Assembly (NCBI RefSeq): GCF_023008165.1
Contig: NZ_JAKQZA010000001.1
Location: 606,796 to 670,795 of the forward strand
Length of the DNA stretch: 64,000 nucleotides
Reading direction: 5' to 3'
Origin: Kordiimonas laminariae
GTDB lineage: Bacteria > Pseudomonadota > Alphaproteobacteria > Sphingomonadales > Kordiimonadaceae
Shown here: positions 1 to 64,000 of the stretch, one piece after another
How the letters are laid out: each line of letters begins with the position of its first letter
Position numbering within the stretch: position 1 is the first letter of the stretch
Notes under the pieces: generated by a model
Databases searched by the model: none
What the model saw: the letters and a program-made list of their open reading frames with translations, nothing else
What the model was told of the DNA's origin: nothing
Position numbers and translations under genes: made by a program

Positions 1-55
1 CAGGTGCGCCGTATTTTTTTAGCAGGCCTTTCGCCTGATACTCATGAATATTCAT
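1..55 (-). CDS. sucC: Succinyl-CoA ligase beta subunit, N-terminal fragment (cut by window start)
   Basis: Only the first 18 codons lie in the window. They read MNIHEYQAKGLLKKYGAP, the characteristic N-terminus of the ADP-forming succinyl-CoA synthetase beta chain (ATP-grasp domain). An AGGGG Shine-Dalgarno lies about 8 bases before the ATG. The gene follows mdh on the same strand with 32 bases between them, the usual alphaproteobacterial mdh-sucC order, so sucD and perhaps sucAB should lie beyond the window edge. The identification rests on this short but very typical N-terminus plus the neighbour. Confidence 0.9.
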   Translation of the reverse strand, partial: MNIHEYQAKGLLKKYGAP

Positions 56-87
56 TATTCAAAACCCCTAAAGGAGTGCCCCTACTA

Positions 88-1050
<963 letters not shown>

Positions 1051-1421
1051 TTAATTATGCTCCAGCAAAGTGTTTGGCGACAACGAGCTTGAGGTCGCTA
1101 CTGAAAACGAAAGAATATTCAAGGTGGTAACTAGCGCGTTTATGTCCCTCAGACAAGCCATGATTACTCTACCTAGCCCCGTATATGTTGACGAAACGTT
1201 ACCATAGTAAAAAAACACCCCATTTGCCGTACTTTTTCAGCCCATCAGCTATGCATTTAGTGCGTACCAGACACATAATTGGAAATATTCTTCAATTTTT
1301 TATGAACAAAACTCAACTGAATTAAAAGCCTAACCATCCACTAAGCGGAAATATCGGTGAAATTTAGCTTATTTTCTAACGACTCGAACCAAAAGCCCCT
1401 CATCAATGCAGAGAAACTATC
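1051..1421. other. Intergenic region between zapE and mdh
   Basis: This 371-base stretch is AT-rich and holds no credible ORF on either strand. It must carry the mdh-sucC promoter, and may carry the end of the zapE transcript. I looked for TTGACA/TATAAT-type pairs upstream of mdh on the minus strand and found only weak matches, and no GC-rich hairpin with a T-run after zapE. Confidence 0.5.
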
Positions 1422-2627
1422 TTAAGCCTCTATACCGTGTCCCCTGGCAAGATAATCTTCTGACTGCATTTCCATCAAACGAGAAACGGTGCGTTCAAAT
1501 TCAAACGAGCCGTCACCAGCCGGGTAAAGTTCTTCTGGAGCTACCTCAGCAGAGCAAAGGAATTTAACGCCGTGCTCATAAAGCGCGTCGATGAAAGTTA
1601 CAAAACGCTTCGCTTCATTACGCTTCTCCTTGCTGAGCTGCGGGATCGCCACCATGATCACAGTGTGATAGGCACGAGCGATAGCCAAATAATCAGCGGA
1701 ACCGAGAGGATTGGCACACAAACGCTTGAATGAGAAAACCGCTACACCACGAGCAGCTTTCGGAACGAACAGCTTACGCCCCTGAACAGTTAACTCATCA
1801 GAAGGTACTTTATCTCGGTTCTCAACATCCCGGTCCGTCAGGCGAAAAAAGGCTTCAGAGAGCTTGGCCGTGGTTTCACTATTCACCGGGGTGTAATATG
1901 TATCCACCCCTTTAAGGCGGTCATAGCGGTAATCCGTTGGGCCATTTAAAGTAATCACGTCAAAATCGGCATTGAGTTTATCAATGAACGGCAAGAACAG
2001 CTGACGGTTCAGACCATCTTTATAAAGATCATTCGGCGGCCGGTTCGATGTAGCAACAACCACAACACCGCATTCCATCATTTCCTTAAAGAGACGCGCT
2101 ATCACCATCGCATCCGCAATATCGGTGATCTGCATTTCATCAAAACAAAGAAGTGTAGCTTCAGCCGCCAACTGCCGTGCAACGGGTGGAATAGGATCAT
2201 CCTCTGACGCTCTGCCACCACGTGCCGCGCGTTCTTTGCCGGACAAAGAACGCCATTCTTTCAAGCGTGCATGTACATCCAGCATAAACTCATGGAAATG
2301 CACCCGGCGTTTCGCTTTTACCGGAGCGATCTCATAGAACAAATCCATAATCATGGATTTTCCACGCCCTACACCGCCATATACGTAAAGACCACGGGGA
2401 GGCTTTCTGTCCTTACCCGACCACTGAAACAAGCGGGAAAAACGCCAGTTCTTTAGCGCAAGCCCGCCCGACTTATCCCCAACTTCGGGATAGTCCTTCA
2501 AATCTCCATAAAGGCGCTCAAAATACTCAAGAACCCTGCGCTGATCATCATCCGCACGGATTTCACCTTCTTTTTCCAAGGCAGTATAAGCTGCGAGTGG
2601 CCCCTCAGGGTGCATGGTCTCGGACAC
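1422..2627 (-). CDS. zapE: Cell division protein ZapE (AFG1-like AAA ATPase)
   Basis: An AFG1/LACE1-family P-loop ATPase. In E. coli ZapE associates with the Z-ring and is needed under stress; the mitochondrial homologue acts in protein quality control. Walker A is GGVGRGKS (residues 84-91), Walker B is LLCFDE (159-164), and a sensor-1 Asn lies in ATSNRPP (about 195). The 401-residue length is slightly longer than enterobacterial ZapE, with the extra residues at the N-terminus and around residues 125-150. Position next to mdh on the same strand is a common alphaproteobacterial arrangement, but the 371-base gap makes separate transcription likely. It is divergent from the phosphatase gene on its other side. 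Confidence 0.93.
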   Translation of the reverse strand: MSETMHPEGPLAAYTALEKEGEIRADDDQRRVLEYFERLYGDLKDYPEVGDKSGGLALKNWRFSRLFQWSGKDRKPPRGLYVYGGVGRGKSMIMDLFYEIAPVKAKRRVHFHEFMLDVHARLKEWRSLSGKERAARGGRASEDDPIPPVARQLAAEATLLCFDEMQITDIADAMVIARLFKEMMECGVVVVATSNRPPNDLYKDGLNRQLFLPFIDKLNADFDVITLNGPTDYRYDRLKGVDTYYTPVNSETTAKLSEAFFRLTDRDVENRDKVPSDELTVQGRKLFVPKAARGVAVFSFKRLCANPLGSADYLAIARAYHTVIMVAIPQLSKEKRNEAKRFVTFIDALYEHGVKFLCSAEVAPEELYPAGDGSFEFERTVSRLMEMQSEDYLARGHGIEA

Positions 2628-2812
2628 TGAAAACCTCTATTATCTTTTCGTCTCCGTATCATGTAGCGAAAGCACACTGAATGACAAGCCTGTAAAAGAA
2701 ATTGAAAGCTGCTAATTTCGCCCTAAGAAAACATTACGTAATCATAATGTTTTAGTAATTTTGCGGTATCATGAGTCGTATGGATACGCGCGACCCTAAG
2801 AAAGGCCTGTTT

Positions 2813-3607
2813 ATGAACGTCGATTCACGTATCGTGCCCCTATGCGGTGTAAAAAATTTCCGCGACATGGCAGGCTACAGAGCAAGAGACGGCAGGTATA
2901 TGCGCCCCGGCCGCATTTTCAGATCTGGCCATTTATCAGATATGACAGAAAACTGCGGCACAGAGATGTTCGCCCGCGATATCGAAACAGTGATTGATTT
3001 TCGCTCACCACGAGAGAAAGATCGCCATCCTGTTCGCTGGCCAAACAGCTGGATACCCGATTATCACCCAGTACCAATCGGCGGGAATGCAGCCGCATGG
3101 GTTAAAGAACTTTATGACCGCCTTTCAGACAGTGATTTCCCGGCGAAAGAGCTACATGAACAGTTTATCAAAGCTTTTGAAACTATCCCTATTGAAAATG
3201 CCGAAGGCCTGAGAGAATTTTTCAACACGTTGATTGACGACCATAAAGGCAATGCTGTTCTTTTCCACTGTACTGCGGGGAAAGATCGTACCGGGATTGC
3301 TGGTGCCCTTCTTATGAAGGCGCTGGATATTCCTGATGAGCAGATTATGGAAGATTTCTTGCTTACCAACCGCGCGGTAAACCTAGACACAGCAACAGAA
3401 GAAATTGCGCAGTGGATTTCAAAGAAAGCTGGGCGCATCATCAAGCCAACCGATGTTGTACCACTGGCAGGGGTTGAAGCCTCATTCCTGCATGCTGCGT
3501 ATGCTTCTATTGAAAAACACTATGGCAGCTTGCAAAATTATTTCGCTGAAGCCCTTGGTTTAGATGATGATCGCCTAGAAAATCTGAGAGATATATACCT
3601 AGCTTAA
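2813..3607 (+). CDS. Tyrosine/serine protein phosphatase, IphP-like family
   Basis: Contains the cysteine phosphatase P-loop HCTAGKDRTG with the nucleophilic Cys and the phosphate-binding Arg six residues later, and the N-terminal VPLCGVKNFRDMAGY block typical of the Y_phosphatase3 family (IphP/LipA-type dual-specificity phosphatases). There is no signal peptide, so it is probably cytoplasmic. Substrates in this family include phosphotyrosine, phosphoserine and in some members phosphoinositides; the sequence does not decide between them. I prefer the ATG at 2813 because AAGAAAGG lies 6 bases upstream and family members start near this point. An in-frame ATG at 2771 would add 14 residues and lacks a Shine-Dalgarno. 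The end overlaps the stop of the convergent next gene by 4 bases. Confidence 0.85.
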   Translation: MNVDSRIVPLCGVKNFRDMAGYRARDGRYMRPGRIFRSGHLSDMTENCGTEMFARDIETVIDFRSPREKDRHPVRWPNSWIPDYHPVPIGGNAAAWVKELYDRLSDSDFPAKELHEQFIKAFETIPIENAEGLREFFNTLIDDHKGNAVLFHCTAGKDRTGIAGALLMKALDIPDEQIMEDFLLTNRAVNLDTATEEIAQWISKKAGRIIKPTDVVPLAGVEASFLHAAYASIEKHYGSLQNYFAEALGLDDDRLENLRDIYLA

Positions 3608-4359
3608 GGCTTAGATTGGTACATTCTCTTACGCATCTCACGGCCAATAAGCATATTGATTTCACCACTGCTTTTCAGCCTTTTGATTGCGCCATTTAAC
3701 TTAGGCAGTAGGTCAACCCGGCTTTTATGAACTCTGGCTCTCGCCGCCAAACGGTGAAACACATCCCCCTGCGCCACAGGAAAATCATACTGCGACATCT
3801 GGAACTTAAATTCCTGTTCGTTCACAATTGCAATATCCGCACGTCCATCAGACACCGCTTCAAACAGTTCCCTGAAATCATTCACCAAAACCTTATCGCC
3901 AAAATACTCCTGATGGAGATGATCATGGCCCCTGATAACGGCAATGGTTTTTGTTTTCAGATCAGTTGGCGTTTTATAGTGAAACGGCATTGTTTCGTGG
4001 TAGATAAAAAACTGAGCAGATACAAAAAACGGCTCGGTATAAAGCTGCACTGCCATTTCTTCAGGTTTTGTTCGCCATTCAGGGATTGAGCAACAATCAA
4101 GATCTATACGCCCCTCAACAAACTGTAACCTTCGGTCCTTTGCCTGAAGGGTCTTAAGTTCGATCGGCAAGCCTGTTTCATCAAGTATTGCTCGCCATGC
4201 AGTGCGCAACACACTTTGTTTTGAAATACCTGCAACAACTTTATCTTCGGCATACACGCTACTTACAGGCAGCAAAAAAGAAGCCGCACCAAATATTAGT
4301 GCAGCACCCACCATTGCCCCATTCCGAAGAAATATGTCTTTCCATTTCATGCGGCGCAT
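3604..4359 (-). CDS. Periplasmic solute-binding protein-like (type 2, SBP_bac_3-like)
   Basis: An exported protein of 251 residues: a basic N-terminus, a hydrophobic stretch and a likely signal-peptidase site at VYAED near residue 38. The remainder looks like the bilobed family-3 solute-binding fold, with the hinge and second lobe around TPTDLKTKTIAVIRG and a C-terminal block of the type RADIAIVNEQEF. No permease or ATPase gene lies beside it, so it is an orphan binding protein. Such orphans may serve a distant ABC system, a sensor, or another periplasmic role. The ligand cannot be told from the sequence. No Shine-Dalgarno precedes either of two candidate ATGs (4359, 4350). Confidence 0.7.
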   Translation of the reverse strand: MRRMKWKDIFLRNGAMVGAALIFGAASFLLPVSSVYAEDKVVAGISKQSVLRTAWRAILDETGLPIELKTLQAKDRRLQFVEGRIDLDCCSIPEWRTKPEEMAVQLYTEPFFVSAQFFIYHETMPFHYKTPTDLKTKTIAVIRGHDHLHQEYFGDKVLVNDFRELFEAVSDGRADIAIVNEQEFKFQMSQYDFPVAQGDVFHRLAARARVHKSRVDLLPKLNGAIKRLKSSGEINMLIGREMRKRMYQSKP

Positions 4360-4403
4360 TATGCATAGAAGATGTTAAAACTTAGTTATTCCCCGCGAAA
4401 TCA

Positions 4404-4442
4404 GCCAAAAGAAAAAGGCACAGCCAACAAGCTATGCCTTTT
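4404..4442 (-). terminator. Rho-independent terminator of sdhCDAB
   Basis: Reading the minus strand, a 12-bp stem (AAAAGGCATAGC paired with GCTGTGCCTTTT, one G-U pair) with a 6-base loop is followed by a run TTTTTCTTTT. It begins 26 bases after the sdhB stop and separates the sdh operon from the downstream binding-protein gene. Confidence 0.85.
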
Positions 4443-4468
4443 CAATAACTTAGAAATCAAGCGCGTAA

Positions 4469-5245
4469 CTAATACTTGCGCTCAACCATCATTTTCTTAG
4501 TTTCTGCAATCGCCTTCGCTGGGTTCAAGCCCTTCGGACAAGCGTTTGAGCAGTTCATGATAGTGTGACAGCGGTAGAGACGGAATGGATCTTCAAGTTC
4601 ATCCAGACGTTCACCTGTTGTCTCATCACGGCTATCAATCAGCCAGCGATATGCTTGCAAGAGGATAGCTGGGCCAAGATATTTATCGCCATTCCACCAG
4701 TAGCTTGGGCAAGAAGTAGAACAACAAGCACAAAGGATACACTCGTAAAGGCCATCAAGCTTTTTACGGTCCTCTGGTGATTGAAGGCGCTCTTCTTCAG
4801 GCGTTGGGCTCTGTGTACGCATCCACGGCTTGATGGAAGCATACTGCGCATAGAAGTTTGACATGTTCGGCACAAGATCCTTCACAACTTCCATGTGCGG
4901 AAGTGGCGTGATGGATACATCGCCTTTCACGTCTTCAATAGCAGTTGTACACGCCAAACCGTTTTTACCGTCGATATTCATGGCACATGAACCACAAACA
5001 CCTTCACGGCAGGAACGGCGGAACGTTACAGTGCTGTCCATCTCATTTTTAATTTTAATGAGCGCATCCAGCACCATCGGACCACAGTTATCCATGTCTA
5101 CTTCAAAAGTATCCATGCGCGGGTTTTCACCGTCATCCGGATTCCAACGGTAAACACTGAAATTCTTGGTGTTTGTAGCACCATCAGCTTTTACAGATTT
5201 ACCCTTACCAACTTTGGAGTTAGCGGGAAGTGAAAATTCAGCCAT
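4469..5245 (-). CDS. sdhB: Succinate dehydrogenase iron-sulfur subunit
   Basis: Electron-transfer subunit of complex II, linking the FAD of SdhA to the quinone site. The plant-type [2Fe-2S] cluster ligands are Cys79, Cys84, Cys87 and Cys99 (CREGVCGSC then C). The [4Fe-4S] set is Cys169, Cys172, Cys175 and Cys179. The [3Fe-4S] cluster uses the remaining Cys175/Cys179-type and C-terminal cysteines (Cys226, Cys232, Cys236 in [14 protein letters not shown]). Length (258) and motifs are normal for alphaproteobacterial/mitochondrial SdhB. It is the last gene of sdhCDAB, 15 bases after sdhA, and is followed by a strong terminator. Confidence 0.98.
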
Positions 5246-5260
5246 TGTTCATACCCTCCC

Positions 5261-7048
5261 TTAGTAAACCCGAGCTTTAGGTTTGATGTATTCAACTTCT
5301 TCGGTAAGCGTATAATCGTGCACAGGGCGCTCACCCATTGTCACTTTCTTACCGTCGAACCAAGTCATGGAGTGCTTCATCCAGTTTACGTCATCGCGGT
5401 CTGGATAATCTTCATGCATATGCGCACCGCGGCTTTCCTTACGCGCTGCAGCACCATGCATTGTAAGTACTGCCTGCGGGATCAGGTTCTGAAGCTCAAG
5501 CGTTTCGATAAGGTCACTGTTCCATACAAGTGAACGGTCAGTTGTCTTAACGTCGCCAGCTTTCGCAGCCACAGCATCGATTTTCTCAACACCCTCTGCA
5601 AGAACTTCTTCCGTACGGAATACCGCACAGTTATTTTGCATCGTGCGCTGCATTTCAAGGCGAAGTTCAGCCGTTGGAATACCACCATCTGCATAACGTG
5701 CTGCATCCAGACGACCAAGAGCCATTTCATCAAAGCCTTTTGGTAGTGGCTTGAAGGCTTCGTTCTTGTTGATAGTCTCAGGAATGCGCTTACCAACCGC
5801 ACGGCCAAATACCACAAGGTCAATAAGAGAGTTTGAACCGAGGCGGTTCGCACCGTGAACAGATACACAAGCAGCTTCACCGACCGCGAACAGGCCAGGT
5901 ACAACCGCATCAGAATTGTCAGCTGTTGGGTTAATCACCTCACCATGATAGTTGGTTGGAATACCACCCATGTTGTAGTGAACTGTTGGAATAATCGGGA
6001 TCGGCTCTTTGGTTACATCCACACCTGCGAAGATTTTCGCAGATTCAGAAATACCCGGCAGACGCTCAGCGAGAATTGAAGGCTCAAGATGATCAAGGTG
6101 CAGATACATGTGATCTTTATCAGGACCCACACCACGGCCTTCACGGATTTCGTTAGAAATTGAACGAGATACCACGTCGCGAGACGCAAGGTCTTTCGCA
6201 GAAGGTGCATAACGTTCCATGAAACGCTCACCTTCAGAGTTAATCAGGATACCACCTTCGCCGCGTGCGCCTTCTGTAATCAGAACGCCAGCACCGTAAA
6301 TACCAGTTGGGTGGAACTGTACGAACTCAAGATCCTGCATAGACAGACCAGCACGGAGAACCATACCACCGCCATCACCAGTACATGTATGCGCTGATGT
6401 TGCAGAGAAGTAAGCACGGCCATAACCACCTGTTGCAAGCACAACAGATTTCGCACGGAAAGCGTGGATCGAACCATCTTCCATGTTCATGGCAATAACA
6501 CCGCGACATTCGCCGTCTTCCATAATCAAGTCGATCGCGAAATATTCGATATAGAAATCACTATCATACTTCAAAGACTGCTGGTAAAGCGCATGAAGCA
6601 TCGCGTGGCCAGTACGGTCAGCCGCCGCACATGTACGCTGTGCCGCAGGGCCTTCACCAAACTCAGTTGTCATACCACCAAACGCACGCTGGTAGATCTT
6701 ACCTTCTTCTGTACGAGAGAATGGCACACCGTAGTGCTCAAGCTCGTAAACAGCGGCTGGTGCTTCACGCACCATATATTCAATCGCGTCCTGATCACCA
6801 AGCCAATCAGAGCCCTTAACAGTGTCATACATATGCCACTGCCATGTATCCGGGCCCATGTTACCAAGGGATGCCGCGATACCACCCTGTGCTGCCACAG
6901 TGTGTGAACGTGTTGGGAAAACTTTTGTAATACATGCTGTACGCAGGCCAGCTTCCGCAAGGCCCATCGTTGCACGCAAACCAGAACCACCCGCGCCAAT
7001 AACAACGGCATCATAGGTGTGATGTTCAATAGGATAAGCTGCAGTCAT
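5261..7048 (-). CDS. sdhA: Succinate dehydrogenase flavoprotein subunit
   Basis: Catalytic FAD subunit of complex II (succinate to fumarate). The FAD-binding GAGGSGLRA lies at residues 18-26. His49 in SHTVAAQGG is the residue that carries covalent FAD in the family. The active-site region [21 protein letters not shown] and the C-terminal [19 protein letters not shown] are intact. The 595-residue length matches the mitochondrial-type enzyme. It sits 3 bases after sdhD and 15 bases before sdhB. The antisense strand is unusually open across this gene, an effect of codon usage and not evidence of other genes. Confidence 0.98.
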
Positions 7049-7051
7049 GGC

Positions 7052-7435
7052 CTAGCCCCCGAATGCAATACGTAGAACAGAAAAGATGCTGATTGCTGCA
7101 ATAAGAATGCAAGCGAAGTTCACCATGATAAGCGAGAACATTTTTGTTCCCGGCGTATGCACATAATCTTCAATCAACACCTGCAAACCAAGGCGCATAT
7201 GATGCGTAAAGTTTGCAACGAATAAAATCATCAACACTGAAACCAGCGGCTGCTTGAGCCATGCCACCCATTCGTCGTGTCCTTTACCTGCATTTCCTAC
7301 GAAGGAAACCACGAAAAAGATTACCAGCGGAATGTTGGCAAGCGCTGTGATGCGGTGTGTGAACCAGTGATGGGTTCCATCCTTGGCAGAACCAAGGCCG
7401 CGCACTTTTGCGAGTGGTGTTTTATAATCTGTCAT
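7052..7435 (-). CDS. sdhD: Succinate dehydrogenase membrane anchor subunit D
   Basis: A 127-residue protein with three predicted transmembrane helices. It contains the motif HMRLGLQVLIEDYVH, whose His and Asp-Tyr pair are the heme b ligand and quinone-site residues in the SdhD family. Its start codon directly abuts the sdhC stop with no gap, implying tight co-translation. Together with SdhC it anchors SdhAB to the inner membrane and forms the ubiquinone site. Confidence 0.93.
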   Translation of the reverse strand: MTDYKTPLAKVRGLGSAKDGTHHWFTHRITALANIPLVIFFVVSFVGNAGKGHDEWVAWLKQPLVSVLMILFVANFTHHMRLGLQVLIEDYVHTPGTKMFSLIMVNFACILIAAISIFSVLRIAFGG

Positions 7436-7831
7436 TTAAAGCACTCCCATCACTTTATAGGCTGCAACCCAGATCACGATTGTTAGGACAATCGAAACAA
7501 CGAAAGTTGCTTTAGCGGAAAGAGTGTTCACTTTCAGATCATACAATTTGCCTGCATCCATATAAAGGTGACGGATACCTGATGCTAAATGCTGCATCAG
7601 TGCAAACGTAAGACCGAACAGAACGATACGACCAAGCGCTGAGCCTGCGTATCCCTGAACAGTGTTGAAGTAATCGTGCCCTGTTGCCATTGCAACGAGC
7701 CACCACGCAAGCAGGATTGAGCCAACAGCAAGAGCTGACCCTGTAGCACGGTGCAATATGGAAACAGCCATATGTGCACCCCAGCGGTAAACCTGAAGGT
7801 GGGGGGAAAGCGGACGCTTCGCTTTTGCCAT
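7436..7831 (-). CDS. sdhC: Succinate dehydrogenase cytochrome b556 subunit C
   Basis: Begins with the family signature RPLSPHLQVYRW, has three transmembrane helices, and carries SGIRHLYMD with the heme-ligating His. I place the start at the ATG at 7831: AGGGGA lies 6 bases upstream and the family N-terminus starts here. A longer reading from 7858 (nine extra residues) lacks a Shine-Dalgarno and would put that site inside the coding region. It is the first gene of sdhCDAB, transcribed from a promoter about 120 bases upstream and divergent from the S9 peptidase array. Confidence 0.94.
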   Translation of the reverse strand: MAKAKRPLSPHLQVYRWGAHMAVSILHRATGSALAVGSILLAWWLVAMATGHDYFNTVQGYAGSALGRIVLFGLTFALMQHLASGIRHLYMDAGKLYDLKVNTLSAKATFVVSIVLTIVIWVAAYKVMGVL

Positions 7832-7950
7832 GAAAAGTCCCCTGACAGAAATTAACATTGTTGACCCGGCGCCACTGACGGACGCTTTGATTCGAGTTTA
7901 CTTTTAGCCTTCAACCCCATGCAACTGCAAGAAAAGATATCACTTTCCCT

Positions 7951-7979
7951 ATAATATTTCGCACATGCAGCAAAATCAA
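7951..7979 (-). promoter_or_regulatory. Probable sigma-70 promoter of sdhCDAB
   Basis: On the minus strand TTGATT (-35) and TATTAT (-10, five of six consensus bases) are separated by 17 bases, leaving a leader of roughly 115 bases before the sdhC start at 7831. No other pair as good was seen in the 200 bases between sdhC and the divergent peptidase gene. Confidence 0.55.
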
Positions 7980-8068
7980 CTGCTCATCAAATTCACGATT
8001 GCCCCGCAATAATTCTACTGTTAATTGTGTGCGCGATTGAACATTTCTACTTGATGGGGGAACGCAGC

Positions 8069-10003
8069 ATGGTTTTTGCTCGCACATTTTTGGTATATTT
8101 CAGCTTCTTAATTTTCGCCTGCACTCATAACGCCCTTGCTTTACCACCACAGGTTCCGACAGAGCGCTTTGCCAGCCTTCCTTCTCTTGATAACGTTAAA
8201 ATCTCTCCCGATGGCACCACGCTCGGTTACCTCATTTCTCATGAGGGCCAACGGTATTTACAGGTAAGAAGTTTTTCCGGAGATAAATTCTTCACCTTAC
8301 CGCCCCTTGATAAGATGGAGATATCCAACTTCTATTGGGGAAATGATGATGTCATTATCATGAAACAGTTGGCGGAAACAAAACGGTTTGGCAATAGAGC
8401 AACCGCTGAAACACGGCTCGTTACCTTCAACACCGCCTCGCAGGAAAGCATTTGGCTCGGCAAACCTAAACGCAAACAAACCGTCGGTACTGGTCGCGAC
8501 CAAATCCCTTCACAACTTGAACAGATCAACGATCTACTACCAAACGACCCTGACCATATACTTGTAGAGTTAGATTTTGAATTAGACGGCAATCCCGCTG
8601 TTTACAAAGTAAACATCAACTCAGGTCGTCGTAAATTAGTTCAGGGCGGACGCAAAGGTATACTGGATTGGCACACCGATCAAAACCATGAAGTTCGCCT
8701 TGGATCTGGTTATGATGATCAGGGAACTTACTATGCACGTTTCAAGAATACAGAAGGCAAATGGATCGACCTGACAAATGTTGATTGGTTCAAATACTAT
8801 TCTGTTGCGGACTTCACACCAAATCCAAACCGACTATATGTTTCAGGCATATCTGAATATGGGACTTACGGCCTGTTTGAGCTCGATCTTCTCAGCGGTG
8901 AAATCGTAAACACACTCTTCACCAATGAAACCGTGGACTATGCTCATCTGCTTCATCACCCTATTACCAACCGTCTCATTGGTGTTGCCTATTATGAAAA
9001 TGGCCTGAAGAAACCGTTTTATTTCGATCCATCCTTCAAGTCTTACCAATCTGTTCTGGACAAAACCATTCAGGGGTCCTCCAATATTCTGGTAAGCCGC
9101 GCAAAAACACAGCCTTATTCTCTTATCTTTTCAAGCAATTCAAAAATCCCAGGGAAATATTTCCTACATAATATGCAAACTGGTACTTTCAATTACCTTG
9201 GAGACAGAATTGATGGCATTAACCCTAAAGAAATGGCCGATGTTCATAGCATCTCAATTCCTGCACGAGACAACGCTTCAATACCAAGTATTCTTACTCT
9301 ACCGCAAGGTTTCGAGAAAGATACCAAGCAGGCTGCAATAATATTGGTGCATGGCGGCCCCAGCGGTCACGATACTGCTCACTGGGATGCTTGGGCACAG
9401 TTTTTGGCAAACCGCGGCTATGTTGTCTTACAACCTAATTTCCGAGGCTCTGACGGCTTCGGATACAAACACGAGCAAGCTGGGAAAAATCAGTGGGGCG
9501 GTGTTATGCAGGATGATGTAACAGACGCCACAAACTGGCTTAAAGATAATGGATATGCCAGTGACTTTTGTATTATGGGCGCTTCATACGGCGGATACGC
9601 AGCATTGATGGGTACCATCAAAGAACCAGCGCTATACCAATGTTCCATTTCTATTAATGGCGCAACCAACCTACCTAGCCTGAATACGCTGGACCGGCGC
9701 TTCCTTGGCGGCAAAAACTGGAGAGTGACCAGAAATCTAGACGGTGAAGTAAACGGTGTTTCGCCCTATCACCGCTCGAAGGAAATTAAAGTCCCCACAC
9801 TCATCATCGCTTCAAAAGATGATGCACGCATTCCGTATACAATGTCGAAGGATATGTATAAGAAACTTAAGAAACAGAAACTAAAAACGAAATATGTCGA
9901 AGTTAAAGATGGTGGCCACAGCATGAACACCGAAGCTGCAAGACTTACAACTCTTAAAGCAGTTGAAAACTTCCTCGGTAAACACTTGCCCGTTTCTGAT
10001 TAA
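8069..10003 (+). CDS. Secreted S9 family peptidase, array member 1
   Basis: Alpha/beta-hydrolase peptidase of the prolyl-oligopeptidase (S9) clan. An N-terminal signal peptide (to about residue 24) is followed by a beta-propeller region and a C-terminal catalytic domain. Numbered from the ATG at 8069, the nucleophile is Ser506 in GASYGG, the acid is in KDDARIP and the base is His617 in DGGHS. The oxyanion-type HGGP and the block QPNFRGSDGFG are present, so it should be active on short peptides in the periplasm or outside. The start at 8069 follows GGGGGA by 7 bases. A GTG at 8027 would add 14 residues before the signal peptide. It opens a four-gene array and is divergent from sdhC. Confidence 0.88.
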   Translation: MVFARTFLVYFSFLIFACTHNALALPPQVPTERFASLPSLDNVKISPDGTTLGYLISHEGQRYLQVRSFSGDKFFTLPPLDKMEISNFYWGNDDVIIMKQLAETKRFGNRATAETRLVTFNTASQESIWLGKPKRKQTVGTGRDQIPSQLEQINDLLPNDPDHILVELDFELDGNPAVYKVNINSGRRKLVQGGRKGILDWHTDQNHEVRLGSGYDDQGTYYARFKNTEGKWIDLTNVDWFKYYSVADFTPNPNRLYVSGISEYGTYGLFELDLLSGEIVNTLFTNETVDYAHLLHHPITNRLIGVAYYENGLKKPFYFDPSFKSYQSVLDKTIQGSSNILVSRAKTQPYSLIFSSNSKIPGKYFLHNMQTGTFNYLGDRIDGINPKEMADVHSISIPARDNASIPSILTLPQGFEKDTKQAAIILVHGGPSGHDTAHWDAWAQFLANRGYVVLQPNFRGSDGFGYKHEQAGKNQWGGVMQDDVTDATNWLKDNGYASDFCIMGASYGGYAALMGTIKEPALYQCSISINGATNLPSLNTLDRRFLGGKNWRVTRNLDGEVNGVSPYHRSKEIKVPTLIIASKDDARIPYTMSKDMYKKLKKQKLKTKYVEVKDGGHSMNTEAARLTTLKAVENFLGKHLPVSD

Positions 10004-10072
10004 ATTTGAGTATACACAACACGCATGCACCGCTTTAGAGAGATCTAGCTACTTTATGAATATGGGGGAAAC

Positions 10073-12043
10073 ATGAAAACTTTTTTCATGATGTGGATTG
10101 CTGGTGTTTTTCTTCTCGGAGCACAGGTTTCTTTAAAACCTGCACAGGCAGAAAACGCTGAATTATTTGCAGAGCTTCCACAATATGAGCAAGCAACCCT
10201 CTCCCCCTCAGGAGATAAAATAGCTCACATATCAACTATTGATGACACACGTTATATTGTGGTTCAGAGCCTTGTTGGCAAACAACCTATTCTCATCCCA
10301 CCATACAAAAAGCTATTGCCTGAACGGCTGATGTGGGCGAATGAAGAAACACTTCTCATATGGCTGTACGTTACAAAAACAGATACCAACATCACTGTTC
10401 ACAGGCTTATTGCTCACAATGTTGTAAGAGGAAAAAGCCGCTGGCTCGGCAAACCCAATGGCAAAAAACAGGAAGCAACTTCATTCCGTGAGGAACTCGT
10501 AGATTTATTACCGAACGACCCCAAGCATGTACTCATCAGCCTCGATTCACAAGACAACTTTCAACGTACGATCTATAAATCCAACCTAACAACTGGCAAA
10601 CATTTGTTGAGAGAAAAAGGCGGCAAGCGCGGTATTCAAACCTGGGTTACTGATCATAATTCAGAGGTACGGTTTGGTTACGGTTCAGACAGACGCAGCA
10701 GCAAAGCAATTTTCACAGATCGTGATAGAACAGGAACCGTCTACAAAACCCGCGCCAGTGAATGGATCAACCTTAACAAACAAAGCTGGTTTGACGGTCT
10801 CTATTTCATTGGATTCACCGATAATACCAACATCATATTGGTAGAATCTCTCACCCAATATGGTACTCGAGGCATTTTCCGTTTTGACATGGCTGCCAAA
10901 AAACTCCTTGAGCCCCTGTTTTCCATGCCGGGGATAGATTATTTGCGGCCTCTTACCAATCCCCTAAATGGCCATATAATCGGGGTCTCCTACCCAGAAA
11001 ACGGTTCAATAAAATACTTTTATTTCGATAAGAAAATGAAGGCCGTACAAGGTACGATAGATAAAGCATTAAAGACGACATCAAATCACATCATAAGCTT
11101 TGCGAAAGATAAGCCGCTATATCTCATCAAAAGCTCGAGCCCACATACACCAGCACAATATTACCTTTATGACCGTGCCAACAAACAAATCAGCTTATGG
11201 GCTCAAAGCTACCCAACTATGACTGAAACTGCTTTAGTTCATACAGAAACACATATCATCACCAATCGAGACAACACTCCGATTGAAACACATATAGCCT
11301 TCCCTAAAGGTTATAAAGAAAACGTGGCAATGCCAGCAATCATGATGCTGCATAATGGCTTATCCAGTTATCAGTCAACAAATTGGGATACGTATAGTGC
11401 CTATCTTAATTCACGTGGCTATATTGTCATTAAACCAAACCCGAGAGGTACGCGTGGCTTTGGTGCAGAACATGAATATGCAGCCAAAAACCAATGGGGC
11501 GGTATACCACAGGATGATATTATCGATGTCGCCAGGTGGTTAAAAAAACAAGGAATTTCAAACAATATTTGCACCATGGGTGTCTGGCATGGAGCCTACT
11601 CAACAGCCATGAGCGCAATTAAAGCCCCTGATACGTTTAAGTGTCTTATCAGCATCAACGGTATATTCGATTTAGCGGAATATAAACGTACCTATTTGGT
11701 AACACACCCAATCACACATGAATTTTGGAACGATTTCATTAGCCTGAAGAACCAACCTGATAAATTTGCCTCTCCTTACCACCGCGCCGACGAAAATAAT
11801 GTACCGGGTTTATATATTTTTGCGGACGACATTCATTCCCCATACAGTCAAAAACCAACGCGTCTGATGTATAAGCGCCTCAAAAAATTAAAAAGACGCG
11901 CAACCTATGTGGAAACGAAAGACGGCGGTATTGCACTCAATACAAAACGCTCAAGATTAAAAGCCTTAACCGCAATTAAAAAGTTCCTAGACGAGGAAAT
12001 GCCTATTCAGGAAAGCGGCATTAAACTGCGTCCTGGAAGATGA
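10073..12043 (+). CDS. S9 peptidase-like protein, array member 2: predicted catalytically dead paralogue
   Basis: A full-length (656 residues) paralogue of its neighbours, with signal peptide, propeller region and hydrolase domain, but with the active site dismantled. Where the others read G-x-S-Y-G-G, this one reads GVWHGA, putting Trp505 in place of the nucleophilic Ser. The catalytic His of DGGHS is replaced by Ile620 (DGGIA). The HGGP loop is HNGL. The reading frame is intact, and a GGGGGAAAC Shine-Dalgarno stands directly before the ATG. Overall fold markers such as KPNPRGTRGFG and ISING are kept. It is therefore a predicted pseudoenzyme and not a frameshifted pseudogene; binding, scaffolding or inhibition of a sister enzyme are possible roles, none shown by the sequence. 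Confidence 0.85.
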   Translation: MKTFFMMWIAGVFLLGAQVSLKPAQAENAELFAELPQYEQATLSPSGDKIAHISTIDDTRYIVVQSLVGKQPILIPPYKKLLPERLMWANEETLLIWLYVTKTDTNITVHRLIAHNVVRGKSRWLGKPNGKKQEATSFREELVDLLPNDPKHVLISLDSQDNFQRTIYKSNLTTGKHLLREKGGKRGIQTWVTDHNSEVRFGYGSDRRSSKAIFTDRDRTGTVYKTRASEWINLNKQSWFDGLYFIGFTDNTNIILVESLTQYGTRGIFRFDMAAKKLLEPLFSMPGIDYLRPLTNPLNGHIIGVSYPENGSIKYFYFDKKMKAVQGTIDKALKTTSNHIISFAKDKPLYLIKSSSPHTPAQYYLYDRANKQISLWAQSYPTMTETALVHTETHIITNRDNTPIETHIAFPKGYKENVAMPAIMMLHNGLSSYQSTNWDTYSAYLNSRGYIVIKPNPRGTRGFGAEHEYAAKNQWGGIPQDDIIDVARWLKKQGISNNICTMGVWHGAYSTAMSAIKAPDTFKCLISINGIFDLAEYKRTYLVTHPITHEFWNDFISLKNQPDKFASPYHRADENNVPGLYIFADDIHSPYSQKPTRLMYKRLKKLKRRATYVETKDGGIALNTKRSRLKALTAIKKFLDEEMPIQESGIKLRPGR

Positions 12044-12171
12044 ACCTAAATGACGATTAGCGCATCAATCAACGGTTGCTCATACTTTTACTTAATCGTT
12101 ATATTTTCTCTACTAACTAAACTTAAAGATGCCATTAGTAATCCATAGTAATATATTTATAGGAGTATCCT

Positions 12172-14103
12172 GTGGGGGGATTTAAGAAATCACTATTAAT
12201 CGCCAGCGCTTTATTTTTCGCTCTGGCCCCGGGTTATGCAACAGACGAAATAATACCAGTAGAAGCCTTTTCAAACTTACCAAATCTCAGCCGCCCCAGG
12301 TTATCTCCCGATGGTAATCAGGTCGCCTATTTCGTTGATCTTCAAGGCCGCAGAGCTTTAATGATTCAACCCTTTGATGGGGAAGAGAGTCAAATTATCC
12401 CATCAGGTGAAAACACTAACCTGACCAGCTTCCGGTGGGCAAACAATCATACCATCGTTCTACAGTATGGCAGCACATGGAAACGTTTTGAGTTTAATAC
12501 AAAAACTTCCGAAACCAGAGTAACTGCTTTCAATCTGAAAACGCGTGAATATACATGGCTCGGACAACCTAAACAGAGCCGCACCAGCAATGCTACGATT
12601 TACACATCACAAAACGAACGTATCGTAGATATGCTCCCACACGATCCCAAGTACATCCTAATGCAAATGGATTTTGAACTTGATGGCCGATCATCTGTCT
12701 ACAAAGTGAACGTAAAAAATGGTCGCAAGCGTGAAATCATTCAAGATCGCCCTGGTATTCAACAGTGGTTCACGGATCAAAACTCGGAAGTCCGCCTTGG
12801 ATTAGGGTATTATGATGATGAATTCCGCATTACCTTTAAAAACCATAAGGGCAACTGGGAAAGCCTAAACCAGGTTGATTGGTATAAAACATACGACATC
12901 GAAGGCTTTACCGCACAACCTAATGTTATTTATGTCAGCGGCCCATCTGAACACGGCACTGACGGATTATATACGCTAGACCTGAATTCAGGCAAAATTA
13001 TTGATACTCTCTTTGAACATAAAGATGTTGATATGAGTAACATTGTAACCCATCCAGTCACCGGAGTAGTTATTGGCGTTGGTTACACTACAGATTTTTA
13101 CCGGGTGAAGTTTTTCGATAAAACCATGGCAAAAATCCAGCGTAGCATTGCCAAAGTCTTAAAGAAGGATATTACCACCCTTACCCATGCGGCAAAAGAA
13201 CAGGAACGCTATCTTTTCCTGTCTTCCAGTGATCAAAATCCTGGCACCTATTATCTTTATGATCGCGGACTAAAAGCTCTCAACGTCATAGCTCCTGTAC
13301 GTGCTCATATTATTCCAGAGCAAATGGGCACCGTTAAAATGGTGAACATAACCGCTCGAGACTCCATAAATATTCCAAGCTTTCTTACTTTCCCAGCAGG
13401 TAAAGAAGACACCAAGAGTCTTCCGGCAATTATTTTACCTCATGGAGGCCCTTTCGGGGTCAGAGATGATGCACATTGGGACTATTGGGCCCAATTTTAT
13501 GCCAGTCGCGGCTACATCGTATTGCAGCCCAATTTTCGTGGATCTGGAGGATATGGCCGGACACACCGCTACTCTGGTTTCAATCAGTGGGGCGGCAAAA
13601 TGCAAGATGATCTAACAGATGCCACTAAATGGCTTATCAGTGAAGGCTACGCTGACCCTGAGCGTATTTGCATTGTTGGTGGATCTTATGGTGGTTATGC
13701 ATCCCTCATGGGTCTGATTACCGAACCTGATCTATATAAATGTGCGATCTCTATTAATGGTGTAACCAATCTGCCGCGTATAAAACGTGATGACAAAAAC
13801 AATAGTATTGGCGGTAGAAACTGGATTAAACGTATGGGCCTAGATGGCGTGGATGATGAACAGGTATCACCCTATCATAGGGCACAAGAAATCAAAGTTC
13901 CGGTCATGCTTATCTCTGCGGAGGATGATACGCGCGTTTCATATCGACAGTCGGGTCAAATGCATACTCGACTCAGAGAACTAGGTAAGGATTCCACTTA
14001 TATCAAACTGGATGACGGTGGTCACAGCTTGGTCACGGCGAAAGCACGTCATACGCTCCTAACCGAAACAGAAAAATTTCTTCAAAAACACATCGGAAAC
14101 TAA
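12172..14103 (+). CDS. Secreted S9 family peptidase, array member 3
   Basis: Starts at GTG, with AGGAG 6 bases upstream; no in-frame ATG lies near the signal peptide. The signal peptide ends around GYATDE (residue 23). The mature protein begins DEIIPVEAFSNLP, almost the same as member 4, which makes these two the closest pair of the array. The catalytic Ser505 is in GGSYGG, the acidic DD in AEDDTRV and His618 in DGGHS; HGGP and QPNFRGSGGYG are complete. This is a predicted active periplasmic or secreted oligopeptidase or dipeptidyl-peptidase-like enzyme; exact specificity is not determinable here. It lies 128 bases after member 2. Confidence 0.88.
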   Translation: MGGFKKSLLIASALFFALAPGYATDEIIPVEAFSNLPNLSRPRLSPDGNQVAYFVDLQGRRALMIQPFDGEESQIIPSGENTNLTSFRWANNHTIVLQYGSTWKRFEFNTKTSETRVTAFNLKTREYTWLGQPKQSRTSNATIYTSQNERIVDMLPHDPKYILMQMDFELDGRSSVYKVNVKNGRKREIIQDRPGIQQWFTDQNSEVRLGLGYYDDEFRITFKNHKGNWESLNQVDWYKTYDIEGFTAQPNVIYVSGPSEHGTDGLYTLDLNSGKIIDTLFEHKDVDMSNIVTHPVTGVVIGVGYTTDFYRVKFFDKTMAKIQRSIAKVLKKDITTLTHAAKEQERYLFLSSSDQNPGTYYLYDRGLKALNVIAPVRAHIIPEQMGTVKMVNITARDSINIPSFLTFPAGKEDTKSLPAIILPHGGPFGVRDDAHWDYWAQFYASRGYIVLQPNFRGSGGYGRTHRYSGFNQWGGKMQDDLTDATKWLISEGYADPERICIVGGSYGGYASLMGLITEPDLYKCAISINGVTNLPRIKRDDKNNSIGGRNWIKRMGLDGVDDEQVSPYHRAQEIKVPVMLISAEDDTRVSYRQSGQMHTRLRELGKDSTYIKLDDGGHSLVTAKARHTLLTETEKFLQKHIGN

Positions 14104-14311
14104 TCTATTGTTTTTATATGCAATTAACTAAAGAGTTGCCGCTTTGGCGGCTGCTCATATTTTCCTATCTACAGATGAACAATAACCGCACACCAAGCCT
14201 TTGCGAACTAAAGTCTTACACTTTAGGAATAATGATGTATAACTCTTGTTGGGGGTAGAAGTCGCCAGATCTTCTACAAAATTGGGCATTCTTATTTTTC
14301 GGGGGAGAAAT

Positions 14312-16225
14312 ATGCTTAGATTTTTGTGCGTATTCACTGCACTTTTCTTCACAATATCCATGGAAGCAAGTGTACTTGCAAAAGACGAAATCATACCAGT
14401 TGAAGCTTTCTCAAAGCTTCCAAATATCAGTCAGCCAAAACTATCACCTAGCGGAACAAAGCTAGGTTTCTTTATCGACCTGAAAGGGAAAAGTGCCCTT
14501 TTTGTGCAAAATATTGACGGTGAGAACCCAAAGGTTATTCCGGCACCTGCAAATACCAGTATTGAGGCCTTCTACTGGAAAACCGACAATATCATGATTT
14601 TAACATCAGGCGGCACCAGTAAACGTGATGAATTTCGCACAAAGGTGCATGAAACACGGGTTCAATCATACAATCTAAAGAAAAACAAACTTCGTTGGCT
14701 TGCTAAACCGAAGAAAAACAAGCGAATGTCACAGAACGAGCGTATCGTGGATCTTCTTATTGATGATCCTGATCATGTGCTTCTGCAAATGGATTTTGAG
14801 CTTGATGGCGCTTCAACCGTTTACAAAGCAAATGTTCATTCTGGTAAATATCGCTCCGTTAAACCTGCACGTCAGGGTATTCAAAACTGGTTTACAGATT
14901 ACAGTTCTGAAGTACGCCTAGGCACAGGTTTCTCAGGAGAAACATTTAACATTCGCTTTAAAAATACTAAAGGCGAATGGCGGGATCTTACGAACACTAG
15001 CTGGTATCAGAAATACACATTTGAAGGTTTCACAACAGATCCAAATATCATTTATGTAAGTGGCCAAACAGATCACGGTACTAATGGCCTTTTCACTCTT
15101 GATCTACAATCCGGTGAAATTGTGGAAAGACTGTTCACCCACGAAATGGTCGATATGGATTTTATTACTTTAAATCCTATCACGAACAAGCCAGCAGGCG
15201 TGACATACACAACTGATTTCCAGCACACGAAATATTTCGATAAAACACTATCAAAAATTCAGCGCAGTATTGCTAAGGCTCTTAAGAGCAAAAACGTTAC
15301 ATTGATCAGCTCTGCCCGCGACAGAGAGCTCTATATGTTTGTGCTCTCTAATGATACGGACCCTGGCAGTTATTATGTATATGACCGGGAAAATAAAAAA
15401 CTGGGTTATTTCGCTTCAGCCAGAGATTTCATTGATCCGAAACAAATGGCTTCAGTATTATCTGTAAACGTCCCAACCCGGGATGATGATGCAGTACCTA
15501 CATACATCACCGTACCAAATGGCATTGAAACACCGAAAAACATGCCAACGATTATCCTACCACACGGTGGTCCATACGGTGTCAGAGATGATGCACACTG
15601 GAATTACTGGACACAGTTTTATGCAAGCCGTGGATACTTGGTAGTTCAGCCTAATTTCCGTGGTTCCGGCGGTTATGGCGACCACCACTATGCCAAAGGC
15701 GTAAAACAGTGGGGTGGTTTGATGCAAGACGATGTTACTGACGCAACAAAGTGGGTTATTGATCAAGGTTATGCTGATCCTGAAAAAGTATGCATTGTTG
15801 GCTGGTCATATGGTGGCTACGCCTCACTTATGGGACCCATCAAGGAACCGGGTCTTTATAAATGTGCTATTTCCATCAACGGTGTTGCCAATCTACCTCG
15901 TCTCAAAGTAACTGACAAAAAAAGCGCTATTGGTGGTAGTGCCTGGATCAAACGAATGGGGCACGAGGACAAAAACGATAGGGACGTTTCCCCTTATCAC
16001 CGTGCATCCGAGTTCAACGTTCCTGTGATGCTTATCGCAACAAAAGATGACGCTCGTGTTCCATATGAACATTCAGCTGATATGCATAAAGCACTGAAAA
16101 AGCAGGGTACAAAGAGCGAATATATCCTGTTCGAAGAAGGCGGGCATTCCATGTATACCTCTGACAACAGAAAGAAGATGTTGGAAGCAACAGAGAAGTT
16201 CCTGAAAGAACATCTTGGTAGCTAA
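14312..16225 (+). CDS. Secreted S9 family peptidase, array member 4
   Basis: The ATG at 14312 is chosen because GGGGGAGA lies 5 bases upstream and a signal peptide (MLRFLCVFTALFFTIS, cleavage near VLAKDE) starts here. An upstream ORF extension to 14246 adds 22 residues with no export signal. The catalytic Ser499 is in GWSYGG, the acidic pair in KDDARVP and His612 in EGGHS. Overall 637 residues. Sequence blocks such as DEIIPVEAFS, DFELDGAS and HGGPYGVRDDAHW are shared with member 3, indicating a recent duplication. It is followed after 41 bases by a DUF3667 gene. Confidence 0.88.
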   Translation: MLRFLCVFTALFFTISMEASVLAKDEIIPVEAFSKLPNISQPKLSPSGTKLGFFIDLKGKSALFVQNIDGENPKVIPAPANTSIEAFYWKTDNIMILTSGGTSKRDEFRTKVHETRVQSYNLKKNKLRWLAKPKKNKRMSQNERIVDLLIDDPDHVLLQMDFELDGASTVYKANVHSGKYRSVKPARQGIQNWFTDYSSEVRLGTGFSGETFNIRFKNTKGEWRDLTNTSWYQKYTFEGFTTDPNIIYVSGQTDHGTNGLFTLDLQSGEIVERLFTHEMVDMDFITLNPITNKPAGVTYTTDFQHTKYFDKTLSKIQRSIAKALKSKNVTLISSARDRELYMFVLSNDTDPGSYYVYDRENKKLGYFASARDFIDPKQMASVLSVNVPTRDDDAVPTYITVPNGIETPKNMPTIILPHGGPYGVRDDAHWNYWTQFYASRGYLVVQPNFRGSGGYGDHHYAKGVKQWGGLMQDDVTDATKWVIDQGYADPEKVCIVGWSYGGYASLMGPIKEPGLYKCAISINGVANLPRLKVTDKKSAIGGSAWIKRMGHEDKNDRDVSPYHRASEFNVPVMLIATKDDARVPYEHSADMHKALKKQGTKSEYILFEEGGHSMYTSDNRKKMLEATEKFLKEHLGS

Positions 16226-16266
16226 GATATTTTGCGTATAGCCAAATAAAATTTAATGAGGCCAGC

Positions 16267-17073
16267 ATGACAGTATTTTCACCGCATGAAGGAACATGTG
16301 TAAATTGCGAAAATACCATTACTGGCCTCTACTGCAATCAGTGTGGGCAAAAAGCCAATACCCAGCGACTTGAGATTAAGACACTTCTTGGTGGTGCTTT
16401 TAAAGCGCTTATGGAACTGGATTCCAAAGTATTCCGTACGATTAAAGAACTTACACTGAACCCCGGCCAAGTTGCTCTTAATTACATAGGCGGTGCGCGC
16501 GTTGCTTACCTGAACCCGGTGAAATACTGCATCACTATTTTTGCACTTATTCTGGCGATCATGCATCTCTCTGGCCAAATTGACCAAACTGTAGAGAAAG
16601 TAACCACAGCCAATCTGGCTTGGCAGGAACAATCAAAAGACTTAAATGATGCTGTTCTGAAGTATGCAAAAGCGCGGCAAAAAGCCACCGTTGAGGTTTA
16701 CTCAGAGTATCTTCAGCCAATGCAATTGATACTGATCCCAATTGCAGCTCTTTTCCTGAGATTACTACACTATAGAAAACGCAGAAACTATGCCGAGATT
16801 GCCAGTTTTCTCTGCTATATCTTCGCGCATACGGCCCTGATTAATATTCCCATTCTTCTCGCTATGCTTCTTTTCGGCATGCTTTCTTATTTTAATTTGT
16901 GGGTTTATTCAGCGGTTCTGCTGTTCATGTTTGCGTATGGTTCAAAAATTTTCTTTAAGCTAACTTGGCCTGGCTTGTTGATCTCTCTGCTTTTATCCAC
17001 AGCGGTATATTTTGCCTTAGCCGGTTTAACTATATCCGTTGCAGCAGAACTAAGGATGGCTGGTTATATATAA
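16267..17073 (+). CDS. DUF3667-type protein: N-terminal zinc ribbon plus membrane helices
   Basis: The N-terminus holds two Cys pairs (CVNC and CNQC, residues 13-29) spaced like a zinc ribbon. These are followed by a conserved stretch LNPGQVALNYIGGARVAYLNPVKYC that is typical of DUF3667 proteins. The rest is a first membrane segment, a charged soluble loop (about residues 105-150) and several more transmembrane helices. The function of the family is not established. It lies 41 bases after the last S9 peptidase in the same direction and could be cotranscribed with it, and it converges with the CitE-like gene. Confidence 0.75.
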   Translation: MTVFSPHEGTCVNCENTITGLYCNQCGQKANTQRLEIKTLLGGAFKALMELDSKVFRTIKELTLNPGQVALNYIGGARVAYLNPVKYCITIFALILAIMHLSGQIDQTVEKVTTANLAWQEQSKDLNDAVLKYAKARQKATVEVYSEYLQPMQLILIPIAALFLRLLHYRKRRNYAEIASFLCYIFAHTALINIPILLAMLLFGMLSYFNLWVYSAVLLFMFAYGSKIFFKLTWPGLLISLLLSTAVYFALAGLTISVAAELRMAGYI

Positions 17074-17087
17074 AAGCCGATGTACTG

Positions 17088-17972
17088 CTAGCCTCCAATA
17101 TCAGCAATTGCTTCAGCAGCTGCCTTTATCTTTCTGGCCTGCTCCACATGCAGTTCTTCAATCATCTTACCGTCCAGCACCGCCACACCTTTGCCATCAG
17201 CCTTCGCTTTATCAAAGGCACTAATCATGCGTTCCGCAAAGGCAACTTCTTCAATGGATGGAGCAAAAACATTATTCGCCGTTTCAATCTGCGAAGGATG
17301 GATAAGGGTTTTACCGTCAAACCCCATTGCCTTCGCCTGTTCGCATTCAGCATGTAGCCCTTCAGTGTTTTTAAAATCATTATAAACACCATCCAGAATA
17401 GTAATATCTCGTGTACGTGCCGCGAGCATGGCAAGCCCAAGAGCTGTAATGACTGGCTCCCTTGATGGCGTATGGCTTGCCCCCAAATCTTTCACTAAAT
17501 CATTGGTACCAATCACTACACACTTAAGCCGTTCTGACGCGCCCACAATTTCCTGTGCGTTCAAGAACCCAAGTGGTGTTTCCATCATGGCCCAAATCGC
17601 TGTATCCATATCGCCTTGAGCCAAAAGAGCACCAGCAATGGCTTTCACATCATTCGCGGTTTCAATCTTAGGCACTAAAATAGCATCCGGTTTAACAGAT
17701 GCCGCGGCGACCAGATCATCTTGCCACCAATCAGTATTCAAGCCATTGATGCGAATGATACGCTCCCTATGGCCGTACTCACCAAATTTGATGGTGGCTA
17801 CTGCCTGTTCTCGTGCTTCTTCCTTAGCGTCCGGGCTAACCGCATCTTCGAGATCAAAAATCACAGCGTCACAGGCCAGTGTTTTCGCTTTTTCAAGTGC
17901 ACGTGCGTTACTGGCAGGCATAAATAGAACACTGCGGCGGGGACGGAAATCAGACACGGACATATCCTTCAT
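17088..17972 (-). CDS. CoA ester lyase, CitE/HpcH-HpaI aldolase family
   Basis: Begins RPRRSVLFMPASNARALEKA and continues CDAVIFDLEDAVSPDAK, the signature N-terminal half of CitE-like (beta-malyl-CoA lyase / malyl-CoA thioesterase / citramalyl-CoA lyase) TIM barrels. Glu/Asp metal ligands and GFDGKTLIHPSQI near the C-terminus complete the pattern. No citD/citF or glyoxylate-cycle genes are nearby, so a stand-alone lyase or malyl-CoA thioesterase is more likely than a citrate lyase subunit. The longest reading starts at 17999, but that ATG lies inside the terminator of the upstream gene, so I use ATG 17972. ATG 17963, at the family-typical start, is equally possible. Neither has a well-spaced Shine-Dalgarno. 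Confidence 0.85.
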   Translation of the reverse strand: MKDMSVSDFRPRRSVLFMPASNARALEKAKTLACDAVIFDLEDAVSPDAKEEAREQAVATIKFGEYGHRERIIRINGLNTDWWQDDLVAAASVKPDAILVPKIETANDVKAIAGALLAQGDMDTAIWAMMETPLGFLNAQEIVGASERLKCVVIGTNDLVKDLGASHTPSREPVITALGLAMLAARTRDITILDGVYNDFKNTEGLHAECEQAKAMGFDGKTLIHPSQIETANNVFAPSIEEVAFAERMISAFDKAKADGKGVAVLDGKMIEELHVEQARKIKAAAEAIADIGG

Positions 17973-17983
17973 AAGGGTAAACG

Positions 17984-18013
17984 AAAAAAGCCCGGGCATT
18001 GTACCCGGGCTTT
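17984..18013 (-). terminator. Rho-independent terminator of the M2 peptidase gene
   Basis: A perfect 10-bp stem, AAAGCCCGGG with CCCGGGCTTT, closes a 7-base loop and is followed on the minus strand by six T. It begins 37 bases after the peptidase stop and overlaps the longest-ORF start of the next gene, which argues against that start. Confidence 0.9.
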
Positions 18014-18050
18014 CGCAATAATCCAGTACTGGATTATCTATTGCGGCAAT

Positions 18051-19880
18051 TTACCAACCACACGAACGGTTTTTGTTTTGCTCATCAAGCCACTCTTTAA
18101 GCGGCGCGAAATACGCCACCACGGAAGAACCATTCATCTCACGTGTTCCTGTAAACACTTCAAGAGCATCAGGCCACGGTTTTGATGAACCTAGTTCCTG
18201 CATCGCCTTGAACTTTGCACCAACTTCCTTGTTGCCGTAGATGGAACAACGGTGCAGCGGTCCTTCCCAACCTGCATCTTCACAGGCTGTCTGGTGGAAT
18301 TGGAACTGCAGAATATGCGCCAGGAAGTAACGTGTGTAAGATGTGTTATTCGGGATATGATATTTAGCACCCGGATCAAACGCATCAGCTGGGCGCTCAT
18401 TCGGTGCTTTCACACCCTGGTATTTCTCACGCAGTTGCCACCAGGCATCATTGTAGCCTGCTGGTGTTACTTCACCAGAAAACACCTTCCAGCGCCACTG
18501 ATCAACCATCAAACCAAACGGCAGAAATGCCACCTTTTCAAGCGCCTGCTTCATAAGAAGTGGAATATCTGCATCAGCCGAAGGCACTTCATCAATCAAG
18601 CCAATTGTTTTCAGATATTCGGGTGTAATGGAAAGCGCGATCATATCACCGATAGCTTCATGGAAACCACCGTGCGCACCGCCTTGATCAAGACCAGACT
18701 GATGTTTGTAAGCACGCTGGTAGATGTTATGGCCAACTTCATGGTGCATGGTTGCAAAATCTTCACCATTCACCTTCGTACACATCTTAATCCGGATATC
18801 ATCCTTAGCATCCAGGTTCCATGCAGAAGCATGGCACTGCACTTCCCGGTCACGCGGTTTTACAAACAGTGAACGTTCCCAGAATGTATCCGGCAGTGGT
18901 TCAAAACCAAGCGACTGGAAGAAGTCGTCCGCCGCACCCGCCATTTTCCTCGCGTCATACCCATTGGCTACAAGGCGCTCAGTGAGATCAAAGGTTTTAG
19001 CGTCACCCTCAGGCTTCACCATATCATAGATATTACCCCAGCTCTGTGCCCACATATTGCCAAGCAGGTGCGCTGGAATAGCTTCAGTTTTTGAAACAAC
19101 TTCATCGCCATAGTTTTCATTAAGCTTGGCCCGTACATGACAGTGAAGAGCATCATAAAGCGGCTTCACCTGTCCCCAAAGACGGTCAGCTTCACCGGCG
19201 AAATCTTCCATTTCATACTGGCCGCGCCACATGCCGCCAATATCATCAAAGCCCATTTCAACGGCGCCTTCGTTTGCAATTTCCACCATGCGCGCATATT
19301 GATCTTTCATCGGCCCAGAAACTTCACGCCAGCCATCCCATGCTTCAAGAAGCTTGGCAGGATCACGTTCTTTTGCGAGCACATCAGAAGCATCACCAAG
19401 TGTAGCTTCTTTACCGTCCAGCGTAAGCTTACCCGTTGCATATGTTGCCCCAAGGTTTGCTTTGATGGTCGCAAGCTCTGCAGTGCGCTCTTTATTCTGG
19501 GGAGCTGGCAGATCAAGAAGGAACTTCAACTTGTTAAACTTCCGGCGTAGTTCAGCAGGCATTTCAACATCATTGAAGCGCTTTGCCTTTGTAGCCAGAT
19601 CAACGGTAAGAAGCGTGAATTTTTCATCAGCACTTGCAGCCAGTTGGTTTGTATCTGTGGTTACGAAATTTGCTTGTACCCAAAGAGCGCGGCCATAGGC
19701 CAAACCTTCAGCATCCAGCTGTTTTTCCGCATCCAAGATAAAAGCCTGAGCTTCCGCAAGCGTTGGCGCTTCTACTTTCGCAATTCGGGTATCAGCAGCA
19801 TTATCAAAACATGCTGCCAGCATCAGTGATGCAGCCGTTAACACCGCAACTTTGGATAATCCGGATTTCATATTCCTCAT
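18051..19880 (-). CDS. M2 family peptidyl-dipeptidase lipoprotein (ACE-like)
   Basis: A zinc metallopeptidase of the angiotensin-converting-enzyme family, which removes C-terminal dipeptides. The zinc motif HEVGH covers residues 380-384 and the downstream HEAIGD supplies the third ligand. The N-terminus is a lipoprotein signal with lipobox LAAC, so the mature protein is membrane-anchored, facing the periplasm or the outside. The start is ATG 19880: AGGAGGGG lies 6 bases upstream and the lipoprotein signal begins there. The longer reading from 19934 would place 18 residues ahead of the signal. At 609 residues it is the usual length of bacterial M2 enzymes. It probably acts with the nearby S9 peptidases in peptide use. 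Confidence 0.93.
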   Translation of the reverse strand: MRNMKSGLSKVAVLTAASLMLAACFDNAADTRIAKVEAPTLAEAQAFILDAEKQLDAEGLAYGRALWVQANFVTTDTNQLAASADEKFTLLTVDLATKAKRFNDVEMPAELRRKFNKLKFLLDLPAPQNKERTAELATIKANLGATYATGKLTLDGKEATLGDASDVLAKERDPAKLLEAWDGWREVSGPMKDQYARMVEIANEGAVEMGFDDIGGMWRGQYEMEDFAGEADRLWGQVKPLYDALHCHVRAKLNENYGDEVVSKTEAIPAHLLGNMWAQSWGNIYDMVKPEGDAKTFDLTERLVANGYDARKMAGAADDFFQSLGFEPLPDTFWERSLFVKPRDREVQCHASAWNLDAKDDIRIKMCTKVNGEDFATMHHEVGHNIYQRAYKHQSGLDQGGAHGGFHEAIGDMIALSITPEYLKTIGLIDEVPSADADIPLLMKQALEKVAFLPFGLMVDQWRWKVFSGEVTPAGYNDAWWQLREKYQGVKAPNERPADAFDPGAKYHIPNNTSYTRYFLAHILQFQFHQTACEDAGWEGPLHRCSIYGNKEVGAKFKAMQELGSSKPWPDALEVFTGTREMNGSSVVAYFAPLKEWLDEQNKNRSCGW

Positions 19881-19904
19881 ATCAAGCCCCTCCTGATAGA
19901 TATT

Positions 19905-19934
19905 GTTATATTTTTCACCTATCCGGTCTGACAA
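19905..19934 (-). promoter_or_regulatory. Candidate promoter of the M2 peptidase gene
   Basis: Minus strand TTGTCA (-35, five of six) and TATAAC (-10, five of six) are 18 bases apart, ending 24 bases before the ATG at 19880 and just upstream of the AGGAGGGG ribosome site. The implied leader is short. Confidence 0.45.
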
Positions 19935-20063
19935 ATCCGGCCATCACTGTCAACTGAACATAACTTAAGACAGTCAAGCAAAGTTAAACCGAAGTAAAAT
20001 ACAGCTTTATTTTCAACATAATTTAGTAAAGTATATGCATAGGGGTAATAAGAAGGTGCTGCT

Positions 20064-21329
20064 ATGTCATATATGCCAGATACCGTTCAGAGTTTTGGAA
20101 GTAATTTAGAAATCAATCCCACCATCAAGGCCTTACTGGAAGGTCTGGCAAACGTTTCCGGCATAACCTATCTGAAAGCAGTTTCTAAAAGCATATGTGA
20201 TGCGCTTGGCGCTGATATTGCGCTTGTTGGGCAATTAAGCGAAGACCGGCAAAGCATGCAAACCATCGCTATGTACCGTTTTGGTGAACATGTTGATGAT
20301 CTTCAATATGGTCTCAGAGGAACACCGTGCGCAGAAACAGTCACCAGCGATTACTGCATATACCGTAAAGGTGTTCAGCATGAATTCCCCGATGATCAGG
20401 ATTTAGTGGACGATGCTATTGAAGGGTATATCGGCTATCCGCTTATCGATGAAAACGGCAAAACAATAGGGGCTATCATCGCTCTCAGCCAGCAGCCTAT
20501 TGAAGTAGATAGCCTGATCATGGATTTCGCACGCATTGCCGCCGCCAGAACGAGAGCAGAATTGCAGCATTATATCTTGCAGAAAAAACTACAGGATACA
20601 TTGAGCGATTCCCTAATCCTGAACTATACAAAATCTATGTTTATGGCGAATATCAGCCACGAAATGCATAATCCGCTTGCCTCCATGATTGGATATGCGG
20701 CCCTTATCAGGGACGGTCAGGTAGACCCAAAAGAAGTCAGGGATTTTGCCAATAGCATATGTACTATTGGTGAAACACTGCAAGCGCTTGTCAGCGATAT
20801 TATCTCTCTCTCCTCGCTGGAGCTTTGGGGTAATTCAATTGCCAAAGAAACTTTTGATTTAACGGATACTGCAATTGCGGGCAAACGCATGCAGATGCAG
20901 CAAGCCGCTAGCAAAAATCTTAAAATACTCCCTATTAAACAAACAGAACCTATTTATGTCGTTGGTGACATAACCCTCACCAAGAAGGCACTTTTGAATG
21001 TGCTTATCAATGCTGTGAAATATACCGAGAACGGTGAGATTGAAATCAGCATTTCCAAAACTGAAGATGGCGCTGAAATTGCTATAACAGATACTGGCAT
21101 TGGGATGTCTGTGGAAAAGATATCCGCAATAACCAAGCCAATGAAAGATATCGGAAGTACATACGAATTCCATCAAAATGGTGCTGGTTTAGGTGTTCCG
21201 CTCTCTATTATGATGATGGAAAAACAAGGTGGCCAACTTTCTATCGAGAGCGCAGAAGGCAAAGGTACAACTGTGCGCTTACATTTCCCTAAAGAACTTC
21301 TATCAGACAAAGAAGGCGACTTTATCTAA
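20064..21329 (+). CDS. Soluble GAF-domain sensor histidine kinase
   Basis: No membrane segment. Residues 20-165 resemble a GAF domain. The HisKA domain has His199 in NISHEMHNPLASM. The HATPase domain has an N-box at NVLINAVKY (312-320), G1 at DTGIGM (343-348) and G2 at GAGLGVPL. The H-box has Met-His where Leu-Arg is usual (SHEMHNPL against SHELRTPL), a minor variant. No response regulator is adjacent, so it is an orphan kinase; the signal may be a small ligand or redox state sensed by the GAF domain. A weak AGAAGG ribosome site precedes the ATG. A hairpin overlaps the stop codon. Confidence 0.88.
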   Translation: MSYMPDTVQSFGSNLEINPTIKALLEGLANVSGITYLKAVSKSICDALGADIALVGQLSEDRQSMQTIAMYRFGEHVDDLQYGLRGTPCAETVTSDYCIYRKGVQHEFPDDQDLVDDAIEGYIGYPLIDENGKTIGAIIALSQQPIEVDSLIMDFARIAAARTRAELQHYILQKKLQDTLSDSLILNYTKSMFMANISHEMHNPLASMIGYAALIRDGQVDPKEVRDFANSICTIGETLQALVSDIISLSSLELWGNSIAKETFDLTDTAIAGKRMQMQQAASKNLKILPIKQTEPIYVVGDITLTKKALLNVLINAVKYTENGEIEISISKTEDGAEIAITDTGIGMSVEKISAITKPMKDIGSTYEFHQNGAGLGVPLSIMMMEKQGGQLSIESAEGKGTTVRLHFPKELLSDKEGDFI

Positions 21330-21338
21330 AGTCGCCTT
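21313..21338. terminator. Hairpin terminator between histidine kinase and asd, probably bidirectional
   Basis: AAGGCGACTTT and AAAGTCGCCTT form a perfect 11-bp stem with a 4-base loop. The kinase stop codon lies inside the hairpin. The T-richness on either side is modest (CCTTTGAGTTCT on the plus strand, CTTTGTCT on the minus strand). It sits between two convergent genes. Confidence 0.7.
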
Positions 21339-21365
21339 CCTTTGAGTTCTAATTGTCAGCGCAAC

Positions 21366-22388
21366 TTATTCAGCAGAAATAAGGCCTTGGTTCACAAGGG
21401 ATTCTGCAATCTGTACAGCATTCAGTGCTGCACCCTTACGCAGGTTATCTGAAACCACCCAGATATTGAGGCCATTCTCAACTGTTTTATCTTCGCGGAT
21501 GCGTGAAATGTATGTTGCAAAATCACCCACACATTCTGTTGGTGTTGTATAACCACCATCTTCGCGCTTATCTACAACTAGGCAGCCTGGAGCCTCACGG
21601 AGGATTTCACGCGCTTCAGTATGGCTGATTGGCTTTTCAAATTCGATGTTTACAGCTTCTGAGTGGCCAATGAACACAGGCACACGCACACATGTAGCTG
21701 TTAGCTCAATATCCGCATCAAGCATCTTGTGTGTTTCCGCGACCATCTTCCACTCTTCTTTCGTAGAGCCATCATCCATAAATACATCAATGTGCGGGAT
21801 AACGTTGAAAGCGATCTGCTTCGGGTACACTTCATTTACGATCGGATCATTTACAAACACAGCACGTGTCTGGTTGAAGAGCTCATCCATCGCAGCGTTA
21901 CCGGAACCGGAAACAGACTGGTATGTAGAAACAACCACGCGCTTGATTTTCGCGGCGTCATGAAGCGGCTTCAGCGCCACAAGCATCTGTGCAGTTGAAC
22001 AGTTTGGGTTCGCAATGATGTTTTTCTTAGAAAAACCTTCAAGCGCCTTTGCGTTCACCTCTGGCACCACAAGCGGCACGTCAGGGTCCATACGGTAAAG
22101 GGATGAGTTATCAATCACCACACAGCCGGCTTCTGCAAACTTTGGCGCGAACTCTTTTGAAACACCTGAACCCGCTGCAAAGAATGCGATATCAACACCT
22201 TTTGGATCAAAGGTATCAAGCGCTACGATATCGAGATCTTTATCACCGTAACCCACCTGTTGACCGATGGATTTTCGGGATGCAATCGCGATAACTTCCT
22301 TAGCTGTGAAATCACGCTCAGCTAGAATATTAAGTACTTCACGACCGACATTACCAGTCGCACCTACAACAGCGACACGAAAACCCAT
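21366..22388 (-). CDS. asd: Aspartate-semialdehyde dehydrogenase
   Basis: Converts aspartyl phosphate to aspartate semialdehyde, feeding lysine/diaminopimelate, threonine and methionine synthesis. The NADP motif GATGNVG covers residues 9-15 and the nucleophile is Cys130 in NPNCSTAQ. The block SVSGSGNAAMDELFNQT is typical of the family. The length of 340 is usual. GGAGAG lies 6 bases before the ATG. It follows leuB on the same strand, with a possible terminator hairpin in the 110-base gap. leuCDB followed by asd is a common alphaproteobacterial order. Confidence 0.96.
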   Translation of the reverse strand: MGFRVAVVGATGNVGREVLNILAERDFTAKEVIAIASRKSIGQQVGYGDKDLDIVALDTFDPKGVDIAFFAAGSGVSKEFAPKFAEAGCVVIDNSSLYRMDPDVPLVVPEVNAKALEGFSKKNIIANPNCSTAQMLVALKPLHDAAKIKRVVVSTYQSVSGSGNAAMDELFNQTRAVFVNDPIVNEVYPKQIAFNVIPHIDVFMDDGSTKEEWKMVAETHKMLDADIELTATCVRVPVFIGHSEAVNIEFEKPISHTEAREILREAPGCLVVDKREDGGYTTPTECVGDFATYISRIREDKTVENGLNIWVVSDNLRKGAALNAVQIAESLVNQGLISAE

Positions 22389-22404
22389 TATACTCTCCTG
22401 TGGG

Positions 22405-22438
22405 TAAAAAATTTTGAGGCTCCTTAATGACGGGAGCC
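22405..22438 (-). terminator. Possible terminator after leuB
   Basis: On the minus strand GGCTCC...GGAGCC (6 bp plus a G-U pair, loop of about 8 bases) is followed by TCAAAATTTTTT. The T-run begins several bases after the stem, so termination may be partial and asd may be partly read through from leuB. Confidence 0.5.
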
Positions 22439-22498
22439 CCCTTAATGGTCAAACACTAATGCATAGTGTGGTGAATCAATTTTTCTTGTTCCAGTATG

Positions 22499-23584
22499 TT
22501 AGCCAAGCGCTTTGAGGATACCGTCCCCCATGCCCTCAGTATTCACTTCAGTCATACCCTCTGACATCAGGTCCCCCGTTCTAAGGCCTTGAGCAAGTGC
22601 CTCAGATACTGCAGCTTCAACCTTGTCCGCTGCATCGCCCATATTAAGGCTGTAGCGAAGCGCCATAGCGAAGCTGAGAATAGCCGCAATTGGGTTCGCA
22701 ATACCCTGGCCTGCAATATCGGGCGCGGAACCATGAACCGGTTCATAAAGCCCCGGTCCGCCATCACCAAGTGAAGCAGAAGGCAGCATACCAAGCGAAC
22801 CCGTCAGCATGGCCGCTGCATCAGAAAGAATATCCCCAAACAAATTATCGGTAAGGATTACATCAAACTGCTTTGGGGCCTTCACAAGTTGCATAGCACA
22901 GTTATCTGCAAGGATATGTTCAAGCTTCACATCAGAATATTCTTCCGCATGAAGTTTGGTTACTTCTTCTCTCCACAAGAGGCCAGCTTCCATCACATTG
23001 GCTTTTTCAGCACTGTGCACACGCCCGCCACGCTTGCGCGCCATATCAAAGGCTACGCGGGAAATTCGGATAATTTCAGCATCCGTATAGCGCTGGGTAT
23101 TAATGCCAATACGGCCACCACCCGGTAATTCTTCAATACCGCGTGGTTCACCAAAATAAACGCCACCAGCAAGTTCCCGAACAAACAGAATATCAAGGCC
23201 TGCAACAAGATCACGCTTTAGGCTTGATGCATCCGCAAGCGCATCAAAGCACATGGCCGGGCGCAGGTTTGCAAACAAATCAAGGTCTTTACGGAGGCGT
23301 AACAACCCGGCTTCCGGGCGTTTATCATAATCGGTTTTGCCGTCCCACTTCGGGCCACCAACACAGCCCATGACAATCGCGTCTGATGCTTTTGCTTTTG
23401 CGAGTGTCTCATCTGAAAGCGGCACACCCTCCGCATCATATGCGCAGCCACCAATAAGACCTTCATCTACATTGAAAATAACACCGTAAGCGCCTTCAAC
23501 CCACGCCATCACGCGGCGAACCTGTGCCATAATTTCTGGGCCGATGCCGTCACCCGGCAAAAGCATAATATTATGTGTTGTCAT
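22499..23584 (-). CDS. leuB: 3-isopropylmalate dehydrogenase
   Basis: Third step of leucine synthesis, NAD-dependent oxidative decarboxylation. The N-terminal [11 protein letters not shown], the substrate-binding arginines in [15 protein letters not shown], and the metal/NAD block [10 protein letters not shown] are all intact. The 361-residue length is typical. It lies 22 bases after leuD in the leuC-leuD-leuB cluster, transcribed on the minus strand. Confidence 0.97.
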
Positions 23585-23606
23585 AATGAATTAAATCCCT
23601 TGCCGC

Positions 23607-24212
23607 TTATGCCCGATAGAGCCACGGTGTCATGTGTTTTTGTTTTTCTTCAAACGCAGAAATTGCCGCTGATGCCTGAAGCGTTTGTCCAATACTATCA
23701 AGGCCATTCAGCAGCATATGTTTATGTGCCGCATTATAATCAAACTCATATTTGCTGTTGCCAACTTCTACAGTTTGATCTTCAAGGTTCACCGTAATAT
23801 CCTGCCCACCTTCGGCAGCCATAGCAATCGCATCCACCTCGGCCTGAGGCAGCGCCACTGTAAGGATACCGTTTTTCACACAGTTACCCGCGAAAATATC
23901 AGCAAAACTTGGTGCTATAATACAGCGGAAACCAAGTTCGGCGATCGCCCACGGTGCATGCTCGCGGCTTGAACCACAGCCAAAGTTATCACCGGTTACA
24001 AGGATTTTCGCTCCTTTATAACGGTCACTGTCAAAAACATTATCCCCAACACGGTTACCCACCGCATCAAAACGAACCGTTTCAAATGCGTGTTCACCAA
24101 ACCCTGTGCGTTTGATTGATTTCAGATGCTTCGCCGGAATAATGATGTCTGTATCAACATTCGCCCGCATATAAGGGGTTGCGATTGAGGTTACTTGCGT
24201 AAATTTTTCCAT
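23607..24212 (-). CDS. leuD: 3-isopropylmalate dehydratase small subunit
   Basis: Swivel domain of isopropylmalate isomerase. The conserved NVDTDIIIPAKHLKSI near the N-terminus and GCGSSREHAPWAI around residues 78-90 are diagnostic. The length of 201 is normal for the proteobacterial LeuD type. It follows leuC after 15 bases, so the two subunits are coexpressed. Confidence 0.97.
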   Translation of the reverse strand: MEKFTQVTSIATPYMRANVDTDIIIPAKHLKSIKRTGFGEHAFETVRFDAVGNRVGDNVFDSDRYKGAKILVTGDNFGCGSSREHAPWAIAELGFRCIIAPSFADIFAGNCVKNGILTVALPQAEVDAIAMAAEGGQDITVNLEDQTVEVGNSKYEFDYNAAHKHMLLNGLDSIGQTLQASAAISAFEEKQKHMTPWLYRA

Positions 24213-24227
24213 CTCTCTTCCCCTGCC

Positions 24228-25640
24228 TTAAAAATCACGAACATCAACAAAATGGCCAGCGATCGCTGCAGCCGCAGCCATTGCTGGGCTTACAAGATGC
24301 GTGCGAGCACCAGGCCCCTGCCGCCCCACAAAATTCCGGTTACTTGTGGAAGCAACATGCTCACCCGCACCAGCTTTATCCGGGTTCATAGCAAGGCACA
24401 TAGAACACCCTGGCTCCCGCCATTCAAAGCCGGCGTCAATGAGGATTTTATCAAGCCCTTCAGCCTCTGCTTGCTCTTTCACTAAGCCCGATCCCGGCAC
24501 AACAATCGCTTCAATAATCCGGTCGGCAATCTTTCTACCCTTGGCGATTTCCGCGACGGCGCGAATATCTTCAATGCGGCTATTAGTGCATGAACCCACA
24601 AACACGCGGTCTACCGGGATATCAGTGATCGCCTGCCCTTGTTCGAGCCCCATATATTTCAGTGCAGCTTCAAGGGATGCGCTTTTATGATCATCCTGAA
24701 TATCCGATGCTTCTGGCACAAAGCCAGTAACTGGTGCCACATCCTCCGGGCTTGTGCCCCATGTTACCTGCGGTACAATATCATCGCCGTTCAATACGAC
24801 CTCCGTATCAAACGAAGCGCCTTCATCAGAGCCCAGCGTTTTCCAGAAACTAACGGCGGCATCCCACTGCCCTGCCTTTGGGGACTTTGGCTTGCCGCGC
24901 AAGTATTCAAATGTTTTCTCATCAGGCGCCACAAGGCCCGCGCGCGCTCCTGCTTCAATCGACATATTACAGAGCGTCATTCGCCCTTCCATCGAAAGCC
25001 CTTCAATAACCGAACCTGCATATTCAATAACATAACCTGTGCCGCCGCCAGTGCCGATCTTGCCAATAATTGCAAGCGCCACATCTTTGGCTGTGCAGCC
25101 AACAGGCAAGGTACCATTTACCGTTACCCGCATGTTCTGAGATTTCTTCAGAACCAGTGTTTGGGTTGCCATAACATGCTCAACCTCACTGGTACCAATC
25201 CCGAATGCAAGCGCACCAAAAGCACCGTGGGTGGAGGTATGACTATCACCGCACACCAGTGTTACACCGGGCTGGGTAAAGCCTTGCTCCGGGCCGATCA
25301 CGTGAACAATGCCCTGCCGCACATCATCTATAGCAATATACTCAAGCCCGAACTCTTTCACATTCGCTTCAAGGGCTGTTAGCTGTGCCGTAGACATCGG
25401 ATCAGGGTTCGGAAGATGCCTGTTTTTCGTGGGCACGTTATGATCCGGCACGGCGATAATACTATCGGGCCTATGGATTTTACGTCCAGCGGCGCGAAGC
25501 CCGTCAAAAGCCTGTGGGCTTGTTACTTCATGCACCAGATGCCTGTCGATATAAAGGAGAGCCACACCACCTTCACGCTCTTCAACAACATGGTGTTCCC
25601 AAATCTTATCATACATCGTTTGTGGCATGGTACCTGACAT
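24228..25640 (-). CDS. leuC: 3-isopropylmalate dehydratase large subunit
   Basis: Aconitase-family subunit of isopropylmalate isomerase. The [4Fe-4S] ligands are Cys351 (in VGSCTNSR), Cys412 and Cys415 (in GCSMC). [20 protein letters not shown] carries the substrate-binding His. The length of 470 is standard. It is the first gene of leuCDB, and the rplS terminator just upstream shows that the leu genes have their own promoter. I saw no leader peptide rich in Leu codons in the 70 bases in front of it. Confidence 0.97.
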
Positions 25641-25712
25641 GAAAATGCTCCGCTCATCGCCGATTAAATCACATATCCCGCCTTTGGCCTGATTGGCCCA
25701 ATGATATCAGAT

Positions 25713-25750
25713 AATAAAAAACGGGAGCAGGAAATTAATCCTGCCCCCGT
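25713..25750 (-). terminator. Rho-independent terminator after rplS
   Basis: Minus strand: ACGGGGGCAGGA pairs with TCCTGCTCCCGT (12 bp, one G-U), loop 6 bases, followed by TTTTTTATTAT. It lies 77 bases after the rplS stop and closes the ribosomal-protein operon ahead of leuC. Confidence 0.92.
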
Positions 25751-25826
25751 TCTTTAATCTCGCCTCCAACACTAAGCAACTTAATAATAGCTTAAATGCT
25801 GAATTTTGAAATATTATTTCAAAGAC

Positions 25827-26198
25827 TTATTTTTTCATCCAGTCTTTGCGCTCAGCGATACGAGCAGCCTTACCAGTACGGCCACGTAGGTAGTAAAGCT
25901 TCGCACGACGTACTTTACCGCGACGCACAACAGTGATGTTGTCTACAGCTGGACCATAAAGTGGGAATACACGCTCAACGCCTTCGCCGTAAGAAAGTTT
26001 GCGAACTGTGAAGTTAGAGCTGATGCCCTTGTTAGCACGTGCGATACATACACCTTCAAACGCCTGTAGACGCTCACGGCTACCCTCGCGAACTTTAACG
26101 TCTACGCGAAGTGTATCACCAGCACCAAATGTTGGGATTTCTTTACCTTCAGTAAGTTTAGCAATCTGTTCTTGCTCTAGTTTTTCAATAATATTCAC
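25827..26198 (-). CDS. rplS: 50S ribosomal protein L19, GTG start
   Basis: The protein reads [19 protein letters not shown] at its start and carries the L19 core ([36 protein letters not shown]). The true start is the GTG at 26198: AAGGAA lies 7 bases upstream, the product then begins as in other L19 proteins, and the gap to the trmD stop is only 4 bases. The ATG-initiated reading from 26231 would overlap trmD by 29 bases and add 11 unrelated residues ([11 protein letters not shown]). Length 123 residues. It is the last gene of rpsP-rimM-trmD-rplS. Confidence 0.96.
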
Positions 26199-26202
26199 GA
26201 TA

Positions 26203-26922
26203 TTATTCCTTTTCTTCTTTTTCCCGTACATAGGTCGACCAGAGATCCGGCCGGCGTATACGAGTCAACTCTTCCGCTTTTTCGCGGCGCCATTCAGCGA
26301 CTTTTTTATGGTGCCCGCTTGTTAGCACCTCCGGAATTTCTTTACCCTCCCAAACCTGTGGTCTGGTATATTGAGGGTATTCAAGAAGCCCCGATGTAAA
26401 ACTCTCTTCATCCAGTGTGCTCATTTTCCCCATCACACCGGGGATAAGCCGCACAACAGAATCCAGCATCACGATCGCTGCTGGCTCACCGCCTGACAGC
26501 ACAAAATCACCAACGCTGATTTCTTCAACCCCGCGCGCCTCAAGAACACGTTCATCAACGCCTTCGAAGCGTCCACACAGGATTGTAACACCGCCTGCTT
26601 CTTGCCATCGCTGCGCTTCAGATTGATCAAATCTTTTCCCGCGCGGGCTCATATAAACAAGCGGCCATTCTGGTTTCGCCTCAGCTCTCGCTGCATCAAT
26701 GGCTTTCCCCAGAATATCAGCACGCATAACCATCCCCGGACCACCGCCCGCAGGGGTATCGTCAACTGAGCGGTGCTTATCGCTTGAAAAATCGCGGATG
26801 TCCAGTGTTTTCAGCGCCCACTTACCATCCCTTAACCCTTTCCCCGCAAGGGACTGACCAAGGGTGCCCGGAAACATCTCCGGAAACAGGGTTAAAAGCT
26901 GCGCTGTAAACTGTGGTTCCAT
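26203..26922 (-). CDS. trmD: tRNA (guanine-37-N1)-methyltransferase
   Basis: Makes m1G37 in tRNAs for Leu, Pro and Arg, preventing frameshifting. The trefoil-knot SAM site is visible in [12 protein letters not shown] and [26 protein letters not shown] marks the N-terminal region, and [19 protein letters not shown] the C-terminal helix. Length 239 residues. The start codon overlaps the rimM stop by one base (TGATG), a coupled arrangement. Confidence 0.97.
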
Positions 26923-27527
26923 CAGTTTTGCTCTCCAGCGGCATCATCCGTATCTCTTTCTGATACTTGGCTTTTTTGCCACTCTGAGAAAGCAATTTCC
27001 ACACGACCAGCTTTAATATCCACCACTGGCACAAGTGCTTTACGGAATGGGATAAAGACGCTGCGTCCGAGGCCTTTTACTGGCGCGTTGAGGATAAGTT
27101 CTAAAAGATCTTCAGCACCAAAATTTTCAACAGACTTCACGAATCCAATTTCACTGCCTGATTCATCCACGGCCGTTAACGCGATCAGATCAGCCAGATA
27201 AAACTCATCATCTTCTTCAGCGGAAAATGTATCACGCGGTATATAAAGGCGTTTACCCTTCAGCTTCAGTGCATCTTCAGGGTTAGTAACGCCTTCCACA
27301 CGCGCAACATAACCATCTTTACTCGCACGCACTTTCTTAAGCGCCACTTTAGAACCACCTGCGCCAATATGAATATCAGAATAAGAGAAAATGGCCTCAG
27401 GCTGCTCTGTGAACGATTTCAGCTTCACATCACCGCGCACACCATGGGAGCCAGCGAAAGCACCAATACAAATCCAACCGCCTTCAATACCGGCTTGTTC
27501 AAGATCTTTTTTCGGGCGTATGGTCAT
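26922..27527 (-). CDS. rimM: Ribosome maturation factor RimM
   Basis: Assists 30S head assembly by binding S19. The N-terminal [21 protein letters not shown] is the RimM domain and the second half, beginning near [11 protein letters not shown], is a PRC-barrel. The length of 201 includes a short acidic tail ([12 protein letters not shown]). It shares one base with trmD and is separated from rpsP by a GC-rich hairpin that could lower its transcription relative to rpsP. Confidence 0.95.
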
Positions 27528-27547
27528 TTTCTTTTATCCTGAAACAG

Positions 27548-27573
27548 AAAAGGCGCGAGCAAAAGCCCGCGCC
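27548..27573 (-). terminator. Intra-operon attenuator/terminator between rpsP and rimM
   Basis: Minus strand: GGCGCGGGC, loop TTTT, GCTCGCGCC (9 bp, one G-U), then TTTTCTGTTT. It starts 17 bases after the rpsP stop and ends about 20 bases before rimM. A stem of this strength followed by T-rich sequence should terminate part of the transcripts, so the ribosomal protein is made in excess over RimM and TrmD. Confidence 0.75.
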
Positions 27574-27590
27574 AATTCCATAAGAAATGC

Positions 27591-27980
27591 TTATTCAGCA
27601 GCAGCTTCTTCTGCAGCTTCCGCAGCAGCGGCTGCAGCAGCTTCAGCTTTTTCTTTACGCTCTTCGATACGCTCTAGAGCTTTTTGACCAGGCTTCGCTT
27701 TGTTAGGGTTATTGCGAACGCGTTTGTCAGCAACAATACCAGCAGCTTCAAGGAAGCGTAGTACACGGTCAGAAGGCTTCGCGCCTTTACCCATCCACTC
27801 TTTGATGCGGTCTTCGATAAGAATTACGCGGTTTTCGTCGTCTTTAGCGAGCATTGGGTTGTATGCGCCAACTTTCTCGATGAAGCGACCATCACGAGGC
27901 ATGCGGCTGTCAGCTACTACGATACGGTAGTAAGGACGTTTTTTTGCGCCACCACGTGCGAGACGAATTGCTAGTGCCAT
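27591..27980 (-). CDS. rpsP: 30S ribosomal protein S16 with long Ala/Glu tail
   Basis: The N-terminal 80 residues are standard S16 ([31 protein letters not shown]). A C-terminal extension of about 45 residues follows, ending in a run of Ala and Glu ([16 protein letters not shown]). Such tails are common in alphaproteobacterial S16, though length varies. The upstream base is a 119-base gap from ffh, with a small hairpin (27997-28018) just before the ribosome site. It is the head of rpsP-rimM-trmD-rplS. Confidence 0.96.
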
Positions 27981-28099
27981 TTTAGTTTCCTTTCAGAATC
28001 CCAAACCAATATGGGATTATTCTCAAGTTTAGTTTTGCTCAATATCCGGTTCGCCTTATCCCTTCAAAATGAAACCATTTTAAAGGGGGCTCGCGCAAA

Positions 28100-29509
28100 T
28101 TACTTGAGCAGTTTATCGAACCCAGGAGGAAGACCGCCGCCCGGCAAGCCACCGCCGCCAAGCATTCCGCCCATTCCACCAGGTAATCCAGGCATCCGGC
28201 CACCTTTGCCCATTTTGGACATTTTCTTCATCATCTTGGCCATTTGCATGTGCATTTTCAGGAGCTTATTCACCTCAGGCACACCAACACCCGCACCAGC
28301 GGCAATACGCTTTTTGCGAGATGCATTGATAAGCTGTGGTTTCTTGCGCTCCGTCTTCGTCATGGAGCAGATGATTGCTTCCTGACGTTTGAACACTTTA
28401 TCGTCCACACCAGATTGGTTAAGCGCGCTCTTCATCTTGCCAATACCTGGCAACATATTAAGAACACCCTTCATACCGCCCAGCTTGGACATTTGCTGAA
28501 GCTGTGTTCTGAGATCATCAAGATCGAATTCGCCTTTGGCCATTTTCTTGGCCATTTTTTCAGCGTCTTCCTGCTCAATGGTTTCAGCAGCTTTTTCAAC
28601 AAGACTTACAACGTCACCCATGCCGAGAATACGGCTGGCAACACGCTCAGGGTGGAAATCTTCCAGCGCATCCATTTTCTCGCCAGTACCCGCAAGCTTG
28701 ATCGGCTTACCAGTAACTGCGCGCATGGAAAGCGCAGCACCACCGCGACCGTCACCGTCCATACGGGTGAGAGCCACACCAGTGATACCTACTTGAGCAT
28801 CAAATTCTTTCGCGACATTAACCGCGTCCTGACCAGTTAAACTGTCGGCAACAAGAAGTGTTTCAAGCGGCTGCGTTGTATCGCGCACTGCTACCACTTC
28901 TGCCATCAGGCTTTGGTCAACGTGAAGACGGCCTGCCGTATCAAGCATAACAACATCAAAACCCTGCAACTTGGCAGAATCCATAGCGCGTTTTGCGATA
29001 TCAACAGGCATCTGCCCAGTGATGATTGGCAGCGTTTTTACACCAATCTGTTCACCGAGCACTTTTAGCTGCTCTTGTGCAGCCGGACGGCGTACATCAA
29101 GCGACGCCATCAATACTTTTTTCTTATCTTTTTCTGTCAGGCGTTTGGCGATTTTCGCTGTTGTGGTTGTTTTACCAGACCCCTGCAAACCCACCATAAG
29201 GATCGCAACAGGCGGGACACCTGCAGTATTGATCGTGCTGGCTTCAGAACCAAGCATACCAACAAGTTCATCGTTAACGATCTTAACAACCTGCTGGCCC
29301 GGTGTAACCGACTTAAGAACTTCCTGGCCAACCGCTTTTTCAGTAACTTTTTTGATAAAGTCTTTAACAACCGGGAGCGCAACATCTGCTTCAAGAAGTG
29401 CTACACGCACTTCGCGCATCGCTGCAGAGACATCTGATTCCTTCAGCGCACCACGACGCGTCAGGCCATCAAAAATGCCACTCAACCGATCGGACAAACT
29501 ATCAAACAT
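28100..29509 (-). CDS. ffh: Signal recognition particle protein Ffh (SRP54)
   Basis: GTPase that delivers ribosomes making membrane proteins to FtsY, which is also in this window. The NG domain has the P-loop GLQGSGKT at residues 107-114, DVRRPAAQEQL, DTAGRLHVD and TRMDGDGRGGAALS. The M domain ends in a Met-rich stretch (MHMQMAKMMKKMSKMGKGG) and a Gly/Pro-rich tail, with one Met-rich hook for signal peptides and 4.5S RNA. The length of 469 is normal. No 4.5S RNA gene was seen in the window. Confidence 0.97.
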   Translation of the reverse strand: MFDSLSDRLSGIFDGLTRRGALKESDVSAAMREVRVALLEADVALPVVKDFIKKVTEKAVGQEVLKSVTPGQQVVKIVNDELVGMLGSEASTINTAGVPPVAILMVGLQGSGKTTTTAKIAKRLTEKDKKKVLMASLDVRRPAAQEQLKVLGEQIGVKTLPIITGQMPVDIAKRAMDSAKLQGFDVVMLDTAGRLHVDQSLMAEVVAVRDTTQPLETLLVADSLTGQDAVNVAKEFDAQVGITGVALTRMDGDGRGGAALSMRAVTGKPIKLAGTGEKMDALEDFHPERVASRILGMGDVVSLVEKAAETIEQEDAEKMAKKMAKGEFDLDDLRTQLQQMSKLGGMKGVLNMLPGIGKMKSALNQSGVDDKVFKRQEAIICSMTKTERKKPQLINASRKKRIAAGAGVGVPEVNKLLKMHMQMAKMMKKMSKMGKGGRMPGLPGGMGGMLGGGGLPGGGLPPGFDKLLK

Positions 29510-29582
29510 ACTCTCTTCACCTTCGTAAAAAGCGGTTCAAATTCAAAGCATTACAGGTAACATTCAAACCAAAGACCAATGG

Positions 29583-29611
29583 CACCAGTGGGCGAAACTC
29601 GCTGACTGGTG
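29583..29611. other. Structured hairpin in the ffh leader region
   Basis: CACCAGT (29583-29589) pairs with ACTGGTG (29605-29611), and inside it GCGA pairs with TCGC around a 3-base loop, separated by one mismatch and one G-U. It has no adjacent T-run and lies about 75 bases before the ffh start, within the probable leader transcript. It could be a leader structure or a protein-binding dyad; nothing links it to a known motif. Confidence 0.4.
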
Positions 29612-29673
29612 GGTATCACTGGGTAGGCCTCAGTAGACACTCTCTAGCTATGTTGTGCTGTAAAAGCAGGCAT

Positions 29674-29702
29674 TCGTTAAGCTTTTAAGGCATGAGAGTC
29701 AA
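29674..29702 (-). promoter_or_regulatory. Candidate ffh promoter
   Basis: Minus strand CTTGACT (-35, in the alphaproteobacterial CTTGAC form) and a weak -10, TAACGA, are 17 bases apart, about 165 bases before the ffh start. The -10 match is poor, so this is tentative. Confidence 0.35.
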
Positions 29703-29726
29703 GGAAAAAGGGCTGTTTTAAAGGTT

Positions 29727-31520
29727 TCAAGCTTTCACCGAAACCAGCCTGTTAATAGCTTCAGCAAGCTTGCGTTCCTTAATCGGCTTTCCAACCACTG
29801 CAGCGGCCCCTATTCGCAGATAACTCGCTCTATCATCAGGGCCAGCGTTGGCCGTTAATGCAATGATAGGAACATCTGCTTTTGCCTTTTCCATTCCCTG
29901 TACAGCGTGAATTACCTGCGCACCATCCATGCGCGGCATTCTGATATCCATAAGAATAAAATCATACGGCGGGTTGGCTTCAATTTTCTCAAGGGCAATC
30001 TGACCATCATCAGCAAACTCAAGTTGCCACGCATGCTTTGCCAAAAGTTTTTCAATCAGCATCTGATTGATGGAAACATCTTCAGCAATAAGAACCCGGA
30101 GTGGCGCTTTGGATATAGAGGGCAGTACTTCCGTCTGCACTGCGGATTTAGTAGCTTCCTGTTCGTCAGACAATTTAAACTTAGCAGTGAAGGTGAATGT
30201 TGCTCCTTCACCCGGGATAGCTTCCGCTACCACATCACCGTCCATTAAACGCGCCAGTTCACGGCTGATAGGAAGCCCTAGCCCAGTGCCGCCTGTTGAT
30301 GTTGTTGAGGTATCATCAATCTGCCCAAACCGCTGAAACAGCTTTTCAGCTTCCTCCGCGTGGAACCCTACACCTTGATCTTTTACACTGCATGAAACAT
30401 GGGCGAAATCACCTTCGACAGTCAGTTGAGTACTGACAACAACCGAGCCTTCATCCGTAAATTTAATCGCATTATCAATCAGGTTAAAAAGAACCTGTCC
30501 AACCCTAACTGGGTCACCTTCCAGAAATGTTTTGCGGGGGCCGGTAAGCCTTTTGATAATAAGAACATTTTTCTTGTTCTGCGCTTTGGGTAATAACAGC
30601 CCCTTCACCTGCTGAAGAATAACCTCAAGATCAAAGCTTCTGGTTCTGAACTCAAATTTGCCTGCTTCGATTTTTGCGATATCCAGAAGGTCATTGATAA
30701 TAACCAGCAAGCTCCGCGCGCTGAACTGTGCTGCGCTTACAGTTTCTTCCTGTTCTTTTGTTAAAGCAGTTGTTTCAAGAACATCAAGCATACCTAATAC
30801 GCCAGTAAGCGGTGTCCGAAGTTCATGCGTAGTGTTGGCCAAAAATGCATCCTTGGCGATATTGGCCCTACGTGCTTCCTCCACAGCTTTTTCCGCGTCG
30901 GCTCGTTTACGCTCCACAAGCTTATTCGCTTCTTCAAGCCGCGCTGCTTTATCAGCATTTTCAAGCGCCAACTCTTCGGCGCTATAGAGAGCCTTATACC
31001 GCACCATAAAGCCCATAATGCTTACGACTGTCGTACCAAACAGCAGGAAGGCAAAGTGGCCCACAAGCGGGCCACCAAGTTGCAACATTACATAGATATA
31101 AAGCCCGGCTGTAAGCGCTAAAAACCCTAAGAAAATCCGCACAGAAAGCGTAGCCATGCATATAACAAACATGATCAGTGCATTATTGGTAAGCTGAAGA
31201 ATATCCCCTGACAGGTAAACATGCAGGTAAACGGCTACACTTCCCAAAATTCCTGTTGGAATAAAAGCATACCGACACTGTTTTGGGGTAAGAACACCTC
31301 GAAGAACAGCTATACGAATGATCACAGAAACAATCGCTGTTGCAAGTGAACTGGATATCAACGGGATTAATATATCACGGGGAACAAAGAAGAGATGTGC
31401 CACACTGATAACCAGATAATAAAAGGCACCAATAGAAAGAATACGGCTTAATTGCTGCACATAGAGACGATCAAGCGCCTCTTGTATCCTATCGTTCGCC
31501 TTGAAGTAACGATCCAGCAT
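29727..31520 (-). CDS. Membrane-bound hybrid sensor histidine kinase / response regulator
   Basis: Numbered from the ATG at 31520, residues 30-175 form about six transmembrane helices with little periplasmic sequence. A coiled coil follows (about 180-225), then HisKA with His232 in NTTHELRTPL, an HATPase domain (N-box NLIDNAIKF, G2 TGGTGLGLP), and a C-terminal receiver domain with phospho-Asp525 in FILMDIRMP. No HPt domain or output domain is present, so the phosphorelay partner is elsewhere. The longer reading begins with TTG at 31580, inside the hairpin terminator of the upstream gene, so I reject it. The few periplasmic residues suggest sensing within the membrane. Confidence 0.9.
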   Translation of the reverse strand: MLDRYFKANDRIQEALDRLYVQQLSRILSIGAFYYLVISVAHLFFVPRDILIPLISSSLATAIVSVIIRIAVLRGVLTPKQCRYAFIPTGILGSVAVYLHVYLSGDILQLTNNALIMFVICMATLSVRIFLGFLALTAGLYIYVMLQLGGPLVGHFAFLLFGTTVVSIMGFMVRYKALYSAEELALENADKAARLEEANKLVERKRADAEKAVEEARRANIAKDAFLANTTHELRTPLTGVLGMLDVLETTALTKEQEETVSAAQFSARSLLVIINDLLDIAKIEAGKFEFRTRSFDLEVILQQVKGLLLPKAQNKKNVLIIKRLTGPRKTFLEGDPVRVGQVLFNLIDNAIKFTDEGSVVVSTQLTVEGDFAHVSCSVKDQGVGFHAEEAEKLFQRFGQIDDTSTTSTGGTGLGLPISRELARLMDGDVVAEAIPGEGATFTFTAKFKLSDEQEATKSAVQTEVLPSISKAPLRVLIAEDVSINQMLIEKLLAKHAWQLEFADDGQIALEKIEANPPYDFILMDIRMPRMDGAQVIHAVQGMEKAKADVPIIALTANAGPDDRASYLRIGAAAVVGKPIKERKLAEAINRLVSVKA

Positions 31521-31580
31521 GCTAGCCCACTCAAATTCCTCACCGGAGCATAGCCTAGACCAAACCCTTTGATCCCGCAA

Positions 31581-31604
31581 AAGAAAAAGGGGCCAAAGCC
31601 CCTT
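31581..31604 (-). terminator. Rho-independent terminator of the DUF885 gene
   Basis: Minus strand AAGGGGC, loop TTTG, GCCCCTT, then TTTCTTTT. The 7-bp GC-rich stem starts 15 bases after the DUF885 stop. The T-run overlaps the TTG of the longest-ORF start of the hybrid kinase. Confidence 0.88.
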
Positions 31605-31618
31605 AGAATAAGTAACGG

Positions 31619-33436
31619 CTATTTACTGTTGATATAATTTTCAACACGCGCTTCCAGAACGGTAAGCGGTAATGATCCGCCTTTCAGCACAAGATCGTGG
31701 AATTCGCGAATATCAAACTTATCACCCATCTTTTCACGGGCATTATCACGCATCTCCAGAATGGAAAGCTGTCCAACTTTATAAGCTGTCGCCTGCCCTG
31801 GCCAAACAATATAGCGCTCGATTTCTGTCACAACATCACTCATGGCCATACCGGTATTAGAAGCCATATAATCAATCGCTTCTTCACGGGTCCATTTCTT
31901 TGCGTGCATACCTGTATCCACCACAAGACGCACAGCCCGGAACAATTCAGATTGAAGCGCACCAATACGGTCAAAATTAGTTTTCAGGAAGCCCATCTCT
32001 GCCGCCACACGTTCGGAATATAGCGCCCAACCTTCAATATAAGCCGTGTAACCGAGGAACTTACGGAACATTGGCAGGCCTTCCTGCTCCTGCTGCAAAG
32101 CAATCTGATAGTGATGGCCTGGCACAGCTTCATGGTATGTCAAGGCGCGCATACCAAATTTTGGTGTGCCTTTAATATCATAGAGGTTCGCATAAAAACG
32201 ACCAGGACGACTGCCATCTAGAGCCGGGCTGTTATAATAGCCGCCTGGTGCACCTTGTTCGAGGAACACCGGCACTCGCACAACCTCAACCGGCGCTTTA
32301 GGCTTCAGATTAAACTGATCGGAAATACCAGCCGCGATTTCATCAACCATCGCAGTATAATCTTTAAGAATTTGTGCACGGCCCTCATCCGTATCAGGAT
32401 AATAATGGCGTTCTTCTGCAGCAAAACCGTTAATTAAATCAGCGAATGACTTTGATGTATCATAGCCTTCCGCCTCAAACAGCGTAAGCATCTCAGCTTG
32501 AATACGGGCCACTTCGCTCAAACCAAGGTTATGAATTTCCTCAGCTGTCATATCTGTTGTTGTATAATGCTCCAGCTGGATTTGATAGTAAGCAGCCCCG
32601 TCTGGAAGCTTCCAAGCACCTGCATCATTGTTTGAGCGCGCCTTTAGGCCTGCGAGATAGGCCTTCAGCTCACCCCAGATTGTATACACATGCAATTCAA
32701 CAGCCTTTGCTGCTTCCTGAAGCAGGCGTAATTTGTCTACATCACTAATGCCTTCAATATTTTCGACATTGTTTTTAAAGGAAACATAAAAAGCGTTTTC
32801 TTTTGGTTGCCCGGAAATGAAACCTTCAACTTGCTTTTCTGCTTTTTCAATAATGAAGGTTGGCGGGATGATACCCAGCTTTTCGCGAAGCCGGAGCTGT
32901 TCCATTATCTGATTAAACTGGCCCCTGAGTGAGTTAAGACGTGCGATATAATAATCAGCGTCTTCAACGGTGGTAACAGCATGCGTTCCTGTAAGGAAAC
33001 CAGCAATATTATTGTGCCAACCGTATAGCTGCGTAATTGGGTAATTATGGAACATATATGGAGATTCTTTGATGTCCTGTTCCATGGAATGCACCATAAG
33101 GGCCTTATTCAATTTTTGCTCTTCAGTGAGCGAAGCATCATCAAAAGCTTTTAGTTCTTGGAGCAACTTTTTGGTGCGCTCAAGGTCAGCCTTCTGTTTA
33201 GCCACAGAAAGATCATCAAGGCGGCCATTATGTTCTGTAATGCCCTGCTCTGCTAGAATACGTAGGCTTGAAAGCGTTTCCGGGCTTTCTTTCACCTCAT
33301 CCCAGAATACTTTTTCCTGAAATTCTTCCAGCGACAGTTTTTCTGCTTTTTCTGCCGGCGCTTCAGAACATGCTGCCAGCAAAATACTACCGGCTACCGC
33401 AAAAGCGCTTAACCCTTTAGAAACATACGAGCCCAT
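31619..33436 (-). CDS. DUF885 family lipoprotein, predicted metallo-hydrolase
   Basis: The N-terminal signal with lipobox LAAC (Cys23) marks a lipoprotein. The body is a DUF885 protein of 605 residues. The key motif HEAVPGHHYQ (residues 435-444) resembles a zinc-binding HExxx-GHH site and suggests a metallopeptidase related in fold to the M3/M32 group. Activity in the family is not well defined. Together with the M2 and S9 enzymes it adds to the set of exported peptidase-like proteins here. It has its own terminator and is divergent from the DASS transporter. Confidence 0.86.
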   Translation of the reverse strand: MGSYVSKGLSAFAVAGSILLAACSEAPAEKAEKLSLEEFQEKVFWDEVKESPETLSSLRILAEQGITEHNGRLDDLSVAKQKADLERTKKLLQELKAFDDASLTEEQKLNKALMVHSMEQDIKESPYMFHNYPITQLYGWHNNIAGFLTGTHAVTTVEDADYYIARLNSLRGQFNQIMEQLRLREKLGIIPPTFIIEKAEKQVEGFISGQPKENAFYVSFKNNVENIEGISDVDKLRLLQEAAKAVELHVYTIWGELKAYLAGLKARSNNDAGAWKLPDGAAYYQIQLEHYTTTDMTAEEIHNLGLSEVARIQAEMLTLFEAEGYDTSKSFADLINGFAAEERHYYPDTDEGRAQILKDYTAMVDEIAAGISDQFNLKPKAPVEVVRVPVFLEQGAPGGYYNSPALDGSRPGRFYANLYDIKGTPKFGMRALTYHEAVPGHHYQIALQQEQEGLPMFRKFLGYTAYIEGWALYSERVAAEMGFLKTNFDRIGALQSELFRAVRLVVDTGMHAKKWTREEAIDYMASNTGMAMSDVVTEIERYIVWPGQATAYKVGQLSILEMRDNAREKMGDKFDIREFHDLVLKGGSLPLTVLEARVENYINSK

Positions 33437-33598
33437 ATGTGCTTCCTCCCTACTCTATTTTGAGAGAGCATACCTAGCGCCCAGCCGTTCGCAAGTCATA
33501 CTTCCCAGAACAAAGACCAATTAAACCTTTTCCAAACTGAACTTCATGGGTAATGATGGGCGCTAATCAGGCGGGGGCCTGCAATCGGGGAGGACTGT

Positions 33599-35080
33599 AT
33601 GACGGAGCTTGCTGCAAGCAAACCGCAAGGCAAAGCGCTATATCAGAAAATTGGGCTGCTTTTAGGGCCACTTTTATTCGGCCTAATTCTGTTATTACCT
33701 GTGCCAGAAGGCCTATCACCTGAAGCATGGAAAACTGTAGCTGTTGCTCTGTTCCTAGCTACTTGGTGGGCTACTGAAGCTATCCCTGTACCTGCAACAA
33801 GTCTCTTGCCGCTCGTGCTGCTGCCACTGCTCGGTATTACAGATTCAAAGGGCGCATCTCTACCCTATTCGAGCCCTGTAATTTACCTTCTTCTGGGCGG
33901 TTTTATCGCAGCTATGGCCATGCAAAAATGGAATTTGCACCGCCGGATCGCCCTTAATATTCTTGCTCGTGTTGGTGATCATCCCTATGCGCTTATCGGC
34001 GGCTTTATGGCTGCCTGTGCCCTTCTCTCTATGTGGATATCGAACACAGCCACAACATTGATGATTATCCCGATCGCCATCACCGTGGCTTCCACCATTC
34101 TCGGCGAGCAAGCTAAAGGCCACCGCTTCACGATCGCGCTTCTGATTGGCTGTGCGTGGTCAGCATCTATCGGCGGGCTGGGTACCTATATAGGCACACC
34201 ACCAAATCTGTTCGTAAAAGGCTTTATTGAAGAAAGCACGGGCAGAGAGATTCTATTCTATGAGTGGATGATGATCGGAGTTCCCATTGTACTGGTGATG
34301 GTCCCACTGGCATGGCTAGTTCTCACGCGTATCTGTTTCCCTTTTGAGGCGCGTCTTGCGAAAGGCGGATCAAGCGTTATTCAAGAAGAACTAGCGAAAC
34401 TCGGCATGCTCACCACACCGGAAAAACGTGTTGCCATTGCCATGACAACACTCGCTCTTGCTTGGAGTTTCCGTCAGGTTTATACCGACTGGGAATGGCT
34501 CACAGAGCTAATGCCGTTTGTTGCAAAAATCAAAGATATGCATATCGCAGTAGCGGCGGGCCTTACCATGTTTATCATCCCAGCTGACACTGACAAAAAG
34601 CAAGGCAATCTGCTGGATTGGGAAAGCGCAGCTACCCTACCTTGGGGTGTAATTCTCCTGTTTGGTGGTGGTCTCAGCATTGCGGCAGCCATTAAAGCAA
34701 CAGGCCTAGCACTATGGCTCGGCGAAGCTATGAGTGGTCTTGCAACAGCTCACTTATTCCTGATTATTCTTGCAATTGTCGCGCTGATTACATTCCTGAC
34801 AGAACTTACAAGCAACACTGCAACAACGGCAGCACTTGTACCTGTTCTTGGGGCCTTGGCTACCACCGCTAATATTGACCCAATCATGCTGGCAGCGCCT
34901 GCTGCGATGGCTGCAAGCTGTGCCTTTATGCTACCAGTAGCAACCGGGCCAAATGCGGTAATTTTCTCAACTGGGGAAGTAAAAGTACCGCAAATGATGC
35001 GAGCAGGCTTATGGCTGAACGTACTGGGGACTTTTGCTGTATCCAGTATTTGTTATTTCCTGTTGCCGCTAATTTTCTAG
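33599..35080 (+). CDS. SLC13/DASS family sodium-coupled anion symporter
   Basis: A polytopic membrane protein of 493 residues with about 11-12 helices. It carries both halves of the divalent anion:sodium symporter signature: SNTATTLMIIP with GTYIGTPPNLF in the first repeat, and SNTATTAALVPVL with ATGPNAVIFSTG in the second. The SNT motifs bind sodium and the carboxylate. Substrates in the family are C4-dicarboxylates, citrate or sulfate; the SNT pair favours dicarboxylates such as succinate or malate, which fits the nearby TCA genes, but this is inference. Its stop overlaps the convergent sulfotransferase gene by 12 bases. Confidence 0.92.
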   Translation: MTELAASKPQGKALYQKIGLLLGPLLFGLILLLPVPEGLSPEAWKTVAVALFLATWWATEAIPVPATSLLPLVLLPLLGITDSKGASLPYSSPVIYLLLGGFIAAMAMQKWNLHRRIALNILARVGDHPYALIGGFMAACALLSMWISNTATTLMIIPIAITVASTILGEQAKGHRFTIALLIGCAWSASIGGLGTYIGTPPNLFVKGFIEESTGREILFYEWMMIGVPIVLVMVPLAWLVLTRICFPFEARLAKGGSSVIQEELAKLGMLTTPEKRVAIAMTTLALAWSFRQVYTDWEWLTELMPFVAKIKDMHIAVAAGLTMFIIPADTDKKQGNLLDWESAATLPWGVILLFGGGLSIAAAIKATGLALWLGEAMSGLATAHLFLIILAIVALITFLTELTSNTATTAALVPVLGALATTANIDPIMLAAPAAMAASCAFMLPVATGPNAVIFSTGEVKVPQMMRAGLWLNVLGTFAVSSICYFLLPLIF

Positions 35081-36028
35081 CCAGATATCAGCATCTGCTT
35101 TAACGAAATCATGGGCCAATAGTTCGCTATTGGCCTTTTCATATTTGGCTAGAAATTTCACACGCTCTTCATCTGTGAATCCAAAGGAAGTTTCTTCCTT
35201 CATAAAGGAGCGTACCCGGTCCTTTTCAATCGGATTAATTGGTAATTCGTACAAACACTCTTCAGCGGTTAAAGCGCGCTTCTTTTCAAATTTTCGGTAA
35301 ACAAACTGTTTCCGGTCATCACTAACGGTGAGCAACTCAGCCTTGTTAAGAGCAAGGGCCAATTTCAGCGCTTCAACACTCTGGCGTCCATTACCTTTTG
35401 GCAAACGACCTGGCGTCTCAAGCACATCTTTCAGTCCAACCATCTCTATGAGCTTGCCGGCGAAATCTTCGTCTTGCAAATCTTCGAGTACATAAAATTC
35501 ACTATTTTTCAGACCAGCTTTTTCAAACGCTTTTGTAAATCGCCGCCAATCAAGATCAGCCGTTGGTACTTTTTTCACAAAATCCCGAAAGCTCATATCC
35601 ATCCCCCGTGACACACGGAAGGCATAGACTGATTCTATAAATTTATCCTGCCGCCTTAACATCAGGCGCGGCTGCACATCAAAACGCGGTGAAAATTCAG
35701 CAACCTTCTTCGCAAATACATCCACAGTCGGGTAAGCACGCATACTGCGGATACCCGGCATAATACCCGGCAAACCTTCTTCGCTCACTATCACACTGTT
35801 ACCGCCGAGCGCATCAAGGCCATCCACAATTAGTCCTGTCTTCTTCGGTCTCCACCAACGAGAAGCATAAAACCTTCGCATATCAAGGTTTTCATGGGCA
35901 CACATATCAGCACGCAGAACCAGCGAGACTCCGTTTTCTTCCAGTTTTTCACGCTGGATTTTCAGCAACCTTTGCAGTGTTGTTGTGCCTGTTCTGTGCA
36001 AGCCCATATGGATGTATAGTGATTTCAT
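35069..36028 (-). CDS. Sulfotransferase-like P-loop protein
   Basis: The N-terminal YIHMGLHRTGTTTLQRLL is the PAPS 5'-phosphosulfate-binding loop form (HxGxxRTGTT) found in bacterial sulfotransferase-like proteins, sitting on the first beta strand. Later sequence is weakly conserved; a possible 3'-phosphate site lies around RLMLRRQDKFIESVYAFRVSRG (residues 130-150). The acceptor is unknown. No signal peptide, so probably cytoplasmic and perhaps acting on polysaccharide or lipid precursors. It stands alone, convergent with the DASS gene and divergent from dapF. Confidence 0.7.
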   Translation of the reverse strand: MKSLYIHMGLHRTGTTTLQRLLKIQREKLEENGVSLVLRADMCAHENLDMRRFYASRWWRPKKTGLIVDGLDALGGNSVIVSEEGLPGIMPGIRSMRAYPTVDVFAKKVAEFSPRFDVQPRLMLRRQDKFIESVYAFRVSRGMDMSFRDFVKKVPTADLDWRRFTKAFEKAGLKNSEFYVLEDLQDEDFAGKLIEMVGLKDVLETPGRLPKGNGRQSVEALKLALALNKAELLTVSDDRKQFVYRKFEKKRALTAEECLYELPINPIEKDRVRSFMKEETSFGFTDEERVKFLAKYEKANSELLAHDFVKADADIWLEN

Positions 36029-36163
36029 GGCCCCGTTTTAGCGGGGGGCATAAGCTTTTGTCCATGCCTCGCTTAGTATTTTTTAATATAAATGCGGCAT
36101 TACAAAACTAGACAGCAACGATCAAACCCCCATATAAGCGCGGTTATGAATAAAGAGATACAT

Positions 36164-36967
36164 ATGCGCCCATTTCTAAAGATGCACGGCCTCGGCAATG
36201 ATTTTGTTATTTTCGATGCTCGCACAGAACCTCTCATGATGAATGAAGAGCTATCTTCCCGTGTGGCTAATCGCCACCGCGGTGTCGGTTGTGACCAGTT
36301 GATTGTGCTGCGTGCTTCAAAGAAAGCAGATGTATTCATGGAAATATGGAACGCGGACGGTAGCCGCGTTGGTGCATGCGGCAACGCAACACGCTGTGTT
36401 GGTATGCTGATATTGGATGAACTCAGCCAAGATGAAGTGAGCATTGAAACCGATGCAGGCCTTCTATCCGCGAAACGTGCTGCGGCTGGTATCTCTGTCA
36501 ATATGGGCCCTGCCCGTACTGATTGGGATCAAATCCCACTGGCGTCGGAGATGGCAACCGATAGTGCCGATTTCGAAATTGACGGCATTTCTGCCCCCGG
36601 CTGCGTCAACATGGGCAACCCACACGCTGTATTTTTTGTTGATAACGCTGAGAACGAACATATCGAAGTGATCGGCCCTCAGACAGAACTGAACGAACTA
36701 TTCCCCGAGCGGGTGAATGCCTCGATTGCTTCTGTGGAAGACGGTATTATCCGCCTGCGGGTTTGGGAACGCGGCGCTGGTATCACGGAAGCCTGCGGCA
36801 CAGCAGCATGTGCTAGCGTTGTAGCTGCCACTCGTAAAGGCTTGATTGACCGCAAGGCTACCGTACGCCTTGATGGCGGAGATCTTGAAGTTGAATGGCT
36901 AGAGGACGGCACGGTTCAAATGACAGGCGCAGCAACGCTTGTATATAAAGGCGAGATCGCAGTTTGA
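36164..36967 (+). CDS. dapF: Diaminopimelate epimerase
   Basis: Interconverts LL- and meso-diaminopimelate for lysine and peptidoglycan. The two catalytic cysteines are Cys72 (ACGNATRCV) and Cys211 (EACGTAACA). The N-terminus RPFLKMHGLGNDFV is diagnostic. I place the start at ATG 36164, with AAAGAG 6 bases upstream and a product of 267 residues like other DapF. The longer readings from 36092 or 36146 add non-conserved residues. The stop overlaps the TTG start of mtaB, so the two are coupled. Confidence 0.95.
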   Translation: MRPFLKMHGLGNDFVIFDARTEPLMMNEELSSRVANRHRGVGCDQLIVLRASKKADVFMEIWNADGSRVGACGNATRCVGMLILDELSQDEVSIETDAGLLSAKRAAAGISVNMGPARTDWDQIPLASEMATDSADFEIDGISAPGCVNMGNPHAVFFVDNAENEHIEVIGPQTELNELFPERVNASIASVEDGIIRLRVWERGAGITEACGTAACASVVAATRKGLIDRKATVRLDGGDLEVEWLEDGTVQMTGAATLVYKGEIAV

Positions 36968-38241
36968 CCAACAAAGCTGACATTGTGACCTTTGGCTGCC
37001 GCCTGAACGCTTATGAAAGTGAAGTGATGCAGCGGCATGCAGATGCAGCAGGCCTCGATGATGTAATCATCGTGAACACCTGTGCTGTAACTGCAGAAGC
37101 CACCCGCCAAGCACGCCAAAGCATTCGCCGCATGAAACGCGAACGCCCAGATACACCGATTATTGTAACGGGATGTGCAGCGCAGATTAACCCAGATGAA
37201 TTTGCCAAAATGGATGAAGTAACCACCGTTCTTGGTAATCAGGAAAAATTGGAAGCTAAATCCTTCACGGCGCTTGCCACCAATGAGCTTGAGCGCGTAC
37301 AGGTAAATGATATTTTCTCTGTAAAAGAAACCGCAGGGCATTTGATTGACGGTTTCGGCGAGCGGGCACGGGCCTTTGTGCAGATCCAGAACGGCTGTAA
37401 CCACCGCTGCACTTTCTGCATCATTCCTTATGGCCGCGGCAACAGCCGCTCAGTGGCTATGGGCGAAACGGTTGACCAGATCAAACGGCTTGTGCAGCAA
37501 GGCTATAATGAAGTGGTTCTTACGGGCGTGGATATCACCAGTTACGGTGAAGACCTGCCGGGCAATCCAACCCTAGGTCAGCTAACACAGAAAATCCTTA
37601 AACTGGTGCCAGACCTGCCGCGCCTTCGGATCAGCTCGATCGATAGCATTGAAGTGGATGAACCACTTTATGACGCCATTATTGGGGACGAACGCCTGAT
37701 GCCGCATCTGCACCTTTCCCTGCAGGCTGGGGATAACATGATTCTCAAACGCATGAAGCGCCGCCACATGCGTGAACAAGCCATTGAGTTTTGTGAGCGC
37801 GTTTCAAAAGCACGCCCTGATATGGTGTATGGTGCTGATATCATCGCAGGCTTCCCGACAGAAACTGAAGAGATGTTTGAAAACAGCCTGAAGCTCATCG
37901 AAGAATGTGACCTTACATGGCTGCATGTATTCCCCTATTCTGAACGGGAAGGTACACCGGCTGCTCGCATTCCAAACAAAGTACCAAAGCAAATCCGCAA
38001 AGAACGTGCCGCACGCTTGCGCGCAGCTGGCGAAATGCAGACCCAGAAACTGTTTGATCGCAGCGTTGGCAGGAAAGCTAAACTCCTTTTGGAGCGCGTG
38101 GCGGAAGACGGCACAGCCCATGGCCATACCGAACAATTTATACCAGTGACCACAAAAAACACCGCCAAAGCAGGTGAAATTATCGATGTGGTCTTGGCGA
38201 AAAATGATACCCGCTGTATGACAACAGCAGACAAAGCATAA
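36964..38241 (+). CDS. mtaB: tRNA t6A37 methylthiotransferase MtaB, TTG start overlapping dapF
   Basis: Radical-SAM enzyme that converts t6A37 to ms2t6A37 in ANN-decoding tRNAs. The N-terminal MTTase domain has cluster cysteines Cys12, Cys40 and Cys71. The radical-SAM motif is Cys145, Cys149 and Cys152 (CNHRCTFC), and a TRAM-like C-terminus follows. GCRLNAYESEVM is the MtaB form, which separates it from MiaB and from RimO at 48.5 kb. The start is TTG within TTGA, sharing 4 bases with dapF; a GTG at 36985 is a weaker alternative. Confidence 0.93.
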   Translation: MTNKADIVTFGCRLNAYESEVMQRHADAAGLDDVIIVNTCAVTAEATRQARQSIRRMKRERPDTPIIVTGCAAQINPDEFAKMDEVTTVLGNQEKLEAKSFTALATNELERVQVNDIFSVKETAGHLIDGFGERARAFVQIQNGCNHRCTFCIIPYGRGNSRSVAMGETVDQIKRLVQQGYNEVVLTGVDITSYGEDLPGNPTLGQLTQKILKLVPDLPRLRISSIDSIEVDEPLYDAIIGDERLMPHLHLSLQAGDNMILKRMKRRHMREQAIEFCERVSKARPDMVYGADIIAGFPTETEEMFENSLKLIEECDLTWLHVFPYSEREGTPAARIPNKVPKQIRKERAARLRAAGEMQTQKLFDRSVGRKAKLLLERVAEDGTAHGHTEQFIPVTTKNTAKAGEIIDVVLAKNDTRCMTTADKA

Positions 38242-38268
38242 TAAAGATACGATCAGGAGCACTCATCC

Positions 38269-39198
38269 GTGAGCGAGCAAAAAAGAAGTTGGTTCCAGCG
38301 CCTTAAAGACGGCCTTAAAAAATCAACCAGCGCTATTTCAGATGGCATCACAGGTATTTTCACGAAAGCCAAGCTTGATGCTGACACTCTGGATGATCTT
38401 GAAGACCTGCTGATCACGTCCGATCTAGGGGTTGGTGTAGCTGCAAAGCTCACAGAAGTTCTATCAAAAGATCGGTTTGATAAAGAAATCACTGGCGAGG
38501 AAGTGAAAGAAATCCTCTCAAGTGAGATTGAAAAAATCCTTACCCCTGTTGCAAAGCCGCTCACGCCAAGCCCTGAGCACAAGCCGCATGTTATTCTGAT
38601 GGCTGGTGTAAACGGTGCCGGTAAAACAACTACAATCGGTAAGCTCGCCAAGAAGTATAAAGGCGAAGGGAAATCGGTGATGCTTGCAGCCGGCGATACA
38701 TTCCGTGCGGCCGCTGTTGAACAGCTTCAGGTTTGGGGGGAACGCACAGGCGTGCCTGTCGTTACAAAAGAAATTGGTTCAGACGCCGCTGCGCTTGCGT
38801 TTGAAGCGCTGGACCGTGCTGTCCGCGAAAAGGTGGATGTACTGCTAATCGATACCGCTGGCCGCCTTCAAAACCGTGAAGAGCTGATGGACGAGCTTGC
38901 AAAAGTAGTGCGTGTAATTGGCAAAAAACTAGACGGTGCCCCGCATGATACAGTGATCGTACTTGATGCCACTACTGGCCAGAACGCCGTACACCAAGTG
39001 GAAGTGTTCCAGAAGATGGCGAAGATCACAGGCATTATCATGACTAAGTTGGACGGTTCTGCTCGTGGCGGTGTACTTGTGGCTTGCGCCGAGAAATTCG
39101 GTTTGCCCGTTCACGCCATCGGTGTGGGCGAAAGCATCGAAGACCTTCAGCCCTTTGACCCTAAGGAGTTCGCTAGAACACTCGTTGGCGCTGAATAA
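38269..39198 (+). CDS. ftsY: Signal recognition particle receptor FtsY, GTG start
   Basis: SRP receptor GTPase, partner of Ffh. The P-loop GVNGAGKT covers residues 113-120; DTFRAAAVEQL, DTAGRLQNREELMDEL and TKLDGSARGGVL complete the NG domain. The N-terminal A-region is short (about 20 basic residues) compared with E. coli, as in many Alphaproteobacteria. Starts at GTG with AGGAG 9 bases upstream. Third gene of dapF-mtaB-ftsY and followed by a strong terminator. Confidence 0.96.
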   Translation: MSEQKRSWFQRLKDGLKKSTSAISDGITGIFTKAKLDADTLDDLEDLLITSDLGVGVAAKLTEVLSKDRFDKEITGEEVKEILSSEIEKILTPVAKPLTPSPEHKPHVILMAGVNGAGKTTTIGKLAKKYKGEGKSVMLAAGDTFRAAAVEQLQVWGERTGVPVVTKEIGSDAAALAFEALDRAVREKVDVLLIDTAGRLQNREELMDELAKVVRVIGKKLDGAPHDTVIVLDATTGQNAVHQVEVFQKMAKITGIIMTKLDGSARGGVLVACAEKFGLPVHAIGVGESIEDLQPFDPKEFARTLVGAE

Positions 39199-39229
39199 CC
39201 AACCACTTATGGCATTAATGCAAATGATG

Positions 39230-39254
39230 GGGCCAATCACGTTGGCCCTTTTTT
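39230..39254 (+). terminator. Rho-independent terminator after ftsY
   Basis: GGGCCAA, loop TCACG, TTGGCCC, then six T. The 7-bp stem starts 32 bases after the ftsY stop and ends the dapF-mtaB-ftsY unit. Confidence 0.92.
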
Positions 39255-39277
39255 GTTGCTTCATTTGTATATTAATT

Positions 39278-39308
39278 AATAATGCAAACGATTCTTATAT
39301 GCATTATT
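39278..39308. repeat. Inverted repeat upstream of the DUF6607 promoter
   Basis: AATAATGCA (39278-39286) and TGCATTATT (39300-39308) are perfect inverted 9-mers around a 13-base AT-rich spacer, directly upstream of a TTGACT -35 element. Possible upstream operator; too AT-rich and without T-run context to call a terminator. Confidence 0.45.
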
Positions 39309-39309
39309 C

Positions 39310-39350
39310 TTGACTCACTTGGCCAATCGATAATAATAATGATTATTATT
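39310..39350 (+). promoter_or_regulatory. Promoter with a perfect 19-bp Fur-like palindrome over the -10
   Basis: TTGACT (39310-39315) is a near-consensus -35. About 15-17 bases further, the -10 region falls within AATAATAATGATTATTATT (39332-39350), a perfect 9-1-9 palindrome that resembles the Fur consensus GATAATGATAATCATTATC. The ATG of the lipoprotein is at 39372, with GAGGGA 6 bases before it. The palindrome would allow a Fur-type repressor to block polymerase directly. Manganese- or iron-responsive homologues (Mur, Irr) are alternatives. Confidence 0.6.
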
Positions 39351-39371
39351 TTTCGCCTAGAGGGATTCATC

Positions 39372-40439
39372 ATGGCATTTTCCAGTTTTTCCGCCCCAGT
39401 ACGTGCTGGGGTATTTGCGCTTGCGGCATTTGGGCTTGCAGCATGCGCGAACCATACGGCACCTGCCGCTACATCTTCAGTGCAGAACTCAGAAGCACAG
39501 GTCATTAAAACCTTCGAGCAAGATAGGGCTGCCATTCTCGCGATGGTTGGTGACTATAAAGTGACCTTCGATTTTCGTGAGACGGTTTCTTTCAAAGACG
39601 GATATGAAATCAAAAAGCCGAAGCTTTCCGGCGGCCACGAAATGGTACGTGTAATCGAAGATACGGGCACCTATATTGCTCTTCAGCATATTCTGATTGT
39701 AGGCGACGGTGAGAAAATGCCGGTTATGCCAATCAAACACTGGCGTCAGGACTGGATTTACGAACCTACAAGCATCATGGAATATGCGGGTGCAAACATC
39801 TGGGAAAAGCGTGAACTGACAGAAGCAGAACGCGCAGGCAAATGGGCACAGGTTGTTTACCAGGTTGATGATGCACCGCGTTATGCAGCTGTTGCCGCTT
39901 GGGACCATACAAACGGTTCACCAGCTTGGACCTCCCCAAAAAGCTGGCGTCCACTTCCACGCCGTGACGCTACTAAGCGCGATGATTACCACACAATTTC
40001 TGCCGTAAACCGCCATGCAATTACACCAAACGGCTGGGTGCACGAGCAAGATAACGCCAAGATTATTATTGATGGTAACAACACAGAGGTTCTCGTGCAT
40101 GAGATTGGCCTGAACACTTACAAGAAATTTGGTGATTTCCGCACTGATGTAGGCACTGATTACTGGGAAAAAACCGAAGGCTTGTGGACAGCAGTTCGAG
40201 CAGAATGGGATAAGCTTTTCGCCGAAAATGATACCGTTGCGCTTACTATTCTTGGTGAGCCTCAGGAAATGTATATGGCAATCCTCGGTGTCGCTGCTGA
40301 TCTTCAAGACGATAAAATCACTGAAGCAAAATCTATCGCAGATACTAAAGAGATTATGGCGGAATATATCACCACCAAACCACTATCGGCTGGTGACCGC
40401 TTGGCCGCTACCAGACAGGAAGAAGCTGCTTCCGATTAA
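39372..40439 (+). CDS. DUF6607-like lipoprotein, probably metal-regulated
   Basis: The signal peptide ends in a lipobox LAAC (ATG at 39372, GAGGGA 6 bases upstream); the earlier in-frame ATG at 39282 would include the promoter and palindrome. The mature protein (about 330 residues) has no Cys-rich or TonB features and matches my memory of DUF6607 proteins, whose function is not established. Conserved-looking blocks are KHWRQDWIYEP, MEYAGANIWEKRE and HEIGLNTYKKFGDF. The Fur-like site suggests a role in iron or another metal limitation. Single gene, convergent with the next one. Confidence 0.68.
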   Translation: MAFSSFSAPVRAGVFALAAFGLAACANHTAPAATSSVQNSEAQVIKTFEQDRAAILAMVGDYKVTFDFRETVSFKDGYEIKKPKLSGGHEMVRVIEDTGTYIALQHILIVGDGEKMPVMPIKHWRQDWIYEPTSIMEYAGANIWEKRELTEAERAGKWAQVVYQVDDAPRYAAVAAWDHTNGSPAWTSPKSWRPLPRRDATKRDDYHTISAVNRHAITPNGWVHEQDNAKIIIDGNNTEVLVHEIGLNTYKKFGDFRTDVGTDYWEKTEGLWTAVRAEWDKLFAENDTVALTILGEPQEMYMAILGVAADLQDDKITEAKSIADTKEIMAEYITTKPLSAGDRLAATRQEEAASD

Positions 40440-40448
40440 GATAAAAAT

Positions 40449-40480
40449 AAGGGCGAGCTAATTTGGTTTGCCCTTTCTTC
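40449..40480. terminator. Probable bidirectional terminator between DUF6607 and serine hydrolase genes
   Basis: AAGGGC (40449-40454) pairs with GCCCTT (40470-40475) around a 15-base loop. It is followed by TTTCTTCC on the plus strand and by TTATTTTTAT on the minus strand. It lies between two convergent stops. Confidence 0.55.
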
Positions 40481-40483
40481 CTT

Positions 40484-41836
40484 TTAGGATATTGCATCCA
40501 GTATCTGGCGCATCTGCTCATTTTTCGGGTAGGCATTATCCGCATTCCATCCAAGACGCACGATAATGGTATTCTCACTTGGGAACATCATCACCATCTG
40601 ATCACGGCTACCAAGCATGGCATAGGTATCAGCCGGCAGGTCAGGCCATCGCGCTTCCTCATTCCCGTAATTCAACCAGAACTGATAGCCGTAGCCCTTG
40701 TTGTTTTCCGTGTGATTTGGTGTTAGCGCGCGCTTCACCCACGCTTCTGTCACAATACGGTAGCCGTTTAGTTCACCACCATTCAGCATTAACTGCCCTA
40801 CACGCGCCCAATCTCTGGCGCTTGAAAGCATGAAAGAACCACCCATCAAAACACCCTGCGGGTCTGTTTCAAAGAGCGTATCCCGCATTCCCATTGGTTT
40901 CAGGAAAGTACCATATAGATAATCAAGGTTAGCCTGCGCGCCACCATTCTTTTCAAACACAAGGCGTGAAAGTAGGTTCGATGTGCCTGATGAATATTGG
41001 TAACGCGTGCCAGGTACTGCAACCAGCGGCACATCAAGCCCAAGGGCCGAGCCGCTGTTTTCTGTGAACAACAAACGGGTTACAGTTTCACCCGGCTGAT
41101 AGGTTTCCGCGAGATCAAGGCCTGATGCCATATGGAGCATATCATCAAGAGAAATTTCCTTGCGTTCATCCCCACCCCAGTTTTCAAATACGGGCTTATG
41201 AGCAGGATCAATAAGACCGCGCATTTCCATGTTACCGACCATAATGGCATTCATGCTTTTGGTCATAGACCAACCAAAAAGCCTACTTTTTGCGTCGAAG
41301 CCTTCAGCATAAGTTTCTGCAATAACCTGCCCGTCTTTCACCACGAGATACGCTCGCGTCTGAAGGCCAGCCACATTATCTTTTACGATCAGGCTTTCCA
41401 GAACCGCCTGCACTTTGGCATCGGGTGCAAGCGCCTTATTCCCCATAGGCCACAGAGCATTTGGTTCATTCTCAAAATTTGGGATCGTTAATCGATCAAG
41501 AGCTGATGTATCGCCAATATCCAACGCGCAACCCAAGCCGTCCCGGTAAGAAGCCGATGTTACATCAAGGCCCAGAAATTCTGCACTTACGCGTTTTTCA
41601 CTGTCATCATACGTAATATCAAGCTCAGCCAATAGCGGAGAATAGCTACCAAGATCGCTAAGGTTCTGCTCAGCCCCAATGCCGGAAACATATTTCGCAG
41701 AGCAGGCAACCATCGCACCCATCCCAGTTACCATGGCTGGCGCATTTGATACATAGGCTGGCGTGATACCCGAAGCATATGAAGCCACCGCCAATACGCC
41801 TACCGCACCCAACGGAATTTTCCACCATTTGCTCAT
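40484..41836 (-). CDS. Serine hydrolase, class C beta-lactamase/DD-peptidase fold
   Basis: An N-terminal membrane segment or signal (GAVGVLAVASYASGI) is followed by about 110 residues of unassigned sequence, then a beta-lactamase-related catalytic domain. The active-site SxxK is Ser190-Met-Thr-Lys193 (GWSMTKS), and a tyrosine motif lies at QYSSGTSN. Proteins of this group are usually esterases, DD-peptidases or amide hydrolases and seldom true antibiotic-resistance enzymes. Length 450. Nothing in the neighbourhood assigns a substrate. Confidence 0.82.
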   Translation of the reverse strand: MSKWWKIPLGAVGVLAVASYASGITPAYVSNAPAMVTGMGAMVACSAKYVSGIGAEQNLSDLGSYSPLLAELDITYDDSEKRVSAEFLGLDVTSASYRDGLGCALDIGDTSALDRLTIPNFENEPNALWPMGNKALAPDAKVQAVLESLIVKDNVAGLQTRAYLVVKDGQVIAETYAEGFDAKSRLFGWSMTKSMNAIMVGNMEMRGLIDPAHKPVFENWGGDERKEISLDDMLHMASGLDLAETYQPGETVTRLLFTENSGSALGLDVPLVAVPGTRYQYSSGTSNLLSRLVFEKNGGAQANLDYLYGTFLKPMGMRDTLFETDPQGVLMGGSFMLSSARDWARVGQLMLNGGELNGYRIVTEAWVKRALTPNHTENNKGYGYQFWLNYGNEEARWPDLPADTYAMLGSRDQMVMMFPSENTIIVRLGWNADNAYPKNEQMRQILDAIS

Positions 41837-42077
41837 ACATACCTCACAGATTTATTGAACGAATGACACTATATCTTTTAAAGGCGCAGGCAAGTGTTAA
41901 CGCACCTGCCAATACCTTCCGACATTCATCATCTATCCCTGCCTAAGGCTGAGAGAAAACCTGTGTTGGCAATTTATTATCCACATCATGACCTTGATCA
42001 CGGACACACCTATAAAGAGCAAGATATATTTAAAAGGTAGTTTCAAGTATATCCTTCCACTCAAAGACTGGTGATAT

Positions 42078-42539
42078 ATGTCTCTAACACTAGAAGAAGC
42101 TACGTCTCTTTCCTGTAATTGCGGCTTACGAGCAATATCATTTGGTGGTGCAGGCATGATCCTTGGTGATCTACTGTTTCCTATAAACCACCATGCTCTG
42201 CATTCAGGGGCAATTTCGCTTATTCTGTTTAGCGGCATGACAATCGGCATGCTGCTGTTCTGCATACCTGCCTGCCTCAAAGCAGGCCTCTGCCTTAAAC
42301 ACCACTTTAATCGGCTACAGATCATTACCATTCACACGATCGGCGCTATTACGATGTTTGCAGGCATGATGCTCGCCGGCGATCTGGCAAGTTTTCATTT
42401 CATGGAAGAAACAGTTTTTAACAGCGTTGTTCTTAACGCTGCGATGATTGCTGGCATGGGTATTGGTACCTGTGCCGGCTATTTGTTGAGTGTAACCATC
42501 CTTAACCAAAGCAATCAGTGGTTCAACGCACAAACATAA
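42078..42539 (+). CDS. Small membrane protein of unknown function, upstream of tyrosinase
   Basis: A 153-residue protein with four predicted transmembrane helices (roughly residues 18-36, 45-67, 85-105 and 118-143), rich in Met, His and Gly. The N-terminal soluble part has a CNC motif. I do not recognise the family. It ends 13 bases before the tyrosinase gene on the same strand, so the two are probably cotranscribed. The His/Met/Cys content would suit a copper-handling role, but that is speculation. Confidence 0.6.
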   Translation: MSLTLEEATSLSCNCGLRAISFGGAGMILGDLLFPINHHALHSGAISLILFSGMTIGMLLFCIPACLKAGLCLKHHFNRLQIITIHTIGAITMFAGMMLAGDLASFHFMEETVFNSVVLNAAMIAGMGIGTCAGYLLSVTILNQSNQWFNAQT

Positions 42540-42552
42540 AAGGGGGCCTCCA

Positions 42553-44034
42553 ATGACCGATCCAGTAATTCAAAATCCTACATGGTATGCCGATATACGG
42601 TATTTCTTTTCAGAGATTGATATCAAACATATGCGCTCATTTGGGCTGGAACTAGGTACGTATGAAGGTGTTAAAACAAACGCCAGCAACATTTATGCGC
42701 AGGTATCAGCCAAACATATGCCTCCTGGTGACCCATGGAGCGATAATAAAATTAAGAGCTTCCTGAACTGGATGATTAATAACTACCCCATGGGAACTGC
42801 GCCAACCACCAACCTTCTAGCCGCAACCAACACAGCTCCGGCAACTAGAATTCGAAAAGAAGTAAGAGAACTTTCAGACGCGGAAGTAACAAACTTAATT
42901 AAAGCCTTTAAAGGCATCTTGGGCAAAGACACTTCTGACCCGAACAGTTATTTCGTTCAAGCCGGTTACCACTGGTTCCCCGGACCTAACCTTTATTGCC
43001 AGCATCATGTGAACAACTATAACCCTTGGCACCGAGCTTACCTACACAGCTTTGAAAACGCACTTCGGTCGGTTCCCGGCTGTGAGAATGTAACTCTTCC
43101 ATATTGGGATTTCGGAAACACCAGTGAGTTCCCCGATTTATTTACTAAGGAACCTTTTGCATCATACACTTTGCCAGAAGCCGTCTCTGCCAATTATCAA
43201 AAAGGCTATGCCACCTCTCGGTTTGCTGTTTCTCACATTCTTGAGGGTTTTAAAAACCAGGTACAGCCACAAACACTCTTTGCCTTGAAGCAAAAAACCT
43301 GGGAGCTATTCAATGGTTTCAATGCCCAAGGTTATTACGGCATTATTGGCGGCCATGATGATGGCCATGTAACCACAGGGCCAACAATGGCTGATCAAGG
43401 AGTAGCCGCATTTGATCCTATTTTCTGGTTTTTCCATGCGAACTGGGATCGTCTGTGGTGGAAATGGCAGCAAGAAATGCAAGCTACAACACTAGAAACT
43501 TTCATCAGCACAGTTACCGATGCAAGCAACCTGGCCTTCTTCCAGGTTCCTGCCCTGGAAGTTCTGCCGCCATTCGAACAGAAAACTACTGAAGTCATCG
43601 ATTTGGCGGCTAATTTGGATACTGATTACCAACATCCGGCAAGCGAAACTCTCACCACCGAAAAAGCGCTGCGGTTCTTTGGTTCTCTTCCAGCGACAAA
43701 CGCAATTTCCATCGATGTCGATAATACCTCCGTTCGTGTGAAAGGCATTAACAGGCTTAAAATTCCTGGCAGCTTTATCGTACGCCTACAGAAAAACGGC
43801 GAAGATATCGCATGGAAGGGTTTCTTCCAGCCTGCGGAACCTGAAACCTGTACAAACTGTAGCGCGAATGCTCTCATCAACATGGATTTCCGCCTGCCAA
43901 TAAGCAAAGTAGAGGGCGGCAAATTGGGAATTGTTATTGAACCCATGGATAAGGAAATGACTGGGGACAGGATTTCCCTGAAAGCTGTTGGTGACCCAAC
44001 CATTCATGCTCGTCTTCTTGTAACGGACGAATAG
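42553..44034 (+). CDS. Tyrosinase-like type-3 copper oxidase
   Basis: A binuclear copper enzyme oxidising phenols or o-diphenols. CuA ligands are His140, His151 (or 152) and His160 (WHRAYLH). CuB ligands are His268, His272 (GGHDDGH) and His295 (FFHANWDRLWW). Cys149-x-His151 matches the Cys-His thioether arrangement seen in fungal tyrosinases and plant polyphenol oxidases. The C-terminal 130 residues form a separate domain with a CTNC motif, as in longer tyrosinases where this domain shields the active site. There is no signal peptide. GGGGG lies about 7 bases before the ATG. It follows a small membrane protein gene after 13 bases. Confidence 0.88.
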   Translation: MTDPVIQNPTWYADIRYFFSEIDIKHMRSFGLELGTYEGVKTNASNIYAQVSAKHMPPGDPWSDNKIKSFLNWMINNYPMGTAPTTNLLAATNTAPATRIRKEVRELSDAEVTNLIKAFKGILGKDTSDPNSYFVQAGYHWFPGPNLYCQHHVNNYNPWHRAYLHSFENALRSVPGCENVTLPYWDFGNTSEFPDLFTKEPFASYTLPEAVSANYQKGYATSRFAVSHILEGFKNQVQPQTLFALKQKTWELFNGFNAQGYYGIIGGHDDGHVTTGPTMADQGVAAFDPIFWFFHANWDRLWWKWQQEMQATTLETFISTVTDASNLAFFQVPALEVLPPFEQKTTEVIDLAANLDTDYQHPASETLTTEKALRFFGSLPATNAISIDVDNTSVRVKGINRLKIPGSFIVRLQKNGEDIAWKGFFQPAEPETCTNCSANALINMDFRLPISKVEGGKLGIVIEPMDKEMTGDRISLKAVGDPTIHARLLVTDE

Positions 44035-44047
44035 TTTACAGCCCTTA

Positions 44048-44072
44048 GCAGGGCAGTTGTTTTCTGCCCTGC
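44048..44072. terminator. Hairpin between tyrosinase and SAHH-like genes
   Basis: GCAGGGCAG, loop TTGTTTT, CTGCCCTGC: a perfect 9-bp GC-rich stem between two convergent stops. Neither strand has a good T-run after it, so it may act as an RNA 3'-end stabiliser or a weak terminator. Confidence 0.45.
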
Positions 44073-44081
44073 CCTACCATC

Positions 44082-45290
44082 TTATACTTTAGCCCAATAT
44101 TTAAGAGCACCTTCGGCAACAAGATTTTCAATATCATGAGGTACAATTTGCGGTGTGCTTTCATAATCTGTTGCGCACAGAGCAAGTCGTTCCAGGCTCA
44201 GTGCCTGCAAAGCGAGGCCAAGGTCCATAATCTCAATCGGATTACCATCGCCAGCTGCCAGATTAACCGGGTTACCACCTGCCAGCAGATAAAGCGTTTT
44301 ATCATCACTCACGGTGTGCGCTGTTATATGTTCTCTGATTTCAGAGGTAGCAACAGACATATGGGCCAATGCATCAATATTTATTTCATTAGCGAAATGA
44401 CCTGCATTAGCGATGATGGCTTTATCTTGCATCACTGCAAAATGCTCAGCACCTAAAACACCGCTTTCACCGGTGACGGTAATCACGAGGTCAGCAACCG
44501 AAACTGCATTCATAAGATCGGCGGTTTGGAACCCTTCGAGGTGTGCTTCAAGGCGTGTGAGTGGGTTCGCATCAACCACCACCACATGTGCGCCCAGGCC
44601 CCTGAGCCGCTGCGCTACACCAGAGCCACAATAACCATATCCAATAACTACAGCCCTTTTCCCGTGCAGCATGATGTTGGTGGCCCGCATAATGCCGTCA
44701 ACCACGCTGGAGCCCACACCAAAACGGTTTTCAACAATCCGCTTTGCTTGCGTATCATTGATTACGAAGGTTGGAAAATTACCTGTCAGTTCCTCTCTAC
44801 GAATACGGTTAGCACCAGTCGTGGTTTCCTCTGTCGCTCCAACTAGGCAGGTTTGCAGATGAGAAAACTCAGAGTTTTGGTAGATCAAATGATGCAAATC
44901 CCCACCGTTATCGGCGATCAGATCGGGAGTAAATTCCAACACGTGCTCACAGTAGGATAGGTGCTCCTCAAAGCTTTCATTTTTACGAGTAAACACGGAT
45001 ATGCCCATATCAGCGACAAGAGCTGCGGCGGTATCATCCTGTGTGGTGCCCGGGCTGCCAGTAATGGCTATTTCTGCACCGCCCTTGCGGAGTGCTTCGA
45101 GCCAAACCCCGGTTTTGGCTTCTAGATGCAGGCAAATGGAAATGGATTTGCCTTGGAAAGGTTTTTCGCGCTCAAACCTTTCACCAATTGAATGTGTGAT
45201 AGGCATGTTTGCCCGCGCCCATTCAATGCGCTTGCGGCCACTGGGGGCCAAATTGATATCTTCTATTTCATACGTTTTTTCATAGTTCAC
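44082..45290 (-). CDS. Adenosylhomocysteinase-like protein, short form
   Basis: The NAD-dependent SAHH fold is clear: ADNGGDL, GATEETTTGANRI, the Lys in NDTQAKRIVEN, and the Rossmann motif GYGYCGSGVAQRLRGLGA. At 402 residues it lacks the roughly 40-residue insertion of the long bacterial form and resembles short, archaeal-type sequences. Two things are unusual: in the usual Asp-Asn pair after the catalytic Lys the Asp is Glu (IVENRFG), and the C-terminus (ALKYWAKV) lacks the Lys/Tyr tail that contacts NAD in long-form enzymes. It may be a divergent paralogue acting on a related thioether nucleoside; a normal SAHH may exist elsewhere. No methionine-cycle genes adjoin. Confidence 0.8.
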   Translation of the reverse strand: MNYEKTYEIEDINLAPSGRKRIEWARANMPITHSIGERFEREKPFQGKSISICLHLEAKTGVWLEALRKGGAEIAITGSPGTTQDDTAAALVADMGISVFTRKNESFEEHLSYCEHVLEFTPDLIADNGGDLHHLIYQNSEFSHLQTCLVGATEETTTGANRIRREELTGNFPTFVINDTQAKRIVENRFGVGSSVVDGIMRATNIMLHGKRAVVIGYGYCGSGVAQRLRGLGAHVVVVDANPLTRLEAHLEGFQTADLMNAVSVADLVITVTGESGVLGAEHFAVMQDKAIIANAGHFANEINIDALAHMSVATSEIREHITAHTVSDDKTLYLLAGGNPVNLAAGDGNPIEIMDLGLALQALSLERLALCATDYESTPQIVPHDIENLVAEGALKYWAKV

Positions 45291-45490
45291 GTTCGTCCCT
45301 TCAAGGCGCGTTATTTAGTGATTGATGGGTAGAGTATAAAGCCATCTTCCTTTATAGCCAATGAAGAGAATTAATAAACTTAGGTTTAATTGAATCTGAA
45401 CTCACAACATCTAAATATTCTCTCATAAGTATAAAAACATACATGCGGCACCACATATAATGTGAACTCTAGACAGAGAGGATATGCACA

Positions 45491-46936
45491 ATGTGCAGAC
45501 TATTCTTATCTATGGCACTGCTGTGTGCAGTGTTTACCGCAGCGCCACTGAAAACCCGAGCGACAACCGAGAACCCTACCCAAGAGAAAATTGACAACTA
45601 CATCCGCGAAGTCATGACGGTCCATGGCATTCCCGGTATTGCCCTTGCTGTTATCAAAGACGGTAAGACTATCCACGAAGGATATTATGGCTATGCGAAC
45701 CTTGAACACCGCGTACCCGTTTCAGAAAATCAGATGTTCTGGGTGTATTCATCCACCAAGCTATTAACATCTGTTGCTGTTTTCCAGCTTATTGAGGAAG
45801 GCAAGCTTTCTGTGGAAACTTATGTCCACACCCTTTTCCCCAACTTTCCTGAGACGTGGAAAAAGGTACAGGTAAAGCACTTGCTCAGCTATTCCTCAGG
45901 CCTGCCGGATATTCTGGAACACCGATTAGCCTTCAAGGATTTAACCGAAGCTGAAATCATAGATCGGCTTGCGAAATACGATATGCAGTTCGAAACAGGC
46001 GCAAGGTACCGTTATAATCAAACCAACTTCTGGCTTCTAAGCCGAATTATCGCCAAGCTTTCCGGACAGAGTTTCGAAGATTTTGTCCTGTCCCACCAAC
46101 TCGAAAACACCAAATCAGCTCTTTTTAATTCCAATGCTTTCGAGGTTATCCCAAACCGAATTGTAAAATATAACTTTAACCGGACGTCAAAAACCTATGA
46201 ACGGCTTGATTTCAATGCTGGCCCCGTTGCACACAGCTCGAACGGGCTCAACATCAGTCTTAATGAGTTCATAAAATGGAATAATCGCCTTGATAAAGGC
46301 GAACTTCTAAAAAACAGCACCAAGCAGCAGATGTGGCAGCAGTTCCATTACAGCAACTCAGATCGCCGTTTCATGCACGGCTGGGATTATTATCCTCTTG
46401 CAGGCGTGGATAGCATCGGTTTCACGGGGGGCGGTGTTTCCAGCTTCAGGAAATTCCCAACAGAAGATCTCACCATCATCTATCTAAGCAATGGGTTTGA
46501 ATATCAGATTATCCACAACACGGTCATCAACCATGTTGCAAGCCTTGTGGATGAGAAACTGTATGACAAAAACAAACTTATCCACGAACAAGTCACAAAC
46601 AGCTTTTTAGCGTATGATTTTGATGATGCTATCGCACGTTACACGAAGCTGAAGGCCGATAATTCAGACATCAACATGGAAGCCATTGTCAATGATGTTG
46701 GCTATATGTTGATGCGTAAAAGAGATTTGGAAAGTGCTACCAAGCTGTTCGCAGTAAACGTTAAGGACTTTCCAAATTCCTGGAACACTTACGATAGCCT
46801 CGCAGATGCTTACGAACGTTCTGGCGATAAAGCACATGCCATCGAGTTTTACCGAAAAGCAACTGAGCATAACCCTGGCGCTGAACAGATGAAGCGCATT
46901 GAAGCTACTATCAAACGGCTGTCTGAAACCGAATAG
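45491..46936 (+). CDS. Exported serine hydrolase (beta-lactamase fold) with C-terminal TPR-like region
   Basis: The signal peptide runs to about residue 25. The catalytic domain has Ser87-Ser-Thr-Lys90 (SxxK) and a tyrosine motif YNQTN; a Gly-rich third motif GFTGGGVSS follows. Residues 375-480 look like helical repeats of the TPR type (YTKLKADNS, SWNTYDSLADAYERSGDKAHAIEFYRKATEHNP), a combination often seen in periplasmic beta-lactamase-related esterases and peptidases. Ends in a hairpin terminator. It is unrelated in sequence detail to the other beta-lactamase-fold gene at 40.5 kb. Confidence 0.85.
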   Translation: MCRLFLSMALLCAVFTAAPLKTRATTENPTQEKIDNYIREVMTVHGIPGIALAVIKDGKTIHEGYYGYANLEHRVPVSENQMFWVYSSTKLLTSVAVFQLIEEGKLSVETYVHTLFPNFPETWKKVQVKHLLSYSSGLPDILEHRLAFKDLTEAEIIDRLAKYDMQFETGARYRYNQTNFWLLSRIIAKLSGQSFEDFVLSHQLENTKSALFNSNAFEVIPNRIVKYNFNRTSKTYERLDFNAGPVAHSSNGLNISLNEFIKWNNRLDKGELLKNSTKQQMWQQFHYSNSDRRFMHGWDYYPLAGVDSIGFTGGGVSSFRKFPTEDLTIIYLSNGFEYQIIHNTVINHVASLVDEKLYDKNKLIHEQVTNSFLAYDFDDAIARYTKLKADNSDINMEAIVNDVGYMLMRKRDLESATKLFAVNVKDFPNSWNTYDSLADAYERSGDKAHAIEFYRKATEHNPGAEQMKRIEATIKRLSETE

Positions 46937-46943
46937 ATTTTAA

Positions 46944-46969
46944 AAAGGGCGCTATAGAAAGCGCCCTTT
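46944..46969. terminator. Bidirectional terminator
   Basis: AAAGGGCGCT and AGCGCCCTTT form a perfect 10-bp stem with a 6-base loop, followed by TCTTTATT on the plus strand and by AAAATCTATT context on the minus strand. It separates convergent stops at 46936 and 46975. Confidence 0.85.
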
Positions 46970-46974
46970 CTTTA

Positions 46975-47838
46975 TTAATTCAGTTTCTTCAGAAAAGCTT
47001 TCATCTTGGCAGTGCTATCCACACCCGCGTTTTTATTACCCTCATCAGTGCCGCCAATAGGATAATCCGGGTTTAGAAGGTGCCCTGCATCTGGATAATG
47101 TGCGTGGGAGCAACTACCGCCCACTGCTTCCATACGCTTGCAAACACCATCCGCCATCTTACCCGCTGGCCAGATTTCATCCATACCACCAGACATCAGT
47201 AAAACGGGGCTTGCTATATTTTCTGCGGAGATCACTGCTTTTTCTGCAAAGGTTTCCTGCTTTAAAGAAGCCTCATACAGATCAACAAGGGAGTTTATCT
47301 GAACACCCTGTGCAAATGGCACATGAGCCATTGGCTCTCCACCCACAGTCCAGCTGGACGATGGTATTTTCGTCCAATCTTTAAGGATACCAGCCCACAC
47401 AACGCTGCTTGGGGCAATTGCCATTACACCTTTATAAGAAGGATCACGCGAGGCAAGGAGAAGGGAAAGTTCTGCGCCTTTAGACCAACCTACAACAATC
47501 ACACCATCATCTTTTGTATCAGCGCGAGCCTGCAACCAATCTTTCGGTGCATCAAAATATTCAAGAGGGATTTCGTTCAGTTCCTGTGGCAGGCCTTCTT
47601 CCTTAAAGTAGGCTAAAGACAGAACCGGATATCCCATATCTGAAATTTTAGTAGCCAAATCTTTTGGTTTGCCGCCCTCTGAACCACCAAGTACCAACAC
47701 GCCATATTTCTTACCCTCGGCAGGCGCAAAATCAGCAACAAATTGATCCGTTTGAACTGAGTTAAAATCTGAAGCTTGGGCGGGAACCGCCATTGATACT
47801 GCTGCATAAGCCGCAGCAGCTACTAAAATCTTTTTCAT
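46975..47838 (-). CDS. Exported alpha/beta hydrolase, BAAT/dienelactone-hydrolase-like
   Basis: An N-terminal signal peptide (cleavage near AQASDF) is followed by a 265-residue hydrolase. The nucleophile is Ser119 in GWSKGAE, the acid is probably in GGMDEIWPA, and the base is His in PDAGHLL. LVLGGSEGGKPKDLA supplies the oxyanion loop. The pattern matches the C-terminal acyl-CoA thioesterase/BAAT hydrolase group, but the export signal argues against CoA esters as substrates. GAGGA lies 5 bases before the ATG. Single gene. Confidence 0.8.
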   Translation of the reverse strand: MKKILVAAAAYAAVSMAVPAQASDFNSVQTDQFVADFAPAEGKKYGVLVLGGSEGGKPKDLATKISDMGYPVLSLAYFKEEGLPQELNEIPLEYFDAPKDWLQARADTKDDGVIVVGWSKGAELSLLLASRDPSYKGVMAIAPSSVVWAGILKDWTKIPSSSWTVGGEPMAHVPFAQGVQINSLVDLYEASLKQETFAEKAVISAENIASPVLLMSGGMDEIWPAGKMADGVCKRMEAVGGSCSHAHYPDAGHLLNPDYPIGGTDEGNKNAGVDSTAKMKAFLKKLN

Positions 47839-47907
47839 AATATCCTCGCTGTATTTTTATATGTTATTATCTAAACATAAGTTCAGCGAGGGCCGTTACA
47901 AGGGCAG

Positions 47908-48378
47908 TTATTTCGCAATCCAATATTCAGTGATATTTATGATTTTCCCGTCTTTAAACCCAAACATTGCCAGTCTTGGTTCGGTCAGAATATTTTTCCC
48001 GTTCTCATCCTTGTAGGCACCAAGATATTCCACTGCCACAAACCTGTTGCCGTGAATTGTATGGATTATCTGTGTGATATTCTCAGGCCCGTCCTGATAT
48101 GCACCTGCTTCAAGGTTGCGAATAAACGCTTTGCGCCAAGTCGCCCTATCAAAATTCGCATCATATTCAGCATGAATATATTCTACATCTTCATGCATAT
48201 CACCGAGTAGCGCATCAATATCAGCCACTGTTGAGCCTTGCATACTCACTTTATCAAGGTGCGCAAAATAGGCCTGAATCTTTGATAATTGGCAGTCTTT
48301 AGAGCATTCATCGGTTGCACTAACCATCGATGAAAGATATAGGAACGGCAAAAGGGCCAACAGTTTCAAATACGACAT
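47908..48378 (-). CDS. Exported SnoaL/NTF2-like protein
   Basis: ATG 48378 has GGGGGA 5 bases upstream and begins a signal peptide (cleavage near VSATDE). The longer reading from 48516 overlaps the divergent rimO start and has no export signal ahead of it. The mature domain of about 135 residues has the NTF2-like layout: an N-terminal helix, DMHEDVEYIHAEYD, and a C-terminal strand pattern. Proteins of this fold are ligand-binding or small isomerase-like proteins; no catalytic set is evident. Two Cys (CSKDC) follow the cleavage site. It is followed by nothing on the same strand until the hydrolase at 47.8 kb. Confidence 0.7.
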   Translation of the reverse strand: MSYLKLLALLPFLYLSSMVSATDECSKDCQLSKIQAYFAHLDKVSMQGSTVADIDALLGDMHEDVEYIHAEYDANFDRATWRKAFIRNLEAGAYQDGPENITQIIHTIHGNRFVAVEYLGAYKDENGKNILTEPRLAMFGFKDGKIINITEYWIAK

Positions 48379-48492
48379 AGAATCCCCCACGTTATTTGCA
48401 CTTGTAAATAAGGCGTGGACTACACATTTGAAACATCGATGCGGTGTAATGGTTTGCTTTAGCGACCAACGGGTACCGCACAGAGAAATAAC

Positions 48493-49878
48493 ATGACACA
48501 AACCGATACAGTTCAATCACCGAAAGCCGCACCAGCAACCAGCAAGGTTGGTGTTATCTCACTTGGATGCCCAAAAGCACTGGTGGATAGCGAACGCATT
48601 CTCACGCAGCTTCGTTCCGAAGGTTATGAAATCTCACCTGAATATGAGGGTTCAGATGTTGTTATCGTAAACACCTGCGGTTTTATCGATAGCGCAAAAG
48701 AAGAAAGCTTCAACGCTATCAAAGAAGCAATGAACGAAAACGGCAAGGTAATTGTAACCGGCTGCCTGGGCGTGGATGAAAGCGCAGTGCGCGAAGTGGT
48801 ACCTGGGGTTCTAGCGGTAACAGGCCCTCAGCAATATGAACATGTGGTATCAGAGGTTCATAAGGCAGCGCCGCAACCGCACGATCCGTTCACACATCTT
48901 GTGCCTGAGGCTGGCCTGAAGTTAACACCGCGCCATTATAGCTATCTGAAAATTTCAGAAGGTTGTAACCACCGCTGCAAATTCTGCATCATTCCAAGCC
49001 TGCGCGGTGATCTGGATAGCCGCCCGATCCGGGCTGTACTTCGCGAAGCCGAAAAGCTTGTAGAAGCAGGCACGCAAGAACTCCTGATTATCAGCCAGGA
49101 TACGTCCGCATACGGGCTCGACCGCAAGCATGCCACCGAAGAATGGAAAGACCGCGAAATCCGTGCACATATGCAAGACCTAGCGGAAGCGCTAGGTGAT
49201 TTAGGTGTTTGGGTACGCCTGCACTATGTTTACCCATACCCGCATGTGGACAACGTCATCCCGCTGATGGCAGAAGGAAAAATCTTGCCGTACCTGGATA
49301 TCCCATTCCAGCATGCAAGCCCTAAGGTACTGAAGGCAATGAAGCGCCCAGCGAACGATGCCAAAGTGCTTGAGCGCTTAAAAAAATGGCGTGAAATCTG
49401 CCCTGAAATCGTAATTCGCTCTACCTTTATTGTGGGCTTCCCCGGCGAAACTGAAGAAGATTTCCAGTATCTTCTCGACTGGCTACAAGAAGCACAATTA
49501 GACCGCGTTGGCTGCTTTAAATATGAAGCTGTTGATGGCGCTGCAGCCAACGAACTTGAGGGTCAAGTGCCAGAAGACGTAAAGCAAGAACGTTGGGAAC
49601 GCTTTATGGCGGTATCCCAAGAGATTTCTGCGGAAAAACTAAAGAAACGTATTGGTATGGAAATGGCCGTTATCATTGACGAGATAACAGAAGAAGGTGC
49701 CATTGGCCGCACATATGCCGACGCGCCGGAAATCGATGGCCGCGTATATTTGGAAGGTGCAACAGCGTACACCCCCGGTGATATGGTGATGGCCTATATC
49801 ACAGAAAGCAATGACTATGACCTATACGGCGTGGTTGTTGTGGACACAGATGAAGACGATGATGACTGGGATTGGTAA
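48493..49878 (+). CDS. rimO: Ribosomal protein S12 methylthiotransferase RimO
   Basis: Radical-SAM enzyme that methylthiolates Asp88 of ribosomal protein S12. The MTTase domain cysteines are Cys26, Cys62 and Cys91; the radical-SAM triad is Cys158, Cys162 and Cys165 ([15 protein letters not shown]), whose flank [10 protein letters not shown] is RimO-specific. A TRAM domain follows. The C-terminus is strongly acidic ([11 protein letters not shown]). The N-terminal extension of 18 residues is Pro/Ala-rich. It is the second methylthiotransferase of the window, after mtaB. Confidence 0.96.
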
Positions 49879-49905
49879 CAATCTCTAACCCAATAAGAGG
49901 TGCTT

Positions 49906-50472
49906 ATGTACGAGACAATTTCGAAACTCCATCCAACCATAAGTACCTTACTCCTCGGTTTATTTTTCTGGATAAAACCAAAACAACCATCTGATCCCAA
50001 AACCAACTATAGCTACTATGATGACAATCAGGACGTTGGCCTGATGAAAGCTATGATATTGGCTTCTTTGCTGGAAATCGTGGCTGTTCATATTCTACTG
50101 ATATTCCTAAAGCCAAGTTGGAGCTTACCTGCTTTCATTCTTGGGTTTCTTGGCCTAGTATATGTTGTAGGCATCATAAAAAGCTGGAAACACAATCCTG
50201 TAGAAGTAGATTTTTCAAACCGAATAATCAGAACTCGCTGGGGATTTTCTAACCAACATATAATACCGTTTGAAGCGATAAGCAGTATCACCAAGCCAAA
50301 AGATAGTCGGGAGCTTAGGCGAGAAAAAGGATACGTTATTAATGTGTTTCTCGCCGAACCTAACATTGCAATCAATCTAGATGAAAATTCCAGCCTACCA
50401 GTTAAATCTATCCATATGATTCTTGATCAACCTAAAGATTTTCATCTAGCCCTTCGAAATCACCTAACGTAA
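49906..50472 (+). CDS. Membrane protein with bacterial PH-like domain, unknown function
   Basis: The start is ATG 49906 (AAGAGG 5 bases upstream; a GTG at 49900 adds two residues). Residues 8-25, 50-70 and 75-95 look membrane-embedded, and the C-terminal 90 residues have a strand-rich pattern with EVDFSNRIIRTRWGFSNQHIIPFEAISSI, which recalls the bacterial PH-like domains found in YdbT/YdbS-type membrane proteins. I do not recognise the gene. It follows rimO after 27 bases and could be read from its promoter. Confidence 0.55.
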   Translation: MYETISKLHPTISTLLLGLFFWIKPKQPSDPKTNYSYYDDNQDVGLMKAMILASLLEIVAVHILLIFLKPSWSLPAFILGFLGLVYVVGIIKSWKHNPVEVDFSNRIIRTRWGFSNQHIIPFEAISSITKPKDSRELRREKGYVINVFLAEPNIAINLDENSSLPVKSIHMILDQPKDFHLALRNHLT

Positions 50473-50512
50473 TACGGGACACCTCTATTTCATTTCTCTC
50501 AAATCTCAATTT

Positions 50513-50550
50513 ATTTGACAAAAGCAAATATATATTTGATAAAATCAAAT
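50513..50550 (+). promoter_or_regulatory. Promoter with two tandem 17-bp operators for the MarR-GNAT gene
   Basis: A perfect -35, TTGACA (50515-50520), and GATAAA (-10, 50538-50543) are 17 bases apart. ATTTGACAAAAGCAAAT (50513-50529) and ATTTGATAAAATCAAAT (50534-50550) are near-identical 17-bp dyads (ATTTG-N7-CAAAT); the second is a perfect 7-3-7 palindrome. Their centres are 21 bp apart, two helical turns, so two dimers would sit on the same face. One dyad overlaps the -35 and the other the -10, so binding would block transcription. The most likely ligand is the MarR domain of the gene itself. Confidence 0.75.
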
Positions 50551-50569
50551 AAATTGAGAGGCAAAAGAC

Positions 50570-51490
50570 ATGAAGCAATACGATGCAATTTTAGCAGTTA
50601 GAAAGTTTAACCGCTTCTATACCAAGTACTTTGGTTTATTACGCAAAAGCCTTTTAGATTCTGATTATTCACTTTCAGAGGCTCGAGTGCTTTATGATCT
50701 TGCACAAACTGATAGTTTAACCTCTAAAGAAATTGTTAAAGAATTGGAACTTGATCCCGGTTATCTGAGCCGCATTATCAAGCGTTTCGAAAGCATGGGC
50801 CTTGTTTCCAAGGAACGTTCAAAGAAGGATGGCCGCGCCTATCATGTTTCCCTGACCAAGGAAGGTAAGCGACAAGCTAAATTAATGGCAGACCGTGCCA
50901 ATGATGATCTTGCGGAAAAAATGGATAAACTATCTCCGAATAATCTTGCCACATTAACTGCGAGCCTTAATCACATTGAACAAACTTTCCAAAGTTCAAG
51001 CAATCAAATACCTGCCCCCATAATCCGAAGTCACCGTGCAGGCGATATCGGATGGATTATTTCAGAACACGGTAAGTATTATTCGGAACATCACAGCTTT
51101 AATGAAGGGTTTGAAGCACTGGTTGCCAAAATTGCCGCTGATTTTATCAATGATTATGATCCTGAATTGGAACACTGCTGGATAGCAGAACTAAATGGCA
51201 AAAATGTAGGTTCTATTATGCTGGTATGGGAAAATGAAACCACAGCACGCCTAAGACTTCTCTATGTATCACCCGATGCGCAGGGATACGGTCTGGGCAA
51301 ACAACTCGTCTCGGAATGTATCGCCTTTGCAAGAAACGCCGGCTATAGCCAGATTGAACTTTGGACCAACAAGGTATTGGAAACCGCATGCCATATATAT
51401 GAAAAGTCAGGCTTTGAACTGATTGGCGAAGATACACATGAAGACTTTGGAGGGCCACAAGTTGGTCAAACATGGCGTCTCGCTCTATAA
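50570..51490 (+). CDS. MarR-type regulator fused to a GNAT acetyltransferase
   Basis: Residues 1-145 form a MarR winged helix: SEARVLYDLAQTDSLTSKEIVKELELDPGYLSRIIKRFESMGLVSKERS contains the recognition helix (about 48-62). Residues 155-306 are a GNAT domain with LLYVSPDAQGYGLGKQLV, the Q-x-x-G-x-G acetyl-CoA loop. Such fusions are known in bacteria, where an acetyl-transfer activity and DNA binding lie in one chain; the acetyl acceptor is unknown here. GAGAGG lies about 9 bases before the ATG. Two tandem operators overlap its promoter, implying autoregulation. Confidence 0.9.
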   Translation: MKQYDAILAVRKFNRFYTKYFGLLRKSLLDSDYSLSEARVLYDLAQTDSLTSKEIVKELELDPGYLSRIIKRFESMGLVSKERSKKDGRAYHVSLTKEGKRQAKLMADRANDDLAEKMDKLSPNNLATLTASLNHIEQTFQSSSNQIPAPIIRSHRAGDIGWIISEHGKYYSEHHSFNEGFEALVAKIAADFINDYDPELEHCWIAELNGKNVGSIMLVWENETTARLRLLYVSPDAQGYGLGKQLVSECIAFARNAGYSQIELWTNKVLETACHIYEKSGFELIGEDTHEDFGGPQVGQTWRLAL

Positions 51491-51565
51491 ACCCTATCAG
51501 CTATCTATCTTGAAATTGCTAGCTAACTCCCCACCTATTACTGTGATTTAATACACAGGGGGCTT

Positions 51566-52264
51566 ATGATTGAATATATAGCAGCAGCGGTAGGCATCGG
51601 CTTTTCTTATGGTGCTTACAGGCTATGGAAAACAGCAAAAGAAAAACAATTTCTAGCACTTTACCAGTTCCCAGAACATGTACAAAAGAAGGTATCTGAA
51701 AAATATCCGGAACTTAGCCGCAGCGATATCAACACAATTTTCTCAGCTCTCAGGGATTATTTCATCATCCACCAGCAAGAGAAAAAGAAAGGTATCGCTA
51801 TGCCGTCAAAAATTGTCGATGACGCATGGCATGAGTTTATTCTTTCAACACGTGAATATGAAAGCTTCTGCCAAAAAGGGCTAGGCCGTTTTATTCATCA
51901 TATTCCTTCCGAGGCAATGCACAGTGAAAACTCCGCGCAAGAAAGCCTTAAGCGCGTCTGGAGGTATGCATGCCGCCAACAGAATATAGATCCTAAAAAA
52001 CCAGACAGGTTGCCGCCCCTCTTTGCGCTTGATGCCCGCTTTAATGTGAAAAACGGCTTTACCTATACACTCAATAAATCCGCATTTGATGAACGTATTT
52101 TTAATGCACGGCACATCCAGTGTATGGCAGCGGCCGCCGCAGGAACAAGTGCAGCCTCCGGCGGCGCGGCAATCTTTGGCGCTTCAGGTGGTGACAGTGC
52201 CGGAGATGGCGGTGGTGATGGTGGCGGATGCAGCAGTGGCTGTGGCGGCGGGTGCAGCAGCTAA
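51566..52264 (+). CDS. Membrane-anchored protein with Gly/Cys-rich tail
   Basis: The N-terminal membrane helix (residues 4-21) is followed by a soluble domain with VDDAWHEFILSTREYESFCQ and FIHHIP, a pattern I associate with glycine-rich domain-containing proteins (GRDP-like). The tail from residue 195 is nearly all Gly, Ser, Ala, Asp and Cys, ending in GGGCSSGCGGGCSS, which could bind metal or form crosslinks. No precise function. It converges with the RTX gene, with a perfect hairpin between them. Confidence 0.65.
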   Translation: MIEYIAAAVGIGFSYGAYRLWKTAKEKQFLALYQFPEHVQKKVSEKYPELSRSDINTIFSALRDYFIIHQQEKKKGIAMPSKIVDDAWHEFILSTREYESFCQKGLGRFIHHIPSEAMHSENSAQESLKRVWRYACRQQNIDPKKPDRLPPLFALDARFNVKNGFTYTLNKSAFDERIFNARHIQCMAAAAAGTSAASGGAAIFGASGGDSAGDGGGDGGGCSSGCGGGCSS

Positions 52265-52287
52265 CACATAGATCTACAATAATATTT

Positions 52288-52309
52288 GGGCAGAGATATA
52301 TCTCTGCCC
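52288..52309. terminator. Bidirectional hairpin terminator between Gly/Cys-rich and RTX genes
   Basis: GGGCAGAGA, loop TATA, TCTCTGCCC: a perfect 9-bp stem between the convergent stops. AAATATTATT follows on the minus strand and CCTGTCATAG on the plus strand, so termination is better supported for the RTX gene. Confidence 0.6.
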
Positions 52310-52324
52310 CTGTCATAGATTTCC

Positions 52325-53203
52325 TTAAAAAACGATATTTAAATCAGATGCAGTAATCACTTCATGAGACAATATGGTAATACTATCTCCATCATCCGTA
52401 GTAAGCTTCAAACCAAATGAATAATAATGATGATCGCTAGAAACAGTTTCGGCGGTAGCTCTCAGCTGAGATGCTGAAGATACGCCACCCGAAAAATTTT
52501 CGAAGTTTAAAATAAAACTGTCAGCATCACCACCTACAAGCAATACATCATTGCCATGATTACTGGCGAAATAGAATGTATCCTGCTCAAATTCAGCCTG
52601 CTGGTCTACAGCACCATTAATTGTATCATCACCAGCGCCTCCCCAAACAGTATCACTGTTATAACCTGCAACAATGGAGTCATTACCATCGCCGCCGTAA
52701 ATAACTGCTGAATCTAAATATCTTATAATATGGTCATCGCCTGTACCGGCATAAATAGTGTCATCACCTGATACAGATCGAATAGTGTCATTTCCTGCGC
52801 CTGTGCCAATAATATCATCATGGCCACTCAGAATAAGATCATTTCCATCGCCTGCCCACATCGAATGGATTTTCGCGATATTGCTTTTTAACAAAGCTCC
52901 GCTACCAAAATTAGGGCTTGCCTCTGCAGGAGCGCCATTACCAAGTGACAAAGGACTTGTATAAAAGCTACCTCCAACCAAAGTATCATCACCTTCACCG
53001 CCAACCATAAAATCAGCGTGTATAACTGTCTGTCCCTCTACAATAACATCCGTGTGCAAACTGCCGATAAGAAAATCATTCCCATCGCCGCCAATTAAGC
53101 GATCATATGCCGTTCCGCCAACGATTACATCATCACCATTGAAGCCTTCTAAAGTATCTCTGTTCCCGCTTCCTATAAGAGTATCATCTGTGTCAAAATT
53201 CAT
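52325..53203 (-). CDS. RTX calcium-binding repeat protein, probably type I secreted
   Basis: The ATG at 53203 has GGGGG about 5 bases upstream; the longer reading from 53236 adds 11 residues. The 292-residue product has no N-terminal signal and contains about eight nonapeptide repeats of the GGxGxDxx type (GGDGNDFLIG, GGEGDDTLVG, GGAGDDTING), each binding calcium in a parallel beta roll. The C-terminal 75 residues lack repeats and probably hold the uncleaved secretion signal. No enzymatic domain is seen, so it is a stand-alone RTX protein; no ABC transporter or MFP genes lie here. Confidence 0.85.
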   Translation of the reverse strand: MNFDTDDTLIGSGNRDTLEGFNGDDVIVGGTAYDRLIGGDGNDFLIGSLHTDVIVEGQTVIHADFMVGGEGDDTLVGGSFYTSPLSLGNGAPAEASPNFGSGALLKSNIAKIHSMWAGDGNDLILSGHDDIIGTGAGNDTIRSVSGDDTIYAGTGDDHIIRYLDSAVIYGGDGNDSIVAGYNSDTVWGGAGDDTINGAVDQQAEFEQDTFYFASNHGNDVLLVGGDADSFILNFENFSGGVSSASQLRATAETVSSDHHYYSFGLKLTTDDGDSITILSHEVITASDLNIVF

Positions 53204-53353
53204 AAAAACCCCCAATTTTAGTTTTATCCACCACAAATACCCCTAAAGAGAACATAAAACAATCAACGATAGTGATAACTGTAATCAGTTGAAATTCTTG
53301 GCATCGGGCTATATTTACTAATGGTCGCTTACTAGAAGTGATTGAAATAGCTT

Positions 53354-53503
53354 GTACTCAGGGCAAGGTGAAATTCCTGACCGGCGGTATGTCTGTTTTT
53401 CAGATAAGCCCGCGAGCGCCCACCGCACCTGTGGTGGGGTCAGCAGATCTGGTGAGAGGCCAGAGCCGACGGTATAGTCCGGATGGTAGAGTGGAAGCAG
53501 CAT
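53354..53503 (+). ncRNA. FMN riboswitch (RFN element)
   Basis: The conserved FMN-aptamer blocks appear in order. CAGGGCAAGGTGAAATTCC and GACCGGCGGT lie near 53359-53389. AGCCCGCGAGC is at 53407-53417, and GATCTGGTGAGAGGCCAGAG at 53446-53465. GCCGACGGTATAGTCCGGAT comes next, with the closing stem after it. The blocks enclose variable stems, one of them the GC-rich CACCGCACCTGTGGTG at 53421-53436. It lies about 115 bases upstream of ribB. No strong intrinsic terminator was seen between them, so translational or Rho-dependent control is more likely. Confidence 0.95.
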
Positions 53504-53615
53504 AAGGCATCCTTTTTATGGGTGGCCTATTGCTATAGGACGTGCTCCGTTTTGCGCGCCTATTCCCTATATTTACGCCCTGATTCCTGCTGTCTGAAAT
53601 TTATGGAGACACACA

Positions 53616-54281
53616 GTGAATCAGACTGATCAAACAATTAAACTAAGTGAGTTCGGCACATCGGTTGAACGTATTGAAAATGCTATTGCTGCACTTAAAG
53701 AAGGGCGCGGCATCTTAGTTATGGATGATGAAAATCGGGAAAATGAAGGTGATTTCATTTTTGCCGCTGAAACTATTACACCAGAGCAAATGGCGCTTCT
53801 GATCCGTGAAGGTTCAGGCATTGTATGCCTCACGCTACCTGATGAAAAACTTCAGGCGCTTGAGTTGCCGCAGATGGTTGCAGATAATTCATCCAGCATG
53901 GGTACTGCTTTCACCGTTTCTATCGAAGCGAAAGAAGGCGTAACCACCGGTGTTTCTGCGGCTGACCGTGTTACCACGATCAAAACCGCCATCAAAGATG
54001 GTTGCAAACCAAGCGAGCTTGCACGCCCTGGCCATGTATTCCCGTTAAGGGCCCACGCAGGTGGTGTGCTTGCGCGTCACGGCCATACAGAAGCCTCTGT
54101 AGAATTGGTGCGGATGGCTGGCTTCAAGCCCGCAGGCGTACTTTGCGAGCTCACCTTACCTGATGGCACCATGGCGCGCCTGCCTGAAATCTGTGCTTAC
54201 GGCAAAGCCCATAATATGCCTGTCGTAACCATCGAAGATTTGATTGGATACCTTGAAGCGCAAAATAGCGCCGCGGCATAA
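53616..54281 (+). CDS. ribB: 3,4-dihydroxy-2-butanone-4-phosphate synthase
   Basis: Makes the four-carbon precursor of the riboflavin ring from ribulose 5-phosphate. [37 protein letters not shown] and [22 protein letters not shown] are the characteristic metal and substrate blocks. At 221 residues it lacks a GTP-cyclohydrolase II domain, so it is RibB and not RibBA. The start is GTG with GGAG about 8 bases upstream; a nearby ATG at 53603 is out of frame. It is controlled by the FMN riboswitch and is not in a rib operon here. A dyad follows the stop. Confidence 0.96.
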
Positions 54282-54289
54282 ACAATCCC

Positions 54290-54315
54290 TATAGCCCCTT
54301 CCGTGGGGGGCTATA
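54290..54315. terminator. Inverted repeat between ribB and a membrane protein gene
   Basis: TATAGCCCC (54290-54298) pairs with GGGGCTATA (54307-54315) across an 8-base loop. Neither strand shows a T-run. The stem covers the stop of the convergent membrane protein gene. Probably a 3'-end structure. Confidence 0.45.
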
Positions 54316-54676
54316 CCAACCCCATAAATGCCAAAACATCAATGGTGACAAAAAGCGCCCACTGCGGGAATTCAACCAAACTTAATCGTTTCCATAAGAT
54401 CAATACTGCAAACCAAACAAGCGTTGCACTTGATAGCAAAAATGCAAACCAGGCGAGTTCAATAGCACTTGGGAAATAAGCAGCCCAAAGAAAAGCACCT
54501 CCCATAGCAAAAAGCATAATGGTAACAATATGCCAGCATGCATAATTGGTATATTTAGGTACCCTGTGCATATCGCTTTCAACAAGTGGTTTGGCAATAA
54601 CTGGCCCACCAACCCATGTGTGGATTGCAAATGTCAGAAAAGATGCAGCAGCCGCTGCCATCAGATAAATATTCAT
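54311..54676 (-). CDS. Small membrane protein, four helices, unknown function
   Basis: A 121-residue protein with four predicted transmembrane helices (about 2-20, 45-67, 72-92 and 100-120) and short loops; HTWVGGPVIAKPLVESDMHRV forms the only larger hydrophilic section. I do not recognise a family. It converges with ribB. The codon use and composition fit the genome and the start ATG is unambiguous. Confidence 0.6.
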   Translation of the reverse strand: MNIYLMAAAAASFLTFAIHTWVGGPVIAKPLVESDMHRVPKYTNYACWHIVTIMLFAMGGAFLWAAYFPSAIELAWFAFLLSSATLVWFAVLILWKRLSLVEFPQWALFVTIDVLAFMGLV

Positions 54677-54752
54677 AAGTCAGCCCCTCACAGCTAATGA
54701 ATGTGAAAGACAGTTTATGAAGTGTTAGATACAAAACAGAGATGACAGCTTG

Positions 54753-55634
54753 TCACTGCGACACTTTATACCTGCCTTGGAGAAGATCCTGTTTTTCCAT
54801 AAGCACCTTCGAGATAAAACGCATCAGGAGCTTTACTCGTGGTGTGTTTTTCAAATCAGGATGCGTTAATACCCATATATCCTGCCAAGGGAAGGGATCA
54901 CTTCCTTCGAGCGCCACTAAATTGGGGTCTGGATCGGCCATGTAACAAGTACCCCGGTATATCCCCCGTCCCTGAAGCGCAGCTAGGTGGCGTAACAAAA
55001 AATCATCAAGCCGCCAACCAATAGGCGCTTCAGGAAACGGTGATTTCACAATCCATTCTTCTGGTGCAGGATCGAGCGAATTTACAATCCACCGTATATC
55101 TGAAACAGGTGTTTCTTCCAGATAATCTACCCTGCAATAATAATTCAGATAAAAGGAGAATAGCTTTCGCCCCACCAAATGTTCCGGTGGTTTTGATGTT
55201 GCCCGTACCACCACGTCAGCTTCCGATTTATCCAAATCAGCGAAGTGATATCCGCTGTTAATAGTTAGCTCGATTTCGGGGTACATTCTGGAAAATTCAT
55301 CCAGCGCATCAAGCAGAAAAAACTGCCCCATAACAACCGGGATGGAAATAGTAATTGGCCCTACTTCGCCTTTGCCTTGTGCCCGCTGCTTACGGTTAGC
55401 CGCATAATTTATCTGCTCCATCCTGCGCGCGGCCGCTAATAATTGGTCGCCAAGTTCAGTGGAGCGATACCCACCAGCAACACGTTCAAAAACCGGAGCA
55501 CCGTACCGGCCATTAATCACAGCCAACCGCCTGGAAACCGTAGAATGGGTAACCCGCAGCTGACACGCCGCTCCTCGCACAGTCCCGTACCGGCTTAGAG
55601 CCAGAATAAATCTATAATCATCCCAATTTTCCAT
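54753..55634 (-). CDS. LysR family transcriptional regulator
   Basis: Residues 1-65 form the LysR winged helix-turn-helix (ENWDDYRFILALSRYGTVRGAACQLRVTHSTVSRRLAVI). Residues 90-290 resemble the two-lobed co-inducer domain. Effector unknown. It is divergent from an exported DUF1330-like gene, and a perfect 20-bp palindrome covers its start codon, which suggests negative autoregulation and control of that neighbour. The Arg-rich DNA-binding part and length (293) are normal for the family. Confidence 0.92.
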   Translation of the reverse strand: MENWDDYRFILALSRYGTVRGAACQLRVTHSTVSRRLAVINGRYGAPVFERVAGGYRSTELGDQLLAAARRMEQINYAANRKQRAQGKGEVGPITISIPVVMGQFFLLDALDEFSRMYPEIELTINSGYHFADLDKSEADVVVRATSKPPEHLVGRKLFSFYLNYYCRVDYLEETPVSDIRWIVNSLDPAPEEWIVKSPFPEAPIGWRLDDFLLRHLAALQGRGIYRGTCYMADPDPNLVALEGSDPFPWQDIWVLTHPDLKNTPRVKLLMRFISKVLMEKQDLLQGRYKVSQ

Positions 55635-55653
55635 TGGTGCAATTTTGCACCAA
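55634..55653. promoter_or_regulatory. 20-bp palindrome at the LysR start codon, probable operator
   Basis: TTGGTGCAATTTTGCACCAA is a perfect 9-2-9 palindrome. Its first base is the first base of the LysR start codon on the minus strand. A half-site TTGGTG recurs at 55699-55704, about 45 bp away, close to the divergent gene. A dyad with a T-N11-A core fits LysR-type boxes. Confidence 0.65.
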
Positions 55654-55746
55654 AGAAAGCAAAAGTAAATCCATACATCTTCAAATTATTTCCCTACCTT
55701 GGTGCCACAAAACAATTTCTTCCAAAGACAGCCGAGGATTATGGAA

Positions 55747-56487
55747 ATGAAAAACCTCTTGTTAGCCCAAATCGCCATATTCCTGATTGCAGGAATATGG
55801 CACCAAAACAGCTCTCCGGTTTATGCTGGAAATAAAGCACCAGCCCTTCATCTTGAAAAAGGACAATACCTTACCGTTGTTCTTCCTGAAACCAACCCAG
55901 CGAAAAACATGCTTCGCGAAGCTTATTATTCCGCAGCTTTTCCTTTAGCGGAAAAATATGGGCTGAAAAGAGAGGTGGGCCTGAAAGTTGAACAGAAAAT
56001 TATAAGTGATTACAACCCATCAGCAGCTTTATTTTTCTCCTATCCTGATCAAGCATCAGAGAGAAATTTAACAAACGAAGCAATGTGGCCTGAGATCGTA
56101 AAACTACGTAAAGAAGCTTGGAAAGAGATTAAGTTCTACAGCGCAACCATCGAACATGACCTCAACATCACCTTCGATCCGGAAAAAAGCTATACACTGG
56201 TTGTTGCCTGGACAAACCCTGAGCACCCTAATGATTATTTCCGCTATTTGGACGCAATCAAACAGGTGGTAAACGAAGCAGGTGGGCGCTTTATCTATAA
56301 AATGCAAACCCCAAAATATGAAGCCAACACAAAAGGCCAAGCCCCGGCGCAACTAACATTTGTTGAATGGGATACCCCTGATGCGTTTGCCCAGCTAAGC
56401 CGAAACCCTGACTATAAAAAGCATGTACCCTTAAGGGAAAACGGCATCCAAAAGCTGGAGTTTTACCGCTTAACCGCACCTCAGTAA
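55747..56487 (+). CDS. Exported protein with DUF1330-like domain
   Basis: ATG 55747 has GAGGA 8 bases upstream; ATG 55741 is too close to it, and the longest reading from 55699 starts at TTG. A signal peptide runs to about residue 28 (cleavage near VYAGNK). The C-terminal 80 residues, with YKMQTPKYEANTKGQAPAQLTFVEWDTPDAFAQLSRNPDY, match the DUF1330 dimeric alpha-beta barrel; the N-terminal part (about 30-130) may be a second, degenerate copy of the same fold. Function unknown; it is probably controlled by the divergent LysR protein. Confidence 0.65.
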   Translation: MKNLLLAQIAIFLIAGIWHQNSSPVYAGNKAPALHLEKGQYLTVVLPETNPAKNMLREAYYSAAFPLAEKYGLKREVGLKVEQKIISDYNPSAALFFSYPDQASERNLTNEAMWPEIVKLRKEAWKEIKFYSATIEHDLNITFDPEKSYTLVVAWTNPEHPNDYFRYLDAIKQVVNEAGGRFIYKMQTPKYEANTKGQAPAQLTFVEWDTPDAFAQLSRNPDYKKHVPLRENGIQKLEFYRLTAPQ

Positions 56488-56506
56488 TAGATACCTATAG
56501 CATAAA

Positions 56507-56526
56507 TGGCAGGCCAAAGCCTGCCA
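56507..56526. terminator. Perfect hairpin between convergent genes
   Basis: TGGCAGGC, loop CAAA, GCCTGCCA: an 8-bp stem between the DUF1330-like and GST stops. There is no T-run on either strand, so a classical terminator is not certain. Confidence 0.45.
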
Positions 56527-56533
56527 CATGCAT

Positions 56534-57160
56534 TTATGCACCAAGCTTATATGGTCCGCCACGCTCCAGAGCACGCTTATACGCCTCTCTCTCTTCTATC
56601 CGCTTCATATAGGCATCAAGGTTAGGGAAAAAGCCTAATGCGCCTTTTGAATTCGCAGCCTCCATCGGGAAGCTAAGCATAAAATCTGCTCCCGTAAGCT
56701 CATCACCCATGAAATACTGCTGCTCACCAAGCGACTGCGCCATATATCCGAAATGGTTGGCAAATTCACTTTGGATACGCGGTTGAAGCGGTGCTGCAGC
56801 TTCACCAAGTAAGCTTGTGTATAGCCCCAATAACAACGGCAACATGGCAGATCCTTCTGCATAATGCATCCATTCCACATATTTGTTGTATGCTGCACTA
56901 TCCACTGCAGGAGCAAACTTACCGCCGCCATATGTGCGGATAAGATACTCAACAATCGCGCCAGATTCGGCAATTTTCACATCACCATCTTCAAGCACTG
57001 GGGATTTCCCCAGCGGATGGAGTTCCCTTAAGCTTTCAGGCGCAAGGCGAGTTTCCGCATCACGCTGATAGTAGATAATTTCATATTCGAGTCCAAGCTC
57101 CTCAAGCGCCCATAAAATACGCTGAGATCGGCTGTTGTTCAGATGGTGAACTTTGATCAT
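56534..57160 (-). CDS. Glutathione S-transferase-like protein
   Basis: A thioredoxin-fold N-terminal domain (residues 1-80) with SRSQRILWALEELGLEYEI and a helical C-terminal domain. The cis-Pro and GSH-contacting SPVLEDGDVKIAESGAIVEYL are present. The likely catalytic Ser is in NNSRSQR. Length 208, normal for bacterial GSTs of the type found in YfcG/GstB-like groups. GGGAG lies 6 bases before the ATG. Substrate unknown. Confidence 0.9.
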   Translation of the reverse strand: MIKVHHLNNSRSQRILWALEELGLEYEIIYYQRDAETRLAPESLRELHPLGKSPVLEDGDVKIAESGAIVEYLIRTYGGGKFAPAVDSAAYNKYVEWMHYAEGSAMLPLLLGLYTSLLGEAAAPLQPRIQSEFANHFGYMAQSLGEQQYFMGDELTGADFMLSFPMEAANSKGALGFFPNLDAYMKRIEEREAYKRALERGGPYKLGA

Positions 57161-57384
57161 AAAATGCTCCCTGATCTACTTTCTTTATGAACTAGATCAC
57201 TTGCCCCTCGAGGAAATCCACCTTCAGGTAATTTTATTCACTTTCGTTTGAAATATTCTCTGAAGGCCCTCTGCTAATAACCTTGTCCAGCTTCTTATTC
57301 ATTGTTACTAATATCTGGTGTTCTGAGCTTTCAATTTCCGTAATGATGCTCTTTCCCCATGGGCATCAACAAAAGGAGCAGCCC

Positions 57385-58608
57385 ATGCTGGCACGCCGTA
57401 AATTTCTTCAAGGACTTGCTGTTGCAACAGGCGCACTCCCCCTGAGCACAACACCTGCATTTTCTTCAAACACAGCAAATCCATCACTAAATAACGGTAA
57501 AACTTTAACACCACAAATACTTGAAGATGCACTGGTGGGCAGCAGCTACCTTGGCTGTGGCGGTGGAGGTAGCCTCTCTGAAGCACGGGAACTTATTGCA
57601 GCTGATTTAGCCAATGGCTTGCAGTTCAAAAGCATAGACGTAGATACGTTAAAGGATACTGACCGCGTTGCCTGCCCCTATGCGCTCGCTAGCCTTGCCC
57701 CGATCAGCGGTGAAATGGAAGCTCGCCTGAACACTATCCCGAACAAGATAGAAATGCCAGTTCTGAATGCCTTTCGATTGTTAGAACAACATATAGGGCA
57801 AACTTTCGCAGGTGTTATTCTCGGTGAGATAGGGCCACTCAGCATGGCAGAAGGTCTATCCATTGCTGCACGGCTTGGCGTGCCTGCGCTGGATGCTGAT
57901 ACTGTGGGCCGCGCTACACCTGAAATCAACCAACACTCTGTCCGTGTTGCGGGTTACCCTCTTACCCCCGCCGCGGGCGTTACCATGTTTGGCGATGAAA
58001 TCATTCTGCAAAGCCTGCAAGATCCATCCCGGGAAGAAGACATTTTCCGCACATTGTCTGTTATCAGCAGGCTTGTGGGCGTTGCCGATGCCCCGATCAC
58101 GGGCGCACAGGCAAAGAAAAAAGGCACTCTCGTAACTGGAAGCTTTTCACTAGCTGCAGCAATCGGCAAAGCAGCACGCACTGCAAAAAGTAAAGACCAA
58201 AACCCTATTGAAGCAGCACGCATTGCAGGCGGCGGATATAAATTATTCAGCGGATATGTAAAAGACTTCACTTGGGAAGATAAAGACGGTTTCCTTGTTG
58301 GCACATTAACCTTATCCGGCACAGATCATTTTAACGGCCAGACTATGCTTCTTAACTATAAAAACGAACACCTTGTTGCACGCCTTAATGATAAAGTTAT
58401 AGCTACTTGCCCGGACCTCATCACAGTAGTGGATGAAGCAACAGCAGAAGGCGTCAATAACCCTGATTTCAAGAAAGACCAGGCCGTCACCGTACTAGGT
58501 TTCAAATGTGACCCTCTGTGGCGTACTGCAGAGGGATTGTCCGTTTTTGCACCAAGATACTTTGGTTATGACGTGGATTATATCCCTATTGAAGAACGCC
58601 TTATCTAA
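57385..58608 (+). CDS. DUF917 family protein with Tat signal peptide
   Basis: The ATG at 57385 (AAGGAG 6 bases upstream) begins MLARRKFLQGLAVATGAL, a twin-arginine signal with RRKFLQG and a cleavage region near TPAFSSN. The body is a DUF917 protein: GCGGGGSLSEA, VILGEIGPLSMAEGLSIAARLGVPALDADTVGRA and PLTPAAG in order. Family members, also called S-methyl-thiohydantoin-desulfurase-like, are usually cytoplasmic and near hydantoinase genes. Here no hydantoinase genes adjoin and the export signal is unusual. Length 407. It overlaps the convergent dehydrogenase by 4 bases. Confidence 0.85.
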   Translation: MLARRKFLQGLAVATGALPLSTTPAFSSNTANPSLNNGKTLTPQILEDALVGSSYLGCGGGGSLSEARELIAADLANGLQFKSIDVDTLKDTDRVACPYALASLAPISGEMEARLNTIPNKIEMPVLNAFRLLEQHIGQTFAGVILGEIGPLSMAEGLSIAARLGVPALDADTVGRATPEINQHSVRVAGYPLTPAAGVTMFGDEIILQSLQDPSREEDIFRTLSVISRLVGVADAPITGAQAKKKGTLVTGSFSLAAAIGKAARTAKSKDQNPIEAARIAGGGYKLFSGYVKDFTWEDKDGFLVGTLTLSGTDHFNGQTMLLNYKNEHLVARLNDKVIATCPDLITVVDEATAEGVNNPDFKKDQAVTVLGFKCDPLWRTAEGLSVFAPRYFGYDVDYIPIEERLI

Positions 58609-60101
58609 CGTGTTGAAAGCAAATAGGCCGCTAGGGCTTTGCGCTCTTCATCCGAGATATCAGGCCTCGGCATAGGGCCGGGCGGTGTATCAAGCAACGC
58701 CTGCAGGCTGCTTAAGGTGTAGCGACTTTGTAAACCCTGCAAAAGCTTCACCTGAACACCTTCACCTGCCTGCCCGGCTTCATGACAAGATGCACAGTTC
58801 TGCTCTCTATACAGCACTTCCCCTACCGCACTTAATGAGCGAATGCTGTCCTCGCCCAAATCTTCAAATGGATCACGCACTACTCCATTTTCTTCGGTAG
58901 CCGCAGAGGTTCGAATATCGCCCCACCCCACACGGTAGATGGTACCTGAATAATCATCCGAGATATAAATAGCCCCATCGAGCCCTTGTTCGATATCCAC
59001 AGGGCGACCAATCACATCCTCATTTTCCTCAAAACCCGTAAGGAAATCTCTCTGTTCAATTGAACCATCGTCACCATAATGGAGCGATACTACTTTGTAG
59101 CCAGAAAGCTTACTGCGGTTCCATGAACCATGCAGTGCAACAAGCGCAACACTATCATACTCTTCAGGGGCCAAGTTTGGTTTCAGAAATTTAATACCAA
59201 GCGGCGCAACATGTGCACCAAGCCCGTGCACCATAGCTTTAGAAGCAGCGATTTTATCTTCATTTCCCAAACCAAAATCTGGGTCAACTTGCTTATCATC
59301 ATAGGTGTAAGGCCAGCCGTAGGATTGTCCTTCTTCAATCTGGTTAATTTCGCAATGCGGCGTATCATCACCCAGAAGGTCTCGACCATTATCTGTACCG
59401 TAAAGTTTACCGGTGGTAGGGTGCCAATCAAATCCAACAGTGTTCCTCAGGCCAGTTGCGTATATACGGGCTTCACTGCCATCAGGCCGCATCCGAAGCA
59501 TAGCAGCACGGTATTCATGTTCTTCAATGCATACATTGCAGCTTGAACCAATGGTTACATAAAGCCAGCCATCAGGGCCGAAGCCGATTGTACGTGTTCT
59601 ATGATTTCCTCCAGGTGGCAGGCCCTCAAATACGCTTTCAATGGCACCAACCTTTCTGGTAGCTGCAGCAAAAGGAACGCGGATAATACGGTGAGTTTCA
59701 GCTACATAGAGATAGCCATCCTGTAGTGCGAGCCCATGAGGTACATCAAGCCCTTCAAGCAGCACGGTTCTACCATCAGAGCGACCATCACCATCATCAT
59801 CTGCATGCAAGAGAATAACCTTACCTTCCCGCATACTGCTAACCACCAGATCACTCCGGCTTGTGGTACGCATCATGCGAGCGTGAGCTACATTTTCGGC
59901 AAACACTCCAAGCTTAAACCCATCCGGTAGTTGGAAGCGCGCATTCATTGTTGCAGTATCAGGGGTTTCAAGCTGTTTGCCCGTAACAAAATCAAGAAGC
60001 GGGCCACCTATATTTAAATTTTTAGGCCAGAAAATCCATAGCGCCAGTATTAACACCAGCAACAGAACCAAAAAACCAAGTCCAATTTTCTTCAGCATCA
60101 C
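58605..60101 (-). CDS. Membrane-anchored sugar dehydrogenase-like beta-propeller with cytochrome c domain
   Basis: An N-terminal transmembrane helix (residues 5-24) anchors a periplasmic domain. The central part (about 55-400) is a six-bladed PQQ-dependent soluble glucose dehydrogenase/L-sorbosone-like propeller: PHGLALQDGYLYVAETHRI, GGNHRTRTIGFGPDGWLYVTIG and GLRNTVGFDWHP are the typical blades. The C-terminal 80 residues contain Cys436-x-x-Cys439-His440, a covalent heme c site. The fusion would pass electrons from sugar oxidation to the respiratory chain. Substrate unknown. GGGAGAG lies 5 bases before the ATG. Confidence 0.88.
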   Translation of the reverse strand: MMLKKIGLGFLVLLLVLILALWIFWPKNLNIGGPLLDFVTGKQLETPDTATMNARFQLPDGFKLGVFAENVAHARMMRTTSRSDLVVSSMREGKVILLHADDDGDGRSDGRTVLLEGLDVPHGLALQDGYLYVAETHRIIRVPFAAATRKVGAIESVFEGLPPGGNHRTRTIGFGPDGWLYVTIGSSCNVCIEEHEYRAAMLRMRPDGSEARIYATGLRNTVGFDWHPTTGKLYGTDNGRDLLGDDTPHCEINQIEEGQSYGWPYTYDDKQVDPDFGLGNEDKIAASKAMVHGLGAHVAPLGIKFLKPNLAPEEYDSVALVALHGSWNRSKLSGYKVVSLHYGDDGSIEQRDFLTGFEENEDVIGRPVDIEQGLDGAIYISDDYSGTIYRVGWGDIRTSAATEENGVVRDPFEDLGEDSIRSLSAVGEVLYREQNCASCHEAGQAGEGVQVKLLQGLQSRYTLSSLQALLDTPPGPMPRPDISDEERKALAAYLLSTR

Positions 60102-60209
60102 GCTCTCCCTACCCTGACAGTAAGAAAGTTAGAGCGATAAGGGAAACCCGACAAGGGATGAGCAGGCAAACAACCGCTCCCTCCCATTATCGTGAATTGG
60201 ATCAGCGCT

Positions 60210-60980
60210 TTATAATGGTTCTGCAACGACCACATAATTCCGGCAATGACGGAGCGCTCCTTCAGAGGTGATCATGTCGAACGCCTCACGGCGTAATGCT
60301 TCCCCACGAGCTTTGAGTGTATCTGCTAATTGTCTATCTTCAAGTGTTTCAAGCCCGGGCATTACCAGATCAATTTGTGCATTCACAAAGCGCTTCTTAA
60401 AACCAATGGAGAAATGTTTTACTGAACGAACCGCAAAGCCTGACCGCTGCAAACTATCAACTACCCACTGCGCAGGGTATTCCCTGTATGGCCGCTGGCC
60501 ACAAAGCAACACACATGCGTCTCGGAATCTACCAATTTCCCACAGCAGACGACCAGCTTCAGTTTCCGGCTTCATAGTTGGCACATAAGGCTCAAGCCCA
60601 GTAACATATAGCCTTCCCCCTACATGAGGCCGGAGACGGGAAAACAAATACGATTGGAAATACGGCGCAAATCCCTCGATCGCGCCCAAGAGATAATCTG
60701 CTAGAACAGTATCATAAACTTCGCCTTTAAGAAGCTGAGGATCAGCCCAGTTACCTTCAATGATATTGTCTTGTGAACGGATGCTGGCTTGAAGCGTATC
60801 ACGCACCCAATCTGCTTCTTGCGCAGAACCAGTGACAGCAGTCCAACTTTCAGTTTTCAGGCTTGAAACCCAACTAAGGGAATTCACACCAGTACCAGCA
60901 TCAAGCATACGACCCCACGCACTTGCTCCTTGCAAGCTTTCAATATGGCGGTAAAGCGCCGAATGTTTCTTCGCTGTCAT
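60210..60980 (-). CDS. SAM-dependent methyltransferase-like protein
   Basis: The motif I loop MLDAGTGVNSLSW (near residue 26) is the SAM-binding glycine pattern of class I methyltransferases; a later acidic motif lies at VLADYLLGAIEG. The rest is not characteristic of a known methyl acceptor. ATG 60980 has GAGG 5 bases upstream; the longest reading starts at a TTG (61016). Divergent from a WYL-type regulator, with paired TGACA repeats between them. Length 256. Confidence 0.75.
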   Translation of the reverse strand: MTAKKHSALYRHIESLQGASAWGRMLDAGTGVNSLSWVSSLKTESWTAVTGSAQEADWVRDTLQASIRSQDNIIEGNWADPQLLKGEVYDTVLADYLLGAIEGFAPYFQSYLFSRLRPHVGGRLYVTGLEPYVPTMKPETEAGRLLWEIGRFRDACVLLCGQRPYREYPAQWVVDSLQRSGFAVRSVKHFSIGFKKRFVNAQIDLVMPGLETLEDRQLADTLKARGEALRREAFDMITSEGALRHCRNYVVVAEPL

Positions 60981-61059
60981 TGGTGCCTCATATGCTCCCC
61001 GTTTGGTCGCAACCAAAGTGCCGTTTGAGCCACCGGAAGTCCACAGTGAAATCTGCTGA

Positions 61060-61098
61060 ATTATTTACCCAATCAGCTATACTGACAAAAATTGACAG
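61060..61098. promoter_or_regulatory. Candidate methyltransferase promoter and TGACA repeats
   Basis: On the minus strand TTGTCA (61088-61083) and AATAAT (61065-61060) form a 17-bp-spaced promoter, both five of six consensus, about 80 bases before the methyltransferase start. On the plus strand TGACA occurs at 61083-61087 and 61093-61097, starts 10 bp apart, one helical turn, overlapping the -35. This is a plausible operator for the divergent WYL regulator. Confidence 0.5.
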
Positions 61099-61122
61099 CA
61101 ATAGTGTTTTAAAAGCAAACTC

Positions 61123-61821
61123 ATGAGACGTTCAGACAGATTATTTCAGATAGTAAATTTCATGCAGGGCCGCAGGGTTGCTGTAACGGCGCAAGATATT
61201 GCAGAAGAGTTTGATGTAAGTATCCGCACCGTTTACCGGGATGTACAAGACCTGATCCTGACAGGTGTTCCTATTTCAGGCGAAGCAGGCGTTGGGTATC
61301 TGCTTGATAAAAGCTACTGCCTGCCGCCTATGCAGCTTGACGTTAGCGAGCTTGAGGCCCTTATGTTAGGGGCGGAAATGGTAAGTAGCTGGTCTGATGA
61401 AACCATGGCCAAATCTGCCCGCAGCCTAGTGAACAAACTGAAATCTGTACTTCCTGAGCGCGACAGGGAGATATTCTCAGGCACCGCGATGTATGCCCCG
61501 CCAAGCCGCATTAAAATTCCGTGGACCATTGACTTCTCTGAACTTCGGAAAGCGATCAGAGCCAAAGATATATTGCGCCTTGAATATGAAGACGAATCTG
61601 GCAAAGCATCTGAACGCACCGTACGCCCGCTAGCGCTTACATTCTGGGGGCCAACATGGCTGTTACTCGCATGGTGCGAACTAAGAAATGATTACCGCCA
61701 TTTCCGGCTCGACCGTATGAAAACTGCGGAGAAAACAGGCGAACCGTTCAAGGATACTCCCGAAACCAGCCTGAAGAACTGGCTGCGTATGTATCAGCAT
61801 AAAGAAAAACTGCGGGATTAG
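61123..61821 (+). CDS. YafY-type regulator: helix-turn-helix plus WYL domain
   Basis: Residues 1-60 form a winged HTH (RRVAVTAQDIAEEFDVSIRTVYRDVQDLILTGVPI). The C-terminal WYL domain, seen from about 140 (LRLEYEDESGKASERTVRPLALTFWGPTWLLLAWCELRNDYRHFRLDRM), binds small or nucleic-acid ligands in related regulators. It is divergent from a methyltransferase gene, the usual context of the group. It ends 3 bases before the convergent korB stop. Confidence 0.9.
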   Translation: MRRSDRLFQIVNFMQGRRVAVTAQDIAEEFDVSIRTVYRDVQDLILTGVPISGEAGVGYLLDKSYCLPPMQLDVSELEALMLGAEMVSSWSDETMAKSARSLVNKLKSVLPERDREIFSGTAMYAPPSRIKIPWTIDFSELRKAIRAKDILRLEYEDESGKASERTVRPLALTFWGPTWLLLAWCELRNDYRHFRLDRMKTAEKTGEPFKDTPETSLKNWLRMYQHKEKLRD

Positions 61822-61824
61822 GCT

Positions 61825-62850
61825 TTATTCCACAACCCATGTTTGGCCGCCGCGAATAATATCCTTCAAGGTGCGCTTACCTTTCTCAGAATCCATCTGG
61901 CCGCGCACAGCATCTACATAACTATGATCAGCTTCTGAGGCATAAATTACTCCCATAGGGGCAGGTTCTCCGGGTTTTTCACCTAAATCACCAAGCATGC
62001 GGGCCATTTGCAGGCTGGTTTCATCATGGACCAGAATATCCCCTTCCGTGACACTATTTTCTCCAATGGTTACCACTTCGAGCGCAAAGCTCTTGGTATT
62101 GAAGATAATTCCCTTATTGCGTTCAGCACCAAAGATCATGGGCGTACCGTGCTCAAGCAGTAATTGATGATCAGGTGCTGTTTTCTTATTAGTAATCTCT
62201 TCCCATATCGCATCATTATAAACGATACAGTTCTGGAGAATTTCCACAAACGAAGCCCCCTTAAAGGCGTGAGCACGCTTAAATACATCAGGCATATGTT
62301 TCTGCGCTGTATCCACAGTACGGGCCACAAACCGCGCACCGGAACCGAGTGCAAAAGCAATCGGGTTCAACGTTGGATCAACAGACCCTTGCGGGGTTGA
62401 AGGTGTTTTTGTTCCTACCACTGAGGTTGGTGAATATTGCCCTTTGGTAAGACCGTAAATCTGGTTATTAAACAACAGGATATTTAAATCCACATCGCGG
62501 CGGATGGCATGTACCAGATGGTTCCCACCAATAGATAAACCATCCCCATCCCCAGTGATGACCCACACATCCAGTTCAGGTTTTGCGAGCTTAACGCCTG
62601 TTGCAATGGCAGGCGCCCTTCCGTGGATGGTGTGAAAACCGTATGTATCCATATAATAAGGGAACCGGCTCGAACACCCGATACCGGAAACAAACACGGT
62701 ATTCTCTCTGGTCGCTCCCAGTTCTGGCAGTGTGCGCTGCATACACTTCAGGATAGCGTAATCACCACAGCCCGGGCACCACCGCACTTCCTGATCACTG
62801 GTAAAATCCTTGATGGTGAGTTTCTCTTGTGGGGTTGTCATTTCATTCAT
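61825..62850 (-). CDS. korB: 2-oxoacid:ferredoxin oxidoreductase beta subunit
   Basis: Thiamine-diphosphate subunit of the 2-oxoglutarate (KGOR) or related oxidoreductase that makes acyl-CoA and reduced ferredoxin. VRWCPGCGDYAILKCMQR supplies cluster or structural cysteines. TGDGDGLSIGGNHLVHAIRR and LLFNNQIYGLTKGQ form the ThDP-Mg site. The 341-residue length is typical of the two-subunit form. AGGGGG lies 7 bases before the ATG. It follows korA after 11 bases. Confidence 0.92.
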   Translation of the reverse strand: MNEMTTPQEKLTIKDFTSDQEVRWCPGCGDYAILKCMQRTLPELGATRENTVFVSGIGCSSRFPYYMDTYGFHTIHGRAPAIATGVKLAKPELDVWVITGDGDGLSIGGNHLVHAIRRDVDLNILLFNNQIYGLTKGQYSPTSVVGTKTPSTPQGSVDPTLNPIAFALGSGARFVARTVDTAQKHMPDVFKRAHAFKGASFVEILQNCIVYNDAIWEEITNKKTAPDHQLLLEHGTPMIFGAERNKGIIFNTKSFALEVVTIGENSVTEGDILVHDETSLQMARMLGDLGEKPGEPAPMGVIYASEADHSYVDAVRGQMDSEKGKRTLKDIIRGGQTWVVE

Positions 62851-62861
62851 CGTTCGCCCCC

Positions 62862-64000
62862 TTAACTTGCGATTTCTGCACGGATTGCACTGAGCAGGTC
62901 ACCGATTTTAAACGGCAGGCCAGAAACCTGTGTGAACGGCTTGGCATCCAGCAGGAATTTATCCCGCAACACAGTTTTAAGCTGGCCGTTGTTCATTTCC
63001 GGCACCAGAATTTTATCAAATCCTCCCAGCAAATTTTCCAGATTTTTCGGGAAAGGATTGAGATACCGCAAATGAATATGGCTAACGCTCAGGCCATCTG
63101 CGCGCGCCCGTTTCACAGCTTCCTCAATAGGACCGTATGTTGACCCCCAGCCTACCACGGCAAGCGTTCCACTATCTTCACCCTGATCAACAACCTGATC
63201 AGGAATATCACCCGCGATGCCGTCTATCTTGGCAAAACGGGTATCTGTCATCTTCTGGTGATTGGCTGGGTCATAGGAAATATGGCCAGTGTCATAACTT
63301 TTCTCGATACCACCAATGCGGTGCTCTGTACCTTTCACACCCGGCACGCCCCAATTGCGGGCAAGTGTTTCTTCGTCGCGAAGGAACGGATTGAAGGCTT
63401 CATCTCCTTCTGGTGTTTTGGCCTGAGAAGCAGGAAACGGCTCAATAGCATCAAGATCAGGCAGCTTCCAGGGTTCCGCCGCATTGGCGATAAAGCCGTC
63501 CGTTAGCAGCATTACTGGCGTCATATATTTTACAGCCAACCTGCAAGCCTCTATAGCTACTTCAAAACAGTCCCCCGGGCTTCTGGTTGCCACTACAGGC
63601 ATGGGTGCATCACCATTCCTACCATAAATTGCTTGATAGAGATCAGATTGTTCTGTCTTGGTCGGGAGCCCCGTTGATGGCCCACCACGCTGGCTGTTTA
63701 TCACCACCAGCGGAAGTTCTGTTGAAATAGCAAGGCCAAGTGCCTCTGTCTTCAGCGCAATACCTGGCCCTGATGAACTGGTTACCCCTAAAGCGCCTGC
63801 ATATGATGCACCAAGGGCAGCACAAATAGCGGCAATTTCATCTTCTGCCTGAAATGTTACAATTCCCAGCTCTTTCATACCTGATAGCGTGTGAAGAATG
63901 GGAGAAGCAGGTGTAATCGGGTAACTACCAAACATTATCTCGAGCCCTGAAAGCTCACCGCCTGCAGCAATACCCCAGGAAAGTGCCTGACTTCCGGTTA
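62862..64000 (-). CDS. korA: 2-oxoacid:ferredoxin oxidoreductase alpha subunit, 5' end beyond window
   Basis: The reading frame runs open to the window edge, past an internal ATG at 63935: codons upstream of it translate TGSQALSWGIAAGGELSGLEI, followed by MFGSYPITPASPILH, the start of the pyrimidine domain. About 380 residues are visible; the family also has an N-terminal gamma-type domain, so roughly 200 more residues should lie outside. Motifs: EDEIAAICAALGASYAGALGVTSSSGPG, the binding of the ThDP pyrimidine, and LTDGFIANAAEPW. Forms korAB with the gene below. Confidence 0.93.
   Translation of the reverse strand, partial: TGSQALSWGIAAGGELSGLEIMFGSYPITPASPILHTLSGMKELGIVTFQAEDEIAAICAALGASYAGALGVTSSSGPGIALKTEALGLAISTELPLVVINSQRGGPSTGLPTKTEQSDLYQAIYGRNGDAPMPVVATRSPGDCFEVAIEACRLAVKYMTPVMLLTDGFIANAAEPWKLPDLDAIEPFPASQAKTPEGDEAFNPFLRDEETLARNWGVPGVKGTEHRIGGIEKSYDTGHISYDPANHQKMTDTRFAKIDGIAGDIPDQVVDQGEDSGTLAVVGWGSTYGPIEEAVKRARADGLSVSHIHLRYLNPFPKNLENLLGGFDKILVPEMNNGQLKTVLRDKFLLDAKPFTQVSGLPFKIGDLLSAIRAEIAS

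Follow-up and report, generated by a model that had tools for sequence, protein, structure and literature searches.

A putative S9 pseudo-peptidase in a tandem peptidase gene array of Kordiimonas laminariae

Four S9 peptidase homologues lie in tandem in the genome of Kordiimonas laminariae (3.65 Mb), and the second of them, here called copy 2, has kept its reading frame but lost the catalytic nucleophile, the base and the oxyanion loop. It is probably, if by no means certainly, an exported pseudo-peptidase, folded and kept for a non-catalytic role in which it binds either peptide or one of the sister enzymes. The evidence for a pseudoenzyme under selection, a plausible reading, is better than that for a dying gene, mainly because of a test of the reading frame against neutral simulation and a pairwise comparison of the two domains.

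The array and the copy 2 gene

The window is the whole stretch of DNA analysed (64,000 nucleotides), and coordinates refer to it except where another locus is named.

8027..10003 (+), S9 copy 1 (M1); Ser, Asp and His intact; the closest array sister of copy 2 by trees
10064..10069 (+), GGGGGA, ribosome-binding-like, 3 nt upstream of the copy 2 ATG
10073..12043 (+), S9 copy 2 (M2), catalytically dead paralogue; 656 aa, ATG start, PF00326 match
10073..10150 (+), probable signal peptide of copy 2, residues 1-26 (AQA|EN), judged by eye; helix 2-16 in the AlphaFold2 model
10154..11248 (+), beta-propeller domain of copy 2, residues ~28-392, from model and alignment; 25 of 28 conserved columns kept
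11258..12040 (+), alpha/beta-hydrolase domain of copy 2, residues ~396-656, from profile, model and alignment; 44 of 66 conserved columns kept
12172..14103 (+), S9 copy 3 (M3); triad intact
14246..16225 (+), S9 copy 4 (M4); triad intact; orthologue in the closest relative, G013

All four genes are on the forward strand. The array adjoins a DUF3667 gene (profile match), and the genes beside it are, to judge from their sequence, presumably succinate dehydrogenase genes. As the initial annotation had stated, positions 10073-12043 hold an intact S9 paralogue, with an ATG and a frame that stays open for 656 codons; the PF00326 profile identifies it as an S9 homologue (E 8.5e-23; 81.4 bits against a cut-off of 22.6). 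For the ribosome site that had been reported there is the ribosome-binding-like GGGGGA, which also precedes an in-frame ATG in copies 1 and 4. The N-terminus, judged by eye, likewise fits the signal peptide claimed for it. Gaps of 69 and 128 bp flank copy 2, which is not tightly linked to either neighbour. The Dpp5 model NF053518 gives 57.1 bits with copy 2 and 60.4-90.3 bits with copies 1, 3 and 4, all below its equivalog cut-off of 900. Near the array lies a Peptidase_M2 gene (angiotensin-converting-enzyme family; 18051-19934, reverse strand; 4.2e-214), and together they make up a local peptidase cluster.

Catalytic residues

Alignment with the sister copies places the following residues of copy 2 at the catalytic positions.

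11351..11362 (+), HNGL in place of the HGGP oxyanion loop, residues 427-430
11585..11587 (+), Trp505 (TGG) at the position of the nucleophile Ser; GVWHGAY for GxSYGGY
11828..11830 (+), Asp586, the catalytic Asp, retained; D in 40 of 40 array-clade rows
11930..11932 (+), Ile620 (ATT) at the position of the catalytic His

The substitutions Trp505, Ile620 and HNGL for the Ser, His and HGGP of the sisters thus agree with the initial annotation. Its description of the triad as dismantled holds for the nucleophile and the base and not for Asp586. This residue is the second D of a DD pair, at which the catalytic Asp was read rather than at the first, and its column is invariant in the alignments. Copy 2 has therefore lost two of the three triad residues, the loop and also Tyr506, which follows the nucleophile and is now His, so that it has neither the Ser-Asp-His triad nor the HGGP loop of an active S9 peptidase.

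In the array clade Ser is found in 39 of 40 rows and His in 38 of 40, and copy 2 alone has another residue at either place; in the remaining row without His (G016_1262) the frame stops upstream of the His position. A changed loop is not by itself diagnostic of inactivity, because three of the 39 other rows have HNGP, HGDP or HSTL loops with Ser and His retained. Two such array copies, with HSTL and HNGP, are at L050 10675-12687 (G002) and L057 3671-5716 (G009). The K. laminariae genome itself gives 18 PF00326 matches, 12 of them full-size S9 genes, and Ser, Asp and His are kept in 11 of these 12 (the three sisters and eight others), the exception being copy 2, whose Asp column is displaced by an alignment gap in this 12-gene comparison.

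Much of the pocket surroundings persists in copy 2: His427, the conserved Arg458/Gly459, Gln474-Gly477, and Cys500 and Cys524, the last two invariant across 27 rows. The retention of Asp586, His427, Arg458/Gly459 and Gln474-Gly477 would suit a neofunctionalised enzyme, in which a pocket with Trp505, His506 and Asp586 runs another reaction or employs another nucleophile. Such an enzyme is improbable here, with no Ser, Cys or Thr to act as nucleophile, Ile in place of the base and the loop altered, and we know of no S9 enzyme with this combination of Trp, Ile and altered loop. An assembly or sequencing error is extremely improbable, the changes being spread across the whole protein with the frame open and the codon-position composition close to that of the sisters.

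Orthologues and phylogeny

Copy 2 shares 33-34% identity with its sisters. These are closer to one another, at 55% between copies 3 and 4 and 44% between copy 1 and either of them. The initial annotation had looked to orthologues for the same substitutions, and on this point it was not borne out: the 18 other genomes of the genus yielded no orthologue, and neither did a scan of a contig database for close relatives. In the search of the genus (19 genomes including its own), the best non-self match among the matches listed has 37% identity over its length, which is the level of a paralogue, and there is one 46-residue fragment at 46% identity. The search for an orthologue also took in 59 genomes of relatives. 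The contig scan, made with copy 2 alone, gave 14 pattern matches, none of them a relative by tblastn. A second contig scan, made with an alignment, used patterns such as SYGGYA; it is biased towards active copies and gives no measure of the number of dead ones.

Trees were built from 73 S9 frames. Removal of five partial frames left a 68-row tree, and removal of 28 rows outside the array group left a 40-row clade. In the 68-row tree copy 2 joins copy 1 (99/82) inside a group with the gene G002_6658 of another species (100/100), and its tip measures 1.94 changes per site as against 0.66 for copy 1. A second tree retains the same group but places copy 1 closer to G002_6658 (90/46). Support for the group of copy 1, copy 2 and G002_6658 is 100/100, 100/98 and 91 in three trees (the 91 as printed after re-rooting), and whether copy 2 or G002_6658 is the nearer to copy 1 depends on the tree. 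Copy 2, though absent from the other genomes searched, is no fresh duplicate, because on either tree its split is about as old as that between copy 1 and the gene of the other species.

Turnover of the array

The closest relative, G013, has an orthologue of copy 4 (97.7% identical) at the same genomic place, and its DNA is 97.1% identical to the window up to position 7973 and 95.4% identical from 14195.

7973..14195 (no strand), 6.2 kb stretch replaced in G013 by ~435 bp, a remnant with copy-1-like and weaker copy-3-like 5' fossils

The copy-1-like N-terminal fossil, interrupted by one in-frame stop, is 59% identical across 39 aa and has a local DNA score of 77, where the highest of 300 shuffles reached 40. 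The copy-3-like 5' fossil is weaker (53 against a shuffle maximum of 45). For copy 2 no trace was found in the remnant, the score of 23 being matched by 251 of 300 shuffles; all these scores were computed without the shared flank. The remnant itself, at L060 ~11050-11500, is flanked by the sdh genes and by copy 4. Since G013 lacks copies 1-3, these can be lost, and in that genome erosion seems to have reduced a larger array to a single gene. Frame-broken array copies at L062 4047-6000 and L063 1262-3201 (in G015 and G016) are further signs of turnover.

Birth and death of this sort would also suit an alternative in which copy 2 is a dying gene that lost catalysis recently, is now free of selection and has not yet had its frame broken. 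The fossils in G013, the broken copies in G015 and G016 and the lack of an orthologue in the 18 other genomes of the genus are what such a gene would leave; the reading frame, discussed below, speaks against it.

Fast turnover of the array might equally suit an arms race, and copy 2 could be imagined as an exported decoy that absorbs inhibitors or peptide antibiotics aimed at its active sisters. Copies 3 and 4 are weak matches to the lasso-peptide isopeptidase model NF033523 (41.0 and 28.9 bits, below the cut-off of 400), which would fit a decoy. Copy 2 itself, however, has no match to this model at E 0.001, and covalent serine-directed inhibitors require the Ser that it lacks, so that we rate a decoy as very improbable.

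Selection and domain divergence

The comparison of dN and dS that the initial annotation had proposed is precluded for copy 2 as a direct estimate, because synonymous sites are saturated against both paralogues tried (copy 1 and G002_6658) and because there is no orthologue. The reading frame was therefore set against neutral simulation (60 copies). At 0.1 amino acid changes per codon the simulated copies carried a mean of 3.3 stops and 5% were stop-free; at 0.2 one of 60 was stop-free, and at 0.5 none of 60 was, with a mean of 13.3 stops. The tip of copy 2 exceeds that of copy 1 by ~0.9 to 1.3 changes per site. Nearly all of the divergence of copy 2 hence built up under selection for an open frame, because this excess is above the 0.5 at which no neutral copy survives. 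The simulation bears on the total divergence and not on the date of the catalytic changes, and with it in hand we hold the dying gene to be rather unlikely.

Copy 2 retains 69 of the 94 columns that are conserved at ≥90% in the other rows. The loss of the remaining 25, which would again suit a dying gene, has no parallel in the array clade, where the next lowest row retains 88% and the median row 96%. These losses reach beyond the catalytic columns and fall unevenly: the propeller has lost 3 of its 28 conserved columns and the hydrolase domain 22 of its 66 (Fisher p 0.024). Without the motif columns the bias is weaker (3 of 28 against 16 of 53, p 0.058).

The pairwise domain test was made on 39 rows, the 40-row clade less the near-identical row of G013. 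Over 703 pairs of other members the mean identity is 36.3% in the propeller and 57.0% in the hydrolase domain, and over the 38 pairs with copy 2 it is 30.4% and 35.5%. Expressed as excess divergence of the hydrolase domain, copy 2 has a z of 5.67 and the next row 1.18. On a fixed tree the propeller tip of copy 2 measures 1.32 and that of copy 1 0.60, and the hydrolase tips 1.40 and 0.28, respectively. The ratio of hydrolase to propeller tip is 1.06 in copy 2, with one of 37 rows higher (1.11) and a median of 0.57. This is the pattern that release from catalysis would predict, and together with the simulation this domain-specific relaxation points to a long-lasting constraint on the frame. Constraint on copy 2 looks weaker throughout, because the propeller has also sped up about twofold.

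Five pairs of related active S9 genes have omega values of 0.07-0.20; the range includes the pair G010/G015 (0.084), whose dS is also near 2, and leaves out the pair of copies 1 and 3 (omega 0.26, dS 2.15) as near saturation. From these we infer a mean omega of ~0.2-0.6 on the copy 2 tip, because, by the branch ratios and with copy 2 placed beside copy 1, this tip is threefold faster.

Predicted structure

AlphaFold2 predicts a complete propeller and hydrolase domain for copy 2 (pLDDT 89.8, pTM 0.89), close to the values for the intact copy 1 (pLDDT 92.2, pTM 0.90), and the order of propeller and then hydrolase is that of S9 peptidases. The best 50 Foldseek matches of the model are S9-type peptidases by their titles, for example 8wt1 and 5l8s (TM 0.73/0.79), and some of these titles we take to belong to family S9. 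The model supports the folding of copy 2 but is no proof of it, because the input alignment consists mostly of active relatives and the fold of the family may appear regardless.

Other inactive S9 genes of the family

Related genomes hold 12 S9 genes with an open frame and a residue other than Ser at the catalytic Ser position, and 11 of the 12 adjoin an intact S9 gene. Those of class A (G003, G011, G022, G020 and G027) have the elbow G[KR][GNL]Y[AG]GY and an altered HGGP loop, and each is directly downstream of an intact S9 gene. They are located at L198 4690-6774, L217 3797-5878, L199 2849-4930, L200 2660-4759 and L201 2636-4726. Gly, Asn or Leu takes the place of Ser in them, and the class is conserved over several of the family's genera. 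Class B (G015, G016 twice, G012, G005 and G008, with G046 beside them in the tree) has GQxGYSSY-like or other elbows. In G015, G016, G012 and G046 the dead gene immediately precedes an intact S9 gene; in G005 and G008 the two are neighbours on opposite strands; for the second dead copy of G016 there is no other S9 frame within the 9.5 kb examined. Dead and live genes overlap by an apparent 4 bp in G022, G012 and G046 and have a zero gap in G015 and G016, starts being assigned mechanically. The loss of Ser is ambiguous in G012 and the second G016 copy, where a shift of one residue could leave Ser at the elbow. His is kept in six of the 12 (G020, G027, G015, the first G016 copy, G012 and G005).

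The dead label, carried by 13 rows of a 40-row tree with copy 2 included, needs four changes. Copy 2, class A and class B would be separate losses, unless Ser was regained, because well-supported branches force three changes. The dead genes of classes A and B sit on other branches of the S9 tree than copy 2 and, unlike it, are represented by orthologues in other species. Identity within four dead orthologue pairs is 68-82%, as against 65-76% for their live partners, with pS of 0.72-0.80 (synonymous sites near saturation) and pN of 0.11-0.22; the single dead pair for which omega could be estimated has a value of 0.10 (G020/G027, dS 2.3). The identities of propeller and hydrolase domain are 0.715/0.683, 0.676/0.718, 0.703/0.676 and 0.872/0.805 in the dead pairs and 0.627/0.752, 0.622/0.748, 0.642/0.786 and 0.751/0.821 in the live pairs, so that the propeller is the better conserved domain in three of four dead pairs and the reverse is true in all four live pairs. 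The class B pair G005/G016b (45.5% identical) was left out, since its proteins have an extra C-terminal part and a cut at the last 262 codons misses the hydrolase domain. Such long class B proteins (1155-1158 aa; L207 2282-5749, L208 4284-7751, L206 1347-4823), in which the triad is not intact, have ~480 residues beyond the S9 domain, with a weak TPR match there in one of them.

The dead genes of both classes look to be under purifying selection. These comparisons show that dead S9 proteins are retained in the family, which is no proof that the same reason applies to copy 2.

Known pseudo-peptidases and the proposed role of copy 2

To our knowledge, the known S9 pseudo-peptidases are DPP6 and DPP10, which serve as channel subunits in animals. 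These are S9B single-pass membrane proteins that modulate Kv4 channels, dimeric, with propeller and alpha/beta-hydrolase domains and the fold kept, in which the catalytic Ser is replaced by Asp (DPP6) or Gly (DPP10) (PMC4350108). DPP10 retains His759 and Asp727 of the triad, and mutation of the replaced residue back to Ser gave no activity in DPP10 or DPP6 (PMC4350108). Copy 2 resembles them in its S9 fold, which in its case is predicted, and in the replacement of the catalytic Ser; unlike DPP10 it has also lost His and the loop, and it is bacterial. DPP6 and DPP10 may be regarded as analogues of copy 2, with membership of family S9 as the evident kinship. With its sisters, copies 1, 3 and 4, copy 2 has in common the architecture and the kept Gln474-Gly477 and Cys500/Cys524, but it differs in the missing nucleophile and base, the changed loop and a much diverged hydrolase domain. 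In a survey of prokaryotes inactive serine protease homologues were 42 of 966 proteins in five families (PMC2605481); those named in the available part of that survey are trypsin, subtilisin, DD-peptidase, Clp and Lon, and S9 is not among them. Among open-licence papers none was found on bacterial dead S9 copies beside live ones.

We propose that copy 2 arose from the lineage of copy 1 in a tandem S9 array of fast turnover, that it then lost nucleophile, base and oxyanion loop, and that it has since been retained as a folded protein under weaker constraint. It would be exported and unable to cut by the S9 mechanism. Its cavity between propeller and hydrolase domain might bind peptide; or it might assemble with a sister S9 peptidase and alter the stability, access or substrate supply of the latter. 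Such a partnership is favoured because the dead genes of classes A and B pair with live ones, and it calls for caution because 69 and 128 bp separate copy 2 from its neighbours.

The initial annotation had argued for a selected function as a binding, regulatory or scaffolding pseudoenzyme. The missing nucleophile and base, the predicted fold, the kept frame, the relaxation of the catalytic domain and the conservation of dead paralogues elsewhere speak for this proposal; the lack of an orthologue that shares the changes, and the loss of copies 1-3 from G013, speak against it. Copy 2 itself is a case in which the hydrolase domain has shed its additional constraint and the frame has been maintained.

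More tentatively, it is possible that the Kordiimonadaceae and their neighbours have at least three times made one gene of an S9 neighbourhood dead but conserved, its product acting together with that of the live gene beside it, perhaps in a live/dead heteromer. If so, bacteria would have arrived by convergence at a counterpart of the DPP4-type enzymes and DPP6/DPP10, with copy 2 as the fastest-changing case. Conserved dead copies of bacterial S9 genes would offer a tractable system for the study of how a peptidase scaffold is reused in binding, and how often. A class-wide search of an evenly drawn sample gave class A dead partners in one of 289 genomes at E 1e-100 (L218, a similarity match only). 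At L202 2483-4603 (G081) there is a relative of class A that has Ser (GKSYAGY) and His with an HQNP loop, a possible intermediate state.
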